Source of the DNA: Oceanobacillus sp. FSL K6-2867
Lineage (GTDB): Bacteria > Bacillota > Bacilli > Bacillales > Amphibacillaceae
Assembly: GCF_037963145.1 (NCBI RefSeq)
Contig: NZ_CP150144.1
Location: 558,001-622,000, forward strand
DNA: 64,000 nt
Direction: 5' to 3'
The first letter of the stretch is position 1; each line of letters starts with the position of its first letter. The notes below the pieces were generated by a model. The model was given only the letters and a program-made list of their open reading frames with translations, was not told the origin of the DNA and searched no databases. Below are positions 1 through 64,000 of this stretch, in pieces. A program made the translations under genes and the position numbers.

Positions 1-678
1 AATAATCACAATCAGTGCAATTGGTAACGCACTTGGTTCTACAAAATCAGAAAACTTTAATTTCTTTCTTTCAGTAGCTTTTATAGGTGTTTCGATGACT
101 GGCACCTTAACAAACAGAGATATAATAAAACTAATAACCGCTAATGCAAGACAAAAACCAAAAATCACTTGATAGCTCGTATGTGAGCTCATATATAATC
201 CAAAGAATGGCCCAATTGCAGTTGCCAATGTAATACTCATGCTGAAATAGCCGATTCCTTCCCCTTTTCGGTCATCAGGAATCACCTTAGCAATAATAGT
301 TCCTGTCGCTGTACTTGCCACCCCTAATGCAATTCCGTGCAATAAACGGGTTATCAGCAGAATTTCTATTCCTGCATGAATAAAGTATAAAAGGGATGTT
401 AAAATAAAAAAGATAAGCCCATAATATAAAACTTGCTTGTTTCCAATAGAAGAAATCATTCGTCCAATAAATAAACGTCCTACTAATGTTCCGATGATAA
501 ATATACCTGTTACAAGACCAGCTACACTCTCTGAAACTTGATATTTATCGACTGCATAAACAGCCATCGTTACTAATAATAGGTAAAAAACTAAATACAA
601 GAAAAAATTTGCTGCTGCTACAATAATAAAATTTTTCGTCCATAATTGAGATTTTGTTTGTTTCACAGTATCTATCAC
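1..678 (-). CDS. MFS transporter, N-terminal part (runs off the window)
   Basis: This is the 5' portion (226 codons) of a major facilitator superfamily exporter; the gene continues beyond base 1. The reading starts at a GTG at 678, or an in-frame GTG four codons later. The protein has successive hydrophobic helices and an MFS loop 2-3 type motif, GRLFIGRMISSIG. A later stretch, TGTIIAKVIPDDRKGEG, matches the cytoplasmic loop seen in YwoG/YfkF-like drug-efflux permeases. The start lies one base after the marR stop codon, so the two genes are co-transcribed and marR is the likely local regulator. The substrate cannot be read from sequence. The family assignment is firm; the exact start is less so. 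Confidence 0.85.
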   Translation of the reverse strand, partial: MIDTVKQTKSQLWTKNFIIVAAANFFLYLVFYLLLVTMAVYAVDKYQVSESVAGLVTGIFIIGTLVGRLFIGRMISSIGNKQVLYYGLIFFILTSLLYFIHAGIEILLITRLLHGIALGVASTATGTIIAKVIPDDRKGEGIGYFSMSITLATAIGPFFGLYMSSHTSYQVIFGFCLALAVISFIISLFVKVPVIETPIKATERKKLKFSDFVEPSALPIALIVII

Positions 679-679
679 T

Positions 680-1099
680 TCACTTCTTAATATTATTTTT
701 AATTTCTTCCATCACACGAATGAAATCAATCAATTCTGATTCCGAGATGTCTTTTAGAATTTCCTTTTCAAACTGATCAATGGTCACACGTACTTCCTCA
801 TAAACAGCTATTCCTCGTTCAGTCAGCTGCATACGTTTTTCGCGTTTGTCTCTCCCAGCAACCTGTTCGACATACCCCATTTCCTCTAAGCTGGCGAAGG
901 TTCTAGTGATCGTAGGCTTCTCCACACCTTGATAATGAGAAATTTCCACAAGTGTTGCATTGCCATAATTGTACAAGTAATACAATACAGTCCACTGTGC
1001 ACGATGCAGATTATGTTTATTCAACAGGACATTAAGCCGGTTTTCAAAAGGACGGTATAACATTATTAGTTGATGGAAAAACTTCTGTGCAAATTTTAT
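680..1099 (-). CDS. MarR family transcriptional regulator
   Basis: A winged-helix repressor of the MarR family. The recognition region LVEISHYQGVEKPTITR and the wing RDKREKRMQLT are clear. The first ATG (1063) gives 127 residues but has no ribosome binding site. A perfect GGAGG lies at 1108-1112, eight bases before an in-frame ATA at 1099. Starting there adds 12 residues (KFAQKFFHQLI...) that extend helix 1 in the way usual for MarR proteins. The ATA start is therefore proposed; the conservative start is 1063. The downstream MFS gene begins one base after the stop. Upstream lie strong inverted repeats (1114-1166) suited to autoregulation. The ligand is unknown. Confidence 0.85.
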   Translation of the reverse strand: MKFAQKFFHQLIMLYRPFENRLNVLLNKHNLHRAQWTVLYYLYNYGNATLVEISHYQGVEKPTITRTFASLEEMGYVEQVAGRDKREKRMQLTERGIAVYEEVRVTIDQFEKEILKDISESELIDFIRVMEEIKNNIKK

Positions 1100-1107
1100 G
1101 GGAAACG

Positions 1108-1166
1108 CCTCCTATAATAGTTACCATAGTTAACAGTTATCTTAGGTAACTATTATCCATGGTAAC
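1108..1166 (-). promoter_or_regulatory. Ribosome binding site and inverted-repeat operator of the marR-MFS operon
   Basis: GGAGG (1108-1112) is the marR ribosome binding site. Just upstream, ATAATAGTTACC (1114-1125) is repeated perfectly in inverse orientation at 1145-1156. A second pair, GTTACCAT (1120-1127) and ATGGTAAC (1159-1166), overlaps it. Nested inverted repeats next to a marR gene are typical of MarR autoregulatory operators; the binding itself is inferred. Confidence 0.65.
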
Positions 1167-1463
1167 AGAATTTAAGCAAACTGTCTAGATGGTGCTGAAG
1201 TTACTATTAAAAGTTTCTATAAGCTATAAACAAAATTATTCTTTTAGATGAATATAATTATTCTTAGATAAAAGATAGATAAATAATCATATTAAACGCC
1301 CAAACCTTGTTAGATGAGATTTTTCTCTAACTTTTCCTGACGGGTAGTTCAACCTATATGCAATATGGTTATCTACCTTTTTTATTGTTTTCTATACTAT
1401 TTAATCACGCTCCTTTCTAACAGTTTACGTAGAATATCGTAAATCTAAGAAAGGAGAGATTTT
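1167..1463. other. Intergenic region between marR and the subtilase gene
   Basis: AT-rich spacer between two divergent genes. It must hold the promoter of the protease gene, and the ribosome binding site AAAGGAGAG lies at about 1451-1459. No further gene or RNA was recognised. Confidence 0.5.
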
Positions 1464-2750
1464 ATGTTAAATTTTTCAATGATTGACTTGGTCCGACGCA
1501 ATGGGAAAAAGTTTGACAAAAATATAAGGGGAGAAATGGTTAACTTTTATCGGCCTTTTCGTTATATCCCTTGTTTCCTGCAAAGCTCTATAGAGCGAGT
1601 TAGAAAAAAGACAAAGAAATTACCAGTTGTAATAAAATTTGCCCCAGATTCCTTTGCTTCTGGTTTAAACAATGTAAAGGAAACAAAGTGTCGTTCTCTT
1701 CGCGAATATCCTTCAATATCTTGTTGTTCAGCTAAATTATCTGTAAAAAATATTGAGCATTTAATTAATAACTGCAACCATATTCAAAAAATCTATTTAG
1801 ACAGAAAGGTAACAACTTTACTGGATACTGCTTCCCCGGCAGTAAACTCTGATGTGTTAAAAGATAATGGGTTAACAGGAGAAGGCGTAACCATTGCAGT
1901 TATCGATACAGGTATACATCCACATGAAGATTTACAAGATCGCATTATTGGTTTTAAGGATTTGGTTAATGGCAAATCTGATCCCTATGATGATAACGGT
2001 CATGGAACCCATTGTGCAGGAGATGCGGCAGGCAATGGCTTGTTATCAAATGGCCAATATGAGGCTCCAGCATCACAAGCTAATTTAGTTGGTGTTAAAG
2101 TACTGGATAAAATGGGGGCTGGTTCATTATCAACTGTTATTGAAGGGATTGAATGGTGTATCCAGCATCAGTCCGAATATAATATTGATATTCTTTCCCT
2201 TTCACTCGGTTCGGATGCTGTTGCACCTGCCGAAGATGACCCTGTCGTAAATGCGGTTGAAATAGCTTGGGATAACGGAATGGTTGTTTGTGTAGCTGCT
2301 GGCAACTCCGGACCCGGAGAACAAACCATCGCAAGCCCAGGTATAAGTCGAAAGGTGATTACAGTCGGTGCAGCTGATGACAATAATACTGCTGACCGGT
2401 CTGATGATTCAGTAGCTGATTTTTCAAGCAGAGGTCCGACGATTGATGGGCTTATTAAGCCAGATTTGTTAACACCAGGAGTCGATATTATTTCTTTACG
2501 TGCTCCCAGATCTTTCCTTGATAAAACCAATAAAGCAGCACGTGTGGACACTCACTATATGTCGTTATCCGGAACGTCAATGGCCACGCCAATATGCGCA
2601 GGTGTAATTGCACAATTGCTACAAAATGATCCAAATCTTACGCCAGATCAAGTTAAAGAAAAACTTTTAAATGCATGCGACGATTTGGGACAATCCCCAC
2701 ATATTCAAGGTGCTGGTTATTTAAATGCCAGCAAGTTGATTGAGGGCTAG
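1464..2750 (+). CDS. aprX: AprX-like subtilisin family serine protease (S8)
   Basis: A 428-residue subtilase. The catalytic triad is visible: Asp148 in AVIDTGIHPHEDL, His180 in DNGHGTHCAG and Ser372 in SLSGTSMATPICAG. The oxyanion Asn281 lies in AAGNSGPG. There is no signal peptide, and length and arrangement agree with the roughly 440-residue cytoplasmic AprX of Bacillus, so an intracellular role is likely. The first ~120 residues form a basic, cysteine-containing N-terminal extension (CCSAKLSV) corresponding to the AprX pro-region. AAAGGAGAG precedes the ATG at good spacing. It stands alone, divergent from the marR operon. The family is certain; the symbol rests on architecture. Confidence 0.92.
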   Translation: MLNFSMIDLVRRNGKKFDKNIRGEMVNFYRPFRYIPCFLQSSIERVRKKTKKLPVVIKFAPDSFASGLNNVKETKCRSLREYPSISCCSAKLSVKNIEHLINNCNHIQKIYLDRKVTTLLDTASPAVNSDVLKDNGLTGEGVTIAVIDTGIHPHEDLQDRIIGFKDLVNGKSDPYDDNGHGTHCAGDAAGNGLLSNGQYEAPASQANLVGVKVLDKMGAGSLSTVIEGIEWCIQHQSEYNIDILSLSLGSDAVAPAEDDPVVNAVEIAWDNGMVVCVAAGNSGPGEQTIASPGISRKVITVGAADDNNTADRSDDSVADFSSRGPTIDGLIKPDLLTPGVDIISLRAPRSFLDKTNKAARVDTHYMSLSGTSMATPICAGVIAQLLQNDPNLTPDQVKEKLLNACDDLGQSPHIQGAGYLNASKLIEG

Positions 2751-2857
2751 ATAATAAATAATCCAAATGTCGAATAAAGATTCAAAAAAGCCTTCCTGCA
2801 AATTCTAGTTTAAATTGCGTCCCTATAAATAAAAGATTTCTAACCCCAAAAAATTAA

Positions 2858-3038
2858 AAACCCTCGCTATATTTATGCTATATTCCCTTTTTATTAGACG
2901 GATTAAAAAATAAAAATCTGGCAGTTTATGGGAGAGTATATCAATTATACGACAGCGAGGGTTTCATACATGTATCCATATAGAAACTTCCATCTCAACT
3001 TTGGTTATGACCTTATCTATATTTTATCAAGCTTATAG
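2858..3038 (+). repeat. Spaced inverted repeat with a 22-codon open frame, possible mobile-element scar
   Basis: AAACCCTCGCT (2858-2868) recurs as its exact reverse complement at 2954-2964. Between them lies an AT-rich 85-base spacer. Right after the second arm an ATG at 2970 opens a 22-codon frame (MYPYRNFHLNFGYD...) that ends at 3038. Such an arrangement could be the edge of a decayed insertion element or a long hairpin. The rest of the 2751-3213 gap holds no recognisable gene. Confidence 0.35.
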
Positions 3039-3213
3039 TACAGCTAGGGCATCAAAGATTTGTCTAATAAAGAAAAAAATTACTGACTAATTATAAAAAA
3101 GACAAATAAAATCTTCAAACCAATAAATTCAGCCTAAAACCATAAGCTTAAACAGCCAATTTGCGGACTAGTTTACACTTACAATTAAACATTATTACTC
3201 GGTATATTAAATA

Positions 3214-4011
3214 CTAATTAATTGGTGATCGACAAGGTCCTGCTTTTATACCGAGTGAATTATAATGACTTTTTATATTCATCACAGTTTGATAATGTGT
3301 AACTTCATCAATTAGTTGGTTTGTTTTATGAACATCTACTGGTTTTTTCATTAATAGATCATTTAATATTTGCTTGATTTCTTTAGGATAGACATTTCCT
3401 ACCATACTGGAAAGCCCATTACAGCCGCCGAGGATTTTTTCTATAAGATCAACATCTCCTCCAGCAAACATAATGAAACCATCAGGTAATTTTGTATTTT
3501 TATGACGCCTTACATTGTATTCTTCTTTAAGTCCAATCAAGTTCGCATGTTGTTGACTGATAAGCTCTTTAAGAGATTCTGCACTTAAATTAAAACCGGT
3601 TCGGCCAGGGTTATTATAGAGCACAACTTTCTTGGTGGTATGCCCTAATAATTCATTAACATAAGCAATCGCTTGTTGTTGTGTTGGTTGAATATAGAGC
3701 GGGAACTGCAGTAAAATTGCATCAAAAACCGAATCCTCAAGTGCCTGAACAAGTCTAAGAGCATCATTCGTTCTCGTAGCTGCAACACCAAACATAAGCT
3801 CTATACCTTCAAAATTTTGCTGGTTAAAGTAATCAATGATCTGTAATCGTTCGTCAATACTCATTGAGTTTTGTTCACCGGTACTGCCAGATATAAGCAG
3901 TGACTCTATACCATTATCTTTCATATGTTCAACAATAGGTGTAAAGCCTTCCAGATTTAAACTTTCATCATCATGAAACGGGGTTGGAATAGCAACGTTT
4001 AAAATTTTCAT
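3214..4011 (-). CDS. DapA/N-acetylneuraminate lyase family aldolase
   Basis: A class I pyruvate-type aldolase of the dihydrodipicolinate synthase superfamily (TIM barrel). Visible marks are GSTGEQ (residues 42-47), the tyrosine of YNNPGRTG (Tyr132) and the Schiff-base lysine in LIGLKEEYN (Lys162). The start is the ATG at 4011, 12 bases after GGAGG; the codon before it is TTG. At 265 residues it is about 25-30 residues shorter than usual, ending at GPCRSPIN where the family normally continues with one more helix, so the 3' end may be trimmed by a mutation. It shares orientation with a gentisate-dioxygenase-like cupin gene, which argues against lysine synthesis and for breakdown of a small acid. 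The substrate is unknown. Confidence 0.8.
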   Translation of the reverse strand: MKILNVAIPTPFHDDESLNLEGFTPIVEHMKDNGIESLLISGSTGEQNSMSIDERLQIIDYFNQQNFEGIELMFGVAATRTNDALRLVQALEDSVFDAILLQFPLYIQPTQQQAIAYVNELLGHTTKKVVLYNNPGRTGFNLSAESLKELISQQHANLIGLKEEYNVRRHKNTKLPDGFIMFAGGDVDLIEKILGGCNGLSSMVGNVYPKEIKQILNDLLMKKPVDVHKTNQLIDEVTHYQTVMNIKSHYNSLGIKAGPCRSPIN

Positions 4012-4215
4012 CAATTATATCCTCCAATTATTTACTCAATAACTCAATATTGAACTACTTAAGAGATTGAAAAATTACCATCATACAGTGCAATTATTTT
4101 ACAATTTTATATTTCGGACCTACTATATGGAAATGGTGCGAGACTCAGCCCCAGGTGCACACGAATCCGTACAATCTTATGTCAGGTATGTGTAATAGAT
4201 TACAGCAGAAACTCT

Positions 4216-4758
4216 TTACTTTTTATCTTTTTCTGCTTTCTGTTTTATTAAATGCTTAGCTGGACTGTCAATTGGATCTGCTAAAAACCATGTACCCATT
4301 GTAGTATGGACAGGAACATCCTGAAAGGTAAATAAAATAGCATCCTCTGTATCTGAGGTGTTGCAATGTTCATGTGCAGACCAAGGAGGTGCCAGGAATA
4401 AATCACCTTTTTCCCAATAAATCTTCTCACCGTCAACAATACTATAGCCTTCTCCCTGAAACACCAAATTAAGAGCTACATTCGTATGACGATGGCCTTC
4501 GTTATGCTCACCAGGTTTAAACATTTGTACAACAACATTCATTGTTGGTGAAGCTCCTAATGTACCATGCTGACTTTCTACATCCTTATGAGTGAGTGCA
4601 AGTGTTCCACGTCCAGCTTCAAGAAAATCTTCTGATACTGACTCTTCTAATAAAGGATAAATATCTTTCCATTTCCAGGAACACGCTCTAATCATAGGTT
4701 TCGTACTTTCTTGCAGGAATTTACTATAGTTGATGATATCTGTTCTTTTGTCGCTCAT
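4216..4758 (-). CDS. Cupin domain protein resembling gentisate 1,2-dioxygenase
   Basis: A single-cupin protein of 180 residues. Cupin motif 1 is GEHNEGHRHTNVALNLVFQGEG and supplies His metal ligands; motif 2 around GDLFLAPPWSAHEHCN resembles gentisate and salicylate dioxygenases, where this segment reads GDFV.TP.W.WHDH. True gentisate dioxygenases are bicupins of about 350 residues, so this is a half-length relative. It could be a ring-cleaving dioxygenase or another metal-dependent enzyme. It lies upstream of the aldolase gene in the same orientation with a 204-base gap, and is divergent from a LysR regulator that probably controls it. The family call is good; the reaction is unknown. Confidence 0.7.
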   Translation of the reverse strand: MSDKRTDIINYSKFLQESTKPMIRACSWKWKDIYPLLEESVSEDFLEAGRGTLALTHKDVESQHGTLGASPTMNVVVQMFKPGEHNEGHRHTNVALNLVFQGEGYSIVDGEKIYWEKGDLFLAPPWSAHEHCNTSDTEDAILFTFQDVPVHTTMGTWFLADPIDSPAKHLIKQKAEKDKK

Positions 4759-5141
4759 TTTGATAACCTCCTAAATTTTTATAAAGCTTTGTTGATCTCC
4801 AGTATATCTCCGCCAAGTCTAATAGCATCACCCCCTCTACGAATTGACTAATACCAAAATTCGCAATATGATTTTGACTATGAACATATATTGGCAGAGG
4901 TGAATCAGAAAGTAGTTAAAAGGCAATATACTTTATTAAATTTTCTGTATTAAATAATAGTTTAGATTCTTTAAAACCATAAATCAATTCAATTATTTAT
5001 ATAATAACGATAGGTTAAAACTATGATATAATGCATACGATAGTAAATTGGCTTTTTATAGACTTCATATAGACAAAGACAGCAAATCCTTTTCCCATAT
5101 AATGTTGAATATTTTATCAAAAAAATCTGAGGGGGCTTCAA
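4759..5141 (+). promoter_or_regulatory. Divergent control region between the cupin gene and the LysR gene
   Basis: A 383-base AT-rich region with no gene. A TATAAT -10 element lies at about 5026-5031 on the plus strand. ACGATAG occurs as a direct repeat at about 5007-5013 and 5038-5044, bracketing this -10, and could be part of a LysR site. GAGGGG (about 5130) is the ribosome binding site of the LysR gene. Confidence 0.4.
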
Positions 5142-6062
5142 ATGGAATTAAGACAACTTGAATATTTTCTTTCGGTGTGCCAAGAGCTTCACTTTACCAG
5201 GGCAGCGGAAAAGGTTGGAATTTCCCAACCATCTTTAAGCCAGCAAATTCGTTTATTAGAACACGAGATTGGAACACCTTTATTCGATCGAATTGGTAAA
5301 AAGACAGCACTTACAGAATCAGGAAAGTTGCTTCTTAAGTCTACTTGGAATATTTTTCACGAACTAGAACAAGCTCAAACCGCTATAAAGGAATTAAAAG
5401 GGATACAAAAAGGCAATATTTCGGTCGGAACATTGTTAACAGTAGAAAACTATCTTATTCCAGCGACATTACTTAACTTTCATCGCCTGTACCCTGCAAT
5501 TAAAATATCCGTAATTGGATTACGTACGGCAACCATTTGGCAAAGCTTGTTAGAAAATAAGTTGGACTTAGGTATTGTTTTTCTAGGGATGAAAGATCAA
5601 AGTGATGAACTAGAAACAATTCCTTTATATATAGAAGAGATGGCCTTCGCGGTACCAAAGGGGCATCCACTTGAGGACAATGAAAGTCTATCATTAGAAG
5701 TTTTGCAGACAACACCATCCATATTACTTCCTGAAGATTACTATGTAAGGAAACTTATCAACAAAGCTTGTCATAATTTAGGATTTCTACCTAAACCAGT
5801 CTTTGAAATAACAACTATGGAATCATTAATTAACATGGTAGGAGAAGGTATAGGGGTAACGATATTGCCTAAACCCTACTTGGAAAACTTAAACAATAAC
5901 AAGGTAAAATGCATTCCGATTCTAAATTTTAATCTTGCTCAGCAAGTGGGGGTTATCTATAGAAGGGATAAATACATGAGTGCTGCTGCACGTGTATTTA
6001 TTGAGCAGTTAAAAGTTACTGTAGCAAATTTAAATTATGGGATCGATAAAGATATTGATTAA
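5142..6062 (+). CDS. LysR family transcriptional regulator
   Basis: A full-length (306-residue) LysR-type regulator. The N-terminal winged helix-turn-helix is classic: MELRQLEYFLSVCQELHFT, then AAEKVGISQPSLSQQIRLLE (about residues 20-39) and GTPLFDRIGKK. The co-inducer domain follows from about residue 90 (GNISVGTLLTVENYLIP). It is divergent from the cupin/aldolase genes, the standard LysR layout, so it probably activates them in response to their substrate. GGTEXX-like GltC/CynR relatives are closest by feel; the ligand is unknown. Confidence 0.92.
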   Translation: MELRQLEYFLSVCQELHFTRAAEKVGISQPSLSQQIRLLEHEIGTPLFDRIGKKTALTESGKLLLKSTWNIFHELEQAQTAIKELKGIQKGNISVGTLLTVENYLIPATLLNFHRLYPAIKISVIGLRTATIWQSLLENKLDLGIVFLGMKDQSDELETIPLYIEEMAFAVPKGHPLEDNESLSLEVLQTTPSILLPEDYYVRKLINKACHNLGFLPKPVFEITTMESLINMVGEGIGVTILPKPYLENLNNNKVKCIPILNFNLAQQVGVIYRRDKYMSAAARVFIEQLKVTVANLNYGIDKDID

Positions 6063-6187
6063 CACTGTTGCTGAGTATCTCATACCATTCACCCCAGCTG
6101 CTCCTTTATTTCTGACTACTTGAAAATAAACTTGATTTAAGTTGTTCTTAATAGGTTTCTATCAAACAAGTTGCAGAGCGCACACAA

Positions 6188-6221
6188 AAAAACCGCTACA
6201 ATTTTACTGTAGCGGGGTTTC
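6188..6221. terminator. Bidirectional terminator between the LysR and permease genes
   Basis: CCGCTACA (6193-6200) and TGTAGCGG (6208-6215) form an 8-bp stem with a 7-base loop, flanked by A and T tracts on both sides. It suits both converging genes. Confidence 0.8.
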
Positions 6222-6329
6222 ATATTATCCTAATAGTATTATTGATTTATTTCTTCAATTATAACCCATTTGAAACGTTAATCATAAAACTGCGATTAAA
6301 TGATGAACCACGGCTTCACAAATAGATTA

Positions 6330-7733
6330 TTATCCCCTCTTAACCTCATCCTCGATTAATTCTTCCTCGATTTGTTTATCTTTATGAGTCATAATTTTTT
6401 TGCGTGCCTTGTAAATCACAATTAGAGCAATAAACCAAACGGGAGTTATCATTAAAGAAACACGTGTATCTTCCGCAATTGCAAGCACAACAAGAACGAA
6501 TGTCAGGAAAGCAAGGATTAAGTAATTTGCAAATGGATAAAACGGCATCTTAAATTTGTTCACTTTTGCGAGATCAGGTCTTGTTTTACGGTATTTTAAA
6601 TGACTGATGACCGTAATCCCCCAAATAAATATAAAACATACTGTAGAAATACTTGTAACGAGTGTAAATACTCCTTCTGGCATTATATAGTTTAATGCGA
6701 CAGAAATTAAAACAACTGCAGCCGAAAAGAATAATGCATTGGAAGGAACCTTCCGTTTATCAAGCTTGGCAAACTTTTCGGGTGCGTTTTTCTCTTTGGC
6801 GAGTGAATATACCATCCGGCTTGTACTGAAGATAGCACTATTACATGCTGAAGCAGCAGAAGTTAGAACGACAAAATTGATAATGCCAGCAGCTCCCACA
6901 ATACCAACTACCGTAAAGACTTGGACAAATGGGCTCTCAGTTGGGTTGATAGCCGTCCACGGATACACACTCATAATGACAAGAAGTGCACCAATATAGA
7001 AAATAATAATTCGAATAGGAATATTATTAATCGCTTTAGGTATAACTTTCTCTGGGTTTTCTGTTTCACCAGCTGTAAGTCCTACAAGTTCGATACCAAC
7101 AAACGCAAATACGACCATCTGAAACGAAAGGATGAAACCATTTACACCATTTGGAAACATGCCACCGTGGCTCCATAGATTCGTGAAACTGGCTCCACCT
7201 GAATCCGTAGAAAAACCACTAATAATCATAACAATACCAGTTACAATTAAGGCTAAAATTGCGAGGACTTTAATTAATGCAAACCAGAATTCCATTTCTC
7301 CAAACAGTTTTACGGTGGCCAAGTTCATACATAATAAAATAACAAGTGCAATTAATCCTGGCATCCATTGTGGTATAGTTGGAAACCAATACTGAGTATA
7401 GAGACCAACTGCTGTTAAATCAGCCATTGCAATAGAAATCCAACAAAACCAATATGTCCAGCCAGTTAAAAATGCTGCCATTTCACCTAAATAGTCTCTA
7501 ACAAAGTCAACAAACGAGTGATAGTTTAAATTACTTAGCAGCAATTCTCCAAGTGCACGCATGATTAAAAAGAGAACGACACCTGTGATCAAGTATGCGA
7601 ATAATATGGATGGTCCTGCTAAATGTATTGATTTTCCCGCACCTAGAAATAGTCCCGTACCAATTGCTCCACCAATAGCTATCAGTTGTACATGTCTGTT
7701 TTTTAAGCCCCTATCTAATTTTTGTTCTTGCAT
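6330..7733 (-). CDS. APC family amino acid permease, D-serine/D-alanine/glycine type
   Basis: A 12-helix amino acid:proton symporter of the AAT branch of the APC superfamily. The N-terminal signature GLKNRHVQLIAIGGAIGTGL and the segment AGPSILFAYLITG are typical, and ETENPEKVIPKAIN marks the loop after helix 6. It most resembles CycA/AapA proteins that carry glycine, D-alanine and D-serine. The start is the ATG at 7733, preceded by GAGAAGGG; an upstream in-frame start lies within the ribosome binding site. A tandem glycine riboswitch with a terminator sits in the leader, which strongly supports glycine as the substrate. Confidence 0.9.
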   Translation of the reverse strand: MQEQKLDRGLKNRHVQLIAIGGAIGTGLFLGAGKSIHLAGPSILFAYLITGVVLFLIMRALGELLLSNLNYHSFVDFVRDYLGEMAAFLTGWTYWFCWISIAMADLTAVGLYTQYWFPTIPQWMPGLIALVILLCMNLATVKLFGEMEFWFALIKVLAILALIVTGIVMIISGFSTDSGGASFTNLWSHGGMFPNGVNGFILSFQMVVFAFVGIELVGLTAGETENPEKVIPKAINNIPIRIIIFYIGALLVIMSVYPWTAINPTESPFVQVFTVVGIVGAAGIINFVVLTSAASACNSAIFSTSRMVYSLAKEKNAPEKFAKLDKRKVPSNALFFSAAVVLISVALNYIMPEGVFTLVTSISTVCFIFIWGITVISHLKYRKTRPDLAKVNKFKMPFYPFANYLILAFLTFVLVVLAIAEDTRVSLMITPVWFIALIVIYKARKKIMTHKDKQIEEELIEDEVKRG

Positions 7734-7834
7734 ATAATTCCCTTCTCTCAACTTTTTTGTTAATTATTATTTAATTTAGTGGTCTTTTATAGAACATCAT
7801 TTTAAATGATATAACTGAAAGATCCCCCATTTAA

Positions 7835-7880
7835 ATAAAAAAGGATAGAGAAGGGCTATATTATTTCCATTCTCTGTCCT
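7835..7880 (-). terminator. Riboswitch-controlled terminator of the permease leader
   Basis: In the transcript, GGACAGAGAATGG (7880-7868) pairs with CCCTTCTCTATCC (7855-7843) and is followed by six U. The 5' arm is also the 3' closing strand of the second glycine aptamer, so aptamer folding and termination exclude each other. Glycine binding should therefore switch expression on. Confidence 0.75.
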
Positions 7881-8045
7881 TTTACCTGAAAGTTTATCCT
7901 TCTATAATAGAGGGTCCCCTTTGGTGGCATAAATTGCACTCTCCAGAGTAGCGTCCTGTATTGGTGCTTTTACCTGAGAGATTAATTCCAATGGTTTTTT
8001 TGGAACTTGCTCCTTCGGTGGCGATATGCTTCGCTCTCTCCCAAT
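7865..8045 (-). ncRNA. Tandem glycine riboswitch
   Basis: Two glycine aptamers lie in a row on the minus strand, ahead of the permease. Aptamer 1 (about 8045-7962) contains GGGAGAGAGC, GCCACCGAAGGAGCAAG and CTCTCAGGTAAAAG. Aptamer 2 (about 7950-7868) contains CTGGAGAGTGC, GCCACCAAAGGGG and CTTTCAGGTAAAAGGAC. These are the hallmark conserved blocks of the gcvT RNA family. Tandem aptamers with a short linker are the classic form. Control of a transporter rather than the glycine cleavage genes is known for this class. Confidence 0.93.
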
Positions 8046-8220
8046 ACAATCATCCGCAAATCATGTTGTTGTATAATATATTTAATTGTAGTAACAATAG
8101 AAATTTTATTATAACATATTATTGGAATAATCCAAGGAATTTCATTAAACTTAAAATCAAAATAAAGCGATTATATTATGTGTTGAAACACAGGTGGGAA
8201 TATTTAAAACTCAGTTTGTT

Positions 8221-8299
8221 GGTTCCTCTCGGCCATAAATCGATCAAAACAACAGCTGATACTTACTTCCAAAAAATAGAAAAGGGCGATCAAATTTAA
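8221..8299 (+). pseudogene. C-terminal scrap of a tyrosine recombinase
   Basis: A short frame ends with LGHKSIKTTADTYFQKIEK at 8299. This is the terminal box of phage-type integrases: the catalytic His in LGH and the nucleophile Tyr in TADTYF. Everything upstream of box II is missing, so it is a remnant. A second, longer integrase tail lies at 11.2 kb in the same orientation. Confidence 0.7.
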
Positions 8300-8356
8300 T
8301 GATCACCTTGTTTAACTATCACACTCGATAATGGCATAAGGAAATATTGCTCACTA

Positions 8357-8983
8357 TTACTTTGACTTACTTTTTTTACTTAGCAGGTATTCCTTATTAG
8401 GCTTAGTGTCATCTAACAAAAAATTTGCCCATTCAAGTTCAAGCTTATCAGTATTTTCTTGCCAGTATTGCAATTGTTTGTAATAGTAATCTATCTTTTT
8501 ACTTACTGGTTCTTTAAAATCATCTGCTTTTCGAACAATTGCCGTCAATTCATAGATAGGCAGCCCCAAAGCATGAGTTTCTACATGAACAGTAGCACCA
8601 GCATGACCAATTGCTTGGCATAAAGCACCGTACTCATTGTCATTAATTTCCTTTGCAACTGCATGCGAACCTAAAATAGCTTGTTTTGCCATGGGCATTT
8701 TAATTTTGCCTCTTGCCCATGCCTCACAAAGTTCTAAACAGGTTCTGGGTCTCTGTTCGCTGGGATACTTTGTCTCAAATTGTGTCAAAGGTAGTTTTGC
8801 ACAATCCAATGGCCACATTACAAGAGTTCGATGGCTTTGTAATTGAATTAATTTTATCAAGTCTTGTAAGCAATGACTGTCACGTGAAAACAACAATTTA
8901 TTTTTTTTCTTTAACTTGAGTTCTACATCGGAAAAAATTTCTACCCCTCCTATATCTTCTTCAACAATCCTGCCACTTAACAT
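8357..8983 (-). CDS. Imm5-like putative immunity protein
   Basis: About 208 residues. The segment MWPLDCAKLPLTQFETKYP, then AWARGKIKMPMAKQAILGSHAVAKEI, then AIGHAGATVHVETHALGLP and YELTAIV, fits the alpha-helical Imm5-like family annotated as putative immunity proteins of polymorphic toxin systems. No toxin gene is next to it, so it may be an orphan immunity gene carried in an accessory island or have another role. The start is uncertain: the longest frame opens with TTG at 8992, the first ATG is at 8983, and neither has a convincing ribosome binding site. It lies between two integrase fragments. Confidence 0.6.
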   Translation of the reverse strand: MLSGRIVEEDIGGVEIFSDVELKLKKKNKLLFSRDSHCLQDLIKLIQLQSHRTLVMWPLDCAKLPLTQFETKYPSEQRPRTCLELCEAWARGKIKMPMAKQAILGSHAVAKEINDNEYGALCQAIGHAGATVHVETHALGLPIYELTAIVRKADDFKEPVSKKIDYYYKQLQYWQENTDKLELEWANFLLDDTKPNKEYLLSKKSKSK

Positions 8984-9068
8984 AATAAACAAGGAACAAA
9001 CACCGCAGCTCCTTTTTTAATTAAAGCGCTGGTTGACAAAAAAATCAGTTTCGATTTTATGTTTGAGA

Positions 9069-9890
9069 TTATTCCAAAATAAATACATTAAAGAGTTTCC
9101 AATGTTTTTCTTCGTCCATACTGCCTTGTTGAAAAATTGTTCCTCTAACTGTAATCGGATCTCCACGCTCGAATCTTTTTTGCTCCGATGCAGTCATTAC
9201 ATATACATTCTCAGCTTCCACTATATAAGGCAGCATTTGCGTATGCTCCGATTGGATACTTTCCCAATTTTCATTGTTATAATTTTCATCTCCATAAATA
9301 ACTAATTCCGGACTGCTTTTTACGACCACACCTTCCAAAGCAAATTGCTCGCCATACAGAAAACGATTGAAAGTATCCCTTTGAGTATCCTCATCAAAAG
9401 AATAAAATTTATCGCTAAAATCCTGAAGATTTGTTAACTCGTCATTTCTCATAGATTCAACAAAATTCTGTTGCTCAGCGGATAAATAGTATCCTTTATG
9501 TAAACCCTCGATAGGTTCTCTTGCATCGAGAACTTCTTGTACGCCTTCGATTTCAGAACTAAACCCTAAAACAAATACACCTATATTCTCTTTTGAAACT
9601 GCAAAGGGAATCCCTTCAAACTGAATTGTGTCCTCCTTTTCTTCAAATTCAAAAATTATAATATCTCCAATACTAGTTGCTTGTGTTATTCCTTCATAAT
9701 CATCGGTATGATTTTTTGTTACATCTTCTCGTTCTCCATCTAAAAGATTCGATTCTTCTAACCATTGATATACATTTTCTAAACTATATTCTTTAGAATT
9801 TTGTTGTTCCGTTGAACTGTTTTTTTCTGTACTACACGCTCCCATTAAAGGGATAATAACTACGCATATGACTAATATTCTAAATTTCAC
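9069..9890 (-). CDS. Lipoprotein of unknown function
   Basis: About 273 residues. The start chosen is GTG at 9890, because AGGAGG sits six bases before it; the longer frame to 9941 has no such site. The N-terminus is a type II signal peptide with lipobox LMGAC, followed by a Ser/Thr/Gln-rich linker. The mature part is acidic (EFEEKEDTIQFEG and similar) and ends in a beta-rich segment (ITVRGTIFQQG) that may be an OB-like fold. It should be anchored on the outer face of the membrane. No family was recognised. It lies in the accessory pocket between integrase fragments. Confidence 0.75.
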   Translation of the reverse strand: MKFRILVICVVIIPLMGACSTEKNSSTEQQNSKEYSLENVYQWLEESNLLDGEREDVTKNHTDDYEGITQATSIGDIIIFEFEEKEDTIQFEGIPFAVSKENIGVFVLGFSSEIEGVQEVLDAREPIEGLHKGYYLSAEQQNFVESMRNDELTNLQDFSDKFYSFDEDTQRDTFNRFLYGEQFALEGVVVKSSPELVIYGDENYNNENWESIQSEHTQMLPYIVEAENVYVMTASEQKRFERGDPITVRGTIFQQGSMDEEKHWKLFNVFILE

Positions 9891-9983
9891 ATTTATCCTC
9901 CTAAGAATATTTAGGATCTTTACATTGAGATATCTTCTCATACAAAGTAGTAGATGGTCAATTTAAGTTTAACTTGCTGAACT

Positions 9984-10005
9984 AACGCACCAGTTAGCAC
10001 AATAA
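9984..10005 (+). repeat. 22-bp direct repeat, copy 1
   Basis: AACGCACCAGTTAGCACAAT plus AA. It recurs with one mismatch at 10601-10622, so the two copies bracket the secreted-protein gene at 10080-10535. Confidence 0.75.
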
Positions 10006-10079
10006 GCTTAACGAACAATATTCCAATGAATATAATTCCAAGTTATTTACAAACTAATAAAAAAAGTGAGGTGAAAAAG

Positions 10080-10535
10080 ATGAAATTTATTAGGGTATTT
10101 ATTCTCACCACTATTTTATCATTTCTTTTATTTCCCATCAGTGGAATGGCATCAACACTTGAGAAATTACCATCATCAGAAAAATCAAATGAATGGGAAA
10201 TAGTTATTGATAAACCTAAAAATAATGAAGTCAAACCAAAACCTGGTGTCTACAATATATATAGTATGGCTATTAAGTATATTGGTAATGAAGGCATTAA
10301 AATTGAAAGAGTGGAAATGTATAGAAATGACCCAAGTTCTTCGTATGATTTTGAATTACTTACTGCTTCTGGTGATGATTTAGGGGTATTAGAAAAGAAT
10401 AGCGATCACCCAGTAATTAGCCATCAGAATTTTCCAATCTCTACTGAGGCAGCGAAATTGAAAGTTATTGTTACTTGGAAAAAAGAAGGCAAAGAATCCC
10501 GTAAGTACAAAGAAGAATTTATTTTTAAACAATAA
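10080..10535 (+). CDS. Secreted protein of unknown function
   Basis: About 151 residues. The ATG at 10080 is preceded by GAGGTG and is chosen over an earlier in-frame ATG at 10026, which has no ribosome binding site. A Sec signal peptide (MKFIRVFILTTILSFLLFP, cleavage after GMAS) is followed by a small beta-rich domain ending in LKVIVTWKKEGKESRKYKEEF, which looks like an immunoglobulin-like sandwich. No known family was recognised. The gene is flanked by 22-bp direct repeats and followed by a terminator, so it is a single-gene transcription unit. Confidence 0.7.
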   Translation: MKFIRVFILTTILSFLLFPISGMASTLEKLPSSEKSNEWEIVIDKPKNNEVKPKPGVYNIYSMAIKYIGNEGIKIERVEMYRNDPSSSYDFELLTASGDDLGVLEKNSDHPVISHQNFPISTEAAKLKVIVTWKKEGKESRKYKEEFIFKQ

Positions 10536-10539
10536 AGAG

Positions 10540-10574
10540 TAGAGAGTGAGGAGAAAACTCCCTCTCCTTTTTGC
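10540..10574 (+). terminator. Terminator of the secreted-protein gene
   Basis: GAGAGTGAGGAG pairs imperfectly with CTCCCTCTCC across a short A-rich loop and is followed by TTTTT. Confidence 0.7.
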
Positions 10575-10598
10575 TTTAATATCAGTTTGTTTATTATG

Positions 10599-10662
10599 GA
10601 AACGCACCAGTTAGCGCAATAAATGAACAACAGAATGGTTTAGTAAAGAAGAAGTGCGTTTC
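10599..10662 (+). repeat. 22-bp direct repeat, copy 2, within a spaced inverted repeat
   Basis: AACGCACCAGTTAGCGCAAT plus AA (10601-10622) repeats the element at 9984. GAAACGCAC (10599-10607) also has an exact inverse at 10654-10662 (GTGCGTTTC). Confidence 0.65.
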
Positions 10663-11184
10663 GTAAAACAAAACACAACCACATTATATTAAAGTATAGT
10701 TTTATTCACTTTATTTGCTTGTCCGACAGTTTCAAAAATAAACTCCGTATCTATGACCCCTTATTCGAATCCATGCTGTCCTCACTGGGAAAAGGTGCTT
10801 GAAACCTTATAAGGTAAGAGAGAACAAAACTCATCTTCACCGTAATTATCTACCTATAATAGTACGTGCGCCATCTTTAACAACTCTTTCGACTTCATTT
10901 AATCCTTCATCAATCTCAGTAATACCATCAAAAAAGAATCCCAGATGGAATACATCGCATCAAAAATATTTGTATGAAGCGGTATTGATTGAGCAACACC
11001 ATTAGACCAAATCAAATTTTTACTGCGGTCAATCATTTTTTTCGTCTGGTTCTATAGGAACAATTTTACGATTTCCACGCTTATACGTTCCAGAGTCTTT
11101 CATAGTTGAATTTGTTTCTACAATATACCAGCATTGATACATTGTTATGTTATGTTACGTATGGTAAATAAGCGCCTCTGATGA
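10663..11184. other. Gene-free accessory region
   Basis: About 520 bases without a convincing gene. On the minus strand a short frame around 10845-10945 reads GITEIDEGLNEVERVVKDGA, similar in feel to the C-terminal helix of PLP-dependent aminotransferases, and one near 11050-11105 reads GTYKRGNRKIVPIEPDEKND. Both lack starts and ribosome binding sites and are best seen as possible debris. Confidence 0.35.
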
Positions 11185-11457
11185 TTGTCATTGAGCAATT
11201 TTATTTACCGTTTGTTTAAATGTTTTTCAGGAATATTTAAAGAGATATGTAAACGTGCCAATCTTCCAAGATTATTACCACATGCATTAAGGTATACACA
11301 CGCTGTTCATCTATTAAAGGCTGGCGTAGATATAAAAAACGTGCCCGATAGACTCGGACACGCAAGGATTAAGGTAACAGCCGATACTTATTTACATGTT
11401 ACTAAAAAAATCGAGGATGATGCTTTAACTCTTTACGAGAAATATATCCGAAATTAG
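11185..11457 (+). pseudogene. C-terminal fragment of a phage-type integrase
   Basis: The frame retains boxes of the tyrosine-recombinase catalytic domain: HALRYTHAVHLLKAGVDIK (Arg and His of box II), RLGHARIKVTADTY (His and nucleophile Tyr) and LHVTKKIEDDA. A full integrase is about 360-390 residues; here only about 75 C-terminal residues are recognisable and the first ~15 are unrelated. There is no ribosome binding site. GGGCAAAAAACGGGCAAG follows the stop, a sequence style often found at the end of such integrase genes. It is a relic of an integrated element next to sufB. Confidence 0.8.
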
Positions 11458-11518
11458 CGATCGGGCAAAAAACGGGCAAGCATCGTCTTCAATGGTTATC
11501 CCCTCCTATAAATAAGGG

Positions 11519-12916
11519 TTAACCAATAGAACCTTCCATTTCGAACTTAATCAATCTGTTCATCTCTACTGCATATTCCATCGGAAGTTCTTTTGTAAAT
11601 GGCTCGATGAAGCCCATTACGATCATTTCTGTTGCTTCTTCTTCTGTTAATCCTCTGCTCATCAAGTAGAACAATTGCTCTTCAGATACTTTAGAAACTT
11701 TCGCTTCATGCTCCAGTGAAATGTTATCATTTAAAATTTCATTGTATGGAATTGTATCAGAGAACGATTCGTTATCCATGATTAGCGTATCACATTCGAT
11801 GTTTGCACGTGCACCGTCTGCTTTACGTCCAAAGTGTACAAGACCAAGGTAAGAAACCTTACCACCTTGCTTCGAAATTGATTTTGAAACAATTGTTGAA
11901 GACGTGTTTGGTGCTAAGTGATGCATTTTTGCACCAGCGTGTTGTAATTGTCCTTTACCAGCGATAGCGATGGATAGTGTGTTACCACGTGCACCTTCAC
12001 CTTTAAGCAAGATTGCAGGGTATTTCATCGTTAATTTCGAACCGATGTTACCATCAATCCATTCCATCGTTCCATTTGCATCAACTACTGCACGTTTTGT
12101 AACTAAGTTGTATACGTTATTCGCCCAGTTTTGAATCGTTGTATAACGGCAATATGCATCTTTTTTAACGATGATTTCAACAACCGCACTGTGAAGTGAG
12201 TTTGTTGTAAAGACTGGTGCTGTACAGCCCTCAACATAGTGTACAGATGCACCTTCATCAACAATGATTAATGTTCTTTCAAACTGTCCCATATTTTCTG
12301 AGTTAATACGGAAATATGCTTGTAATGGAGTTGACGTTTGTACACCTTTTGGAACATAGATAAATGATCCACCAGACCATACTGCTGAGTTCAGTGCAGC
12401 AAATTTATTATCAGAATATGGAATAACTTTTCCAAAGTATTCTTTAAATAAATCTTCGTTTTCTTTTAGTGCAGTATCTGTATCCTTAAATACAATACCC
12501 AATTCTTGAAGATCTTCTTTCAAGCTGTGGTAAACAACTTCTGACTCATACTGTGCGGATACACCAGCTAAATATTTTTGTTCCGCTTCTGGAATACCTA
12601 ATTTATCAAAGGTTTCTTTGATTTCAGCAGGTACTTCATCCCATGTTCTACCTTGTTTCTCAGATGGTTTAACATAATAAACAATCTCATCGAAATCAAG
12701 TTCAGTTAGATCTCCACCCCATTGTGGCATTGGGCGCTCGTAAAAATGCTCTAATGCTTTCAAGCGATAGTCAAGCATCCACTGTGGCTCTTCTTTCATT
12801 TTAGAGATTTCTTCAACGACTTTACGTGTTAATCCTCTTTCTGTTCGGAAAACAGAGACGTCTTTATCATGAAATCCATATTTATATTCTTCAATTTCAG
12901 GCATTTTTTTAGCCAT
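11519..12916 (-). CDS. sufB: Fe-S cluster assembly scaffold SufB
   Basis: A 465-residue SufB, full length. It is the scaffold of the SUF machine on which Fe-S clusters form, acting with SufC and SufD in the cytosol. Recognisable segments include [60 protein letters not shown] and the C-terminal [24 protein letters not shown]. It is the last gene of sufC-sufD-sufS-sufU-sufB, 35 bases after sufU. The order is that of Firmicutes. GAGGTT precedes the ATG. No clear terminator is seen in the 60 bases that follow. Confidence 0.97.
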
Positions 12917-12951
12917 TATATAACCTCCTCGTGGTATTTAAAAAACGATAC

Positions 12952-15906
<2,955 letters not shown>

Positions 15907-15922
15907 TTTACTCCTCCTAACA

Positions 15923-16708
15923 TTACGCGTTTTGTTCTACTGTTTCGTCTGTAATTCCTAACTCTTCTTTAATCCACTCATAACCTTCTTCTTCTAAACG
16001 TTTTGCAAGCTCAGGTCCACCTGATTTCACAACACGGCCTTGCATCATAACATGAACAAAGTCAGGAGTAATGTAGTTTAGTAAACGTTGGTAGTGCGTA
16101 ATCATTAGGCAACCAAAGTCTTCTCCGCGCATTTTGTTAATTCCTTTAGACACAATTTTCAATGCATCGATATCTAATCCAGAATCGATTTCATCTAAAA
16201 TTGCAATAGCAGGATTTATTTGCAATAATTGAAGGATTTCATTACGTTTTTTCTCCCCGCCAGAGAAACCTTCGTTTAAGTAACGTGTAGCCATATTTTG
16301 GTCAATTTCAAGCAAATCTAAGTCTTTATCTAATTGTTTAATAAATTTCATTAAAGATACTTCATCGCCTTCTTCACGACGTGCATTTATTGCAGAACGA
16401 AGAAAATCAGACGTTGTTACACCACTGATTTCACTTGGATACTGCATTGCTAGGAATAGACCTGCACGAGCACGCTCATCTACTTCCATTTCTAGTACAT
16501 CTTCACCATCAAGAATAATGCTTCCTTCGGTAACTTCATATTTTGGGTGTCCCATGATTGCAGAAGCAAGTGTAGATTTACCTGTTCCGTTCGGTCCCAT
16601 AATTGCGTGGAATTCTCCACCTTTTATCGTAAGGTTTACACCTTTTAATATCTCTTTGTCTTCAATGGATACATGAAGATTCTTAATTTCTAAAACTGAT
16701 CCTGACAT
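15923..16708 (-). CDS. sufC: SUF ABC-type ATPase SufC
   Basis: About 261 residues, a soluble ABC ATPase that powers SufBD remodelling. Walker A is GPNGTGKSTL, the signature is LNEGFSGGEKKRNE and Walker B is AILDEIDSGLDID; these are the SufC variants of the motifs. The ATG at 16708 is used because GGAGG lies eight bases before it; the longer frame begins with a TTG inside the ribosome binding site. It is the first gene of the operon, and the promoter must lie in 16724-16860. Confidence 0.97.
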   Translation of the reverse strand: MSGSVLEIKNLHVSIEDKEILKGVNLTIKGGEFHAIMGPNGTGKSTLASAIMGHPKYEVTEGSIILDGEDVLEMEVDERARAGLFLAMQYPSEISGVTTSDFLRSAINARREEGDEVSLMKFIKQLDKDLDLLEIDQNMATRYLNEGFSGGEKKRNEILQLLQINPAIAILDEIDSGLDIDALKIVSKGINKMRGEDFGCLMITHYQRLLNYITPDFVHVMMQGRVVKSGGPELAKRLEEEGYEWIKEELGITDETVEQNA

Positions 16709-16740
16709 AGTACATACCTCCAAGTAAGCTATTTTCTAGT

Positions 16741-16790
16741 ATGAAATGAATTGATATCATTCTCAACTTATTCTCATTACAATCTTAAAG
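16741..16790 (-). promoter_or_regulatory. Tandem TGAGAAT motif upstream of sufC
   Basis: On the minus strand the leader reads TGAGAATAAGTTGAGAATGA, followed by TATCAATTCATTTC. TGAGAAT occurs twice at 11-base spacing. It partly resembles Fur half-sites (TGATAAT). Iron control of suf would make sense, but the match is weak. Confidence 0.35.
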
Positions 16791-16876
16791 CATTTCAAAT
16801 TAATTATCAACTCTTTTAAATGCACACCTATTACTGCTTTACCATACCAAACTAGTTATAAATGTACAAATAAATA

Positions 16877-16908
16877 GTGCTGATGTCCAATCATGAGGAC
16901 ACCAGCAC
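16877..16908 (-). terminator. Terminator of the small ORF at 16.9-17.1 kb
   Basis: GTGCTGGTGTCC and GGACATCAGCAC form a 12-bp stem (one G-U pair) on the minus strand, followed by TATTTATTTGT. It separates the small gene from the suf promoter. Confidence 0.75.
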
Positions 16909-16927
16909 AAAGGTAATCATTAATTTG

Positions 16928-17080
16928 TTATTTTACTAATTGTCTATCCATTTCCGCCACAAGCATTTTAGCCATTTTATATTCCCGTTCCCGCTGTTTT
17001 TCTACGTCCAATCGCTTTTCAAGTTTCCTGCTGTATTCAGCGTAACAAACATGTCGGGACTTTGTCATTCCTTTTTCCAT
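16928..17080 (-). CDS. Small charged coiled-coil-like protein of unknown function
   Basis: A 50-residue frame, MEKGMTKSRHVCYAEYSRKL to VAEMDRQLVK. Most of it is a predicted charged helix (EKRLDVEKQREREYKMAKM). The opposite-strand frame over the same DNA looks meaningless. A clear terminator follows 20 bases downstream, which supports a real transcription unit. The weak point is the start: no good ribosome binding site precedes the ATG. An in-frame TTG six codons upstream also lacks proper spacing. Function unknown. Confidence 0.5.
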   Translation of the reverse strand: MEKGMTKSRHVCYAEYSRKLEKRLDVEKQREREYKMAKMLVAEMDRQLVK

Positions 17081-17297
17081 TTCCGAAGTGTAATTCAACC
17101 TCAGACCACTGTCAATAGTGAATCATCCTTTCGTTTTGGTTACGTAAATTATGGTAACACTAAAAACGTTCCCGCTACAATACGGATCTAAACGTCTATA
17201 GACCGATTATTCTATATATGGCTGATTCACAACATGAAAACAATGAAACGACATACAATTATGGCAAATAACGCACGTATCCTTTAGATTGCTATTA

Positions 17298-18122
17298 TTA
17301 ATTGCTGTCACCGACTGGCAAGACTGCACCTTCGTAATTGTCCATCATAAAGTTTTGAATTTCTTCAGACTTCAGTACTTCAACCAGTTTCTTCAATGCT
17401 TCGTTATCAGCATCTTCCGATCTTACAGCAATAACGTTTAGATATTCAGATTCCTCGTCTTCAACAAATAAAGCATCCTCTAACGGATTAAGTCCTGCAC
17501 CAATAGCATAGTTTGTGTTAATAACAGCAAGTGTATCTTCTTCTGCATTATAAAGTTCAGGGAGCAGGGCTGGATCATAATCTGGTGAGAAAACTAAATT
17601 TTTCGGGTTTTCAACGATATCATCAATTGTCGCAGCAGATTTTTTTACACTGTCGTCTAAAGTAATCAAGCCTTCCCGCTCAAACAATGTTAAAATACGT
17701 CCATGATCTGAAACAGAATTACTTAAAATAACTTCAGTTCCATCTTTAATATCATCTACAGATGCAATACCTTTTGAATAAACACCCATTGGTTCAACAT
17801 GGATAGCTCCAAGGGATTCAATCTCATAGCCAGTGTCTTCAACGGTTTGATTTAAATATGGAATATGCTGAAAGTAGTTCGCATCTAATGTGCCATTATC
17901 TAAATCATCATTTGGAAGTACATAATCCTGATATTCTTCAATATGAAGTGTTACTCCTTGTTCTTCAAGCAATGGCTGAGCTTCTTCCAAAATTTCTGCA
18001 TGTGGAGTGCTTGAAGCTCCAACAGTGATTTCTGTTTCCGATCCATTGTCTGAATCATTTCCACCGCACGCTGCTAATAAAAGTACGAGTGCAAATGCCG
18101 CAATTGCTAAAAACTTTTTCAT
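17298..18122 (-). CDS. metQ: Methionine ABC transporter substrate-binding lipoprotein MetQ
   Basis: A 274-residue NlpA/MetQ family lipoprotein. The signal peptide ends in the lipobox LLAAC. The mature part starts ITVGASSTPHAEILEEAQPLL and contains DYVLPNDDLDNGTLDANYFQHIPYLN, both diagnostic of methionine-binding proteins. The membrane-anchored protein delivers methionine, including the D form in Bacillus, to MetP and MetN. It is the last gene of metN-metP-metQ, 64 bases after metP, all under a SAM riboswitch. Confidence 0.95.
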   Translation of the reverse strand: MKKFLAIAAFALVLLLAACGGNDSDNGSETEITVGASSTPHAEILEEAQPLLEEQGVTLHIEEYQDYVLPNDDLDNGTLDANYFQHIPYLNQTVEDTGYEIESLGAIHVEPMGVYSKGIASVDDIKDGTEVILSNSVSDHGRILTLFEREGLITLDDSVKKSAATIDDIVENPKNLVFSPDYDPALLPELYNAEEDTLAVINTNYAIGAGLNPLEDALFVEDEESEYLNVIAVRSEDADNEALKKLVEVLKSEEIQNFMMDNYEGAVLPVGDSN

Positions 18123-18186
18123 TTTTGTTCTTCCTTCCCACTATTTTATTGAATTGATAAAGATAGTTCCAATTTCCATGTTAAAC

Positions 18187-18855
18187 TTAACGTTTATCAA
18201 GCTTATTTGTGATAAAATCTCCAATAAATTGGAAAATAAACACGATAATTACAATAATAACGGTACAAAGAAATACAACATCAAAATCTCTGCGCTGGAA
18301 TCCGAAATAATAAGCGTAGCTCCCAAGGCCACCTGCACCTATCGCTCCAGCCATAGCTGTATAGCCAATTAATGCAATTGAGGTAACTGTAAGCCCTGAA
18401 ACCAATGCTGGCATTGATTCAGGGAGCAGAACGCGAAAAATAATTGTTCGTGTTTTGGCACCCATTGCTTTTGCTGCCTCGACCACACCTTTATCTACTT
18501 CCTTAAGCGCAATTTCAACAAGTCTTCCGTAAAACGGTGCAGAACCAATAATCAGTGCTGGTAATGCTGCGTTTGGTCCACGTATTGTTCCGACAAGAAA
18601 GTTGGTAAACGGAAATAATAATAAGATTAATATAATGAACGGAATTGCTCTAAATATATTCACAAAAGCCGCTACGATAAAATTAATAAATTTATTTTGC
18701 CAAATGCCTTCTTTTGACGTTAAATATAGAAGCAAGCCTAATAGCAGACCAAATATACACGTACCAATTACAGATATAACGGTCATATAAAATGTTTCAT
18801 AAACTGCTTCAACTAAATCATCATATTTAATATTTGGGAATAACTTAGTTAACAT
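18187..18855 (-). CDS. metP: Methionine ABC transporter permease MetP (MetI)
   Basis: A 222-residue inner-membrane permease with five to six helices, the same length as Bacillus MetP. The EAA loop is VVEAAKAMGAKTRTIIFRVLLPESMP, which contacts the ATPase. NIFRAIPFIILILLLFPFT is a conserved periplasm-facing segment of the family. Its start overlaps the end of metN by 11 bases, implying translational coupling. Confidence 0.95.
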   Translation of the reverse strand: MLTKLFPNIKYDDLVEAVYETFYMTVISVIGTCIFGLLLGLLLYLTSKEGIWQNKFINFIVAAFVNIFRAIPFIILILLLFPFTNFLVGTIRGPNAALPALIIGSAPFYGRLVEIALKEVDKGVVEAAKAMGAKTRTIIFRVLLPESMPALVSGLTVTSIALIGYTAMAGAIGAGGLGSYAYYFGFQRRDFDVVFLCTVIIVIIVFIFQFIGDFITNKLDKR

Positions 18856-19876
18856 CCCGGATAACCTCCACTTCGACCGAGGTTTGTTCCTGTATAAAGC
18901 TTACTGCTCTACCAATTTCCTCTTGTTCACCTATAGCTTGAACGAATAAAGTACCATATCCGCCAGCCTGTGTTTGTGTAATTTTTCCTTGTAAAATATT
19001 TAAATCAATATCAAAGCGCTTTGCCAGTTGGCTTATAAGCGTTTGATTGGTTGCTTCCCCTAAAAAGTGAAGCTTAAGAATATTACCATTTTCATAGTTC
19101 TCAATTAAATTGGTAATGTCATCTTCTTCATCATGCATCCCCATAATTTGCTGTACAAATTTCTTCGTAACAGGCTGTACTGGATTGGTAAATACATCAA
19201 GAACATTACCTTGTTCAACAATTTTTCCATTCTCCATAACAGCTACTTGGTTACAAATTTTCCGAATCACATGCATCTCGTGTGTGATTAGAATAATTGT
19301 CAGTCCAAGTTTTTGATTAATATCAACGAGCAAATTCAAGATTGCATTCGTCGTTTCCGGATCCAGTGCAGATGTTGCTTCGTCACATAATAGCACTTTG
19401 GGATTATTCGCAAGTGCCCGGGCGATACCAACACGCTGCTTTTGTCCGCCACTTAACTGTGACGGATACGCTTTTTCACGTCCGCTTAATCCAACCAAAT
19501 CAATGAGCTCTTGTACTCGCCTTTCACGCTCTTGTTTTGGAACTCCCGCGATTTCCAGCGGAAATGCAATATTTGCTTCAACCGTTCTGGACCAGAGCAA
19601 ATTGAAATGCTGAAAAATCATCCCAATGCCCTGTCTTGCCAAGCGGAGCTCTTTAGAATTAAGTGCGGTTATTTCTTCATTATTAATAACTATTCGTCCT
19701 GATGATGGTTCTTCCAGTCGGTTAAGCAGTCTGACGAATGTACTCTTTCCTGCACCACTATAGCCAATCACACCGAAAATATCACCTTCAGGAATCGTAA
19801 GGGTCAAATCATCAACAGCTGTAATGTCATTATTATTTAGTTTAAAAACCTTACGTAAACCCTCAATCGAAATCAC
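18845..19876 (-). CDS. metN: Methionine ABC transporter ATP-binding protein MetN
   Basis: A 343-residue ATPase. Walker A is GYSGAGKSTFVRLLNRLE, the Q-loop region is GMIFQHFNLLWSRTV, the signature LSGGQKQRVGIARAL and Walker B LLCDEATSALDP. A C-terminal ACT-like NIL domain (about residues 265-343) is present; in characterised transporters it binds methionine and causes trans-inhibition. The start is a GTG with GGAGG seven bases upstream. Confidence 0.96.
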   Translation of the reverse strand: MISIEGLRKVFKLNNNDITAVDDLTLTIPEGDIFGVIGYSGAGKSTFVRLLNRLEEPSSGRIVINNEEITALNSKELRLARQGIGMIFQHFNLLWSRTVEANIAFPLEIAGVPKQERERRVQELIDLVGLSGREKAYPSQLSGGQKQRVGIARALANNPKVLLCDEATSALDPETTNAILNLLVDINQKLGLTIILITHEMHVIRKICNQVAVMENGKIVEQGNVLDVFTNPVQPVTKKFVQQIMGMHDEEDDITNLIENYENGNILKLHFLGEATNQTLISQLAKRFDIDLNILQGKITQTQAGGYGTLFVQAIGEQEEIGRAVSFIQEQTSVEVEVIRDVN

Positions 19877-19983
19877 TTCACGTCCTCCTTTATGCTCTGG
19901 CTTTCACAATGCCTATAAACAAATTCCTTCATTACACTTGCGCAGGTAAGAAGATTAATACTTTCCATCTGTGAAAAACAAAA

Positions 19984-20018
19984 AACGTCCATCTGTAAAG
20001 AGAACAGAAAGACGTTAT
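19984..20018 (-). terminator. S-box terminator of the metNPQ leader
   Basis: AACGTC..CTGT and ACAG..GACGTT form the stem, followed by TTTTTTG. The upstream aptamer strand GAGAGAAC can pair with GTTCTCTTT in the loop and 3' part to form the competing antiterminator. Confidence 0.8.
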
Positions 20019-20034
20019 ATCATTAAAAGTCTCA

Positions 20035-20143
20035 CGTTCTCTCATCTGTCAAAGTTTACTTTGCAGGAATTGGCACCTTTCAAAAATTGAAGGTTGCCGC
20101 GGTTTCAAAGGGCCAGTCCCTCCACCGCTCAAGATAAGAGATA
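20035..20143 (-). ncRNA. SAM-I riboswitch (S-box) of metNPQ
   Basis: The conserved blocks are all present on the minus strand: CTCTTATCTTGAGCGGTGGAG, then GGGACTGGCCC, then GAAACCGCGGCAACC, GGTGCCAATTCCTGC and the closing GACAGATGAGAG. With the terminator that follows, high SAM should stop transcription of the methionine importer. This matches the known S-box in front of the Bacillus yusC (metN) operon. Confidence 0.95.
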
Positions 20144-20224
20144 GATCGTATCTGATTTGGCAATTCAGTGTCACTATCGTAGCATGTGAAAATACCTGTG
20201 TCAATTATAATTGGCATTTAACTG

Positions 20225-20305
20225 CTGGCAAAGTGAAACTTCAATTAGAGGGAGGGGTTCTTTCACTGAAAATAGTATCTCCCGTCCTTCCAGTTTTTAT
20301 TTTAT
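20225..20305. repeat. Possible dispersed Bacillaceae intergenic repeat
   Basis: The stretch with AAAGTGAAACTTCAATTAGA, then GGGAGGGGTTCTTTCACTGAAAATAGT, has the look of short elements that recur between genes in many Bacillaceae genomes. No second copy is in this window, so the call rests on recollection of similar sequences. Confidence 0.3.
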
Positions 20306-20333
20306 GCACTTTAAAGACGAATAATAATACTCA

Positions 20334-20648
20334 TTAGTGCGCGGCAAATAATTCCGGCTTATATGTCATTAAATAGCTATATAAATTACCTATTGATTGA
20401 AAGGCATAGATTTTTTCTTTCACTTCATTTCCTTCTTTAATGAGAAGGCATGGTACACTTTCAATTTTATTTTCCTGCATAAAGTCTGGATACAGGGACG
20501 CATTCATCTCGAAAAAAATATCCAGTCCGTGAACAGACTCGATTTTATCAAGCATTGACCTTGCTACTGTACATGTTCCACAAAAAGGTGTGTAGATATA
20601 TAGTAACATGCGTTCCTGGTCCAGATTTGCTTCTGTTATTTGCTGCAT
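20334..20648 (-). CDS. yusE: Thioredoxin family protein YusE
   Basis: A 104-residue single thioredoxin fold. The redox motif is FCGTC (Cys23, Cys26) in YIYTPFCGTCTVARSMLDK, and the cis-proline region is IESVPCLLIKEG. Partner proteins are unknown. It lies 22 bases after yusF in the order yusF-yusE, next to gcvH and metNPQ, as in Bacillus subtilis. Confidence 0.88.
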   Translation of the reverse strand: MQQITEANLDQERMLLYIYTPFCGTCTVARSMLDKIESVHGLDIFFEMNASLYPDFMQENKIESVPCLLIKEGNEVKEKIYAFQSIGNLYSYLMTYKPELFAAH

Positions 20649-20670
20649 TGTTTACCACCTTAAGTTCTAT

Positions 20671-21027
20671 CTATATTAAAAATATTGGACGAACAGAAAA
20701 ATGTTTACTCAGCAGTGTACTGGCAAGTATTTTCTCTGGCGTAGCTGCTACTTCCCGATACTCACTACTAATATAAATATGCTCAGCATGCGGCAATTCA
20801 CGAGCCAGCTGCTTACGCAATTTCAATCCAGATTTATCCTCGTCTACTAGAATAAACACATCCTTATCGTCCAATCCATATGTTTCGAGTAATTCATCAA
20901 ACCGCTCTACCCCGAATGTACCGTTTGTACATACGATTGTAACTTCGTCATTGATTACTTTTTCAATTTGTTTTTTATCTGTAAGCCCTTCGACAATAAT
21001 CACTTTTTCAAATTCAGCAGATATCAT
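20671..21027 (-). CDS. yusF: TOPRIM domain protein YusF
   Basis: About 118 residues, a stand-alone small TOPRIM protein. The glutamate motif is KVIIVEGLTDKKQIE and the DxD motif is VFILVDEDKSGLKLR. Such small TOPRIM proteins relate to RNase M5 and primases, and a nuclease or RNA-processing role is possible but unproven. The ATG at 21027 is used because AAGGAG lies nine bases upstream; the longer frame to 21048 begins with a TTG at the ribosome binding site. It is co-directional with yusE and probably forms an operon with it. Confidence 0.88.
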   Translation of the reverse strand: MISAEFEKVIIVEGLTDKKQIEKVINDEVTIVCTNGTFGVERFDELLETYGLDDKDVFILVDEDKSGLKLRKQLARELPHAEHIYISSEYREVAATPEKILASTLLSKHFSVRPIFLI

Positions 21028-21213
21028 ACATGAGCACTCCTTATGCAAGCAAGAAAGTTGCCTACCTAATTCATGTTCAAAAAGGAGGATGAAAAGGACC
21101 GCGAAATTCGATGTTCATTTTCATCGGACCTTTTGAACAACATCTATTACTACATTATATGATTGAAATAAGGCTAACTATACACTTTTACGCGCACAAT
21201 TAGCCTTTGGGCA

Positions 21214-21594
21214 TTATTCTTCAGTTAATTCTTGATATGCATCGGAAGACAATAATTGCTCGAGCTCTGCTTCATCAGAAGGCTCAACAACAACCATCCA
21301 TGCTTTTTCGTAAGGAGATTCATTTACAAACTCTGGACTATCTTCCAATTCTTCATTAACCGCGACAACTTTCCCGCTGATTGGAGCATATAATTCAGAA
21401 ACTGTTTTTACAGATTCTACACTGCCAAACGGCTCGTCTGCAGTAATTTCATCTCCAACCTCCGGCAACTCAACAAATACGATATCACCTAGCTCATCTT
21501 GCGCAAAGTCAGTAATTCCAATACGCACATTTCCTTCTTCTTTTTTAATCCATTCATGTTCTTTTGAATAAAGTAAATCTTGTGGCAAACTCAT
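21214..21594 (-). CDS. gcvH: Glycine cleavage system H protein
   Basis: A 126-residue lipoyl-domain protein. The lipoylated lysine is Lys63 in [13 protein letters not shown]. It shuttles the aminomethyl group of glycine between the P, T and L proteins. In Bacillus it also serves as the hub from which lipoate is passed to other enzymes, which may explain its place away from the other gcv genes. GGAGGG precedes the ATG. It stands between yusF and yusI as in Bacillus subtilis. Confidence 0.97.
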
Positions 21595-21700
21595 TGTAAT
21601 CCCTCCATTAATTCATTCCAATTTAACTATACAATCTAACCTTGTATTTTTCTAGTCTTTACTTGAAATTAAATGAAAAGTTAATCATTTTAACAAGTAA

Positions 21701-22057
21701 CTACAACCAATTTTCTTGAAATGTTTCTTCTTTAAATCCGACGGTTACCTTTGTCCCGTCTGTAACGATCGGGCGTTTGATTAACATTCCATCTGAAGCA
21801 AGGATTTCTGCTAATTCCTCTGTACTTGCATCATTTATTTTTTCCTTAATATTTAATTCACGATATTTCTTCCCGCTCGTATTAAAGAACTTTTTAGCAG
21901 GCAAATCACTTTTGGCAATCAAATCAAGCAGTTCTTCCTTTGCAGGTGTTTTTTCCACAATATGTATACTTGTATAATCGATGTTATGATCATCAAACCA
22001 TTTCTTCGCCTTTTTGCACGTTCCGCAATTGGGATACCAGTAAAATGTTAATGCCAT
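21701..22057 (-). CDS. yusI: Spx/MgsR/ArsC family protein YusI
   Basis: About 118 residues. The N-terminal YWYPNCGTCKKAKKWFDD carries the CxxC (Cys11, Cys14) typical of ArsC/Spx-like thioredoxin folds, and the C-terminus SDGMLIKRPIVTDGTKVTVGF is the family's second conserved block. It is closer to YusI/arsenate reductase-like proteins than to the RNA polymerase-binding Spx. Start: ATG at 22057 with GGAGGAG upstream; the longer frame begins at a TTG. Function is not established. Confidence 0.88.
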   Translation of the reverse strand: MALTFYWYPNCGTCKKAKKWFDDHNIDYTSIHIVEKTPAKEELLDLIAKSDLPAKKFFNTSGKKYRELNIKEKINDASTEELAEILASDGMLIKRPIVTDGTKVTVGFKEETFQENWL

Positions 22058-22176
22058 GTATAACTCCTCCAATCAAGTTGCATTGTTTAAGGTTTATTCT
22101 ATCATGATTTCTATAAAATTATTAGTATTGCTGCTTAGCAGTTTCTTTTGTAATCCAAAAAAGAAAAAATTAAAAT

Positions 22177-22222
22177 GCCATGAAGAAAATCAGGTAAAAA
22201 GACTGCCCGTTTTCTTCATGGC
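22177..22222 (-). terminator. Terminator of the DinB-family gene
   Basis: GCCATGAAGAAAA and TTTTCTTCATGGC form a perfect 13-bp stem. A T-rich tract follows on the minus strand. Confidence 0.85.
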
Positions 22223-22230
22223 TGCATATC

Positions 22231-22704
22231 TTAGCGGTCTTCTTTTGTTGGTCCCATGACACCAGGCACACGCAAGCCTGCTTGACGTAATAATACGGTC
22301 ATTTGGCCGCGATGATGGGTTTGATGGTCAATAAGTGTACGCAACAATGCACCTCTTGCTACAGAGCCACCCATAGCATCAACTTCTTCCTCCAGCATCT
22401 CATCCGTTACGTTTTGTTCAACTTGTTCTTTAACTAATGTTGTTACTTTTTTATATACCTCTACAATTTCACTTGCTTTTTCTGGAGTAGCGTTTTGAGT
22501 TTCAGGTGCGTCAACCTCCACACCTACAAGTCCGCTAAAAAATACTGGGCTTGCCGCTAAATGCCATCCTAGCCATCCTAATGTGCTGTGGCCTTCTACA
22601 ATTGCTTGATTTAGTTTATCATCTGTTAACGATTCGAGAACCGCAATTGTCCCTTTCGCCGCATGATCCCAATCATTCACAAAATCTTTTACTATACGAT
22701 ACAT
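22231..22704 (-). CDS. DinB family protein
   Basis: A 157-residue four-helix-bundle protein of the DinB/YfiT metal-binding superfamily. The histidines expected for the metal triad are in WLGWHLAASP (His48 region) and in LIDHQTHHRGQMTVLLRQAG near residue 130. Members include thiol-dependent S-transferases (bacillithiol type), but most have no known reaction. It is a single-gene unit with its own terminator. Confidence 0.88.
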   Translation of the reverse strand: MYRIVKDFVNDWDHAAKGTIAVLESLTDDKLNQAIVEGHSTLGWLGWHLAASPVFFSGLVGVEVDAPETQNATPEKASEIVEVYKKVTTLVKEQVEQNVTDEMLEEEVDAMGGSVARGALLRTLIDHQTHHRGQMTVLLRQAGLRVPGVMGPTKEDR

Positions 22705-23040
22705 AATTATCTCTCCCTTGTTTTATTTTTTTAGGTTGAAACTGTACTTATTCGATTCGATGTTAATAATAGTTAGCGCACCAATTTTTAGCGGAGGAAA
22801 CACGTAGACTTCTGTGGATACGTGGTCAGAGCGAGACTTCGCAGAATATAGTTCAAGTAGGATCACGGGTCACTCTAAGATACACAAAATGTGTTTCCAC
22901 AGCGGGTTTACGTTCAACCATAATTGACATTTGTTCGCAATTCCCCCCCCCCCAATCTAAATAGCTATTTCTCTATCAAGATTAACAGTATAAATATTTT
23001 CCATCAAATAATAAACCCGGGAAATAACTAGTCCAACCAA
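22705..23040. repeat. Intergenic region with a probable dispersed repeat and a poly-C tract
   Basis: From about 22785 to 22925 the sequence (AGCGGAGGAAACACGTAGAC, then TGGTCAGAGCGAGACTTCGCAG) resembles the common GC-rich intergenic repeats of Bacillaceae. An 11-base C run lies at about 22943-22953, unusual in this AT-rich context. There is no gene. Confidence 0.4.
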
Positions 23041-23045
23041 TAGAG

Positions 23046-23077
23046 TATGCCACTCCTGTAAGACAAGGAGTGGCATA
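23046..23077 (-). terminator. Hairpin after fadE
   Basis: TATGCCACTCCT and AGGAGTGGCATA form a perfect 12-bp stem with an 8-base loop, a few bases after the fadE stop. The following T tract is poor. Confidence 0.7.
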
Positions 23078-23082
23078 GAAAA

Positions 23083-24867
23083 TCAGACGGTATATTTCTC
23101 TTCTTCTATAATACTTTTAGCAATCTCACGCTTTTTTACAATAACATTAATTGGTGTATGACGTGTCAGTTTACGTAAGGACGAGAGCATCATTCTCAAT
23201 GTATCGCCTTCCTCTACTGCAATTAGTGTTTCCTTCGCGTCTGCTTCGATCCGATTGAATGCTTCTTGCACATAAACCTGCGTATACAGCAGTTTTTGTT
23301 TGTTCTTCTCAGCTCCACCTTTGTTGATTGCTTTATCAGTACGGAGAATTGCTGATTCCATATTGTAAACCTCTGCAACCATATCAGCTAGATTAACCAG
23401 AATTTCTTGCTCTTTCTCTAATTTCTGCATATATTTCTGTGCAGCTAATCCGGCACCAAGGAGAACAATTTTCTTCGCATTGCGCAAAAGATACTTTTCT
23501 CGCTCCAAAGGCTCTGTACCAACTTCCTCTGGCATCATCATCATTAATTCTTCTTGCAGCCCTTGAGCTTTTTGCAGCAATGGAAGATCACCCTTCATAG
23601 CTTTTTTCAGCAATGTTCCCGGAACTAGCAAGCGATTAATTTCGTTCGTGCCTTCAAAAATACGGTTGATTCGTGAGTCACGATAAATACGCTCTACTTC
23701 ATACTCTTGCATAAATCCATAGCCACCATGCATCTGTACCGCTTCATCTGCTGTATAATCCAGCAATTCAGTTGCCATATATTTATTCATGGAGCATTCA
23801 ATTTGGTATTCAGCAATGGCACGTGCTACTTCACGTCCGTCCTTTAATTGTTCGTCTGTTAATGCCCCCATCCGCTGTTCAAATAGTCCTACTGTACGAT
23901 AAACCGCACTTTCGTTTGCATAGATCTCGGAACCCATTGTTGCTAGTTTTTCCTGTGTTAAAGAAAAGCTGGAAATCGGTGTATTAAACTGCTTACGCTC
24001 ATTCACATAAGCCGCAGCAAGCTCTAATGCTCGTTTAGCGCCACCTACGCCTCCGACTGCAAGCTTATAGCGCCCAACATTTAAAATATTAAAAGCAATA
24101 ATATGGCCTCGCCCTTTTTCACCTAACAAATTTTCTGCTGGAACTTCTGCATCCTCAAGAATCAGAGTTCGTGTTGATGAGCTTTTAATTCCCATTTTCT
24201 TTTCTTCAACACCTGTTGACACCCCTGGAAATTCCCTCTCAACAATAAAGGCAGAAAAATGCTCTCCATCAATTTTCGCATAGACTACAAACACATCTGC
24301 AAAAGCTGAGTTTGTAATCCATTGTTTTTCTCCATTTAAAATATAATGTGTTCCAGCTTCATTTAGTTTGGCTGTTGTTTTTGCACCGAGCGCATCTGAA
24401 CCAGAACTAGGCTCAGTTAATGCGTAGGCAGCGATTAATTCACCAGTTGCAAGCTTCGGCAAATATTTTTGTTTCTGCTCCTCATTGCCAAAAAATACGA
24501 TTGGAAGTGATCCTATCCCTACATGAGCACCATGTGTAATAGAAAATCCGCCTGCACGTGAAAATCTTTCTGTAATTAAGGATGAGCTAATTTTATCAAG
24601 TGCCAGACCTCCGTATTCCTCTGGTACATCAACTCCTAACAGACCAAGTTCGCCAGCTTTTTTTAAAAGCTCAACAGAGTGCTCAAATTCATGATTTTCC
24701 AATTGATCCAGTTTTGGTAATACCTCACTTGAAATAAAATCCTCTGTCGTTTTGGCAATCATTTGATGCTCTTCTGTAAAATCCTCCGGTGTAATAATAT
24801 CTTCACCGGTTAAATCCTCAACTAAAAACGCCCCGCCCTTGAAAACTCTGTCCTTTGTTTCACTCAT
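23083..24867 (-). CDS. fadE: Acyl-CoA dehydrogenase FadE
   Basis: 594 residues from the ATG at 24867, the same length as Bacillus FadE (YusJ). GGGAG lies just upstream, inside the longer frame. It performs the first, FAD-linked oxidation of acyl-CoA. Signatures are YALTEPSSGSDALGAKTTA, the substrate region GRYKLAVGGVGGAKRALE and QMHGGYGFMQEYEVERIYRDSRI near residue 385. The C-terminal ~190 residues are the extra helical domain typical of this subfamily. It is last in fadN-fadA-fadE, 177 bases after fadA. Confidence 0.95.
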   Translation of the reverse strand: MSETKDRVFKGGAFLVEDLTGEDIITPEDFTEEHQMIAKTTEDFISSEVLPKLDQLENHEFEHSVELLKKAGELGLLGVDVPEEYGGLALDKISSSLITERFSRAGGFSITHGAHVGIGSLPIVFFGNEEQKQKYLPKLATGELIAAYALTEPSSGSDALGAKTTAKLNEAGTHYILNGEKQWITNSAFADVFVVYAKIDGEHFSAFIVEREFPGVSTGVEEKKMGIKSSSTRTLILEDAEVPAENLLGEKGRGHIIAFNILNVGRYKLAVGGVGGAKRALELAAAYVNERKQFNTPISSFSLTQEKLATMGSEIYANESAVYRTVGLFEQRMGALTDEQLKDGREVARAIAEYQIECSMNKYMATELLDYTADEAVQMHGGYGFMQEYEVERIYRDSRINRIFEGTNEINRLLVPGTLLKKAMKGDLPLLQKAQGLQEELMMMMPEEVGTEPLEREKYLLRNAKKIVLLGAGLAAQKYMQKLEKEQEILVNLADMVAEVYNMESAILRTDKAINKGGAEKNKQKLLYTQVYVQEAFNRIEADAKETLIAVEEGDTLRMMLSSLRKLTRHTPINVIVKKREIAKSIIEEEKYTV

Positions 24868-25044
24868 CCGAATCTCCCTTTCCATTTAGGAATATGAATA
24901 AAATTTGTTTATCATATCATCGAATTTATTTGTAGGTAACAGTCTTTTAAATATAAATATCGATTTTCCCGTTCAAAATATCAGCCACATTAAAAAGAAC
25001 TTCAATAATTATAAATAGGAAGCTTCCAATTCACATCAATCACA

Positions 25045-26220
25045 TTACAAGAGCTCAAAAACCCCAGCTGCCCCCATGCCGCCGCCAATACACATGGTGA
25101 CAATCCCAAATTGCTCATTTCTTCGTTTCATTTCATGCATTAATGTTACTGTCAGCTTTGTTCCCGTACATCCAAGCGGGTGCCCTAGTGCAATTGCTCC
25201 GCCATTTACATTTACTTTTTCAGGATCAAGATTAAGTGCCTGTATAACGCGTAAGGACTGAGAGGCGAACGCTTCATTAAGCTCAAATAATCCAATGTCT
25301 GATAGCTCCAACCTTGCGATTTTTAACGCTTTCGGTATTGCCTCAACTGGTCCAACCCCCATAATCTCTGGTTCTACACCAGCAACTGCAAATGAACGGA
25401 ATTTCAGAATAGGCGGCAGCCCCTCTGCTTCAGCTTTCTCGCGATCCATTACAAGAACAGATGCCGCACCATCGCTCATTTGCGATGCGTTTCCTGCTGT
25501 TACAGAGCCTTTTGCATGAAAGGCTGGACGTAATTTTTCCAAAATCTCCGTTGTTGTGTCAGGACGGACTCCTTCATCCATTGCAAATGTCGACTTTCTT
25601 TCTTCAATTTTATTATTTGAACCAACAACACGTTCAGTTACTTCTACCGCAACGATTTCATCCACAAACTTGCCTTCTTCAATTGCCTTCTGTGCACGTT
25701 GATGACTTTGGACAGCAAATGCATCTTGATCTGCACGAGAGATGTCAAAACGCTTTGCAACTTCTTCAGCTGTATGCCCCATCCCCATATAATAGCCCGG
25801 CATTTCCTGAACAAGGAGTGGATTTGGTTTAATCACATGTCCTCCCATTGGAAGCATACTCATTGATTCTGCACCGCCAGCTATAATTGCATCACTTGCT
25901 CCAACCATAATTCGCTCAGCAGCATAGGCAATGCTTTGCAATCCCGACGAACAATAACGATTGATTGTAATACCAGGGACATCATTCTTTAATCCAGCCA
26001 GAGCAGCCACATTTCGAGCCATATTCATTCCTTGCTCCGCCTCCGGGGTCGCACAGCCAATAATGACATCATCAATGTTCCCGTCATACCCTCCTGCACG
26101 TTTTAAAGTCTCTTTAATTGTTCGTGCAGCTAAATCATCTGGTCTCGTATTTGCTAGTGAGCCTTTATTCGCCTTCCCAACCGGTGTTCTTGCACCAGCC
26201 ACAATTACTGCTTCTTTCAC
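25045..26220 (-). CDS. fadA: 3-ketoacyl-CoA thiolase FadA
   Basis: 391 residues, the same as Bacillus FadA (YusK). It cleaves 3-ketoacyl-CoA to acetyl-CoA and a shortened acyl-CoA. The nucleophile is Cys90 in NRYCSSGLQSI; the His and second Cys are in NGGAIALGHPLGCTGTK and MCIGGGMGAAGVFE at the C-terminus. It lies 18 bases after fadN, with a ribosome binding site AAGGGGG in that gap. Confidence 0.97.
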   Translation of the reverse strand: MKEAVIVAGARTPVGKANKGSLANTRPDDLAARTIKETLKRAGGYDGNIDDVIIGCATPEAEQGMNMARNVAALAGLKNDVPGITINRYCSSGLQSIAYAAERIMVGASDAIIAGGAESMSMLPMGGHVIKPNPLLVQEMPGYYMGMGHTAEEVAKRFDISRADQDAFAVQSHQRAQKAIEEGKFVDEIVAVEVTERVVGSNNKIEERKSTFAMDEGVRPDTTTEILEKLRPAFHAKGSVTAGNASQMSDGAASVLVMDREKAEAEGLPPILKFRSFAVAGVEPEIMGVGPVEAIPKALKIARLELSDIGLFELNEAFASQSLRVIQALNLDPEKVNVNGGAIALGHPLGCTGTKLTVTLMHEMKRRNEQFGIVTMCIGGGMGAAGVFELL

Positions 26221-26238
26221 GGTTTAGCCCCCTTCCAA

Positions 26239-28629
26239 TTAATTGCGTAATGGCTTCCCTTTAACAAGCATGTGCTGCATCCGCTGTTGTGTTAAAGGCT
26301 CTCCAATGAGACTTAAGAACGCCTCACGCTCGAGATCAAGCATTACTTGCTCGTCAATTTCAGTTCCCTCTTTTATTCGTCCTCCAGATAAAATATAGGC
26401 TAATTTTTCTGCTATTTTTATGTCATGTTCTGATGCATAACCACTGTACTGCATCATCTTCGCTCCCATCAGCATGGCAGCGTAACCTGCATCCCCAACT
26501 ACGGGAATCTTTTCACGCTGCGGCTTCCGGTATCCTGCACTTGCTAACCCCAGCACCCTTCGCTTTGCATCGTATAAAAGATGATCCGGGTTAGCACTGA
26601 TGTGGTCATTTGTATTGAGATAACCATTTTCAATTGCTTCAGCAGCTGATGCAGAAACCTTTGCAGTAGCTATCTTTTCAAACACATCATTTGCAATTTT
26701 CGTTAGATCTAGTGACACACCATTTGGGAGATTGCGAAGTTCTTTTAAATACAGCTCTTTCGTACCTCCTCCACCAGGAATCAGCCCGACACCTACTTCT
26801 ACTAATCCAATATATGTTTCTGGAGATGCTTGTATTGCAGCTGCAGGCAGTGTTACTTCAGCACCACCTCCAAGCGCCATATTGAATGGTGCTGCAACAA
26901 CAGGCTTTTCTGCATATTTAATCGCCATTGTCATATTCTGAAACTGACGGATAACCATATCTAATTCAAAGAAATTATCATCTTGCGCTTCCATTAGCAT
27001 CATTGCTAGATTCGCGCCAACGCAGAAATTCTTTCCTTGATTCCCGATTACCAGTCCGTCGTAATTTTTCTCAACTTCCTCAATGGAATAGTTCACCATT
27101 TGAATGATGTCCAGTCCAATTGCATTGCTTCTTGAATGAAACTCTAATAATAAAGCGCCGTCACCCATATCAATTAGACTTGCACCGGTATTCTTTTTGA
27201 TTACCTTATTTGTTTGTTTCAGCCGTTTTATATGAATCTCTTTTTGATTCCATTGTTGTTGCTTATATGTTCCATTATCAAAATAGCGGACAGTACCTTC
27301 TGCCATTTGGTAAAAAGTTTCATTGCCATTTTCCAGCATGGTCAGCACCCATTCAGGTACATCTGCCCCTTCTTGCTGCATTCGCGCTGCAGATTCACGA
27401 ACTCCAATTGCATCCCACGTTTCAAACGGGCCAAGTTCCCAGCCGAACCCCCATTTCATTGCTTGATCAATTGAAATAATGTCATCAGCTATCTCTCCTA
27501 AAAGCTCTGCCGAATAAAGAAGCACTGGCTTTATAATGGACCAGACAAGGTCACTTGCCTTATCACCTGGATTAGAAAGAAGCGCTTTCATTTTATTTCG
27601 TGTTCCCTTTGCCTGCTTAGCCATTTCTGTTGCACTTGTTTTCAGCTTCTTTCGCTCTTCATATTCCATTGTTTTTGGATTCAGCTCATAAATAACACGG
27701 TCTTTTTTAACAAAAAAACCTTGACCGCTTTTTGCCCCAATCCAGCCCTTATCAAGCATGCTATTCATAAAATCAGGTAACGTAAATAAATTCTTTTCTG
27801 AGCCTGCGACTTGATCATATACATTTTTAGCAACGTGACTAAATGTATCGAGTCCAACGACATCTAACGTTCGAAATGTAGCACTTTTCGGTCTGCCAAT
27901 TAATGTTCCTGTTACCGAATCGATCTCACCAACCGAAAAGCCCCCCTTTAACATTTCTCTTGCGGTTATAAGCAAGCCATATGTCCCAATCCGGTTTGCA
28001 ATGAAATTCGGAGTATCTTTTGCTTCAACTACTCCTTTTCCGAGCACGTCTTCACCAAAACGTTTCATGAAAGACAAAACCTCTGGGTCGGTATGAACAG
28101 TTGGGATAATCTCCAATAGCTTCAAATAGCGCGGCGGGTTGAAAAAGTGCGTTCCTAAAAAATGTTGCTTCATGTCCTCTGAACAATCTGCAATCATTGC
28201 TTCTATAGAAATACCAGAAGTATTGGAGCTTACAATCGTACCCTCCTTACGATACTGATCAATTGAAGCAAAAACCTTCTTCTTCACTTCCAGGTTTTCG
28301 ACTACTACCTCGATAATCCAATCTGCCTCAGCCAGTTTTTCCATATCATCTTCCATATTGCCGATTGTTATCATTTCCAGGCTTTTCTTTGTCGTAATAG
28401 GCGATGGCTTTTGCTTTAGCAATGCTTTTTTGCTTGCTGCTGCAATTCGGTTGCGAACTTTCGGATCATCTAACGTAAGCCCCTGCTTTTTTTCTGCTTC
28501 CGTTAAATCCCGTGGCACAATATCAAGCATCGTCACAGCTATTCCCAGATTTGCCAGATGCGCAGCAATCCCAGAACCCATTACACCTGAACCAAGGACT
28601 GCTGCTGTTTTTATTGAATGCTTCAACAT
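26239..28629 (-). CDS. fadN: 3-hydroxyacyl-CoA dehydrogenase/enoyl-CoA hydratase FadN
   Basis: 796 residues from the ATG at 28629. This fusion carries an NAD-binding 3-hydroxyacyl-CoA dehydrogenase first (AAVLGSGVMGSGIAAHLANLG, GTHFFNPPRYLKLLEIIPT) and an enoyl-CoA hydratase/crotonase domain after about residue 500 (NQGKNFCVGANLAMML, NMALGGGAEVTL). This is the reverse of the E. coli FadB order and is the Bacillus FadN type. A longer frame to 28668 is rejected because the FadR-like operator lies inside it and GGGGGATGAA precedes 28629. First gene of the fad operon. Confidence 0.95.
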   Translation of the reverse strand: MLKHSIKTAAVLGSGVMGSGIAAHLANLGIAVTMLDIVPRDLTEAEKKQGLTLDDPKVRNRIAAASKKALLKQKPSPITTKKSLEMITIGNMEDDMEKLAEADWIIEVVVENLEVKKKVFASIDQYRKEGTIVSSNTSGISIEAMIADCSEDMKQHFLGTHFFNPPRYLKLLEIIPTVHTDPEVLSFMKRFGEDVLGKGVVEAKDTPNFIANRIGTYGLLITAREMLKGGFSVGEIDSVTGTLIGRPKSATFRTLDVVGLDTFSHVAKNVYDQVAGSEKNLFTLPDFMNSMLDKGWIGAKSGQGFFVKKDRVIYELNPKTMEYEERKKLKTSATEMAKQAKGTRNKMKALLSNPGDKASDLVWSIIKPVLLYSAELLGEIADDIISIDQAMKWGFGWELGPFETWDAIGVRESAARMQQEGADVPEWVLTMLENGNETFYQMAEGTVRYFDNGTYKQQQWNQKEIHIKRLKQTNKVIKKNTGASLIDMGDGALLLEFHSRSNAIGLDIIQMVNYSIEEVEKNYDGLVIGNQGKNFCVGANLAMMLMEAQDDNFFELDMVIRQFQNMTMAIKYAEKPVVAAPFNMALGGGAEVTLPAAAIQASPETYIGLVEVGVGLIPGGGGTKELYLKELRNLPNGVSLDLTKIANDVFEKIATAKVSASAAEAIENGYLNTNDHISANPDHLLYDAKRRVLGLASAGYRKPQREKIPVVGDAGYAAMLMGAKMMQYSGYASEHDIKIAEKLAYILSGGRIKEGTEIDEQVMLDLEREAFLSLIGEPLTQQRMQHMLVKGKPLRN

Positions 28630-28649
28630 TTCATCCCCCAATCTCACAT

Positions 28650-28667
28650 TGAATGAATACTCATTCA
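28650..28667 (-). promoter_or_regulatory. FadR operator upstream of fadN
   Basis: TGAATGAATACTCATTCA is a perfect 7-4-7 inverted repeat, matching the Bacillus FadR (YsiA) consensus TGAATGAnnannTCATTCA. It sits 21 bases before the fadN start, so a TetR-type FadR would block transcription until long-chain acyl-CoA is present. Confidence 0.85.
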
Positions 28668-28670
28668 TTT

Positions 28671-28952
28671 TTGATTAAAAAATAAAAGACAGCTTTCTAT
28701 CCATCTAATTTATACTATAAACGAATAACTGACATTTCGCAATAAATTTAATTGACTTTTTATAATCAGAACTAAGTGATTTACCAGTTTAACATTTTTC
28801 AAAAGCATAAACTTTATTCGGTGAGTGACGCATCCCTCGAAATGGTAAAACTAGCGAAATGGCTGCCATGAGGCCTAATCCACGTTTCACACTTGAGCAT
28901 ATTACAGCTTGTAACTGCTTGAAAAAACATCATCGTAACCATTCCTATTTAC
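28671..28952. other. Intergenic region between fadN and the zinc operon
   Basis: The divergent promoters of fadNAE and the zinc operon lie in this AT-rich region. The stretch 28820-28920 has higher GC content and no coding frame. Nothing else was recognised. Confidence 0.4.
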
Positions 28953-28976
28953 AAAACGTAATGATTCCGTTATGAT
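28953..28976 (+). promoter_or_regulatory. Zur-like box and -10 element of the zinc operon
   Basis: AAAACGTAATGATTCCGTTA followed by T (28953-28973) agrees with the Bacillus Zur consensus AAATCGTAATnATTACGATTT at most positions. It overlaps a TATGAT -10-like hexamer at 28971-28976. Binding by the zur product encoded at 31.7 kb is inferred. Confidence 0.7.
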
Positions 28977-29020
28977 AGGAAAGGATTATTTACTTTATTG
29001 TTTTAGAAGGGTTTGTATGT

Positions 29021-29980
29021 ATGAAAATTTTAAAAAGTCTTATATTAATCATTTTATTTAGTATTTTAATAGCTGGTTGCAGTTCGGCTGATCAAAGCTC
29101 AAAAGCAAATAATGGTCAGCTTAAAATATTCACAACTCTCTATCCAATCCAATATGCTGTCGAACGAATCGGCGGAGATACGGTAGCAGCTAAAACTGTT
29201 TATCCTCCAGGTGTCGATGCCCATTCTTATGAGCCGACAACAAAAGATATTACAGCTATTGCGGATAGTACTGCATTCATTTATTTAGGTGCAGGAATGG
29301 AGAGCTTTGCCGAAAGTGCTGCAGAGGCCTTGGCCAAACAGGATGTTCAATTGATTGAAATTGGCGAGCATGAAGAACTATTCCATGTTGAAGAAAAAAA
29401 TCATGAACATGGAGCAATTTCAGAAGATAGTCATGCGCATGACGGCCATCATCATGGTGATCATGACCCGCATATTTGGATTGATCCTGTCCGAATGATT
29501 GAAATGGCATCTATCATTAAAGAAGAACTAATTGCGCTTAACCCTGAAAAAGAAGCCTATTACAATGAAAACTTTAGCAAATTGAAAACAGATTTGCTTG
29601 CATTGGATGAAGCATTTCAGGGAAAATTAGATGAAAAGAAAAATAAACAAATTTTAGTCTCGCATGCAGCATTCGGTTATTGGGAAGAGCGCTATGGAAT
29701 TGAACAAATCTCGATCAATGGATTAACTTCTGAAAGCGAGCCTTCGCAAAAGGAATTAACAGAAATTATCGATCAGGCGAATAGCTATAATCTAGACTAT
29801 ATCATTTTTGAACAGAACAGTTCCAATCGAGTTTCCGAAGTTATTCAGAATGAAATTGGTGCCGAGAATTTAATGATTCATAATTTATCTGTATTAACGG
29901 AAGATGATATTGCTAATGACGAAGATTATTTATCTTTAATGCAATATAATCTCGATGTTCTCGACCAAGCAACAAAATAG
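29021..29980 (+). CDS. znuA: Zinc ABC transporter substrate-binding lipoprotein
   Basis: A 319-residue cluster 9 (ZnuA/AdcA) metal-binding lipoprotein. The lipobox is LIAGCSS. The metal ligands follow the ZnuA pattern: His in PPGVDAHSYEPT, His in DPHIWIDPVRM, His in LVSHAAFGYWEERYG and Asp/Glu in the C-lobe. Between the first two is the His-rich loop (EHGAISEDSHAHDGHHHGDHD) characteristic of zinc rather than manganese proteins. It is the first gene of znuA-znuC-znuB-zur-fluC-fluC; the Bacillus equivalents are called adcA/ycdH or znuA. Confidence 0.93.
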   Translation: MKILKSLILIILFSILIAGCSSADQSSKANNGQLKIFTTLYPIQYAVERIGGDTVAAKTVYPPGVDAHSYEPTTKDITAIADSTAFIYLGAGMESFAESAAEALAKQDVQLIEIGEHEELFHVEEKNHEHGAISEDSHAHDGHHHGDHDPHIWIDPVRMIEMASIIKEELIALNPEKEAYYNENFSKLKTDLLALDEAFQGKLDEKKNKQILVSHAAFGYWEERYGIEQISINGLTSESEPSQKELTEIIDQANSYNLDYIIFEQNSSNRVSEVIQNEIGAENLMIHNLSVLTEDDIANDEDYLSLMQYNLDVLDQATK

Positions 29981-30043
29981 TCAATCCTTTAGCATCTGTT
30001 TTAATGCAGATGCTTCCTTCATTTAAGAGAAAGAGGTGTCAAT

Positions 30044-30799
30044 ATGGAATACCCTGCAGTAACAATGAAAAATGTCAGTTACGCCTATGAAAATAAAACA
30101 GTACTTGATCAGATTAACTTCGAAATCCCCAGAGGGGCTTTTATGGGTGTAGTCGGTCCTAATGGTGGAGGCAAGACTACCTTAATTAAACTCATTCTTG
30201 GCTTGCTGAAGCCTGATCAAGGCTCCATTACTATCTTTAATAAACATGGAGAAAAACTGCAAGCTCGCAATAAAATTGGGTTTGTTTCTCAAAAAGCGAA
30301 CGCCTTTAATAAAGGCTTTCCAGCAACGGTTTATGAAGTGGTTTCTTCTGGACTAACAGCAACAATCGGTTACCTCAAATTTTTTAATAAAACACATAAA
30401 GAAAAAATATTACACGCAATCGACCAAGTAGGAATGCTTGATTATGCATATGAAAATATCGGAAACCTTTCCGGCGGACAGCAGCAACGAATTTTTATTG
30501 CACGGGCACTGGTCAGCGACCCGGAATTAATTATTCTGGACGAGCCTACGGTTGGTATCGACTATGAAAATGTTAAACGATTTTATGAGCTATTGCACCA
30601 ATTACATCAAAAACAAGATAAAACATTGTTGCTTGTAACACATGATACGGGCACAATGACAGAATATGCGACAGATATCGTTTGTTTAAATAAAACATTA
30701 CACTTTCATGGAAAACCGGAAGAATACACGTCTTTAACTGAAAGGGACTTATCACAATTTTATGGGCATCCCGTGAATATTGTTAGTCACAATCATTAA
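30044..30799 (+). CDS. znuC: Zinc ABC transporter ATP-binding protein
   Basis: A 251-residue ATPase. Walker A is GPNGGGKTTLIKLILG, signature LSGGQQQRIFIARAL and Walker B LIILDEPTVGIDYEN. It energises zinc import with ZnuB. A TTTAAGAGAAAGAGG ribosome binding site precedes the ATG. It lies 63 bases after znuA and 16 bases before the chosen znuB start. Confidence 0.94.
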   Translation: MEYPAVTMKNVSYAYENKTVLDQINFEIPRGAFMGVVGPNGGGKTTLIKLILGLLKPDQGSITIFNKHGEKLQARNKIGFVSQKANAFNKGFPATVYEVVSSGLTATIGYLKFFNKTHKEKILHAIDQVGMLDYAYENIGNLSGGQQQRIFIARALVSDPELIILDEPTVGIDYENVKRFYELLHQLHQKQDKTLLLVTHDTGTMTEYATDIVCLNKTLHFHGKPEEYTSLTERDLSQFYGHPVNIVSHNH

Positions 30800-30815
30800 T
30801 GTTGGAGGAACTATT

Positions 30816-31646
30816 ATGCTAGCAGATTTTTTTCAATATGACTTTTTACGATATACATTTTTAACTGGATTGCTAATTGGAGTTCTCGCCCCGCTCCTCG
30901 GTACGTTTATCGTTGTGCGGCGTTTGTCTTTAATTGCAGATGCATTATCCCATGTAACTCTTGCCGGAATAGCCTTTGGGCTGATGGCAGAAAAGAAGTT
31001 TGGATTAATGATTGGGCCCTTGTATAGTGGTATGGCCTTTTCCGTACTCGGATCCATTCTCATAGAAAAGCTTCGCTCAGTATATAACGCATACCAAGAG
31101 CTTGCAATCCCGATTATTTTATCTGGCGGGGTTGGATTAAGTGTCATTTTCATTTCTGTCGCTGATGGTTTTAATACAGATTTATTTAATTATTTATTTG
31201 GATCTGTCTCCGCTGTTAGTCAGCAAGATTTTTTGATGATACTTACAATCGCAATTTTTGTTATACTAGTAGTAGTTCTATTTTATAAGGAGCTTTTTAC
31301 ATTATCTTTTGATGAAGAGCATGCAACGGTATCCGGACTGCATTCAAAACGGATTCATTTACTTTTTATCGTGCTTACCGCACTAGTGATTGCTGCATCG
31401 ATTCGAATAGTCGGTGTACTGCTTGTTTCTGCACTAATGACATTACCTGTGGCCGCAAGCATGCGACTTGCCAAAGGCTTTAAACAAATGATGCTATTAT
31501 CTATTTTATTTGGAGAGCTATCTGTCATTATAGGACTCATATCAGGATACTATTTATCCATCCCGCCAGGTGGGACAATTGTGATGGTATCTATTATTAT
31601 TTTATTAATTGCTATTGGGATAAAACGACTTAAAGTTCGTCTATGA
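30816..31646 (+). CDS. znuB: Zinc ABC transporter permease
   Basis: About 276 residues with eight or nine membrane helices, of the ABC-3 metal permease family. Typical segments are LLGTFIVVRRLSLIADALSHVTLAG and IRIVGVLLVSALMTLPVAAS. The ATG at 30816 is chosen for its GGAGG; a longer frame to 30780 overlaps znuC. Residues near AGIAFGLM and the C-terminal helices line the zinc path in relatives. Confidence 0.93.
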   Translation: MLADFFQYDFLRYTFLTGLLIGVLAPLLGTFIVVRRLSLIADALSHVTLAGIAFGLMAEKKFGLMIGPLYSGMAFSVLGSILIEKLRSVYNAYQELAIPIILSGGVGLSVIFISVADGFNTDLFNYLFGSVSAVSQQDFLMILTIAIFVILVVVLFYKELFTLSFDEEHATVSGLHSKRIHLLFIVLTALVIAASIRIVGVLLVSALMTLPVAASMRLAKGFKQMMLLSILFGELSVIIGLISGYYLSIPPGGTIVMVSIIILLIAIGIKRLKVRL

Positions 31647-31687
31647 CATACCTCTTAAACCCAAACGATTCCAGGAGGGGATTTAGC

Positions 31688-32101
31688 ATGAACATCAATG
31701 AAGCGATTGATTTATTAAAAAATAAAGGCTATAAAACGACAGGAAGAAGAAAGGATATTCTCGCTTTTTTCGAGAAGGCTGACGGATACCGTACTGCCAA
31801 GGATTTAATTAATCATCTCGAAGAAACCTATGAGGGGATCAGCTTTGATACGGTTTACCGTAACCTTCATTTATATAATGAAGTAGGAATACTGGAAACA
31901 ACAGAGCTAAATGGTGAAAAACAATTCCGAATGAAATGCACACATCATCACCATCATCATTTTATCTGTAATGCATGCGGAAAAACAAAGGAAATCGAGG
32001 TTTGTCCAATGGATGAAGTTCAGCAAACACTTGCCAACTATGCTATTGAAGGACATAAGTTTGAAATCTACGGTTTATGTCCACATTGCAAAACAGCATG
32101 A
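31688..32101 (+). CDS. zur: Fur family zinc regulator Zur
   Basis: About 137 residues from the ATG at 31688, which has AGGAGGGG upstream. The DNA-binding domain ends in EGISFDTVYRNLHLYNEVGI. The C-terminal domain has CNACGKT and GLCPHCKTA, the two CxxC motifs of the structural zinc site, and a run of six histidines (CTHHHHHHFIC) at the regulatory site. Position in the zinc operon and the Zur-like box upstream of znuA favour Zur over Fur or PerR. The last bases overlap the first fluC gene (ATGA). Confidence 0.92.
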   Translation: MNINEAIDLLKNKGYKTTGRRKDILAFFEKADGYRTAKDLINHLEETYEGISFDTVYRNLHLYNEVGILETTELNGEKQFRMKCTHHHHHHFICNACGKTKEIEVCPMDEVQQTLANYAIEGHKFEIYGLCPHCKTA

Positions 32102-32481
32102 ATATAAAACTGTTCTTAGCCGTAGGATTAGGCGGCATGCTTGGTGCAGGGGGCCGTTACAGTATTTCATTGCTTTATGGTGATACGAACGGTTACCCTT
32201 TCGCTACGCTAACCGTAAATTTGATTGGCTGTTTTATGCTTCCTTTTCTTTTAAATCACCCATATACTAAGCAAAAACTGTCTCCAGAGTTGTTAACGGC
32301 ACTCACTGTCGGCGTTATTGGTTCATTTACAACTTTCTCTACGCTGGCCCTTGAAACAGCTAGATTATGGAATGAAAGTGTTGTAATTGCAATCAGCTAT
32401 ATATTGATTTCTTTTTTTGCAGGACTTGCACTATGTTTTCTAGGCTACTATTTATCTTCTAGAAAGCAGGTAAATCAATGA
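32098..32481 (+). CDS. fluC: Fluoride channel subunit FluC/CrcB, first copy
   Basis: A 127-residue four-helix membrane protein. Family marks are GGMLGAGGRYSIS at the N-terminus, the conserved Asn in TVNLIGCFML and GVIGSFTTFSTLALET with the Phe-box residues. It exports fluoride as a dimer. The ATG overlaps the zur stop (ATGA), so translation is coupled; a longer frame to 32077 inside zur is rejected. It is paired with a second subunit, which suggests a heterodimer. Confidence 0.93.
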   Translation: MNIKLFLAVGLGGMLGAGGRYSISLLYGDTNGYPFATLTVNLIGCFMLPFLLNHPYTKQKLSPELLTALTVGVIGSFTTFSTLALETARLWNESVVIAISYILISFFAGLALCFLGYYLSSRKQVNQ

Positions 32482-32822
32482 ATATACTTATCGTTGCGCT
32501 CGGAGGATTTATCGGAAGTATTGTGAGGTATTCCATCTCACTTAAACTAAAAAAACGAATCATTGCAACATGGGCTGTCAACATTAGCGGCTCCATGTTT
32601 TTAGCTTTTTTATTTAAATTTAATCAAGAAGGAATAACTTTCGATAGCATTTGGCTATTCTTTGGAGTTGGATTTTGTGGAGCCTATACCACATTTTCAA
32701 CCTTCGGGAATGAGACAATGAACCTCTTATTGAAAAAGAAATATTGGAAAGCATTTGGGTATGTTTTAAGCTCTTTTTTCGTTTCCATTACAATAGTCCT
32801 CCTTGTTCTTCAAGTGTTTTAA
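32478..32822 (+). CDS. fluC: Fluoride channel subunit FluC/CrcB, second copy
   Basis: A 114-residue partner of the preceding subunit, overlapping it by four bases (ATGA). Conserved marks are GGFIGSIVRYSIS, WAVNISGSMFLAF and GFCGAYTTFSTFGNET. It is shorter at the C-terminus than copy 1. Paired, diverged fluC genes are common in Bacillaceae and probably assemble in antiparallel fashion. Confidence 0.92.
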   Translation: MNILIVALGGFIGSIVRYSISLKLKKRIIATWAVNISGSMFLAFLFKFNQEGITFDSIWLFFGVGFCGAYTTFSTFGNETMNLLLKKKYWKAFGYVLSSFFVSITIVLLVLQVF

Positions 32823-32900
32823 TTTTTGATTTCTTCTTTTCTTTTTTCTATGCTTTCATGTATACTATCTTCTAGATATTAGTTTTGGGAGAAGTGAGAA

Positions 32901-33347
32901 ATGGATAGAAAAAAAGGTATCATTTTTACAATATTACTCATTTTCAGTGCTCTATTTATAGCATTTGTTGCCATTATGCAGCATAATTTTATGAATCCGG
33001 ACTTTGCTGCTAGCGAAAAGCAAAGTATGGCTAACACTGCGCTAAATAGCTCTGCGACTATAAACGAAGCTAAAAATGATAAATCCAGTAAGTCGCCTTC
33101 TGATGACAACGAAAAGATACAAACAGAAGATGAGGAAGAATCTGAGGAGATTACCTATTCTACCCGTACCGTTACGGCTGATTTATTAAATGCCCGCAGT
33201 GGCCCTGGTACAGATTATGACATTGTCGGAATTGTAACGATTGACCAGGAAGTAGAAGTAGAAGATGATGGCAGCGAATGGGTTAAAATAACAACGCCAG
33301 ATTTTACTGGCTATGTAAATGAGAAATATTTAAGTGAGGAAGATTAG
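32901..33347 (+). CDS. Membrane-anchored bacterial SH3 domain protein
   Basis: 148 residues. An N-terminal membrane anchor (about residues 6-28) is followed by an acidic Ser/Asp/Glu linker (residues 45-90) and a C-terminal SH3b domain: TVTADLLNARSGPGTDYDIV to GYVNEKYLSEED. SH3b domains bind peptidoglycan or peptides, so it probably sits on the outer membrane face near the wall. GGGAGAAGTGAG precedes the ATG. It is monocistronic, followed by a strong terminator. No precise function is known. Confidence 0.85.
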   Translation: MDRKKGIIFTILLIFSALFIAFVAIMQHNFMNPDFAASEKQSMANTALNSSATINEAKNDKSSKSPSDDNEKIQTEDEEESEEITYSTRTVTADLLNARSGPGTDYDIVGIVTIDQEVEVEDDGSEWVKITTPDFTGYVNEKYLSEED

Positions 33348-33375
33348 GTATTAAGATGTATCGAACAATGCATAG

Positions 33376-33417
33376 CCAAAAAGTGTCTAAGCGACAATTC
33401 GCTTAGACACTTTTTGG
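33376..33417. terminator. Strong bidirectional terminator
   Basis: CCAAAAAGTGTCTAAGCG (33376-33393) and its exact reverse complement (33400-33417) form an 18-bp stem with a 6-base loop. Confidence 0.92.
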
Positions 33418-33526
33418 TCAGATAAGACATTTACCCAAAGGGTTGCATTCCAAGATATACGCAAAGAACGCCTTCTAAGAATTTCTTTGACGAGTGCCAA
33501 GTTTCTAACTTTGTTCTCCTCAATCC

Positions 33527-34333
33527 CTAGCCCAGTACTTCTTGCATTACTTTTGATTCCTCATGATCAAGCATATTTTTCTGAATAACTTCATCGACCG
33601 GTTTATTCATTTGATCGGTAAGTACGTTGGAAGCCCCATTCTCTCCTACTACATAGATTCTCTTCCAATCCCTGTCTTTTGCCTGCTTGTCTATTTTTGA
33701 GGCAACTTCTTTATACCAGCGCTGTTGGTTCACTTCATAACGCGCATCAAATTTGTCCTTTTGTAAATTAGCAGAACCTAATCCAGTTGTACCAGAAGTA
33801 CCTTTACGTGGTCCTTGCATTATTCTCCATGTGTCCGTTTCAACATCAAGCTCATAAGAAATGGTATCTTTAATTTGGTTAAGGTAAGAATCAATAATCT
33901 TGATTTGATTCTGCTGCACGAGAATAATTCCCGTTTTAGGATAAGTTTCCTTTAGTTTGCGAAATTGATCCAGCTCTGGAGTTTCTTGCCAATAAAATTC
34001 ATTCTCCAACCGCATTTGGACGATTTCTGCATACCACACTTCATCATCTGCAGTTGCAAATACAATAATCCCTTTTAACTGATGCTGCTCGTTTTCCTTA
34101 ATAAACCGTTCTACCTTTTCCTTTACGTGTTGGAAATTATTTAACTCTTCTTTATCATCAGCTTCTTTTAAATAGCTTTCAAAATTACGCATGCCATTTT
34201 TTAAATGGATTTTCCACTCCCCACCTTGCTGATCTGGATCGGCTCTATCTGTATTTAAGTACATTGTAAAAACCTTATTACGCCCTTCTGTTTTCACTTT
34301 TTCCAGTTCTTTTAACTTAGCATTTACATCCAT
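33527..34333 (-). CDS. VLRF1/aeRF1-like release-factor family protein
   Basis: About 268 residues from the ATG at 34333, with GGAGG six bases before it. The N-terminal part KVFTMYLNTDRADPDQQGGEWKIHLKNG and the C-terminal part DARYEVNQQRWYKEVASKIDK and RIYVVGENG fit the bacterial VLRF1 family, distant relatives of eukaryotic peptidyl-tRNA hydrolytic factors (Vms1/eRF1). A GxxG-type catalytic loop (KGTSGTTGLGSANL) is visible near residue 185. Family members are proposed to act on stalled ribosomes. Monocistronic. Confidence 0.75.
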   Translation of the reverse strand: MDVNAKLKELEKVKTEGRNKVFTMYLNTDRADPDQQGGEWKIHLKNGMRNFESYLKEADDKEELNNFQHVKEKVERFIKENEQHQLKGIIVFATADDEVWYAEIVQMRLENEFYWQETPELDQFRKLKETYPKTGIILVQQNQIKIIDSYLNQIKDTISYELDVETDTWRIMQGPRKGTSGTTGLGSANLQKDKFDARYEVNQQRWYKEVASKIDKQAKDRDWKRIYVVGENGASNVLTDQMNKPVDEVIQKNMLDHEESKVMQEVLG

Positions 34334-34496
34334 AGGCAACCTCCTATTAGAAATTGTACTACTTCTTTATCCTAAATTCGCTAACGTTAAACCTAACAAA
34401 ATGACTAGTAATCGCAAAGGGAACTATGGAATATAAATAACACTGCATGCATAGCAAAGAAGACAAGCCCTAAAGAGCTTGCCTTCTTTTCACACA

Positions 34497-35792
34497 TTAT
34501 AATTTAACAATTTTAATTCGCTTAATCTGATAGCCATCCTTTTCTTCAAGAATAAATTCATAGCCATCATATTCCATTGCTGTACCAACTTCGGCTTCCA
34601 GATTATTTGTAAAGAACCAGCCACCGATTGTATCGACTTCATCATCAACAAGGTAAATGTTTAGCAGCTGATTTACTTCTTCCAAGCTAACCTTACCCGA
34701 AACAAGATGTGTATTTTCATCGATTTGTTCTACCTCTGGCAGTTCATCTTCGTCAAACTCATCTCGGATATCTCCTACGATTTCTTCCAGAATATCCTCA
34801 ACTGTAACAAGACCTGCCGTCCCGCCATATTCATCATTTACAATAGCCATATGGATTCTTTCCTTCTGCATTTTAAGCAGTAGCTGTTTAATTGGTGTGG
34901 CTTCTGATACATGAATAATTGGACGTATAAATTTCTCAATTGTATTAGGACGATGCTCGTCAAACTTGCCAGTAAGAATCTCTTTTAAATTTACTAATCC
35001 GATTATATTATCTTTATCCTCATCCGCAACAGGGTATCTTGTAAATTGTCCCTCGCGCATAATATCAAGATTCGCTTCGAAAGTGTCCTCTTTTGAAAAA
35101 TAAATCATTTCCGTTCGAGGAACCATTATTTCCCTTGCTACACGTTCATCAAAATCAAAAATGTTGTTCACATACATCATTTCTGATTGATTGATCTCAC
35201 CACTCTTATAGCTATCTGCAAGAATCAAGCGAAGTTCTTCCTCGCTATGCGACTCTTCGTGACCGCTCATAGGCTTTAATCCTACAGTCCTTGTTAAGAG
35301 GCGAGCTGAACCGTTTAAGAACCAAATGAAAGGGAAGAGCAAACGATAGAACCACATTAAAGGTCTTGCAACAAACAGTGTAACCTGCTCTGCTTTTTGA
35401 ATTGCCAATGTCTTCGGTGCAAGCTCCCCAACAACAACGTGGAGAAACGTAGCAAATGCAAATGATACAACAATTGAAAGTGTCGTAACAACTGCACTGC
35501 CAAGTTCAAGTGCTCCGAATAACGAATGAAGCATTCGCTCAAATGTAGGTTCTGCCAAACGTCCAATACCTAACGCCGTAATTGTAATACCAAGTTGACA
35601 GGCAGATAGGTATTCGTCCAGGTGCGAAACAACCTGTTTGGCATAAATCGCCTTTTTCTTACCATTTTCAATATGTGGTTCAAGTTGTGTACTACGCACC
35701 TTTACAATGGCAAATTCTGCCATTACAAAAAAAGCGGTCATTGCGATTAGTACAGCAACTGCAAGTAAATTCACTATCGTGGATATGTCCAA
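34497..35792 (-). CDS. CNNM/CorC-HlyC family membrane protein
   Basis: 431 residues: an N-terminal DUF21/CNNM membrane domain with four helices (AFFVMAEFAIVKVRSTQLEPH), a CBS-pair (VPRTEMIYFSKED to DEYGGTAGLVTVEDILEEIVGDI, about residues 210-345) and a C-terminal CorC-HlyC domain. Relatives export Mg2+ or act in metal resistance. The start is a TTG at 35792; an in-frame TAA lies directly upstream, so no longer frame exists. Between the GGAGG at about 35826-35832 and this TTG sits a perfect 12-bp hairpin, described separately. Confidence 0.9.
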   Translation of the reverse strand: MDISTIVNLLAVAVLIAMTAFFVMAEFAIVKVRSTQLEPHIENGKKKAIYAKQVVSHLDEYLSACQLGITITALGIGRLAEPTFERMLHSLFGALELGSAVVTTLSIVVSFAFATFLHVVVGELAPKTLAIQKAEQVTLFVARPLMWFYRLLFPFIWFLNGSARLLTRTVGLKPMSGHEESHSEEELRLILADSYKSGEINQSEMMYVNNIFDFDERVAREIMVPRTEMIYFSKEDTFEANLDIMREGQFTRYPVADEDKDNIIGLVNLKEILTGKFDEHRPNTIEKFIRPIIHVSEATPIKQLLLKMQKERIHMAIVNDEYGGTAGLVTVEDILEEIVGDIRDEFDEDELPEVEQIDENTHLVSGKVSLEEVNQLLNIYLVDDEVDTIGGWFFTNNLEAEVGTAMEYDGYEFILEEKDGYQIKRIKIVKL

Positions 35793-35797
35793 TTAAG

Positions 35798-35822
35798 GTC
35801 CTTGTGTGTGACACACAAGGAC
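35798..35822 (-). promoter_or_regulatory. Hairpin between Shine-Dalgarno and TTG start of the CNNM gene
   Basis: GTCCTTGTGTGT, one base, and ACACACAAGGAC make a perfect 12-bp stem. Reading the mRNA: AGGAGGTGAA, the hairpin, CTTAA, then TTG. With the hairpin folded, GGAGG is about nine bases from TTG. The 3' arm contains AAGGA, itself six bases before TTG, which folding would hide. Either way it must influence initiation. Confidence 0.75.
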
Positions 35823-35833
35823 TTCACCTCCTG

Positions 35834-36150
35834 ATTTCTAAAAATTAAGTATAATAAAATTGAAACTCCGCACATTGATGATTCAACATATAGGTAAAAA
35901 ATACATTCACCGAATCATTGCTGAATCTGTTATATTGTTTTACCTTCCCATCTGAATCACCCACTTCCCTAAAATGATTATAATATATTTAAAAATATGA
36001 GTCTATATTTAACGAACAATTAACATAGTAAATTTTATGTTCTACCTGTTTCAACCTCAGCCATAAGTGGTGTATGTATTTTTATGTAGCCACTATATAT
36101 AGCCATATAAATAGAAATGTAATACTTTGTACATGTGCTACGATTTTCCG
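35834..36150. other. Intergenic region, no gene seen
   Basis: AT-rich spacer between the CNNM gene and the BCCT gene terminator. It should hold the CNNM promoter. No RNA or small gene was recognised. Confidence 0.4.
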
Positions 36151-36151
36151 C

Positions 36152-36182
36152 ACAAAAAAACAGCTGTATTTCCAGCTGTTTC
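36152..36182 (-). terminator. Terminator of the BCCT transporter gene
   Basis: AAACAGCTG and CAGCTGTTT form the stem, followed on the minus strand by seven T. Confidence 0.9.
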
Positions 36183-36186
36183 ATTG

Positions 36187-37686
36187 TCAACGTTTCGTTT
36201 TATCTCTAAAGTCTTTTGATAAAGTCCTTAAAAATGCTATCATCATAATTATGATTATAATGGTAAATGGCAATGCGGATGTTAATGATGCAGTTTGCAA
36301 TGCTTCCAGCCCGCCTGCCATTAGCAGAACAACAGCAATTGCTGTAATTAAAATACCCCAGATTACTTTTGTAATTATAGATGGATTGATGCTTCCTCTT
36401 GATGTCATGCTTCCTATTATATAGGTTGCTGAGTCTGCAGAGGTTACTAAAAATGTAAAGATGAGCAAAACAGCTAATACCGAAGATATTGTCGACAGTG
36501 GCAATGTTCCAAAGGTTTCAAATAAGGCTACTGCTAAATCTACATCTACAGCCCCCGCTATTTGTGTTCCAAGATTTAAATCACTGTAGAGCGTTGTTCC
36601 TCCAAAGACAGCTATCCATAAACAGGCAATCCCAGGTGGAACAACAAGTACTCCAAAAATAAACTCTCGGATAGTCCTTCCCCGTGAAACGCGTGCAACA
36701 AAAGCCCCTACAAATGGTGACCAGGAGATTACCCAAGCCCAGTAGAAAATTGTCCACTCTTGTACCCATGTACCACCTTCATACGGTGTCATTCGAAAGC
36801 TATAATGAATAAAATTTGTTAAATAATCTCCTAACCCTAAAACAAAGGTTTCTAATATAAATACCGTTGGACCTGCAATGAAAACAAACAGCAGCAAAAT
36901 AAGGCAAGCTGCAAGATTAATATTACTCAACCATTTCATCCCTTTATTCAGACCGGTAATCGAAGAAGATAAATAAGTAATAAGCATTACTAATGCAATG
37001 ACAATTTGAATTCCAATTGAATTTGGCAGACCGAATATCGAAGTCATCCCACCATTCATCTGTAAAATTCCGAGACCTAATGAAGTTGCGACTCCCATTA
37101 CGGTTGCGATAACGGCAAAAGAATCCACCGTATTCGCAACTAGTTTTTTAGAACCGACTACAGGTCGAATCGAAGTGGAAATAAGACCATTTTTTTCTTT
37201 TCTAAATTGTACATAACCAATGACAAGACCCACTATCGCAAACACTGACCATTGGCTAATACCCCAGTTGAAGAATGCATATCCCATTGCTACTCTTGCT
37301 GCCTCTGGAGTCTGAGGCTCAAGCCCGGGAAAAGGCGTATTTAAAAAATGGCTCATCGGTTCTGCAACTCCCCAGAATACAAGACCAGAGCCAAACCCTG
37401 TTGAAAAGAGCATACCAATCCATGTGAAAAAAGGATATTCCGGACGAGAATTGACTGCTCCAAGTCTCAGTCTTCCATATTTGCTTACTGCAAGGCCAAT
37501 TAGAAATGCGATAAAACTAAATACTGCAAGTAAATAAAACCATCCAAAATTCGTTGTTGTAAAATTAAATAGTGTCTCAGCAATTTTCCCAAATCTTGAA
37601 GATGCAACTGCTCCAATAATAACGAGCAGAAATATGATAATAGCCGAAACAAAAAATACTGGATTTAAAAATGATTTATTTTTCAT
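36187..37686 (-). CDS. BCCT family transporter (glycine betaine/choline type)
   Basis: 499 residues, 12 membrane helices. The family's central motif region is present: GYAFFNWGISQWSVFAIVGL (helix 3-4) and EWTIFYWAWVISWSPFVGAFVARVSRG (helix 8-9), with the tryptophans that cage the trimethylammonium group. It probably imports glycine betaine or a similar osmolyte with Na+, like OpuD. The exact substrate cannot be set. It fits an osmoadapted host together with ectABC. Monocistronic with its own terminator. Confidence 0.93.
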   Translation of the reverse strand: MKNKSFLNPVFFVSAIIIFLLVIIGAVASSRFGKIAETLFNFTTTNFGWFYLLAVFSFIAFLIGLAVSKYGRLRLGAVNSRPEYPFFTWIGMLFSTGFGSGLVFWGVAEPMSHFLNTPFPGLEPQTPEAARVAMGYAFFNWGISQWSVFAIVGLVIGYVQFRKEKNGLISTSIRPVVGSKKLVANTVDSFAVIATVMGVATSLGLGILQMNGGMTSIFGLPNSIGIQIVIALVMLITYLSSSITGLNKGMKWLSNINLAACLILLLFVFIAGPTVFILETFVLGLGDYLTNFIHYSFRMTPYEGGTWVQEWTIFYWAWVISWSPFVGAFVARVSRGRTIREFIFGVLVVPPGIACLWIAVFGGTTLYSDLNLGTQIAGAVDVDLAVALFETFGTLPLSTISSVLAVLLIFTFLVTSADSATYIIGSMTSRGSINPSIITKVIWGILITAIAVVLLMAGGLEALQTASLTSALPFTIIIIIMMIAFLRTLSKDFRDKTKR

Positions 37687-37922
37687 TTGTGTGTTCCTCT
37701 CGTCAGCTGAAATTTCACTGTAAAATCTTCACGATTACAGCATATATTATATTACCTGCTTGACAACCGTCTAAACCACTTTTTGCTGTTTCGATTTTTT
37801 TCAGGTTAAAAGGCGCAGATATAAATGTTTATCGTTTTGATATACAAAAGGAAGCACTAACAAACAACTAAACCTTAGAATTTACTATTTACGCGCCCAA
37901 TTCTTCACTTTTATAAATACAA

Positions 37923-37953
37923 AAAACCACTCTGACTATCTTCAGAGTGGTTC
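37923..37953 (-). terminator. Terminator of the cwlO-like gene
   Basis: AACCACTCTGA and TCAGAGTGGTT form the stem, followed on the minus strand by TTTTTTG. Confidence 0.9.
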
Positions 37954-37966
37954 TTCTATTAAACTA

Positions 37967-39235
37967 TTATTTTACACTGCGAACATGACCTGAGAACTTG
38001 CTTGCCCAGTAACCGCTTGTCATATCAGCAACAGCTAATCCTGTAGAATTTTGTGCACCGATAAACTTACCGCCACCAAGGTAGATTCCAACATGGCCAT
38101 TCTTTTTGTATGTGTCAAAGAATACTAGATCGCCAGGCTGCATACTGCTAGAAGATACTTTTGAACCTGTTGTCGCTAACCCCGTAGTGCTTGAAGGAAT
38201 AGAAGTTCCTGCTTGAGCAAATGCCCAAGATACGAACCCAGAACAATCAAAGCCTCCTGGTCCTTTACCTCCCCAAACATATGGTGTTCCAAGGTGAGAG
38301 AATCCAGCGTTAATTGCTGTATTGATATTTCCAGATGCTGCAGGTCTTGATGTTGATTCTTTGCTTAATGTTTGTAATTCTCCACCAGATGCAGCTTTTT
38401 CCGATGAAGCTGTATCTGTATTTTCATTTGTATCAGCACTTGCAACTTCTGTTTCAGGTGCAGGCTCTACTGCAGCTTGCAAACTAGCTTTTACATCTTT
38501 TTCCAATGTTGCAAGCTTAGAATCTTCTACCTGAAGTTCATTTTTTAATGAACGCAAATCATTTTCCTTTGCTTGAAGTGTTTCTTCCTTATCTTCATTT
38601 GAAGCTTTTTGATCTTCAACTAAAGCAAGCATTCCTTCGATTTCAACCTTCATTTCGTTTAATTCATCTAATTTCGCAAGTACAGCATCCTGTTTTTCTT
38701 CAACAGCAGCTTTATCTTCTTCTTGCTTTTTGATTAATGTACTGTCAGACTCTGAAATTTTATTTACTGCCGAAACACGGCTAATAAAGTCACCAAAGCT
38801 CTGTGATCCGAAAATCACTTCAAGGTAACTGATATCCCCGCCGCTTTGCTGATAGGATACAGCGCGTTCCTTTAAGATTTCAAAACGCTTTTCAATTGCC
38901 TCTTCCAATACTTTAATTTCTTTTTCCAGCTGAGCTACCTCTTCTTCTTTTTCAGAAATAGATTCATTTGTTTGATCCATTTGTTTTTGGTTTTCTTTTA
39001 AGGCTTTATTTACCTTTTCAATCTCTTCATTCAATTTTTCTAAATCTATTAAAACCTCTGCTATTTTACTATCAGCATCTGATAGGTTTGCTTTAATTGC
39101 GTCTCGCTCTTCTTGAATTTGTGCTTGCTTATTTTCAATATCTTGAATGGATTCTGCTTGGGCTGATACAGTGAATAAAGTACTACCTAAACCAACCACT
39201 GCAACAGTGGATAATGCCATAAATGTCTTTCTCAA
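37967..39235 (-). CDS. cwlO: CwlO-like peptidoglycan DL-endopeptidase (NlpC/P60)
   Basis: 422 residues. A Sec signal peptide (cleavage near VSAQA|ES) is followed by a long coiled coil (about residues 28-250), a Thr/Ser/Ala-rich linker and a C-terminal NlpC/P60 domain. The catalytic Cys331 is in GGFDCSGFVSWAF and His381 in KNGHVGIYLG. This is the CwlO architecture: the coiled coil couples the enzyme to FtsEX-like control, and the enzyme cuts D-Glu-mDAP bonds so the wall can expand. A WalR-like site lies upstream, as for Bacillus cwlO. Confidence 0.9.
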   Translation of the reverse strand: MRKTFMALSTVAVVGLGSTLFTVSAQAESIQDIENKQAQIQEERDAIKANLSDADSKIAEVLIDLEKLNEEIEKVNKALKENQKQMDQTNESISEKEEEVAQLEKEIKVLEEAIEKRFEILKERAVSYQQSGGDISYLEVIFGSQSFGDFISRVSAVNKISESDSTLIKKQEEDKAAVEEKQDAVLAKLDELNEMKVEIEGMLALVEDQKASNEDKEETLQAKENDLRSLKNELQVEDSKLATLEKDVKASLQAAVEPAPETEVASADTNENTDTASSEKAASGGELQTLSKESTSRPAASGNINTAINAGFSHLGTPYVWGGKGPGGFDCSGFVSWAFAQAGTSIPSSTTGLATTGSKVSSSSMQPGDLVFFDTYKKNGHVGIYLGGGKFIGAQNSTGLAVADMTSGYWASKFSGHVRSVK

Positions 39236-39500
39236 CTTTCATTTCCCCGCTTCCCATTTCACACCGCAAAGCTCTTTTTATGTAATCTTCTATGTATTAA
39301 GTATTGCTAAAGCTATGTGATTGTTTTTTAATTATGTATTAATTTTTCTAGGCAATATGCATTATAGCATTGTAAAATGACATTCATATTATAGTAATGT
39401 TACAATTATATTTCAAAAACGACATAATTCGCCTGATTTTCTTCATATCCTAACCAAACACCCCCGCAGATATCGAAAAAATTCAACAAAAATGTCCTAT
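39236..39500 (-). promoter_or_regulatory. cwlO leader with WalR-like box
   Basis: On the minus strand TGTAACATTACTATAAT (39404-39388) fits the WalR consensus TGTWAH-N5-TGTWAH at 11 of 12 positions. A TATAAT-like element lies further down at about 39361-39366. The ~150-base leader between it and the start is AT-rich with no gene. Confidence 0.5.
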
Positions 39501-39502
39501 AA

Positions 39503-39540
39503 AAAAATACTTATCCCATTTATTTAGGATAAGTATTTTT
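39503..39540. terminator. Terminator of aceBA
   Basis: AAAAATACTTATCC and GGATAAGTATTTTT form a 14-bp stem with a 10-base loop and T/A tracts on both sides. Confidence 0.9.
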
Positions 39541-39594
39541 TTATCATTCCCATCAATATATCAGGCATCTAGAACTACATTAATACCGGGATTA

Positions 39595-40872
39595 TCAGCT
39601 TGTAAATTGTGCAGCTTCCGTCGACCCTTTCAGCGCGGTCGTTGATGCAGTTCCACCTGAAATTACTTGTGCTACTTCATCAAAGTAGCCAGTTCCCACT
39701 TCACGCTGATGTCTTGTTGCACTATAACCATGCTTTTCGCTCGCAAATTCAGCCTGTTGTAATTCAGAATATGCTGCCATTCCTTCATCTTTGTATCTCC
39801 TTGCTAGCTCAAACATACTATGATTAAGGGCATGGAATCCTGCCAATGTTACAAACTGAAATTTGTAACCCATTTTTCCAAGCTCCTTTTGGAAGTTAGC
39901 AATCTCATTTTCGGAAAGTTTACGCCTCCAGTTAAAGGACGGAGAACAATTGTATGCCAATAGCTTATTTGGATATCTCTCATGGATTGCATCAGCAAAA
40001 TGTCTTGCCTCTTCCATATTCGGTTCCGAAGTTTCACACCAAATCATATCCGAATATGGTGCATATGCTAATCCTCGAGCAATTGCCTGATCAATACCAG
40101 CCTTTGTTCGATAAAATCCTTCAGATGTTCGTTCCCCTTGAATAAATGGTGCATCATACGGGTCTACATCACTTGTAATCATATCCGCAGCATTGGCATC
40201 TGTCCGAGCAATAATAACTGTCGGGGTCCCCATTACATCTGCAGCAAAACGCGCTGCAATTAAGTTCTTTACTGCTGTTTGCGTCGGCAGCAAGACCTTA
40301 CCACCTAAATGCCCGCATTTCTTTTCCGAAGATAACTGATCTTCAAAGTGTACGCCAGCCGCACCAGATTCAATCATCGACTTCATTAATTCAAATACAT
40401 TAAGCTGCCCGCCAAAACCTGCTTCTGCATCCGCTACAATTGGTACAAACCAATCCGTATCTGTATTTCCTTCCGAAAAATGAATCTGATCTGCTCGCTG
40501 TAATGCCTGGTTAATCCGCTTAACTACATTTGGTACACTGTTAGCCGGGTACAGGCTTTGATCAGGATACATTTGTCCAGCTAAGTTCGCATCTGCTGCA
40601 ACCTGCCAGCCACTTAAGTAAATTGCTTTTAGCCCTGCCCTTACTTGCTGTACAGCTTGATTTCCAGTAAGTGCTCCTAATGCGTTTACATAATCATCTG
40701 TATTAATCGATTCCCACAGCTTCTTTGCTCCTCGTGATGCTAATGTATATTCTAAATCAATGGAACCCCTTAAACGGATAACCTCTTCTGCTGTATAAGG
40801 TCGTTCTATACCTGCCCAGCGAAGATCCTCTTTCCAGCTTTTTTGTAAATGTTCTATACGTTGATTTGTCAT
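39595..40872 (-). CDS. aceA: Isocitrate lyase
   Basis: 425 residues. It splits isocitrate into glyoxylate and succinate, the first step of the glyoxylate shunt. The signature with catalytic Cys186 is [14 protein letters not shown]; metal-binding residues lie in [13 protein letters not shown]. The start overlaps the aceB stop by four bases (ATGA), so the two enzymes are coupled at translation. The shunt allows net growth on acetyl-CoA from fatty acids or ketone acids, both encoded in this window. Confidence 0.97.
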
Positions 40873-42473
40873 GATTCATTTCCCCCTTTTAATAATTCCT
40901 TATATGCTGGTATTGTTAAAAATTCGGAAAAGGTATCTTGCTTGATAAGCTCATCAAATATCCTCGCTGCCTGTCTGAAATTCCCCTTCTGATAAGCAGC
41001 TGTACCAATTTGGTCTTCGATCTCCATAAGTTCTTCTTGCATGATTGTCGCGACTAGTTCCATCGTTACTTTTCTCCCGTCAGCAAGCACACCTTTTGGA
41101 TAGCGAATCCATTGCCATACTTGTGCTCTAGATATCTCCGCAGTAGCTGCATCCTCCATCAAATTGTTGATTGGTACAGCTCCCCTTCCACTAAGCCATG
41201 CTGCCGTGTATTGAATTCCAACATTAATATTGGTTCGCAGGCCTTCTTCTGTGATTTCACCAGCAGGTAACCGGACCAAATCTTCTGCTGTTACGTGGAC
41301 ATCTTCTCGTTTCTTATCAATTTGGTTTGATTGTGGCATCGCTTTATCAAAAATATCTTTGACAAGCTGAACCATACCTGGATGTGCAACCCATGTACCA
41401 TCATGCCCATCATTTGCTTCCCTTTCCTTATCTGCACGAACCTTATCAAATGCGACTTTATTAGCAGCATCATCGTTTTTAACTGGTATTTGGGCTGCCA
41501 TTCCACCGATCGCCATCGCTTTACGCTTATGACAAGTTTGGATTGCAAGTAATGAGTATGATCTCATAAATGGAACTTCCATCGTAACAGTTGACCTATC
41601 AGGGAGAATTCGATCTGGATGCTTATGAAATTTTTTAATATAGCTGAATATATAATCCCAACGTCCACAATTCAAACCAGCAGCATGTTCACGAATCTCA
41701 TATAAAATTTCATCCATTTCATATGCAGCTGTTATTGTCTCAATAAGAACAGTAGCCTTAATTGTCCCTTGTGAAATACCTAGCTCATTTTGTGAAAAAA
41801 TAAATATATCATTCCACAGGCGTGCTTCCAGATGATTTTCTATTTTGGGCAAATAAAAATATGGCCCTGAGTCTCTCGAAAGCAATTCCTTTGCATTATG
41901 AAAAAAATAAATTCCAAAATCTGCTAGACTTGCAGACATCGGCTTGCCCTCAACTGTTAAGTGCTTCTCATCTAAATGCCAGCCGCGAGGCCGTACAATT
42001 AACACAGCAGGTTTATTTTGCAGCACATATTTTTTTCCATTGTCCGCCTCAAAATCAATTGTTCGACGAATTGCATCTTTTAAATTGATTTGCCCATTCA
42101 TTACATTTTCCCACGTCGGCGATGTAGCATCCTCAAAATCCGCCATAAAGGTTTTAGCACCTGAATTCAACGCATTGATAATCATTTTGCGGTCTACAGG
42201 TCCAGTTATTTCAACCCTTCTATCCCGCAAATCTCTCGGGAGCTGGTCAATTGTCCAACTTCCTTCCCGAACATGTTTTGTCTCTGAAAGAAATTGCAGA
42301 TGTCTCCCCCCATTCAGCTTCTTTTGAATTTGCTGTCTAATCTCCAATAGGTTTTTGCGACGTTCTTCAAAATGGTGATGCAGCTTCTCCAGAAACTCCA
42401 TTGCTTGAGGTGTTAGAATTTCGTTAAACTGCTTTTCATGATGGATTTGAACCTTGGTTTGATTTATAAGCAT
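40869..42473 (-). CDS. aceB: Malate synthase A
   Basis: 534 residues, the usual length for isoform A. It condenses glyoxylate with acetyl-CoA to malate. Conserved segments are [42 protein letters not shown] (Mg2+-binding Glu) and [13 protein letters not shown]. First gene of aceB-aceA. GGAGGAG precedes the ATG. A TTGTTATATAACAA palindrome lies about 50 bases upstream. Confidence 0.97.
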
Positions 42474-42515
42474 TTTCTCTCCTCCATAACTGTTATATTA
42501 TAACCAATATTAATA

Positions 42516-42536
42516 TTTATTGTTATATAACAAAGA
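42516..42536 (-). promoter_or_regulatory. Palindrome TTGTTATATAACAA upstream of aceB
   Basis: A perfect 14-bp palindrome (42520-42533). Near copies, TTATATAACAA at about 42669-42679 and TTTGTTATAATAC at about 42697-42709, lie in front of the small zinc-ribbon gene. It is a candidate operator shared by both units; the factor is unknown. Confidence 0.45.
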
Positions 42537-42548
42537 TGATAAAAAAAT

Positions 42549-42653
42549 TTAATCCTCCTTCTTTGACAGACAGTAATCACATTCCATTGTATAGCTTTTA
42601 GAATCAACCTCTTTACCGCATTCTGGACAGGACAGCTTTTCATATTTTTTCAT
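42549..42653 (-). CDS. YhfH-like small zinc-ribbon protein
   Basis: A 34-residue protein, MKKYEKLSCPECGKEVDSKS, then YTMECDYCLSKKED. The two CxxC pairs (CPEC and CDYC) form a small zinc ribbon like the YhfH family of Bacillaceae. A strong ribosome binding site GGAGGGAG precedes the ATG by six bases. It lies 75 bases upstream of aceB in the same orientation and shares upstream TTGTTATA motifs with it. Function unknown; it may be co-regulated with the glyoxylate shunt. Confidence 0.75.
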   Translation of the reverse strand: MKKYEKLSCPECGKEVDSKSYTMECDYCLSKKED

Positions 42654-42834
42654 GTAATCTCCCTCCTTTTATATAACAATTTCCAAAATTGTTTATTTGT
42701 TATAATACAGTCTATGTGATTTCAAAAAATAATGCAACCATTTTTTATAAAAGTTTGAAATTTTTTATCAGAAGTAAGAAAATAGGTACGTGACATGGAC
42801 GTCTAAGAACCTGTTTAGTTGGAGTGGAGTCATC

Positions 42835-43881
42835 ATGAAATTTTTTTCATTTATTGGGGATAGGATTTTTAAAACAGGTGTTGCCGTATTCTTAACAGCA
42901 CTTGTTTGTCAATGGATTGGCTGGCCACCAGTATTCGCCGTCATCACTGCCATTGTAACTGTAGAGCCTACTGTTTCTGATTCAATAAAAAAAGGGCTGG
43001 TACGTTTTCCAGCATCGGCAATAGGCTCTGCTTACGCGGTGCTATTTATCTCTCTTTTCGGTAACTCACCGATCACCTATACACTTGCGACAGTCTGTAC
43101 CATTGTTACTTGTTTTCGTTTAAAGCTTCATGCTGGTTTACTTGTTGCTACCTTAACTGCTGTAGCAATGGTGGAAGTGATTCACAGCAACTTTTTAGTT
43201 TCATTTTTTATTCGATTGGGAACCACAACAATTGGACTTGCTGTATCAACCTTGGTAAACATGTTCATTCTGCCGCCGAAATATCGGTTGCATATTTTTA
43301 AAAGGGTTAAAACAATCCGAATTGATACTGCAAATCTGATTGAACAAACCTTCCAAGCTATTTTAGAAGGGAAACGGGATAATAACGCTTTAATAAAGGA
43401 GAATTTAAATAAAACTGATCATGCCTTGCTGCAGACAGAACAACTAAGTCGGTTTCAAAGAGACGAGGCAAAATTCCATCCTCTTCTTGAAACGGAACAG
43501 GAACAGTTTGAACAATTACAGCACCAATTAAACAGTTTACGAATCATTCATTATCATTTAAATAATTTAATTCGTAGTTCAATTACGAATTTATCATGGA
43601 CAGAATTGGAAAGAAAAACAATCATGAATGCTGTATATGGGGCCACCAAACGATTACAGGGTGATGAATTCTTTATCATTTCGATTCATCATAGACAATT
43701 AAAAGAAATTACCGATTTATTTTGGGAGGACAGTGAGGAAACCATAAGGAGCAATCTTTCATCCCTGACGAATTTCCCACCTGAATTAATTATTTTATAT
43801 GAATTAGTTTCCATTTATCAAATGGTTGAAAGATTTTATTCCTATGAGCATACAGGTGCCAAAGCAGAAGCACACGGTTAG
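42835..43881 (+). CDS. Aromatic acid exporter family (FUSC-like) membrane protein
   Basis: About 348 residues from the ATG at 42835 with TGGAGTGGAG upstream; a longer frame to 42790 has no ribosome binding site. Five or six N-terminal membrane helices (FKTGVAVFLTALVCQWIGWP to TTIGLAVSTLVNMFILPPKYR) are followed by a cytoplasmic helical domain of about 190 residues. This fits the ArAE_1 family related to p-hydroxybenzoate efflux proteins. The substrate is unknown. Divergent from the yhfH-like gene. Confidence 0.82.
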   Translation: MKFFSFIGDRIFKTGVAVFLTALVCQWIGWPPVFAVITAIVTVEPTVSDSIKKGLVRFPASAIGSAYAVLFISLFGNSPITYTLATVCTIVTCFRLKLHAGLLVATLTAVAMVEVIHSNFLVSFFIRLGTTTIGLAVSTLVNMFILPPKYRLHIFKRVKTIRIDTANLIEQTFQAILEGKRDNNALIKENLNKTDHALLQTEQLSRFQRDEAKFHPLLETEQEQFEQLQHQLNSLRIIHYHLNNLIRSSITNLSWTELERKTIMNAVYGATKRLQGDEFFIISIHHRQLKEITDLFWEDSEETIRSNLSSLTNFPPELIILYELVSIYQMVERFYSYEHTGAKAEAHG

Positions 43882-43985
43882 CTCCGGAGGGAAAAGAACG
43901 CTTGCGGGGATGGTATAGTACTTTGTAATGGCGGCTGTTTTGGCTACTTAAATACGCTAATTTCTCAGACCTAAACAAAAAGAAG

Positions 43986-44009
43986 AGCCGCTCACGATTT
44001 AGAGCGGCT
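43986..44009 (-). terminator. Terminator of the lia operon
   Basis: AGCCGCTC and GAGCGGCT form the stem, and the minus strand continues CTTCTTTTTG. It lies directly after the liaR stop. Confidence 0.8.
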
Positions 44010-44011
44010 GC

Positions 44012-44644
44012 TTATTTCACAAGGTTATTTTGAAAAGCATAAATGACTGCCTGTGTGCGATCCTGCACTTCAAGCTTACCTAAAATATTACTCACATGCA
44101 CTTTCACGGTCTTCAGCGCAATGAATAATTCATCAGCTATCTCCTGATTCGTTTTCCCTTGAGCGATCAGCAGTAAAATTTCCATTTCTCGCTCTGTCAA
44201 TTGGTCATGGAGGGCTGCTTCCGGTTTATGCCGCATACGGTTCATAATTTTCCCGGTTACTTCCGGTTCAAGGATTGATTGGCCGCCGTGGGTAGCGCGG
44301 ATTGCTTTCGCGATTTCACTGGCCTTTGATGTTTTTAACATATAGCTGGTTGCACCGGCTTCAAGTGCGGGATATACTTTTTCGTCATCGAGAAAGCTTG
44401 TTACAATAATAATTTTTGCTTCAGGCCATTTTTCGATAATTCTCTTTGTTGCTTCGATACCATCCATTTCCTTCATTACTAAATCCATTAAGATAATATC
44501 CGGGCGCAATTCCAGTGCTAATTCAACAGCTGGAGCACCATCATCTGCTTCCGCAACGACATCTATATCCGGCTGTGCAGAAAGATAAGCGGAAACACCA
44601 ATACGCACCATTTCATGATCATCAACAAACAATACTTTAATCAC
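44012..44644 (-). CDS. liaR: Response regulator LiaR
   Basis: A 210-residue NarL/LuxR-type regulator. The receiver domain has the acidic pair VDDHE and phospho-acceptor Asp54 in [14 protein letters not shown]. The C-terminal helix-turn-helix is [40 protein letters not shown]. It is the output of the LiaFSR (VraSR-like) system that senses cell-wall antibiotics and drives liaIH. It overlaps liaS by four bases. Confidence 0.94.
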
Positions 44645-45690
44645 GTTTCAGCATCCTCCTTCCTTAGTACAGGGACCTTCACTTCTAATCGAGTACCTTC
44701 ATTTGGTAAACTAATGACTTTGAATGTTCCGCCGACCTCATAGGCACGTTCCCGCATATTTTGCATCCCATAAGAGCTTGTTTTTACAGCATCAGTTTTG
44801 AAGCCAACCCCATTGTCAGTAACACGTAAAATAATAGTTTCATCTCGCTCAATCAGCAAAACATGCAATGTTGTTGCCCTAGAATGTCGTAGGGTGTTTG
44901 ATAAGGACTCCTGTAAAATACGAAACAGTTGATCCTCTACACCCTTATCAACTTTAAAATCTTCTACTTTTGTTTCAATTTCCATTGGAACCTTTTGCGT
45001 CAGTTCAAGCAATAGCTCTTCAACACCCTCCTGCAGCGTCTTTCCTTTTAGGGCAACAGGACGCAAATGAAGTAGCAATGCCCGCATTTCCAGCTGTGAT
45101 TGATGAATCATTTTTTCAACCATTTCCAGTTGTTTTTTTAATCCTTGGTCCTCCAGTAAACCCGTTTCATTAATAGCAGACATAAGCATGGATGCGGCAA
45201 AAAGCTGCTGACTGACAGAATCATGCAACTCACGTGCAAGCCGATTACGTTCTTGCACAACAATCTCTTGGAGGCTCTGTTCTCGCTCGTTTGCTCTTTC
45301 GGTCGCAAGTCGCTGTGCATTTTCTGCTTGATTTCGGATTTTTTCCTGCAACTGATACATCCTGTGTTCAATACTATCCAATTCTTTATACGATTCTTCA
45401 ATCGCTGATAGCTTCCCGCCCTTTATCATGACATCCAGCTTTCGATCAATTTGGGTTAATCTTTGCTTCCAATACCAGCCTGTCGTAAAACCGATAATTG
45501 TACCAAACATGATTGCTATTACTACAATTGCGAGTAAAAAAGAGACATCCCCGATTTTCTGCTGCCAAAGTAATTTCCAGCCCACTGCCTCATCAAGCGA
45601 AAAGCCAAAGAAGGTAATAAGCACCAATGTAACTGCTAGTAATAAACTGCAAGCAACTGCCATTAAAATATGCTTGAAAATTGTATTCAT
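44641..45690 (-). CDS. liaS: Sensor histidine kinase LiaS
   Basis: A 349-residue NarL-family kinase. Two membrane helices with a very short extracytoplasmic loop (intramembrane-sensing type) precede a HAMP-like segment. The phospho-acceptor His156 is in [17 protein letters not shown]. The ATPase lid shows [11 protein letters not shown] and [16 protein letters not shown]. It overlaps both liaF and liaR by four bases, so the three are translated as a unit. Confidence 0.94.
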
Positions 45691-46415
45691 ATCCGTTTCA
45701 CCTCAATATCTCCAGAAAAAAGTGAGGTAATTATTTTCACACGCGGATATGCTGTATCGTAATTTGCTGTTTGATAGTGGATTGATTTATTCATTAACTT
45801 TAGATGATGTTTCCCTAAAATATGAGCTTTACCAAACACCGAGCTATGATGAATGCTTACTTCAACTTCATAAGGCACATAAATTTCGATATTTCCAATT
45901 ACATGGCGAATTGATATAACAGCTGTATCATTAGGCAATACTGTATTACTTAAGTCAATAATCCGATCGCCAAATGCCCCATGAATATTTATATCTTTCC
46001 ACTGATAAGCAACATCTTCGGTTAATTGGTCATCAAATAACTTATGATCGAATAACGGATCCACTTTCAAGATCGTTTCATATTTCTTTTCGCCATCCGG
46101 AAGAATCGGTTCAAATTGAGTTGCTTCGTTTTTGGACTTTGAATAGTTAATGATAAAAATAATAATAGCGGCGATAATTAAAAAGCGCACTGCAAGCAGG
46201 TTTAGCACCGAAAAAACGAGGCTGACAAGCGCTATCCAGAATACAATTTTCCCCCATAGCTTGTGAAAATTCTTCCAGCCAATATACACAAACAATGCAG
46301 AAAATAATGCTGGAATGATTGAGCCACCGAAATAAAAGGCAATCTCAAATATTAGGAGGATCACACCAATGATCAATATCCAGTTGAAATAATCTGTGGT
46401 TAGTCTTTTGAACAT
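45687..46415 (-). CDS. liaF: LiaF, membrane inhibitor of LiaRS
   Basis: A 242-residue protein with four N-terminal membrane helices and a soluble C-terminal beta domain (DINIHGAFGDRIIDLSNTVLP, NIEIYVPYEVEVSIHHSSVFG) typical of LiaF/DUF2154. In Bacillus it keeps LiaS inactive without stress. It is 149 bases after liaH, across a hairpin. Together with liaSR it forms a tight three-gene block. Confidence 0.92.
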   Translation of the reverse strand: MFKRLTTDYFNWILIIGVILLIFEIAFYFGGSIIPALFSALFVYIGWKNFHKLWGKIVFWIALVSLVFSVLNLLAVRFLIIAAIIIFIINYSKSKNEATQFEPILPDGEKKYETILKVDPLFDHKLFDDQLTEDVAYQWKDINIHGAFGDRIIDLSNTVLPNDTAVISIRHVIGNIEIYVPYEVEVSIHHSSVFGKAHILGKHHLKLMNKSIHYQTANYDTAYPRVKIITSLFSGDIEVKRI

Positions 46416-46485
46416 TTTGTAATCCTCCTTTGGAATAATTATGTAGTGGTATTTTAATAGTGGAGCTTATTTGCTATTTCTAAAC

Positions 46486-46518
46486 AATACAGACGCAGGG
46501 AATTTCTGCGCCTGTATT
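46486..46518 (-). terminator. Intra-operon hairpin between liaH and liaF
   Basis: AATACAGACGCAG and CTGCGCCTGTATT pair with one mismatch. No T tract follows, so it may be a read-through attenuator or an mRNA stabiliser that keeps liaIH transcripts high relative to liaFSR, as known in Bacillus subtilis. Confidence 0.6.
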
Positions 46519-46564
46519 AGTATATCATGTTTTTAATTTTTTCTGCACGTATGATTTTTGCGTA

Positions 46565-47197
46565 TTAGTTTGTATTTTCGTTTAGTTCTTTTTCAAGTGC
46601 AGCGATTTTATTATCAAATGTGCTGCGGTAGTATGAGCTGTTCACTTTGTATTCAAGGTTCTCGATGTACTGCTCCATCTCAGCAAATTTTGAGAATGGC
46701 TTTTCTGAAGTATCCTCAACTACTCGATTAATTTGGTGGTTTGCTTTGGCTATATTTTCGCGTCCCATTAATTCCATGCGCCGCAAGTGCATATCTTTTA
46801 AACGATGTTTCATATCTTCGTACTTTTGCTCTAATGTTTCTAGCTGTTCAATTGCTTCTTCTCTTGATGCTTTCATACGATCAGCACGAGCTTGGTACTC
46901 CTCATATTCTTTCATCGCAAATTCATGCATGGCTTGTTCCTCTGCCTTTTCAGCGATTGCCGCTTGTTTTAAGCGTTTATCAGCTAATTCTTGTGCTTTC
47001 AAATATTCACGGGAAAATTCTTCTTTTAATTTATACTGACGGTCAATAAGTTTTCGAACCTTTTCTTTTTCTTGCTCGCTTTGACGTAGATATTGATTTA
47101 ATGCAGCAATCGGATTTTTTTGTTCCTTTTTATCCATCATTGTATGAAGATCAGCAGATATGGAATCTTTAATGCGTGTGAAAATATTTGTTGACAT
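46565..47197 (-). CDS. liaH: PspA/IM30 family protein LiaH
   Basis: A 210-residue coiled-coil protein of the PspA/Vipp1/IM30 family: an N-terminal amphipathic segment (FTRIKDSISADLHTMMDKK) and a long helical hairpin (residues 30-190). These proteins form membrane-bound oligomers that protect a damaged membrane. The context liaI-liaH-liaFSR makes this LiaH rather than PspA. GGAGAG precedes the ATG. Confidence 0.93.
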   Translation of the reverse strand: MSTNIFTRIKDSISADLHTMMDKKEQKNPIAALNQYLRQSEQEKEKVRKLIDRQYKLKEEFSREYLKAQELADKRLKQAAIAEKAEEQAMHEFAMKEYEEYQARADRMKASREEAIEQLETLEQKYEDMKHRLKDMHLRRMELMGRENIAKANHQINRVVEDTSEKPFSKFAEMEQYIENLEYKVNSSYYRSTFDNKIAALEKELNENTN

Positions 47198-47267
47198 AAA
47201 AATCTCTCCTTTTTTCTACAGTTTATTTAAGGGTGGTGGTTTCTAATTTGTTTATGATACATTTTGT

Positions 47268-47618
47268 TTACTTATTTAATTCAGCCCATTGTCTTTCAAA
47301 ATTTGTGAATGGATCATCATCTTCTACAACATGAACAACCGGACTTTCTTCTTTATTCCAGTTTTTGTAAATAAGGTAGAGCGCGTATGCTGCAGCTACT
47401 CCCATAACAGCATATAGATTGGAGAACGTAATACTTAACACAAGCAAACCAACTAATGTCCAGCCAACTTTTGCCAGTGTCGAATCGGTTTTTACAAATT
47501 TCTTAAAGCATACATACAGCAACCAAACGCTAAGCGCTAAGAGCACCATTGGTCCAATGTTTGCTAATAATATAAACAGGGCAATTAACCCTCCGATAAA
47601 CAACATAAATTTTTTCAT
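47268..47618 (-). CDS. liaI: LiaI-like membrane anchor protein
   Basis: A 116-residue protein with two pairs of hydrophobic helices (LFIGGLIALFILLANIG to LLYVCFKK; WTLVGLLVLSITFSN to ALYLIYK) and a charged C-terminal tail (VEDDDPFTNFERQWAEL). In Bacillus, LiaI is the membrane anchor for LiaH. It is first in the operon, 70 bases before liaH. AAAGGAGGCAAACG precedes the ATG. Confidence 0.85.
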   Translation of the reverse strand: MKKFMLFIGGLIALFILLANIGPMVLLALSVWLLYVCFKKFVKTDSTLAKVGWTLVGLLVLSITFSNLYAVMGVAAAYALYLIYKNWNKEESPVVHVVEDDDPFTNFERQWAELNK

Positions 47619-47647
47619 TTCGTTTGCCTCCTTTCTTTATCTTGATT

Positions 47648-47668
47648 CCATCTTACCGGTTTAGATGG
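47648..47668 (-). promoter_or_regulatory. Palindrome upstream of liaI, candidate LiaR site
   Basis: CCATCTTACCGGTTTAGATG followed by G (47648-47668) is a 21-base near-perfect palindrome with centre ACCGGT. It lies 30-50 bases before liaI, where an autoregulatory LiaR operator is expected. Confidence 0.5.
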
Positions 47669-47751
47669 CCTTCGATAATGAGCCTGAGTAATATTTTGGA
47701 CTAGGTCTTGGGGCTTAGGGTGGTGTGCGTCTTCGGGTCTTCGGGCTGGAT

Positions 47752-48130
47752 GGTGTTATTTTGGTTGGAGGTGGTGCTGTTTGGGTCCGGGATGGCGCTG
47801 TTTCGGTCGGAGATGGTGCTGTTTCGGCTGGGGTGGTGCTGTTTTGATCCGGGATGGTGCTGTTACAGCTGGGGGTGGTGCTGTTTGGGTCCGGGATGGT
47901 GCTGTTTCGGCTGGGGGTGGTGCTGTTTCAGCTAGGGGTCGTGCTGTTTCGGTCCGGGATGGTGCTGTTTCAGCTGGGGGTGGTGCTGTTTGGGTCCGGG
48001 ATGGTGCTGTTTCAGCTGGGGGTCGTGCTGTTTGGGTCCGGGATGGCGCTGTTTCGGTCGGAGATGGTGCTGTTTCGGCTGGGGGTGCTGTTTGGGTCTA
48101 GGATGGTGCTGTTTCAGCTGCGAATGGTGC
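47752..48130 (+). repeat. G-rich 21-bp tandem repeat (about 18 copies)
   Basis: A minisatellite with the unit GGTGCTGTTTCGGCTGGGGGT (and variant GGTGCTGTTTGGGTCCGGGAT) repeats every 21 bases; one unit near 48085 is 18 bases. The two variants alternate irregularly. Because 21 is a multiple of three, all plus-strand frames stay open as heptapeptide repeats, but none has a ribosome binding site or a plausible protein. GCTGTTTCAGC in many units can form a small hairpin. It is much richer in G than its surroundings. It lies between liaI and dedA. Confidence 0.9.
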
Positions 48131-48158
48131 TACAATGGGGATAGAGCAGAAGTGGCAG

Positions 48159-48203
48159 GAGAAAGAGGAAGTAAAATACTTTTTTTACTTCCTCTTTCTC
48201 TTT
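48159..48203 (-). terminator. Terminator overlapping the end of dedA
   Basis: GAGAAAGAGGAAGTAAA and TTTACTTCCTCTTTCTC form a 17-bp stem. Its 5' arm on the minus strand encodes the last codons and stop of the DedA protein. Confidence 0.8.
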
Positions 48204-48799
48204 TTCCAAATAAGCCAGATAATAAATAGAATCGTTCCAATAATGAGTGCTGCATAAACGAAATCCTTATAAAGATTCATAAATCCAATTATGTTTTGCC
48301 AATTAGCTCCAAGTGCTGCTCCTAGCGTGATTAAAATAATGTTCCACATTATTGTGCCAATGGTTGTAAATAACAGGAAAAGCCAAAAATTCATCTGAGC
48401 CATACCAGCCGGAATGGAGATCAAGCTTCGAACAATTGGTACCATTCTGCAAAATAAGACAGTCCAATAGCCATATTTGTCAAACCAGGCATCTGCCTTT
48501 CGAACGTCTTCCTTTTTCAATCGCAGAATATGTCCCCAGCGATCTACAATTCTTTCTAATCGTTCTATATCGAGCAGCATACCAATACTATATAAGATCA
48601 TTGCACCAATTACGGAGCCTGCAGTTGCAGCAACAACAACACCTAAAACTGTTAAATCAGTATAGGTTGTCAGAAAGCCGCCAAATGGCAGTACAATTTC
48701 TGATGGAATCGGGGGAAAAACATTTTCCAAGACCATCATAAGATAAACTCCTAAGTATCCAAGCTTCTCCATAATATCTGTAACCCAATTTTCTATCAT
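48185..48799 (-). CDS. DedA family membrane protein
   Basis: About 204 residues. Family marks are LMMVLENVFPPIPSEIVLPFGGFL (the VFPPIPSE motif), RFFCRMVPIVRSLISIPAGM-like segment FCRMVPIVRSLISIPAGMA and DKYGYWTVLFCR. DedA proteins include lipid flippases (undecaprenyl phosphate or phosphatidylethanolamine) and support envelope integrity. The ATG at 48799 follows AAGGTGGTGGGG; a longer frame to 48832 has no ribosome binding site. The last codons sit within the terminator stem. Confidence 0.9.
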   Translation of the reverse strand: MIENWVTDIMEKLGYLGVYLMMVLENVFPPIPSEIVLPFGGFLTTYTDLTVLGVVVAATAGSVIGAMILYSIGMLLDIERLERIVDRWGHILRLKKEDVRKADAWFDKYGYWTVLFCRMVPIVRSLISIPAGMAQMNFWLFLLFTTIGTIMWNIILITLGAALGANWQNIIGFMNLYKDFVYAALIIGTILFIIWLIWKKRKRK

Positions 48800-48886
48800 C
48801 CCCACCACCTTCAAGTACATGTGCTTGTCCATTAATATGTATTGTTAGAGATCGACTTTTATGCTTGATTAAATTAAAAGCAAAAG

Positions 48887-48918
48887 AAAAAGAACCCTCT
48901 TTGAAAAGGGTTCTTTTA
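48887..48918. terminator. Terminator after the GlsB/YeaQ gene
   Basis: AAAAGAACCC and GGGTTCTTTT form the stem with a 10-base loop. Confidence 0.85.
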
Positions 48919-48933
48919 CAATTTTTATTACCT

Positions 48934-49203
48934 TCAGCTTTCTGCTGACTTCGTATTACGACGCATACTTCGCATTACAAAGCTCACAACTAAGATGAGC
49001 ACAATCGCTCCAATTAAAGCAGGGACAATATAAAATCCTCCCATCACCGGCCCCCATTGACCAAGAAGAAGTGTTCCGAGCCATGCACCGATAATACCTG
49101 CGATGATATTTCCGAAAACTCCTCCTGGAATGTCACGCCCTGTAATTAGACTAGCTACCCATCCAAGAATTCCTCCAATAATTAATGACCAAATAAATCC
49201 CAT
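48934..49203 (-). CDS. GlsB/YeaQ/YmgE family stress membrane protein
   Basis: An 89-residue, three-helix Gly-rich membrane protein (transglycosylase-associated family): GGILGWVASLITGRDIPGG, then GIIGAWLGTLLLG and a third helix before a basic tail. Despite the old family name there is no enzyme domain. Members respond to general stress. GGAGGAGTAG precedes the ATG. Monocistronic. Confidence 0.9.
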   Translation of the reverse strand: MGFIWSLIIGGILGWVASLITGRDIPGGVFGNIIAGIIGAWLGTLLLGQWGPVMGGFYIVPALIGAIVLILVVSFVMRSMRRNTKSAES

Positions 49204-49271
49204 TTTACTACTCCTCCTTCATCTTTATTTTGCAGGAGTAGTTTAACCAATTTTTTCAGTAACATACATTA

Positions 49272-50252
49272 TCAAAAAAGCTCTGCTAGTAACTCGTACG
49301 ACCTTTTCCTTGCTTCATAGCTATGGGTAATTGTAACGATCATGAATTCGTCCACATTATAACGTTTTTGCAGCTTCTCGAGTTCCCGCTTAACATGTTC
49401 GGGGTCACCGATGATTTGATTTTGCTTCTCTTTTTCGATTATTTTCATTTCTTCATTCGTATACTGAAATTGTTCCGCCTCTGCGATGGAAGGAACACCT
49501 TTCTTTCCTTCACCTTTCGCTTGAAGGACTTTCCAATGCAAATTACTTTGTGCAATTTTTTCTGCTTCTTCTATCGTTTCAGCACAAATAACATTGACCG
49601 TTACGATAGCCTTTGCTTTATCAGTTACACAATGATCAAAATAGCTTTTAACGATAGCTGGTCCATCTGCATCGCTCATAAAATGACCAAATACATATGG
49701 AAGACCTTTTTCAGCAGCGAGCTGTGCACTTTTTTCACTCGTCCCTAAAAGCCATGGAACTGGTGCTACCTCTGGAAGTGGCGTGGCGACAATTTTTGCA
49801 AACATATTATCTTCTGGAAAATCACGATGGATAAAATGAAGCAATTCGTCTAATAGCTTAGACATATTCTTTACTTTCTCCAAAAAATTCCCAGCTAGTG
49901 CAATTGAAACCTCAGCCGTTCCGCCAGGTGCTCGACCAATACCTAAATCTACCCGCCCAGGAAATAATGTTGCTAGCACATGGTATCTTTCTGCCACGTT
50001 ATACGGTTTATAATTTGGTAGTAAAACAGCTCCAGATCCTATTCGAATTGTTTCTGTGCGCGATCCAATGATTCCAAGGAGAATATCCGGCGCTGGACTT
50101 GCTAATCCATCAAGCTCATGATGCTCTGCTACCCAATACCGTTTATAGCCCAGGCGGTCAGTAAGCATAGCAAGCTCAACAGATGCTTCTAACGCTTCTT
50201 TCGCAGTATACCCTTTTGCGATTGGTGCCTGGTCCAATATACTAAGCTTCAT
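49272..50252 (-). CDS. LLM class flavin-dependent oxidoreductase
   Basis: About 326 residues, a luciferase-like monooxygenase fold. The N-terminal MKLSILDQAPIAKG and the segments YWVAEHHELDGLASPAPDILLG and RVDLGIGRAPGG are typical of the YhbW/MsnO8-type group, which uses FMNH2 and oxygen. The substrate is unknown. The ATG at 50252 is used: AAGGTG lies just upstream. It overlaps the end of the DUF1836 gene by 11 bases. Confidence 0.9.
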   Translation of the reverse strand: MKLSILDQAPIAKGYTAKEALEASVELAMLTDRLGYKRYWVAEHHELDGLASPAPDILLGIIGSRTETIRIGSGAVLLPNYKPYNVAERYHVLATLFPGRVDLGIGRAPGGTAEVSIALAGNFLEKVKNMSKLLDELLHFIHRDFPEDNMFAKIVATPLPEVAPVPWLLGTSEKSAQLAAEKGLPYVFGHFMSDADGPAIVKSYFDHCVTDKAKAIVTVNVICAETIEEAEKIAQSNLHWKVLQAKGEGKKGVPSIAEAEQFQYTNEEMKIIEKEKQNQIIGDPEHVKRELEKLQKRYNVDEFMIVTITHSYEARKRSYELLAELF

Positions 50253-50835
50253 TCTTATCACCTTGTTCCTTTTGAGTCATTTCATCCACAAGTTTCTCTG
50301 CAGCCTTTCGGTAAAAATTACTCATATTCGTAAGGGTTGCTATGAGCAGTACTTGTTCCAAATATCCTTCATCATCGCGATTCACTTTAGTAACTTCTGT
50401 TTCAACCTCTGTCATGTGCTCGTGCAGATCCTTTTCAAACATAGTATGGTTGACATTCATTATTTCCAAATAACTGCTGTAGAACTGCTGAAGATCAAAA
50501 GTCTCGTCCGTTATTTTTGTATTCAGTCTTTCAAGTGTCAATTTCACATCATTGATTGATAATGCACCTTTCATTTGGTAGATCATGCTTATCAGCATCA
50601 AATGTTCCTTCGAATACTTCTTATTTTTAATCGGAAAAAATAATTTCCCTTTAGCGTAATTATTAATCATTGTTTTTGTAAGTATTTTTTCATTTTCATT
50701 CCGCTTTTGATCTGCAAACTTCTTCTCAAATAGCTGAATTACCTGATCCATATACAAATCCAAATCTGGTATATCCTCCAGTGACAGCTGGTTATCTAAA
50801 TGGAGTGTTTCCATCCATTCATGTTTATGTTTCAT
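50242..50835 (-). CDS. DUF1836 domain protein
   Basis: 197 residues. LTKTMINNYAKGKLFFPIKNKKYSKEHLMLISMIYQMKG is the DUF1836 core, which looks like a MerR-type winged helix and so may bind DNA. The remainder is helical (about residues 110-190). It overlaps the LLM oxidoreductase gene and is probably its operon partner. The function of the family is not established. Confidence 0.82.
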   Translation of the reverse strand: MKHKHEWMETLHLDNQLSLEDIPDLDLYMDQVIQLFEKKFADQKRNENEKILTKTMINNYAKGKLFFPIKNKKYSKEHLMLISMIYQMKGALSINDVKLTLERLNTKITDETFDLQQFYSSYLEIMNVNHTMFEKDLHEHMTEVETEVTKVNRDDEGYLEQVLLIATLTNMSNFYRKAAEKLVDEMTQKEQGDKNEA

Positions 50836-50971
50836 CCTAACAACCTCATTTATTTAAAGTATCTTCATTATAAAGCGAAATTTTATCAAAGTAAACATTG
50901 ACTACATCTTATAATACGTTTATTATGTATATATAGTTTTTAAAACTACTTATCATTATAGGGGTGTTAAT

Positions 50972-51619
50972 TTGAATAATTACGTTCGGGAACCGATCAA
51001 TGGATTTACGCATTTATTCGGGGCAATATTATCCATTGCGGGACTTGTCGCACTGGTAATGAAAGCTCTGACGACAACAGAATCAGCACTAGCCATAACA
51101 GCAGTTATTATTTTTGGAATTAGCATGATTCTCTTATATGCCGCCTCTGCTACATATCACATGGTTATAGCAAAGGACCGAATCATCGCATTTTTACGAC
51201 GGGTCGATCATTCAATGATATTTGTTCTGATTGCTGGGACATATACACCGTTTTGTTTAATCAGCTTGAATGGTGTAACAGGCTGGGTTTTATTTGGTGT
51301 AATCAGTGGACTTGCAATTGCTGGGGTTATTTTTAAACTAGTTTGGTTTCATGCACCAAGATGGCTATCAACCGCTCTTTATGTAATCATGGGCTGGATA
51401 GTTGTGTTTTTCAGCGGATCACTTGCGCCGATTATTGGAACAAACGGTATGTTCTACCTTATTGCCGGAGGTCTGATTTATACTATTGGAGCAGTTATTT
51501 ATTGGCTGAAACCCGCATTTCTGGAATTTAAGCATGTCGGTTTCCATGAAATTTTTCATATTTTTATCTTGCTTGGCACCCTATTCCATTTCATATGTAT
51601 TTACGGGTACGTACTATAA
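50972..51619 (+). CDS. Hemolysin III family (TrhA/YqfA) membrane protein
   Basis: 215 residues, seven membrane helices of the PAQR/HlyIII family. The metal-binding residues lie in YAASATYHMVIAKDR, LRRVDHSMIFVLIAGTYTPFC and HVGFHEIFHIFILLGTLFHF. Bacterial members affect membrane fluidity and lipid homeostasis; the hemolysin name comes from one expressed homologue. ATAGGGGTG precedes a TTG start. Monocistronic with its own terminator. Confidence 0.92.
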   Translation: MNNYVREPINGFTHLFGAILSIAGLVALVMKALTTTESALAITAVIIFGISMILLYAASATYHMVIAKDRIIAFLRRVDHSMIFVLIAGTYTPFCLISLNGVTGWVLFGVISGLAIAGVIFKLVWFHAPRWLSTALYVIMGWIVVFFSGSLAPIIGTNGMFYLIAGGLIYTIGAVIYWLKPAFLEFKHVGFHEIFHIFILLGTLFHFICIYGYVL

Positions 51620-51631
51620 AAATGTATTTTA

Positions 51632-51669
51632 AAGGGCTATCTCAAAAAATGAGATAGCCCTTTTTTTTG
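51632..51669 (+). terminator. Terminator of the hemolysin III gene
   Basis: AAGGGCTATCTCA and TGAGATAGCCCTT form a 13-bp stem followed by eight T. Confidence 0.95.
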
Positions 51670-51688
51670 AGATGTTCATCACTCCAAG

Positions 51689-52753
51689 TTAATAACCAAC
51701 CATATCCGATTGCACATAATGAAACAACAAATTTTCAGTTTGAATAAGTGAGCTTTCATGGGTTCGCTCAAAGGCATGTGATGAGTCTATTCCCGGACCA
51801 ATTAATCCGTGAATAATATCGTGGCCTGCGCGAATTGCTGCGGACGCATCTGAACCATAAAAAGGATAAATATCCAATTGATAGCCGATATCATTTGCTT
51901 CAGCCAGCTCAACGAGACGCTTTCGCAATCCATAATGGTATGGGCCGCTCGCATCCTTGACACAAATAGACACGGTATACTCATCCGTCGATTGGCCATC
52001 CCCCATTGCTCCCATGTCCACCGCTAAATACTCGACAGTTTCGGGTGTAATATTTGAGTTACCTCCATAGCCAATCTCTTCATTATTGGAAATTAGAAAA
52101 TGCGTTGTGTATGGAAGCGTAATTCCTTCCTCTTTAATTCGTTTAATAAGCTGCAATAAAATGCCTACACTTGCTTTATCATCTAAATGACGTGATTTAA
52201 TAAATCCATTGTCAGTCAGCTGTACCCGTGGATCAAAGGAAATAAAATCCCCAACCTCAATCCCAAGTGCCCGAACCTCTTCTGCACTTTCAACCTTCGC
52301 ATCAATCCGCACTTCCATATTCGTCTGATCACGTTTGGCGTCGCCGGCATCTTTATACACATGAACGGAGGTTTGGTGCATTAAAATAGTTCCGGTAATA
52401 ACTTTTCCATTCGATGTATGAATTTCACAATACTCCCCTTCAATCGAGTTATAGCGAAAACCGCCAATCAAATCAAGGCGAAGACGACCATTGCTTTTTA
52501 TCTCTTTTACCATCGCTCCTAATGTATCTACATGGGCAGTCAGCATCCTATGCTCGTCATTGTTTTCACCAGACAAAGTCGCAATTAGACCACCCTTGCG
52601 ATTACGTTTTGTTTCTACATTTAAGTCCTGTAAAAATTGTTCAACGAACTGAATTACTTTAAACGTATTTCCTGATGGACTTGGAATCGATACTAATTGT
52701 TTAATTAGTTCTTTAGTTTCGGTAACATTTGGATATGTCGTCACCTGGATCAC
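51689..52753 (-). CDS. M42 family glutamyl aminopeptidase-like metallopeptidase
   Basis: 354 residues. The two-metal site is visible: His in MLTAHVDTLGAMV, Asp in KSRHLDDKASVG, the Glu-Glu pair in SNNEEIGYGGNS, Asp in AVDMGAMGDG and His in IDSSHAFERTHESSL. M42 enzymes are cytosolic, self-assembling aminopeptidases (tetrahedral complexes) that finish peptide breakdown. The substrate preference cannot be predicted. AGGAGT precedes the start. Confidence 0.93.
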   Translation of the reverse strand: MIQVTTYPNVTETKELIKQLVSIPSPSGNTFKVIQFVEQFLQDLNVETKRNRKGGLIATLSGENNDEHRMLTAHVDTLGAMVKEIKSNGRLRLDLIGGFRYNSIEGEYCEIHTSNGKVITGTILMHQTSVHVYKDAGDAKRDQTNMEVRIDAKVESAEEVRALGIEVGDFISFDPRVQLTDNGFIKSRHLDDKASVGILLQLIKRIKEEGITLPYTTHFLISNNEEIGYGGNSNITPETVEYLAVDMGAMGDGQSTDEYTVSICVKDASGPYHYGLRKRLVELAEANDIGYQLDIYPFYGSDASAAIRAGHDIIHGLIGPGIDSSHAFERTHESSLIQTENLLFHYVQSDMVGY

Positions 52754-52898
52754 TCCTTTTAATCGATATCCTTATTTTATCGTTAATATAACTGCCTGAA
52801 CAGTAAATACCTTTTATTATTGTTCGAATTAGTTCTTATCCTAGCCACTTTTTGAATATGGGCTTAATGTTTTGCCTGGAATGGAATAACGCTGTATT

Positions 52899-53093
52899 GG
52901 AATTGATTTAAGAGGATTTGGTCAATCAGACAAACCGCGGAATCGTTATTCATATGATCGATCGACTATCAGATTATATTCGAGTTATTGCAGATACACT
53001 TGGATTACAGCATTCACACTTGCAGGGCATTTTGTTGGAGGTGCTGTTTTACAATATATGAAATTTAATCGCGAACTATTAACATTTAAATAA
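52899..53093 (+). pseudogene. Decayed alpha/beta hydrolase
   Basis: The plus strand reads GIDLRGFGQSDKPRNRYSYD, typical of alpha/beta hydrolases. Then a frame change gives LSDYIRVIADTLGLQH, and a second change returns to FTLAGHFVGGAVLQYMKFN before a stop. Two compensating indels and the loss of the nucleophile (GHFVGG where GHSVGG is expected) show decay. The N-terminus and most of the C-terminal half are missing. Confidence 0.8.
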
Positions 53094-53095
53094 AC

Positions 53096-53131
53096 CCTAG
53101 GATGTGATTGCATTTCTAAATACATCCTAGG
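53096..53131. terminator. Hairpin after the hydrolase remnant
   Basis: CCTAGGATGT and ACATCCTAGG form a perfect 10-bp stem with a 16-base loop. T tracts are weak on both sides. Confidence 0.55.
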
Positions 53132-53194
53132 TATTTGTACGTATGTAAATTTTTCTAAAATCCCTACTTCTGATTCTAAAAAGTGTATGCATGT

Positions 53195-53926
53195 TTAAAA
53201 TAAACTCTCTAGTAAAAGGAAAATCCCTGTAAACAATAATAGAATGTATGTAAACAGTCTGAAAACCTTTTGATTAATCCATTTAAACAGAAGCTGTCCC
53301 AGGAATAACCCTAAAACCACAAACGGAACCGCATATAAACTCGATTCCCAAATCACTATATTTGTACCCGTAAAAATGATTTGCGTTATAAGACTGACAA
53401 GATAAATAAAGAGATAAAATGCTAAAGTTGTTGCCCGCAGCTTTGCTTTTTCCGTATCTGCTCCAGTAAAATATAATAATAATGGTGGTCCAGGCATGCC
53501 AACACTCGTTGTTAACCCGCCAGATATCCCTCCAACGATGAAATCTCTTATTGGAGTTGGCTTTACTTTGAAATTTAGCATTAACAGCACGGTTAAAAGC
53601 AAAATAAGGATACTAATTCCCAGCTTGAAAATGTTCATATCCTCGATAGCTGTAATAATGATGACACCTACAGGAATGCCAGTTAAACTTCCTAACGTAA
53701 ATCGCTTTACAATCTTAAAATCAATATCTCTTCTAATTTTATATACTAATGCAATCGAAATAATTAAGGATAAAATAATATTTATCTGGATTGCTTCTTG
53801 AGGTAAAAATAACATAAGCAAAAATGGTGTAGCCATAATCGAAAAGCCAAACCCAGTACTTGTTTGGAGAATAGAAGCAACTAAAATAATCGTAATAAAT
53901 AAAAATATCGTTTCCAATATGTACAC
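53195..53926 (-). CDS. TauE/SafE family sulfite/sulfonate exporter-like protein
   Basis: 243 residues with seven to eight membrane helices. The two family repeats begin LQTSTGFGFSIMATPFLLMLF and VGGISGGLTTSVGMPGPPLLLYF. Members move sulfite, sulfoacetate or other small anions; the substrate is not known. Monocistronic. Confidence 0.9.
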   Translation of the reverse strand: MYILETIFLFITIILVASILQTSTGFGFSIMATPFLLMLFLPQEAIQINIILSLIISIALVYKIRRDIDFKIVKRFTLGSLTGIPVGVIIITAIEDMNIFKLGISILILLLTVLLMLNFKVKPTPIRDFIVGGISGGLTTSVGMPGPPLLLYFTGADTEKAKLRATTLAFYLFIYLVSLITQIIFTGTNIVIWESSLYAVPFVVLGLFLGQLLFKWINQKVFRLFTYILLLFTGIFLLLESLF

Positions 53927-54048
53927 CCTCTAGCCTGCATGATCTTGTACATATTTCATCATAGCATGAATCAGGTGTTTTTTGTTCTGCTCGGTAAAAA
54001 TAGAGGGGTGGATCTTATTTATATATGAACGATATTTACAAAGAAGAA

Positions 54049-54072
54049 GCCACCTGATATGAATCAGATGGC
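54049..54072 (-). terminator. Terminator of ectABC
   Basis: GCCACCTGAT and ATCAGATGGC form the stem, with TTCTTCTTTG following on the minus strand. Confidence 0.8.
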
Positions 54073-54085
54073 CTAAATCAAACTA

Positions 54086-54472
54086 TTATTCAACTAAAAG
54101 CGGATAGTACCCTTCCTCATTATGTGTTTCTGTCCCAACTAATGGCGGGTTGAATACACAAACCATTCGCATTTGTGTACGTGCACGAAGACGATGCTTA
54201 TCATTATCATTCAGCAGATACATTGTTCCAGGCTTAATTTGGTAAACATCTCCAGTTTCCACCTTTTCAATTTCCCCTTCTCCCTCGATGCAATAAACTG
54301 CTTCAATATGATTTTTATACCAGAAAAAGTTATCCGTACCAGCTTTAATAATCGTATCGTTCATACTAAAACCAACGCCATCCTTCTTCAATATAAATCT
54401 GCGGCTCGACCAGTTTTCACTGAATGTTTCGTCCTCTGTTCCAATAATTTCTTCTAATGATTTAACGATCAT
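54086..54472 (-). CDS. ectC: L-ectoine synthase
   Basis: 128 residues, a cupin that cyclises N-gamma-acetyl-diaminobutyrate to ectoine. Characteristic segments are MIVKSLEEIIGTEDETFSENWSSRR, the cupin stretch EAVYCIEGEGEIEKVETGDVY and YLLNDNDKHRLRARTQMRMVCVFNPPLVG. Length matches known EctC. Last gene of the ect operon, 29 bases after ectB. Ectoine is an osmolyte made at high salinity. Confidence 0.97.
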   Translation of the reverse strand: MIVKSLEEIIGTEDETFSENWSSRRFILKKDGVGFSMNDTIIKAGTDNFFWYKNHIEAVYCIEGEGEIEKVETGDVYQIKPGTMYLLNDNDKHRLRARTQMRMVCVFNPPLVGTETHNEEGYYPLLVE

Positions 54473-54501
54473 AGTACATTCCCCTTTCTATTTATCCTTC
54501 A

Positions 54502-55782
54502 TTATTTGTTCAATACGTGTTTAATACTGTCATCTAATAGCTGAAATCCCTTTTCTAATCCCGCTTCGTCAATAATAAGCGGCGGCAGGAACTTAACAAC
54601 TTCGTCATCAGGACCAGAAGTTTCTACAATTAAACCACGCTGAAATGCTTCTGCACAAATTTCAGTCGCTAGACCTTCTTCCTCTACTGCAATTCCTTGC
54701 ATTAATCCTCTGCCCCTTGCTTCTCCATTCAGTTCAGGATATTTTTCAATTATTGTACTTACAGCAGACTTTAGAATTTCTGCTTTTTCCTGAACTTCTT
54801 TTTCAAAGTCATTATTTTTCCAATAGCGCAATGCTTCGGTTGCTGCAATAAACGCTAAATTATTTCCACGGAAGGTACCATTGTGTTCACCCGGACCCCA
54901 TTTGTCATGTTCCGATTTGATTAATGTAATTGCCATTGGCAGACCAAAGCCGCCGATCGATTTGGAAAGACAAACAACATCCGGTTCAATACCAGCCGGC
55001 TCAAAGCTAAAGAAAGTACCGGTCCGGCCATTCCCCGCCTGCACATCATCTACAATTAATAAAATGTCCCAGCGTTTACACAGTTCCTCTATCTTTTGCA
55101 ACCATTCGATTCGTGCTGCATTAATGCCGCCTTCACCCTGTACCGTTTCCAGAATAATGGCAGCCGGCAATGCCACACCACTGCCACTATCCTCTAAGAA
55201 CCGCTCTAAATAGGCGGTGGAATCATGGTTTTCCACATAGTTATCAAATGGCATAGATACGGCATGATGAAGTGGTACACCTGCTCCATGACGTTTAAAG
55301 GAATTGCCTGTCACAGAAAGAGAACCAATCGTCATCCCGTGAAAGGCATTTGTAAAGCTGATTACGGTTTCCCGTCCCGTTACCTTTCTAGCAATTTTCA
55401 GAGCACTTTCCACCGTATTTGTTCCAGTTGGACCTGGAAACATAATTTTATAGTCAAGCTTACGTGGTGTAAGAATTATTTCTTTAAAGTTTTCAAGGAA
55501 TTCTTTTCGTGGAGTTGTACCCATGTCGAGGCTATGTATAATGCCATCATTTTGGATATAATCAATCACTTTTTGCTGCATCGTCTCATCATTATGGCCA
55601 TAATTCATTGTTCCGGCACCGGCAAAAAAATCAATATATTCCTTGCCATCCGTATCCCAAAGCTTATAGCCCTTTGCTTTATTAAAAACTGTCGGCCACC
55701 CTCTGCTATAACTTCTTACTACAGATTCCACTTCCTCAAATGTTCTCATTTTCGCATCATTTAATACAGCTGTAGTCACCAA
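54502..55782 (-). CDS. ectB: Diaminobutyrate-2-oxoglutarate transaminase
   Basis: 426 residues, a PLP class III aminotransferase that makes L-2,4-diaminobutyrate from aspartate semialdehyde. Landmarks are [48 protein letters not shown] and the PLP lysine in [16 protein letters not shown]. It lies between ectA (8-base gap) and ectC. First enzyme of the pathway. Confidence 0.97.
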
Positions 55783-55790
55783 ATCATCCT

Positions 55791-56306
55791 TTACCTTTTA
55801 TTTTTTATAGGACCTATCATGAATAGCAATTCATCTTCATGCCCTTCAGCTGGAAAATCCTCTGAAGAGAAATATTCACTGATATTGCATTTTGTCTCAA
55901 GCTTCTTTGCAAGACCTTTAAATAATGACTGTGACGCTTTATTAGAAGGTGAAACCGTTGCTTCAATATATTGAACCGTTTCACATGCTGTACGGTTCAA
56001 TAATTGATACAACATCTTTGTTGCTAATCCTTTACCCCGCTCAGATTCATTAACAGCAACCTGCCAAATGAATAATTTATCCATTGTATTCGGATGCAAA
56101 AACCCGGAAATAAAACCAACAATGTCCCCATCTCTTTCGGCCACGATCGATGTTTCTGAGAAAATATCGCACCACATCAGATAACTATATGATGAATTCA
56201 GATCAAGTACTTTTGTATTTTTTATAAGCTGCCAAACAACCGATCCATCGTCTTTGTCTGGCTTACGAAAATGAAAATCCGTTTCAATATCAGTTACTGT
56301 CGCCAT
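55791..56306 (-). CDS. ectA: L-2,4-diaminobutyrate acetyltransferase
   Basis: 171 residues from the ATG at 56306. A GNAT acetyltransferase: [20 protein letters not shown] at the start and acetyl-CoA loop [19 protein letters not shown]. The ribosome binding site is puzzling. The only strong one, AGGAGG at 56338-56343, is 32 bases upstream of this ATG and seven bases before an in-frame ATC at 56330, which would add eight residues. The ATG agrees with the usual EctA N-terminus. First gene of ectABC. Confidence 0.95.
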
Positions 56307-56668
56307 TCCTATAATTCCATTTGTATTGATGCTCTCACCTCCTGCGCTTTTTATAAGTACTCTATAAGATTAATAATAAGCTCTCGTTTCGTCAAAATTG
56401 ATAAAGGCGGGAATTTACAGATTATTCACGGTGAGGTATGCTGAGCATAGTTTGATTGAAGATGTCTATTAAAAGCTAGCAAATGCTGAGGTATGGTCTA
56501 GTTTTTACAATATTTGATTCTTTTTGCAATTTTAAGGTGAAAAAATTATCCTTTAATTCATAGTAATCTAACTTGGATTTTCGATTTGAATAGGACTCGC
56601 TTAATAGATCTGCACTTTTGAAACAATATACCCTTCTAGCGCGAGCTAGTTTAAATTCTTAACTAAGA
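56307..56668 (-). promoter_or_regulatory. ectABC promoter and leader region
   Basis: A TTGACG -35 hexamer lies at 56405-56400 on the minus strand, with AT-rich -10 candidates (TAATCT, TATAGAGT) 17-23 bases further. AGGAGG (56343-56338) follows. A GTG overlapping it opens a 9-codon frame that ends at TAG just before the ectA ATG. No other gene was seen. Confidence 0.5.
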
Positions 56669-56714
56669 AAAAGCCTGTACTCATTGATTAAAAATGATTA
56701 TAGGCTTTTTGCAG
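56669..56714 (-). terminator. Likely terminator of the acetoacetate operon
   Basis: AAAAAGCCTGTA and TATAGGCTTTTT pair across a 20-base loop, about 130 bases after the acetoacetyl-CoA synthetase stop, with T runs on the minus strand. Confidence 0.6.
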
Positions 56715-56845
56715 TTTAATTCCGATTCAAGTGCTGCCAATCTTACAAATTCAGCAAACAAGTTGGGCAGTGTCCCCCTTCTGTATATCGACTGGTTTTA
56801 ATTCATCGATGCCCACAAACAATCACAGCATTAGACATTTTCACA

Positions 56846-58807
56846 TTAAATATAACTTCTATCAGCTAATGCTGCATATTCCCTGAGACATTCCGGGTTT
56901 CTTAAAGATGCTTTGTTTTTAACCTCTTGTCCACGAACAATCGAACGAACAGCTCCTTCCACCTTTTTACCGTTATTCGTATACGGAACTTCTTTGACAG
57001 CATAAATGCGGCGTGGTACATGGCGTGGTGATGCTTTTTTCCGTACATTGCGACGGATTTGCTCTACCAGTGCCTTATCCACATCACCATTTTCAGTCAC
57101 CACACACAATACGATTTCTTCATCATTTTCAATTGGAAAGCCGAATACAATAGAATCTTTAATTTGCGGAATTTGCTCCACCACACGATAAATTTCCGCC
57201 GTACCTATTCGAACACCACCTGGATTCAATACAGTATCCGTACGGCCATAAATAATCAGCGAGTCGCGAGTAGTTTGCTCCGCTAAATCGCCATGCGTCC
57301 AAATGCCCTCACGCTTTGCAAAATAAGCGTTGAAATAGCGTTCATCTCCTCCATCGCCCCAAAATGTAAGGGGCATGCTTGGGAAGCTCTGCGTACAAAC
57401 TAGTTCACCTTTTTTACCAAGCACTGAATTACCATGCTCATCAAAAATATCAACTGCCATACCGAGCGCTTTACATGCATTTTCCCCTCGGAAAACTGGA
57501 TGAACCGGTGACCCCATGACAAAGCATCCAATAATTTCCGTACCGCCGGAAATGGATTCCAATAAGACATCTTTCTTGATCGTGTTATAAATCCAATCAT
57601 ACTGCTCACTAATGAGTGGCGCCCCGGAAGACATCATAACTTGCAGTTTAGACAAATCATGATTTTTACCAACTTCATACCCATATTTTTCGAGTGTATC
57701 AAGATATTTTGGACTTATACCAAAATGCGTAATACCTATTTCTTCTGCAATTTCCCAAAGAATACCGATACGTTCCTTTTGGATTGGTGAACCATCATAA
57801 AGCAAAATTGATGCCTCGCTCGCAAGACCAGATATAAGCCATGGATACATCATCCATGCCGTACTTGTATACCAGGATAAAACATCTCCCTGTTTCACAT
57901 CGCAATGCAGCTGATGCTCTTTCACATGCTGGAGCAAAACGCCACCGACAGAATGGACAATACATTTCGGCAAACCCGTCGTTCCAGATGTATATAAAAT
58001 ATAAAGCGGATGGTGAAACGGTACCCGCGTGAATGTCGGTACGTCCACATCATGTGCCAATAGCTCGCTCCACGTTAACAACTGCGTACCAACCCCCATA
58101 TCCAATTCTGGTATTTCTGACAAACTAACAACCGCAGACAGGTTTTTCAACTCATCGCTAATGGCCATTATGTTCTCACGTATATTAAATTGCTTTCCAT
58201 TATATTGATAATCAAGAGAAGCAATAATTACTTTTGGTCCGACTTGACCAATGCGATCAATAATCCCTTTGGCCCCAAAGTCGGGTGAGCAAGAGCTCCA
58301 AACCGCACCAAGTGAAGACGTTGCAAGTAATGAAACCAATGATTCCAAGCCGTTGGTCACAATCCCCGCGACACGATCGCCTTGGGTCACGCCAAGCTTA
58401 CGTAAACCAGCTTGCGCTTTTGCAACTAGACTGCGCAATTCAGCCATTTTCACTTTCCGCTGAACACCTTGCTCATTCGCTACATAAACCGCAACACGAG
58501 AAGCATCTCCACGCAATACATTTTCCGCTAAATTTAGACTCGCTTCAGGAAACCATTTTGCGCCTAACATACCCCCACCTTCTGCTGGAACAAAGGCTAT
58601 TTCACCTTTTTCCCCAATAATACCAGCAAAATCCCAAACCGCTGACCAAAAATCTCCAGGCTTTGCAATCGACCAGCTATATAGGCGATCATATGGAACA
58701 GCTGGAATTCCCACTTGTTCTGAAAACTTTTTAATATTCGACTCAGAAACTCGCTGTTCAGAAGGCTGCCATACTATATTGTTATCTCTTACTTGTTGAT
58801 CTATCAT
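56846..58807 (-). CDS. Acetoacetyl-CoA synthetase (acetoacetate-CoA ligase)
   Basis: About 653 residues, an adenylate-forming ligase of the AACS type. The N-terminal ACAS domain and FWSAVWDFAGIIGEKGE are present. The AMP signature is LYILYTSGTTGLPKCIVHSVGG, followed by HCDVKQGDVLSWYTSTAWMMYPWLISGL, diagnostic of AACS over acetyl-CoA synthetase. The C-terminal catalytic lysine is in VPYTNNGKKVEGAVR. It activates acetoacetate so thiolase can cleave it. Start: ATG at 58807, seven bases after GAGGAGAG. Last gene of the SAM-riboswitch operon, 139 bases after the symporter. Confidence 0.92.
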   Translation of the reverse strand: MIDQQVRDNNIVWQPSEQRVSESNIKKFSEQVGIPAVPYDRLYSWSIAKPGDFWSAVWDFAGIIGEKGEIAFVPAEGGGMLGAKWFPEASLNLAENVLRGDASRVAVYVANEQGVQRKVKMAELRSLVAKAQAGLRKLGVTQGDRVAGIVTNGLESLVSLLATSSLGAVWSSCSPDFGAKGIIDRIGQVGPKVIIASLDYQYNGKQFNIRENIMAISDELKNLSAVVSLSEIPELDMGVGTQLLTWSELLAHDVDVPTFTRVPFHHPLYILYTSGTTGLPKCIVHSVGGVLLQHVKEHQLHCDVKQGDVLSWYTSTAWMMYPWLISGLASEASILLYDGSPIQKERIGILWEIAEEIGITHFGISPKYLDTLEKYGYEVGKNHDLSKLQVMMSSGAPLISEQYDWIYNTIKKDVLLESISGGTEIIGCFVMGSPVHPVFRGENACKALGMAVDIFDEHGNSVLGKKGELVCTQSFPSMPLTFWGDGGDERYFNAYFAKREGIWTHGDLAEQTTRDSLIIYGRTDTVLNPGGVRIGTAEIYRVVEQIPQIKDSIVFGFPIENDEEIVLCVVTENGDVDKALVEQIRRNVRKKASPRHVPRRIYAVKEVPYTNNGKKVEGAVRSIVRGQEVKNKASLRNPECLREYAALADRSYI

Positions 58808-58946
58808 TTCATTTCTCTCCTCTTTTAGGCTCTGTTGTTGGTAATTAAACAATTTATACAAACTGTGTCAAAGGTTAAGTAAAAAGCTAGCTTCTAAATA
58901 GAAAATGTTTGTTGAAGTTAAAAAACATCTCTGTAAGACCGGGAAA

Positions 58947-60461
58947 CTACGATGATTTCTTAGAAACCGTAATAGATTCATGCTGATTGTCTGTAGCTCT
59001 CTGTGTGGCCAGGCACGTAACGATCATCACAACAAATGCGATAACTGAAGCAAAGAACATCGCTAAATAGATATTTCCAATAATACTTTGATTTGTAAAT
59101 AACACATACAATACTGTACCAGTAATGACGGCAGCAATTGCTCCAGGCCCATTTGACTTTTTCCAAAAATATCCTAAAACAACAGGTGCAAGAATCCCAC
59201 TGATTATTGCTGAAAAACTAAATTGAATTAAAATCGATAACGATTCAGGGCGCTCCAACGATATATATAATGTAGCTAAACCTGCAAATACCAGGGACAC
59301 TTTTGCTACCTTTACGGCATTTCTATCTAAAACGTCTGTCGCAATCGGTTTCTTTGATAAAATTGGTGCTAATACTTTATAAAAATCGTTTCCGATACTA
59401 GATGTAATCCCCAAATAAAGGCTGTCTGTACTTGAAAGAATAGCTGTAATAATTCCTATTATGATAACTGCCGCAAGGATTGGTGGAAATGATTCAATCA
59501 CATAAGCTGGAATCGCTGAATCGGCACTAGCCAATGATGGAAAAATCACTCGTGCTGCTAATCCTCCAAGAACCATTAAAGTTGAGATAAAAAATAGCAC
59601 AACTCCTGCTGATAATGTAAATGGAGCAAGCTGCTCTTCACTTTCAAGCGACAATACTTTATTTAATAAATGTGGCATTAGCACAAAGCTAAATAATAAA
59701 AATTGCACGGCCATTATCGCTATTGCGCTATCATATGGACCACCAACTGATAAAAATCCAGTCAGATTCGGGTCAATAGCCCCTAATCTTTTTGTCAGCT
59801 CTCCAAATACATTCCATCCTCCCCCAATCGTCCAAAATAGCGAAACAAAAACAAGGATAGAAGTAGTTGCCATCAAAATTCCTTGAATACCGTCTGTGAT
59901 AATCTGCGCGTAGGCACCACCAAGTCCAATGTATAGTATCGTGATCCCTACACCAATGATAATCCCCCAGAAATATGGGATGTTCAGGACCGACTCAAAG
60001 ATTGTTGCAAGTCCAACATTTTGACCGACAATATAATATACATTGAATAAAATTAATACAGCTACAATGACTTGAAGCGCTTTGCTGTTGTATCTTCTTC
60101 CAAGCCATTCTGGCAATGTTGAAACACCACCAAACTTTTTGTTGTATCTCCAAAATGTTTTAGCGAATAATAGTAAACCAATCCACGAAACACCGAAACA
60201 TCCTAACGTATACCAAAGTACGGATGTACCATATTCATAAGCAAGCCCGGGAACACCGATAAATAAATTGGCACTTGAATACGTGGTCGCAAAGCTTGCA
60301 CCGACAAGTACGGGGCTTACCTTCCCACGAGCCGTTGCAAACCCAGCCATCGACTTGCTATGGCGCCCGCCTCTTTTGCCCATCCAAACAATATATCCAA
60401 AATAAACAACTAATATCATAATAATTGTCCAAATTAAAGAATCCGGTACTGTAGGCATCAT
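58947..60461 (-). CDS. SSS family sodium/solute symporter
   Basis: 504 residues, 13 membrane helices. Sodium-site and family regions are KVSPVLVGASFATTYSSANLFIG, the signature-like GLGGAYAQIITDGIQGILM and ILSSTDSLYLGITSSIGNDFYK. The context between a thiolase and acetoacetyl-CoA synthetase suggests uptake of acetoacetate or 3-hydroxybutyrate, but this is inference; pantothenate or proline carriers share the fold. The ATG directly follows the small ORF upstream. AAAGGAG precedes it. Confidence 0.9.
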   Translation of the reverse strand: MMPTVPDSLIWTIIMILVVYFGYIVWMGKRGGRHSKSMAGFATARGKVSPVLVGASFATTYSSANLFIGVPGLAYEYGTSVLWYTLGCFGVSWIGLLLFAKTFWRYNKKFGGVSTLPEWLGRRYNSKALQVIVAVLILFNVYYIVGQNVGLATIFESVLNIPYFWGIIIGVGITILYIGLGGAYAQIITDGIQGILMATTSILVFVSLFWTIGGGWNVFGELTKRLGAIDPNLTGFLSVGGPYDSAIAIMAVQFLLFSFVLMPHLLNKVLSLESEEQLAPFTLSAGVVLFFISTLMVLGGLAARVIFPSLASADSAIPAYVIESFPPILAAVIIIGIITAILSSTDSLYLGITSSIGNDFYKVLAPILSKKPIATDVLDRNAVKVAKVSLVFAGLATLYISLERPESLSILIQFSFSAIISGILAPVVLGYFWKKSNGPGAIAAVITGTVLYVLFTNQSIIGNIYLAMFFASVIAFVVMIVTCLATQRATDNQHESITVSKKSS

Positions 60462-60563
60462 TTATTCTCCTTTCCCTCTTTTGGATAATAATTTTTCCAT
60501 ATGATTAAACCAACTGCCCAGAATAAGGCAAGCAATATAAAATACGTTAATATCATGATTGTC
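60458..60563 (-). pseudogene. Small membrane protein upstream of the symporter, probable frameshift
   Basis: After AGGAGG, an ATG at 60557 (or 60563) opens a frame reading MTIMILTYF. If one T is removed from the run of five T that follows, it continues ILLALFWAVGLIIWKNYYPK and KEGKENK, a one-helix protein whose stop overlaps the symporter ATG (ATGA). As written, the frame instead reads 31 residues to a TAA at 60462. The corrected product looks like the small accessory proteins that accompany some SSS symporters. Either a sequencing indel or a true mutation. Confidence 0.5.
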
Positions 60564-60692
60564 ATCCTCCTAATTACGTCATTCATTTAAAAATTCCGTT
60601 TGTAGAAATCTTCCGTCTATTATAGACCCACCTCGTCTAATACAAGGCGAACTGCTCACATACTGTTCCATAATTTATACTAAGTTTTGGCT

Positions 60693-61859
60693 TTACCAGC
60701 TTTTTGGAACTTCTATTAATAGAGCCATTCCCTGACCGCCGCCACCGCAGAGAGATGCAATACCTTTTCCACCACCACGGCGTTTAAGTTCTTTTGCAAG
60801 AGTTAAGGCAAGTCGAAAACCCGTTCCGCCAAGCGGATGACCAATTGCAATTGCGCCACCATTAACATTCACTCTTTCATAGCCAATTCCAAGCTCACGG
60901 CAGCTTGCGATAACCACACTTGCAAAAGCCTCATTGATTTCAAATAAATCAATATCGCTCAATGTTAGGTTCGTTTTCTCTAAAACTGCTTTGATTGCCT
61001 GGGCAGGCTTTGTATGTAGGCTCGTATCTGGCCCCGCGACTTCAGCCCAACCAAGAATACGAGCTAACGGCGCTTTACCAAGCTCCTCCGCTTTCTTTTC
61101 GGATGAAACAATGCCAACGCTTGCGCCATCTGTCATTTGCGACGCATTTCCCGCTGTGATTGTACCGTCGTCAACAAACGCCGGTCTTAATGTTGCTAAT
61201 TTTTCTATGTTCGAATTGAGGCGAATGCCTTCATCGCTAGAGAAGGTTTTGCCTTTAAGTTTGATTGAAACAATTTCATCTTGCAGGCGACCTTTTTCCA
61301 GCGCTTCAGCAGCTCGTTCCTGTGACAACTGTGCGTATTGATCCTGCTCTAGTCTATTAATCTTAAAATCTTTATTTTTTAAATCCGTCAGCACCCCCAT
61401 CGAATCATCTGCTAACGAGCACCATAATCCGTCGTTTATTAATGTATCCGTAAATTGCAGGGATCCCATCGACAGCTCCTTACGAATCGGAGCAGTGTAC
61501 GGGGCATTTGTCATCGAGTCAAATCCACCAGTAATATATAATTCCCCTTCGCCAAAATGAATACGGCGGACAGCGTCGGAAATGGATGCTAATCCAGCTA
61601 AACATACATTGTTTAAAGTAACTGCAGGAACAGATAACGATACACCGGCATCCTTCGCAACTCTTCTAGCCGGATTTTGACCCTGCCCCGCTTGAAGCAC
61701 CTGTGCAAGTATTGTCCCATCAGCTTCTTTTGCCTCAGGTACTCGTCTCACTAACTCTTTAACAGCTAAAGTTCCTATCTCTTTTGCCTCTAATCCAGAT
61801 AAAAATCCTTTCCACTTCCCAAAAGGTGTTCTTACTCCTTCTAGAATCACCGTATTCAT
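60693..61859 (-). CDS. Acetyl-CoA C-acetyltransferase (thiolase)
   Basis: 388 residues. The nucleophile Cys86 is in TLNNVCLAGLASI; the C-terminal His and Cys are in NGGAIAIGHPLGGTG and IASLCGGGGQG. It differs clearly from the FadA thiolase at 25 kb. Next to acetoacetyl-CoA synthetase its likely job is to cleave acetoacetyl-CoA to two acetyl-CoA. It is the first gene after a SAM-I riboswitch with terminator. The AAAGGATGAGGC ribosome binding site precedes the ATG. Confidence 0.92.
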   Translation of the reverse strand: MNTVILEGVRTPFGKWKGFLSGLEAKEIGTLAVKELVRRVPEAKEADGTILAQVLQAGQGQNPARRVAKDAGVSLSVPAVTLNNVCLAGLASISDAVRRIHFGEGELYITGGFDSMTNAPYTAPIRKELSMGSLQFTDTLINDGLWCSLADDSMGVLTDLKNKDFKINRLEQDQYAQLSQERAAEALEKGRLQDEIVSIKLKGKTFSSDEGIRLNSNIEKLATLRPAFVDDGTITAGNASQMTDGASVGIVSSEKKAEELGKAPLARILGWAEVAGPDTSLHTKPAQAIKAVLEKTNLTLSDIDLFEINEAFASVVIASCRELGIGYERVNVNGGAIAIGHPLGGTGFRLALTLAKELKRRGGGKGIASLCGGGGQGMALLIEVPKSW

Positions 61860-61904
61860 AACGCCTCATCCTTTCCTATAAATCTGCTCATTTTGTCCAT
61901 AAAA

Positions 61905-61932
61905 AAACCCTCTTTCCAAAGAAAGAGGGTTG
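61905..61932 (-). terminator. Riboswitch terminator before the thiolase gene
   Basis: ACCCTCTTTC and GAAAGAGGGT form a perfect 10-bp stem with a 4-base loop, followed by seven T on the minus strand. Its 5' arm CCCTCTT can instead pair with AAGAGGG of the aptamer P1 strand. Confidence 0.92.
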
Positions 61933-61952
61933 AAATCATAAACTATTGCGGA

Positions 61953-62068
61953 TTCCCCCTCTTATCTTTCAGACATTTCTGTCTGTTGGAAGTAGCACCA
62001 TTCCCCCTAAAGGGGCGGTTGCCGGGCGTCATAGGGCCAAATCCCTCAGCCAACTCGTGATAAGAGTA
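61953..62068 (-). ncRNA. SAM-I riboswitch (S-box) of the thiolase-symporter-AACS operon
   Basis: On the minus strand the conserved blocks run ACTCTTATCACGAGTTGGCT, GAGGGATTTGGCCC, TATGACGCCCGGCAACC, a P3 stem GCCCCTTTAGGGG, GGTGCTACTTCC and the closing AAGATAAGAGG. The internal P4 (CAGACAGAAATGTCTG) is also visible. The terminator and mutually exclusive antiterminator are complete, so high SAM should turn the operon off. Its target genes are not methionine genes, which is unusual. Confidence 0.95.
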
Positions 62069-62234
62069 ATCTGTTATTTTGTTTTATTGTTGAAATATAT
62101 TCGTTTATTAAATTATTGCAATATTAACAGAACGCAAACAGAAGGTCAATAGTTATTTTGTAAACGTAACTAAACAGCTTCTATTGACAGCCTTCTATTT
62201 TGCAAGTATAGTTAAAGTTGAGAATAATACATAC

Positions 62235-62307
62235 GATTCCGTAGCTCAGCTGGGAGAGCGCTACCTTGACAGGGTAGAAGTCGTTGGTTCGAGTCCAATC
62301 GGAATCA
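62235..62307 (+). tRNA. tRNA-Val(GAC)
   Basis: A complete cloverleaf: acceptor stem GATTCCG with CGGAATC, D arm GCTCAGCTGGGAGAGC, anticodon stem CTACC/GGTAG with loop TTGACAG (anticodon GAC at 62268-62270), and T arm GTTGGTTCGAGTCCAAT. CCA is not encoded. It is a single tRNA gene followed by a terminator. Confidence 0.95.
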
Positions 62308-62321
62308 TTCTAACACGTTGG

Positions 62322-62359
62322 TCTGTATCCCTTGTGTATCAAGGAGTACAGGCTTTTTT
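62322..62359 (+). terminator. Terminator of the tRNA-Val gene
   Basis: CTGTATCCCTTG pairs with CAAGGAGTACAG across TGTAT and is followed by GCTTTTTT. Confidence 0.8.
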
Positions 62360-62518
62360 ATTTTTCTTGTAGAGATTGGTTTTTCATCTGATTTTGGTTA
62401 GCAGTCACAGATCAGTTACAGGATTTTCTAGAGCCATTTCAAACATATCGGCAACATCCATAATTATTGTTGGGAACAAGGTGAGCGTGTATTCCATTTC
62501 ATCAACCACTATAAAAAA

Positions 62519-62791
62519 TTATGTTAGACGAAAAACTATAGCATAGATAGCTACTAATACTATGAGGATTTCAAGCAAGAATGATTTCTTAAATCTATTA
62601 TGCATTTTGAAATTAAGAATCGATTGAAAAATAATTAATAACAATAAAAATGCACTTAAAAAATAAATGATAGTATTGCTAATGTCTATAAATGCTACAA
62701 TTAGCAAAATTAAAGGACCAAACAACATTTTTATCTTCAATATATAATTATCTAATACTTCATATCTTTTTTTTTTATTATCTACAACCAT
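62519..62791 (-). CDS. Small membrane protein of unknown function
   Basis: A 90-residue protein with three hydrophobic stretches: MLFGPLILLIVAFIDISNTI, YFLSAFLLLLIIFQSIL and LLEILIVLVAIYAIVF. The N-terminus is basic (NKKKRYEVLDNYILKIK). It is AT-rich and divergent from a secreted-protein gene 288 bases away. That layout suits an immunity protein for a secreted toxin, but nothing in the sequence proves it. No family was recognised. GGGGGG precedes the ATG weakly. Confidence 0.6.
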   Translation of the reverse strand: MVVDNKKKRYEVLDNYILKIKMLFGPLILLIVAFIDISNTIIYFLSAFLLLLIIFQSILNFKMHNRFKKSFLLEILIVLVAIYAIVFRLT

Positions 62792-63079
62792 TAAAATCCC
62801 CCCAAGTATATGTCAAATATATAGGAATAACATTATTTTAACAATAATAAATATAATCATCATAAAATTAATAATTACAGTTGACTTACTTAAACTATAT
62901 TAAATTGCCTTTAATTAAGTAACAGCTTGATTAGTTGTTTTATTATTTCAGGCATAATTATTCACCCTAATTTTATAAATTCAAGACTTTCTCCCCATTT
63001 AATTTAATATATAAAATTGTTAGAATTATTAACGTATTGGAATTATCAAATTTTGTCAATTAATATGAGGAGGGTTTTT
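62792..63079. other. AT-rich divergent region
   Basis: It separates the membrane protein and the secreted protein genes and must carry both promoters. GAGGAGGG at about 63065-63073 is the ribosome binding site of the latter. Nothing else was recognised. Confidence 0.4.
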
Positions 63080-63640
63080 TTGAAAAAAGTTATCTTTATT
63101 ATTTTGTCGTTTACTCTTATTTTTAGTGCTATGCCAATCAATATTTTAGCTGCAGAAATTCCTAGCGCTGATGGATTTAATGGAACTTCTCAAATACGAG
63201 GTCATCATGATCCTAAAGTCACGTGTTCTACTCAGAATGTTAGTCACGCAGAAGCAGAAGCAATAAGAAAAGCTGAAAGTGATCAGAAGGTAGCAGCTGT
63301 TGCTTTGGCGGTATTAGGATTTGCTTCTGTACAAGGAATTATTGCAAAATCCCTATCACAATCTATATCTTGGGTATCATCAAATAAAACAGCCACTTCA
63401 GTAATTGGCACCACAGTTTCTAGTTTTGGACTAGTTAGTGCTGTTGGAGATAACGGTTCAGATGTGGGAGCAGCAGGAAACTATGAGGTTTGTGAGTATA
63501 AACACTTAGTAGATACCAGAAGTAATCATTGGGATAGCTGGACTGACTATGCACACTATGCAGGACAAGTAATGTACAAGACAACTGACAATGATACAGG
63601 ACGAGTATATTACTTAAATGCGAATGCAATTGCAAGATAG
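63080..63640 (+). CDS. Secreted protein of unknown function, bacteriocin-like features
   Basis: About 186 residues from a TTG at 63080, six bases after GAGGAGGG; the longer frame to 63017 has no ribosome binding site. A Sec signal peptide (MKKVIFIILSFTLIFSAMPI, cleavage near LAA|E) is followed by a polar segment with HHDPKVTCSTQNV, a Gly/Ala/Val-rich hydrophobic stretch (KVAAVALAVLGFASVQGIIA and TATSVIGTTVSSFGLVSAV) and an aromatic-rich tail with Cys in NYEVCEYKH. Only two cysteines are seen. The mix resembles secreted membrane-active peptides, but no family was recognised. Confidence 0.65.
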   Translation: MKKVIFIILSFTLIFSAMPINILAAEIPSADGFNGTSQIRGHHDPKVTCSTQNVSHAEAEAIRKAESDQKVAAVALAVLGFASVQGIIAKSLSQSISWVSSNKTATSVIGTTVSSFGLVSAVGDNGSDVGAAGNYEVCEYKHLVDTRSNHWDSWTDYAHYAGQVMYKTTDNDTGRVYYLNANAIAR

Positions 63641-63654
63641 TAAAGCGGCTGGAA

Positions 63655-63664
63655 CCCCCCCCCC
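63655..63664 (+). repeat. Poly-C tract
   Basis: A run of ten C directly after the secreted-protein gene, at the edge of the IS remnant. A similar run of eleven C lies at about 22943. Confidence 0.7.
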
Positions 63665-63782
63665 AGAATTAAAAAGAGTGCTGCTCGCCAATAAGTTGAG
63701 GAGTTCCAGTATTTTTGCACGCAAAAAGGATACCTTCTGATAAAATTAAAGTTACCACACAATAATATATGGAGGTATCCTT

Positions 63783-64000
63783 ATGTTTAAACATAATACC
63801 AGGAACCAAGTTTTTTGCCTTTAGATTTAGAAATGAAATTATAAGAAAATGATATTGCCCATGCGGTGAATGAAGTGGTGGAAACTATTCCGGATGAGGC
63901 ATTCGTAGTATTCTTTCGTAGACAGGTTGTTCTGCTTACCATCCATGCATGATGATGAAAATGATTTTAGCTGCTTACACGCAATCCGTTCATATAACTT
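63783..64000 (+). pseudogene. Decayed IS1182-family transposase (runs off the window)
   Basis: After GGAGGTATCCTT, an ATG starts MFKHNTRNQV, the typical beginning of IS1182-type transposases. A missing T in the run at about 63811 shifts the frame. In the corrected frame it continues LPLDLEMKL, then a stop codon where Gln is expected, then ENDIAHAVNEVVETIPDEAF. A further frame change gives GCSAYHP and MMMKMILAAYTQSV. With at least two frameshifts and a nonsense codon it is inactive. The IS left end lies in 63640-63782. Confidence 0.8.

Follow-up and report, generated by a model that had tools for sequence, protein, structure and literature searches.

A conserved S-box ahead of a symporter, an acyl-CoA ligase and a thiolase in Oceanobacillus suggests scavenging of a sulfur-containing acid at methionine shortage

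A full-length S-box (SAM-I riboswitch) with the anatomy of a transcriptional OFF switch precedes an operon for a thiolase, a membrane microprotein, a symporter of the SSS family and an acetoacetyl-CoA synthetase (AACS)-like ligase in Oceanobacillus sp. FSL K6-2867, and the S-box and the symporter stay together in relatives while the enzymes around them are exchanged. An S-box is usually taken as a sign of genes for methionine or SAM; this one goes with a clade of transporters and a CoA-dependent pathway, and dozens of Bacillales, most of them salt-associated, have kept it there although the neighbouring enzymes differ. That the arrangement has been kept across dozens of species suggests an undescribed scavenging of a sulfur-containing acid at methionine shortage. 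The starting point is one stretch of 64,000 nucleotides (contig NZ_CP150144.1, positions 558,001 to 622,000 of the forward strand), called the window throughout, in which the leader of the operon comprises the following elements:

62094..62149, minus strand: candidate sigma-70-type promoter hexamers 5' of the S-box (three matches to 9 of 12 consensus positions, with consensus likeness as their whole basis)
61959..62066, minus strand: S-box / SAM-I riboswitch aptamer (Rfam RF00162, 87.7 bits)
61918..61969, minus strand: antiterminator, a duplex of the 5' terminator arm with P1's 3' strand and the bases following it (ViennaRNA folds, P1 enforced or not)
61906..61931, minus strand: intrinsic terminator with an 11-bp stem, a 4-nt loop and a T-run (-16.4 kcal/mol)

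The match to RF00162 at 62066-61959 covers the whole model (positions 1-108, E 1.8e-19) and lies well above the gathering score of 44.4, which excludes a chance or partial S-box; with model R1 the same element, one of 14 S-boxes in the 4.40-Mb host genome, scores 96.0 bits. The 5' arm of the terminator is complementary to the 3' strand of P1 and to bases beyond it (AAAGAUAAGAGGG). When the complete leader is folded with ViennaRNA, P1 and the terminator form together (-59.8 kcal/mol), and when the 3' arm of the terminator is withheld, the antiterminator fold reaches -46.8 kcal/mol versus -42.7 kcal/mol for the fold with P1 closed; a P1-dependent exchange of terminator and antiterminator is thus seen in folding. 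The preliminary description, which had placed a full S-box with antiterminator versus terminator switching across this leader, is borne out in both respects. The leader shares the aptamer fold, the P1/antiterminator/terminator logic and the predicted OFF response to SAM with known S-boxes of the transcription-terminating type, exemplified by that of Bacillus subtilis yitJ, and differs from them in its targets, an SSS symporter, an AACS-like ligase and a thiolase. Provided that the aptamer binds SAM, as its sequence leads one to expect, plentiful SAM is predicted to switch the operon OFF, and on sequence grounds it is nearly certain that a functional S-box of the OFF type operates here.

The operon behind this switch consists of four genes:

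60693..61859, minus strand: thiolase of the acetyl-CoA C-acyltransferase subfamily, 388 aa (TIGR01930, 409.8 bits, cutoff 240.55; Thiolase_N/C)
60458..60556, minus strand: single-span membrane microprotein of 32 aa, MILTYFILLALFWAVGLIIWKNYYPKEGKENK, with a 4-nt overlap with the symporter start
58947..60461, minus strand: SSS-family sodium:solute symporter, 504 aa (PF00474, 164.2 bits, gathering score 22.8)
56846..58861, minus strand: acetoacetate--CoA ligase family enzyme, 671 aa (TIGR01217, 725.3 bits, cutoff 520.9)

The gene order agrees with the one read earlier from the letters (thiolase, small membrane ORF, SSS symporter, acetoacetyl-CoA synthetase). The thiolase can be aligned to a solved thiolase (5lp7) and carries the catalytic Cys-His-Cys motifs (NNVCLAG at 83, IGHPLG at 339 and LCGGGGQG at 370). 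The symporter shares the SSS family with the PanF- and PutP-type transporters, whose models are its best named ones; unlike these types, it stays below every named SSS cutoff (TIGR00813, 154.9 versus 184; panF, 153.7 versus 328.05), the equivalog cutoffs included (PutP, 118.8 versus 515.5; ActP, 32.3 versus 1099.25), and is accompanied by a conserved membrane microprotein. The latter matches no NCBIfam family above cutoff; its consensus among relatives, MILTYFxxxALFWxxGLxIWK..., lies directly 5' of the symporter gene, and a small hydrophobic ORF of like kind stands 5' of the SSS gene at 59 of 66 loci in a scripted scan that missed the window's own copy, which was located separately. On the 3' side of the operon lie the ectABC ectoine genes and a gene for a TauE/SafE-family protein (53195-56306, minus strand), in an order shared with Oceanobacillus polygoni (L051). 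A scan of the gap of ~540 bp between the operon and ectABC detected nothing like a terminator on the strand of the operon, and read-through into the ectABC region is possible.

Is the S-box a regular companion of these genes? A survey with one genome per species and alignment of the symporters gave 68 loci, or 67 once a Photobacterium locus (L193, 24% identity) had been left out. The 67 symporters are 49-97% identical to that of the window, the nearest being that of O. polygoni (97%), and their carriers belong mostly to salt-associated genera, judged by name. A same-strand S-box was found 5' of the symporter at 64 of these loci, where chance would yield ~1% (6.5 kb, one strand, the S-box density of the host genome). 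The three exceptions are Oceanobacillus rekensis (L127), with a decayed copy; L184, where the contig ends 2.4 kb upstream; and L187, from the betaproteobacterium Eoetvoesiella caeni, whose symporter (49%) has no S-box. The neighbours of the L187 symporter are a Rieske oxygenase-like gene, a reductase, a CoA transferase and a crotonase-like gene. In an order-level sample, the symporter occurs in 20 of 397 genomes, host included, and 12 of the 22 symporter matches were examined, all 12 having an S-box on the correct strand; some of these species are also among the 67, on which alone the main count rests.

The aptamers themselves covary. Among 96 distinct aptamers, standard pairs fill 93.7% of the pair cells, and at 17 of 30 pairs both sides have changed, a covariation above that of all 500 shuffles (0/500 as high) and of all slid controls, in an alignment that was fitted to the covariance model and so leans toward structure, and whose 105 S-box matches include some that are not 5' of a symporter, such as the one at window positions 20140-20039. 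A terminator-like hairpin follows within 160 nt in 83 of 92 S-boxes (the window's own, the degenerate one of O. rekensis, which is among the 83, and 90 of 101 matches, namely those 5' of the symporter), and in 72 of the 92 the P1 region can also form a duplex with the terminator arm at -6 kcal/mol or lower. Tandem S-boxes occur upstream at 26 of the 64 loci, with an intervening gene in L138 and L156; in L133, L139 and L145, the tandem S-boxes stand ahead of the operon and each is followed by a terminator-like hairpin. A plasmid search returned nothing beyond matches of 31-32%, in two Natribaculum records.

These counts bear on the idea, also raised in the preliminary description, where the riboswitch would have outlasted the replacement of its genes, that gene loss stranded the S-box before unrelated genes to which it has no functional link. 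The leader of O. rekensis (L127 = L052, 6640-6962) speaks for this idea, having lost the 5' strand of P1 and the antiterminator and altered its core bases while retaining the terminator, and the operon genes behind it are still open. Against this single case stand the S-boxes kept at 64 of 67 symporter loci across many genera, the covariation of the aptamers and the terminator-like hairpins that follow most of them (the decayed copy included), which together make stranding extremely improbable.

What varies from locus to locus is the enzymatic company. The first gene after the S-box at the 64 loci is a thiolase in 33 cases, an LLM flavin monooxygenase in 15, the symporter or the microprotein in 8, a molybdoenzyme that we take to be YuiH-like in 4, AACS in 3 and MetY in 1. 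For L138 and L156, the first S-box was used for this count, and these two together with L150 and L167 were assigned by eye, since in the scripted output their ORFs overlap the S-box or a nearer S-box was taken. No methionine gene separates the S-box from the thiolase, either in the window or in the 33 thiolase-first loci; predicted ORFs do so in L141 and L157 (~160 aa) and, on the opposite strand, in L128 (91 aa). The assignment of the S-box to this operon, as first proposed, is supported, with the caution that MetY stands in the row of the Ammoniphilus locus L156 and immediately upstream in O. rekensis (L052).

Partner labels, assigned by name matching in any gene of a locus, distribute over the 67 rows of the symporter tree as AACS 36, LLM 19, AcsL (a different acyl-CoA ligase) 5, YuiH 3 and none 4, and they change 9 times (minimum possible 4; shuffled mean 27.7) on a tree from which L189 is missing (its SSS frame was not recovered) and in which L184 was set to AACS by hand, from L116. 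The LLM monooxygenase goes with the S-box/symporter unit in 20 loci, being divergent and behind its own S-box in L158; in most LLM loci, the symporter shares no more than 54-62% identity with that of the window, and their substrate may differ from the window's. A thiolase-like protein of the SCPx type and a zinc-ribbon/OB protein of the ChsH2 type accompany AACS at many loci. Since no match to SCPx exists in the host genome, SCPx is dispensable, and on this ground the SCPx/ChsH2-type pair was dropped as an essential step. The Halobacillus loci L134, L136 and L151 have AACS without an adjoining thiolase, and among the relatives' loci the symporter is also found without an adjoining CoA ligase. 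The constant unit is the S-box with the symporter, usually together with the small hydrophobic protein; the adjoining enzymes vary.

The identity of the exchanged partners turns attention to sulfur. Those of the LLM type are members of the NtaA/DmoA family, and their best solved matches are the alkane monooxygenase LadA (3b9n, 562.5 bits) and, slightly behind it, dimethyl-sulfide monooxygenase (6ak1, 557.6 bits); the LLM proteins beside the symporter, and one behind another S-box of the host, match 6ak1 and 3b9n at 440-562 bits. An enzyme of the DmoA/LadA type is absent from the window operon and takes the place of AACS and thiolase in other S-box/symporter loci. DmoA converts dimethyl sulfide to methanethiol, and methanethiol so formed could feed MetY. 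The YuiH-like partners have the molybdopterin domain found in MsrP and sulfite dehydrogenases (sulfite-oxidase fold). Weaker as an indication of sulfur is the partner of the acyl-CoA-dehydrogenase superfamily in the AcsL loci, whose best solved match is a type-2 domain protein (398 bits), followed by nitrososynthase (101), acyl-CoA dehydrogenases (at most 88), DszC (69) and methanesulfinate monooxygenase (66). In the Ammoniphilus locus L156, the row reads S-box, MetY, S-box, YuiH-like enzyme, symporter, SsuABC-like transporter and acetate-CoA-ligase-like enzyme; MetY exceeds the TIGR01326 cutoff there as well as next to L052. Three further S-box operons (L120, L121 and L122) encode an SsuA-family ABC importer and an acetate--CoA-ligase-like enzyme, both of which were scanned in L122 only, and in L121 an AhpD-like gene adjoins the operon. 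These partners come from families that have organosulfur members, which suggests a link to organosulfur compounds; no enzyme of the window operon is itself diagnostic of sulfur.

Among the explanations offered in the preliminary description, a symporter that carries a methionine-related acid fits best. The view that SAM reports carbon status is disfavoured by the joining of the S-box/symporter unit elsewhere to families with organosulfur members, and recycling of a product of methionine breakdown is hard to reconcile with an OFF switch, under which scarcity of SAM would bring the genes into expression. A different sort of recycling has also to be considered: methionine synthesis through MetY/MetI frees acetate from O-acetylhomoserine, and CoA ligases under S-box control could recapture acetate or acetoacetate as acetyl-CoA. 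The acetate-CoA-ligase-like enzymes in the S-box operons L120-L122 and L156 would suit this proposal, as would the replacement of AACS by AcsL in 5 loci. In the loci seen, however, the ligases come with importers, either SSS or SsuA-family ABC; moreover, AACS is not an acetate ligase family, and the symporter does occur apart from any adjoining CoA ligase. By-product recycling accordingly appears very unlikely.

A more serious competitor is the literal reading of the annotation, in which the substrate really is acetoacetate or a simple ketone acid and low SAM acts as a nutritional proxy that turns on its uptake and use. The score of the ligase above the TIGR01217 cutoff and the expected motifs of the thiolase speak for it; the ligase can also be aligned along its length to a solved acetoacetate--CoA ligase (4wd1). 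The earlier assignment of these genes to acetoacetate or short-acid metabolism agrees with the family names but goes no further than names. The host has a second AACS (C1:1553927-1555879), 39% identical to the window ligase, with no S-box in a 17-kb cut. The same holds for the genus, whose AACS genes have an S-box in 0 of 26 sources holding 24 distinct loci (most with 1.5-kb flanks). The AACS proteins behind S-boxes are 69% identical among themselves and 39% identical to the genus set, and 43 diagnostic alignment columns part 35 of the former from 24 of the latter; the diagnostic changes include G335A, W339Y, N340P, S385K, D442E and C444I (window numbering). Several of these columns, the six named among them, fall in motifs that in acetyl-CoA synthetase form the lining of the acyl pocket. 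By sequence, the window ligase falls in a clade separate from the AACS common in the genus.

Beyond this group, the nearest AACS proteins are 44-47% identical and come from other classes of the same phylum; an S-box accompanies 0 of the 12 loci examined, out of 19 matches. Together with the genus loci, these rule out the S-box as a general trait of AACS genes. In two near-identical outside loci (L214 and L215), HMGL-like, biotin carboxylase and carboxyl transferase genes adjoin AACS, in what looks like a leucine degradation cluster with true use of acetoacetate, and in two others (L223 and L224, other classes, no S-box) AACS stands beside thiolase-like proteins, joined in L224 by an acyl-CoA dehydrogenase and a protein of the ChsH2 type. 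These 2 + 2 of the 12 outside loci count in favour of acetoacetate. The sets in L223 and L224 mean that the enzyme pair exists independently of the S-box; perhaps it serves ordinary acids or ketones elsewhere and may have been recruited to the S-box operon. Set against the S-box-free AACS of host and genus, the 43 dividing columns and the 20 loci in which an LLM monooxygenase goes with the S-box/symporter unit instead, acetoacetate as the natural substrate is a rather doubtful, minority possibility.

We therefore return to uptake and breakdown of an organosulfur carboxylate under repression by SAM, a reading of the operon that we hold to be moderately probable. The proposed course of events is as follows. 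With plentiful SAM, the aptamer would be held shut, the terminator would form and transcription would end before the thiolase; with little SAM, the antiterminator would prevail and thiolase, microprotein, symporter and acyl-CoA ligase would be made. The symporter would then bring in a carboxylate, most likely a sulfur-containing acid (a thioether, sulfonium or S-oxide), which the AACS-like ligase would convert to its CoA ester; the thiolase would cut the beta-keto ester into acetyl-CoA and a smaller sulfur acyl-CoA, the sulfur of which would end in methionine. Of this picture, the aptamer, the anatomy of the switch, the joint retention of S-box and symporter and the exchange of partner enzymes are computed results, whereas SAM binding, the sulfur content and beta-keto or beta-hydroxy nature of the substrate and the sequence of steps are inferred. 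Cleavage of an imported sulfur beta-keto acid by ligase and thiolase is, in our estimate, about as likely true as false.

Which compound could this be? The combined demands of symporter, ligase and thiolase would be satisfied by a beta-keto or beta-hydroxy acid that bears sulfur, and the substrate is probably a beta-keto or beta-hydroxy acid, beta-keto acid being the safest class to name, with acetoacetate itself possible. Dimethylsulfoniopropionate (DMSP), gonyol, 3-methylthiopropionate and sulfonates were considered as candidates. Gonyol, a marine sulfonium zwitterion, is an acid of the sulfur-bearing beta-keto/beta-hydroxy type. Four marine bacteria, none of them Bacillales, are reported to consume gonyol, through pathways that the authors call unidentified (PMC7221440). 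The salt-associated habit of the carriers fits a marine osmolyte as substrate but does not prove it. Extending these thoughts, one can picture a modular SAM-riboswitch route in halophilic and marine Bacillales, in which marine organosulfur zwitterions or their keto acids (for example sulfonium beta-hydroxy/keto acids of the gonyol type) would enter through the symporter and serve as methionine sources, the AACS-like ligase and thiolase removing acetyl-CoA to leave a DMSP-like acyl-CoA and a DmoA-like enzyme oxidising the thioether in sister loci. So specific a scheme is unlikely as it stands; were it true, it would provide a pathway for compounds whose bacterial catabolism has been reported as unidentified.

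The riboswitch can be read as a functional label, which predicts that an SSS clade and a clade of 'acetoacetyl-CoA synthetase' act in sulfur acquisition, and the label of acetoacetate metabolism that automatic annotation gives these genes may be mistaken. Were a marine sulfur osmolyte the compound taken up, Gram-positive bacteria would be tied to that part of the sulfur cycle. A literature search, with most subscription papers and RegPrecise beyond its scope, found nothing that links an S-box or SAM riboswitch to an operon with acetoacetyl-CoA synthetase, thiolase, symporter or acyl-CoA synthetase, or that places one in Oceanobacillus.

The other S-boxes of the host offer a measure of what the signal means in this organism. 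Elsewhere in the genome they stand before three LLM genes, two other SSS genes, one MetY-type gene and an Fe-ADH/MetQ-like pair. One more S-box has behind it a gene of unknown family and then two methionine-synthase-like genes, of which the first was scanned. The remaining targets, named by reading only, are metQ, cysH, a homocysteine-methyltransferase-like gene, metI, metY and metK. Since these S-boxes precede sulfur and methionine genes, the S-box is in this host mainly a sulfur and methionine signal, and it is likely that the operon of the window is part of sulfur/methionine supply.

Some of these units deserve separate description. Those of L194-L196 comprise an AhpD-like gene with an LLM gene and a different SSS gene, an FMN reductase with an LLM gene, an LLM gene nearest to SfnG (272 bits, cutoff 383) that lies two genes ahead of the MetY-type gene, and a third SSS gene. 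Outside these loci, a further S-box unit, L124:2936-8312, runs from its S-box through MetN-like, permease-like, FMN-dependent dehydrogenase (lactate/alpha-hydroxy-acid type), Fe-ADH-like and MetQ-like genes, all named by reading except the FMN-dependent dehydrogenase, and may serve the uptake and oxidation of a methionine hydroxy analogue. The window itself contains a second S-box (20039-20140, minus strand, 100.4 bits) ahead of a MetN/permease/MetQ-like importer (17298-19876), whose scores with the models for MetN and MetQ stay under the respective cutoffs, and a glycine riboswitch (7952-8053, minus strand, 70.1 bits) before a permease-like gene at 6330-7751, likewise named by reading.
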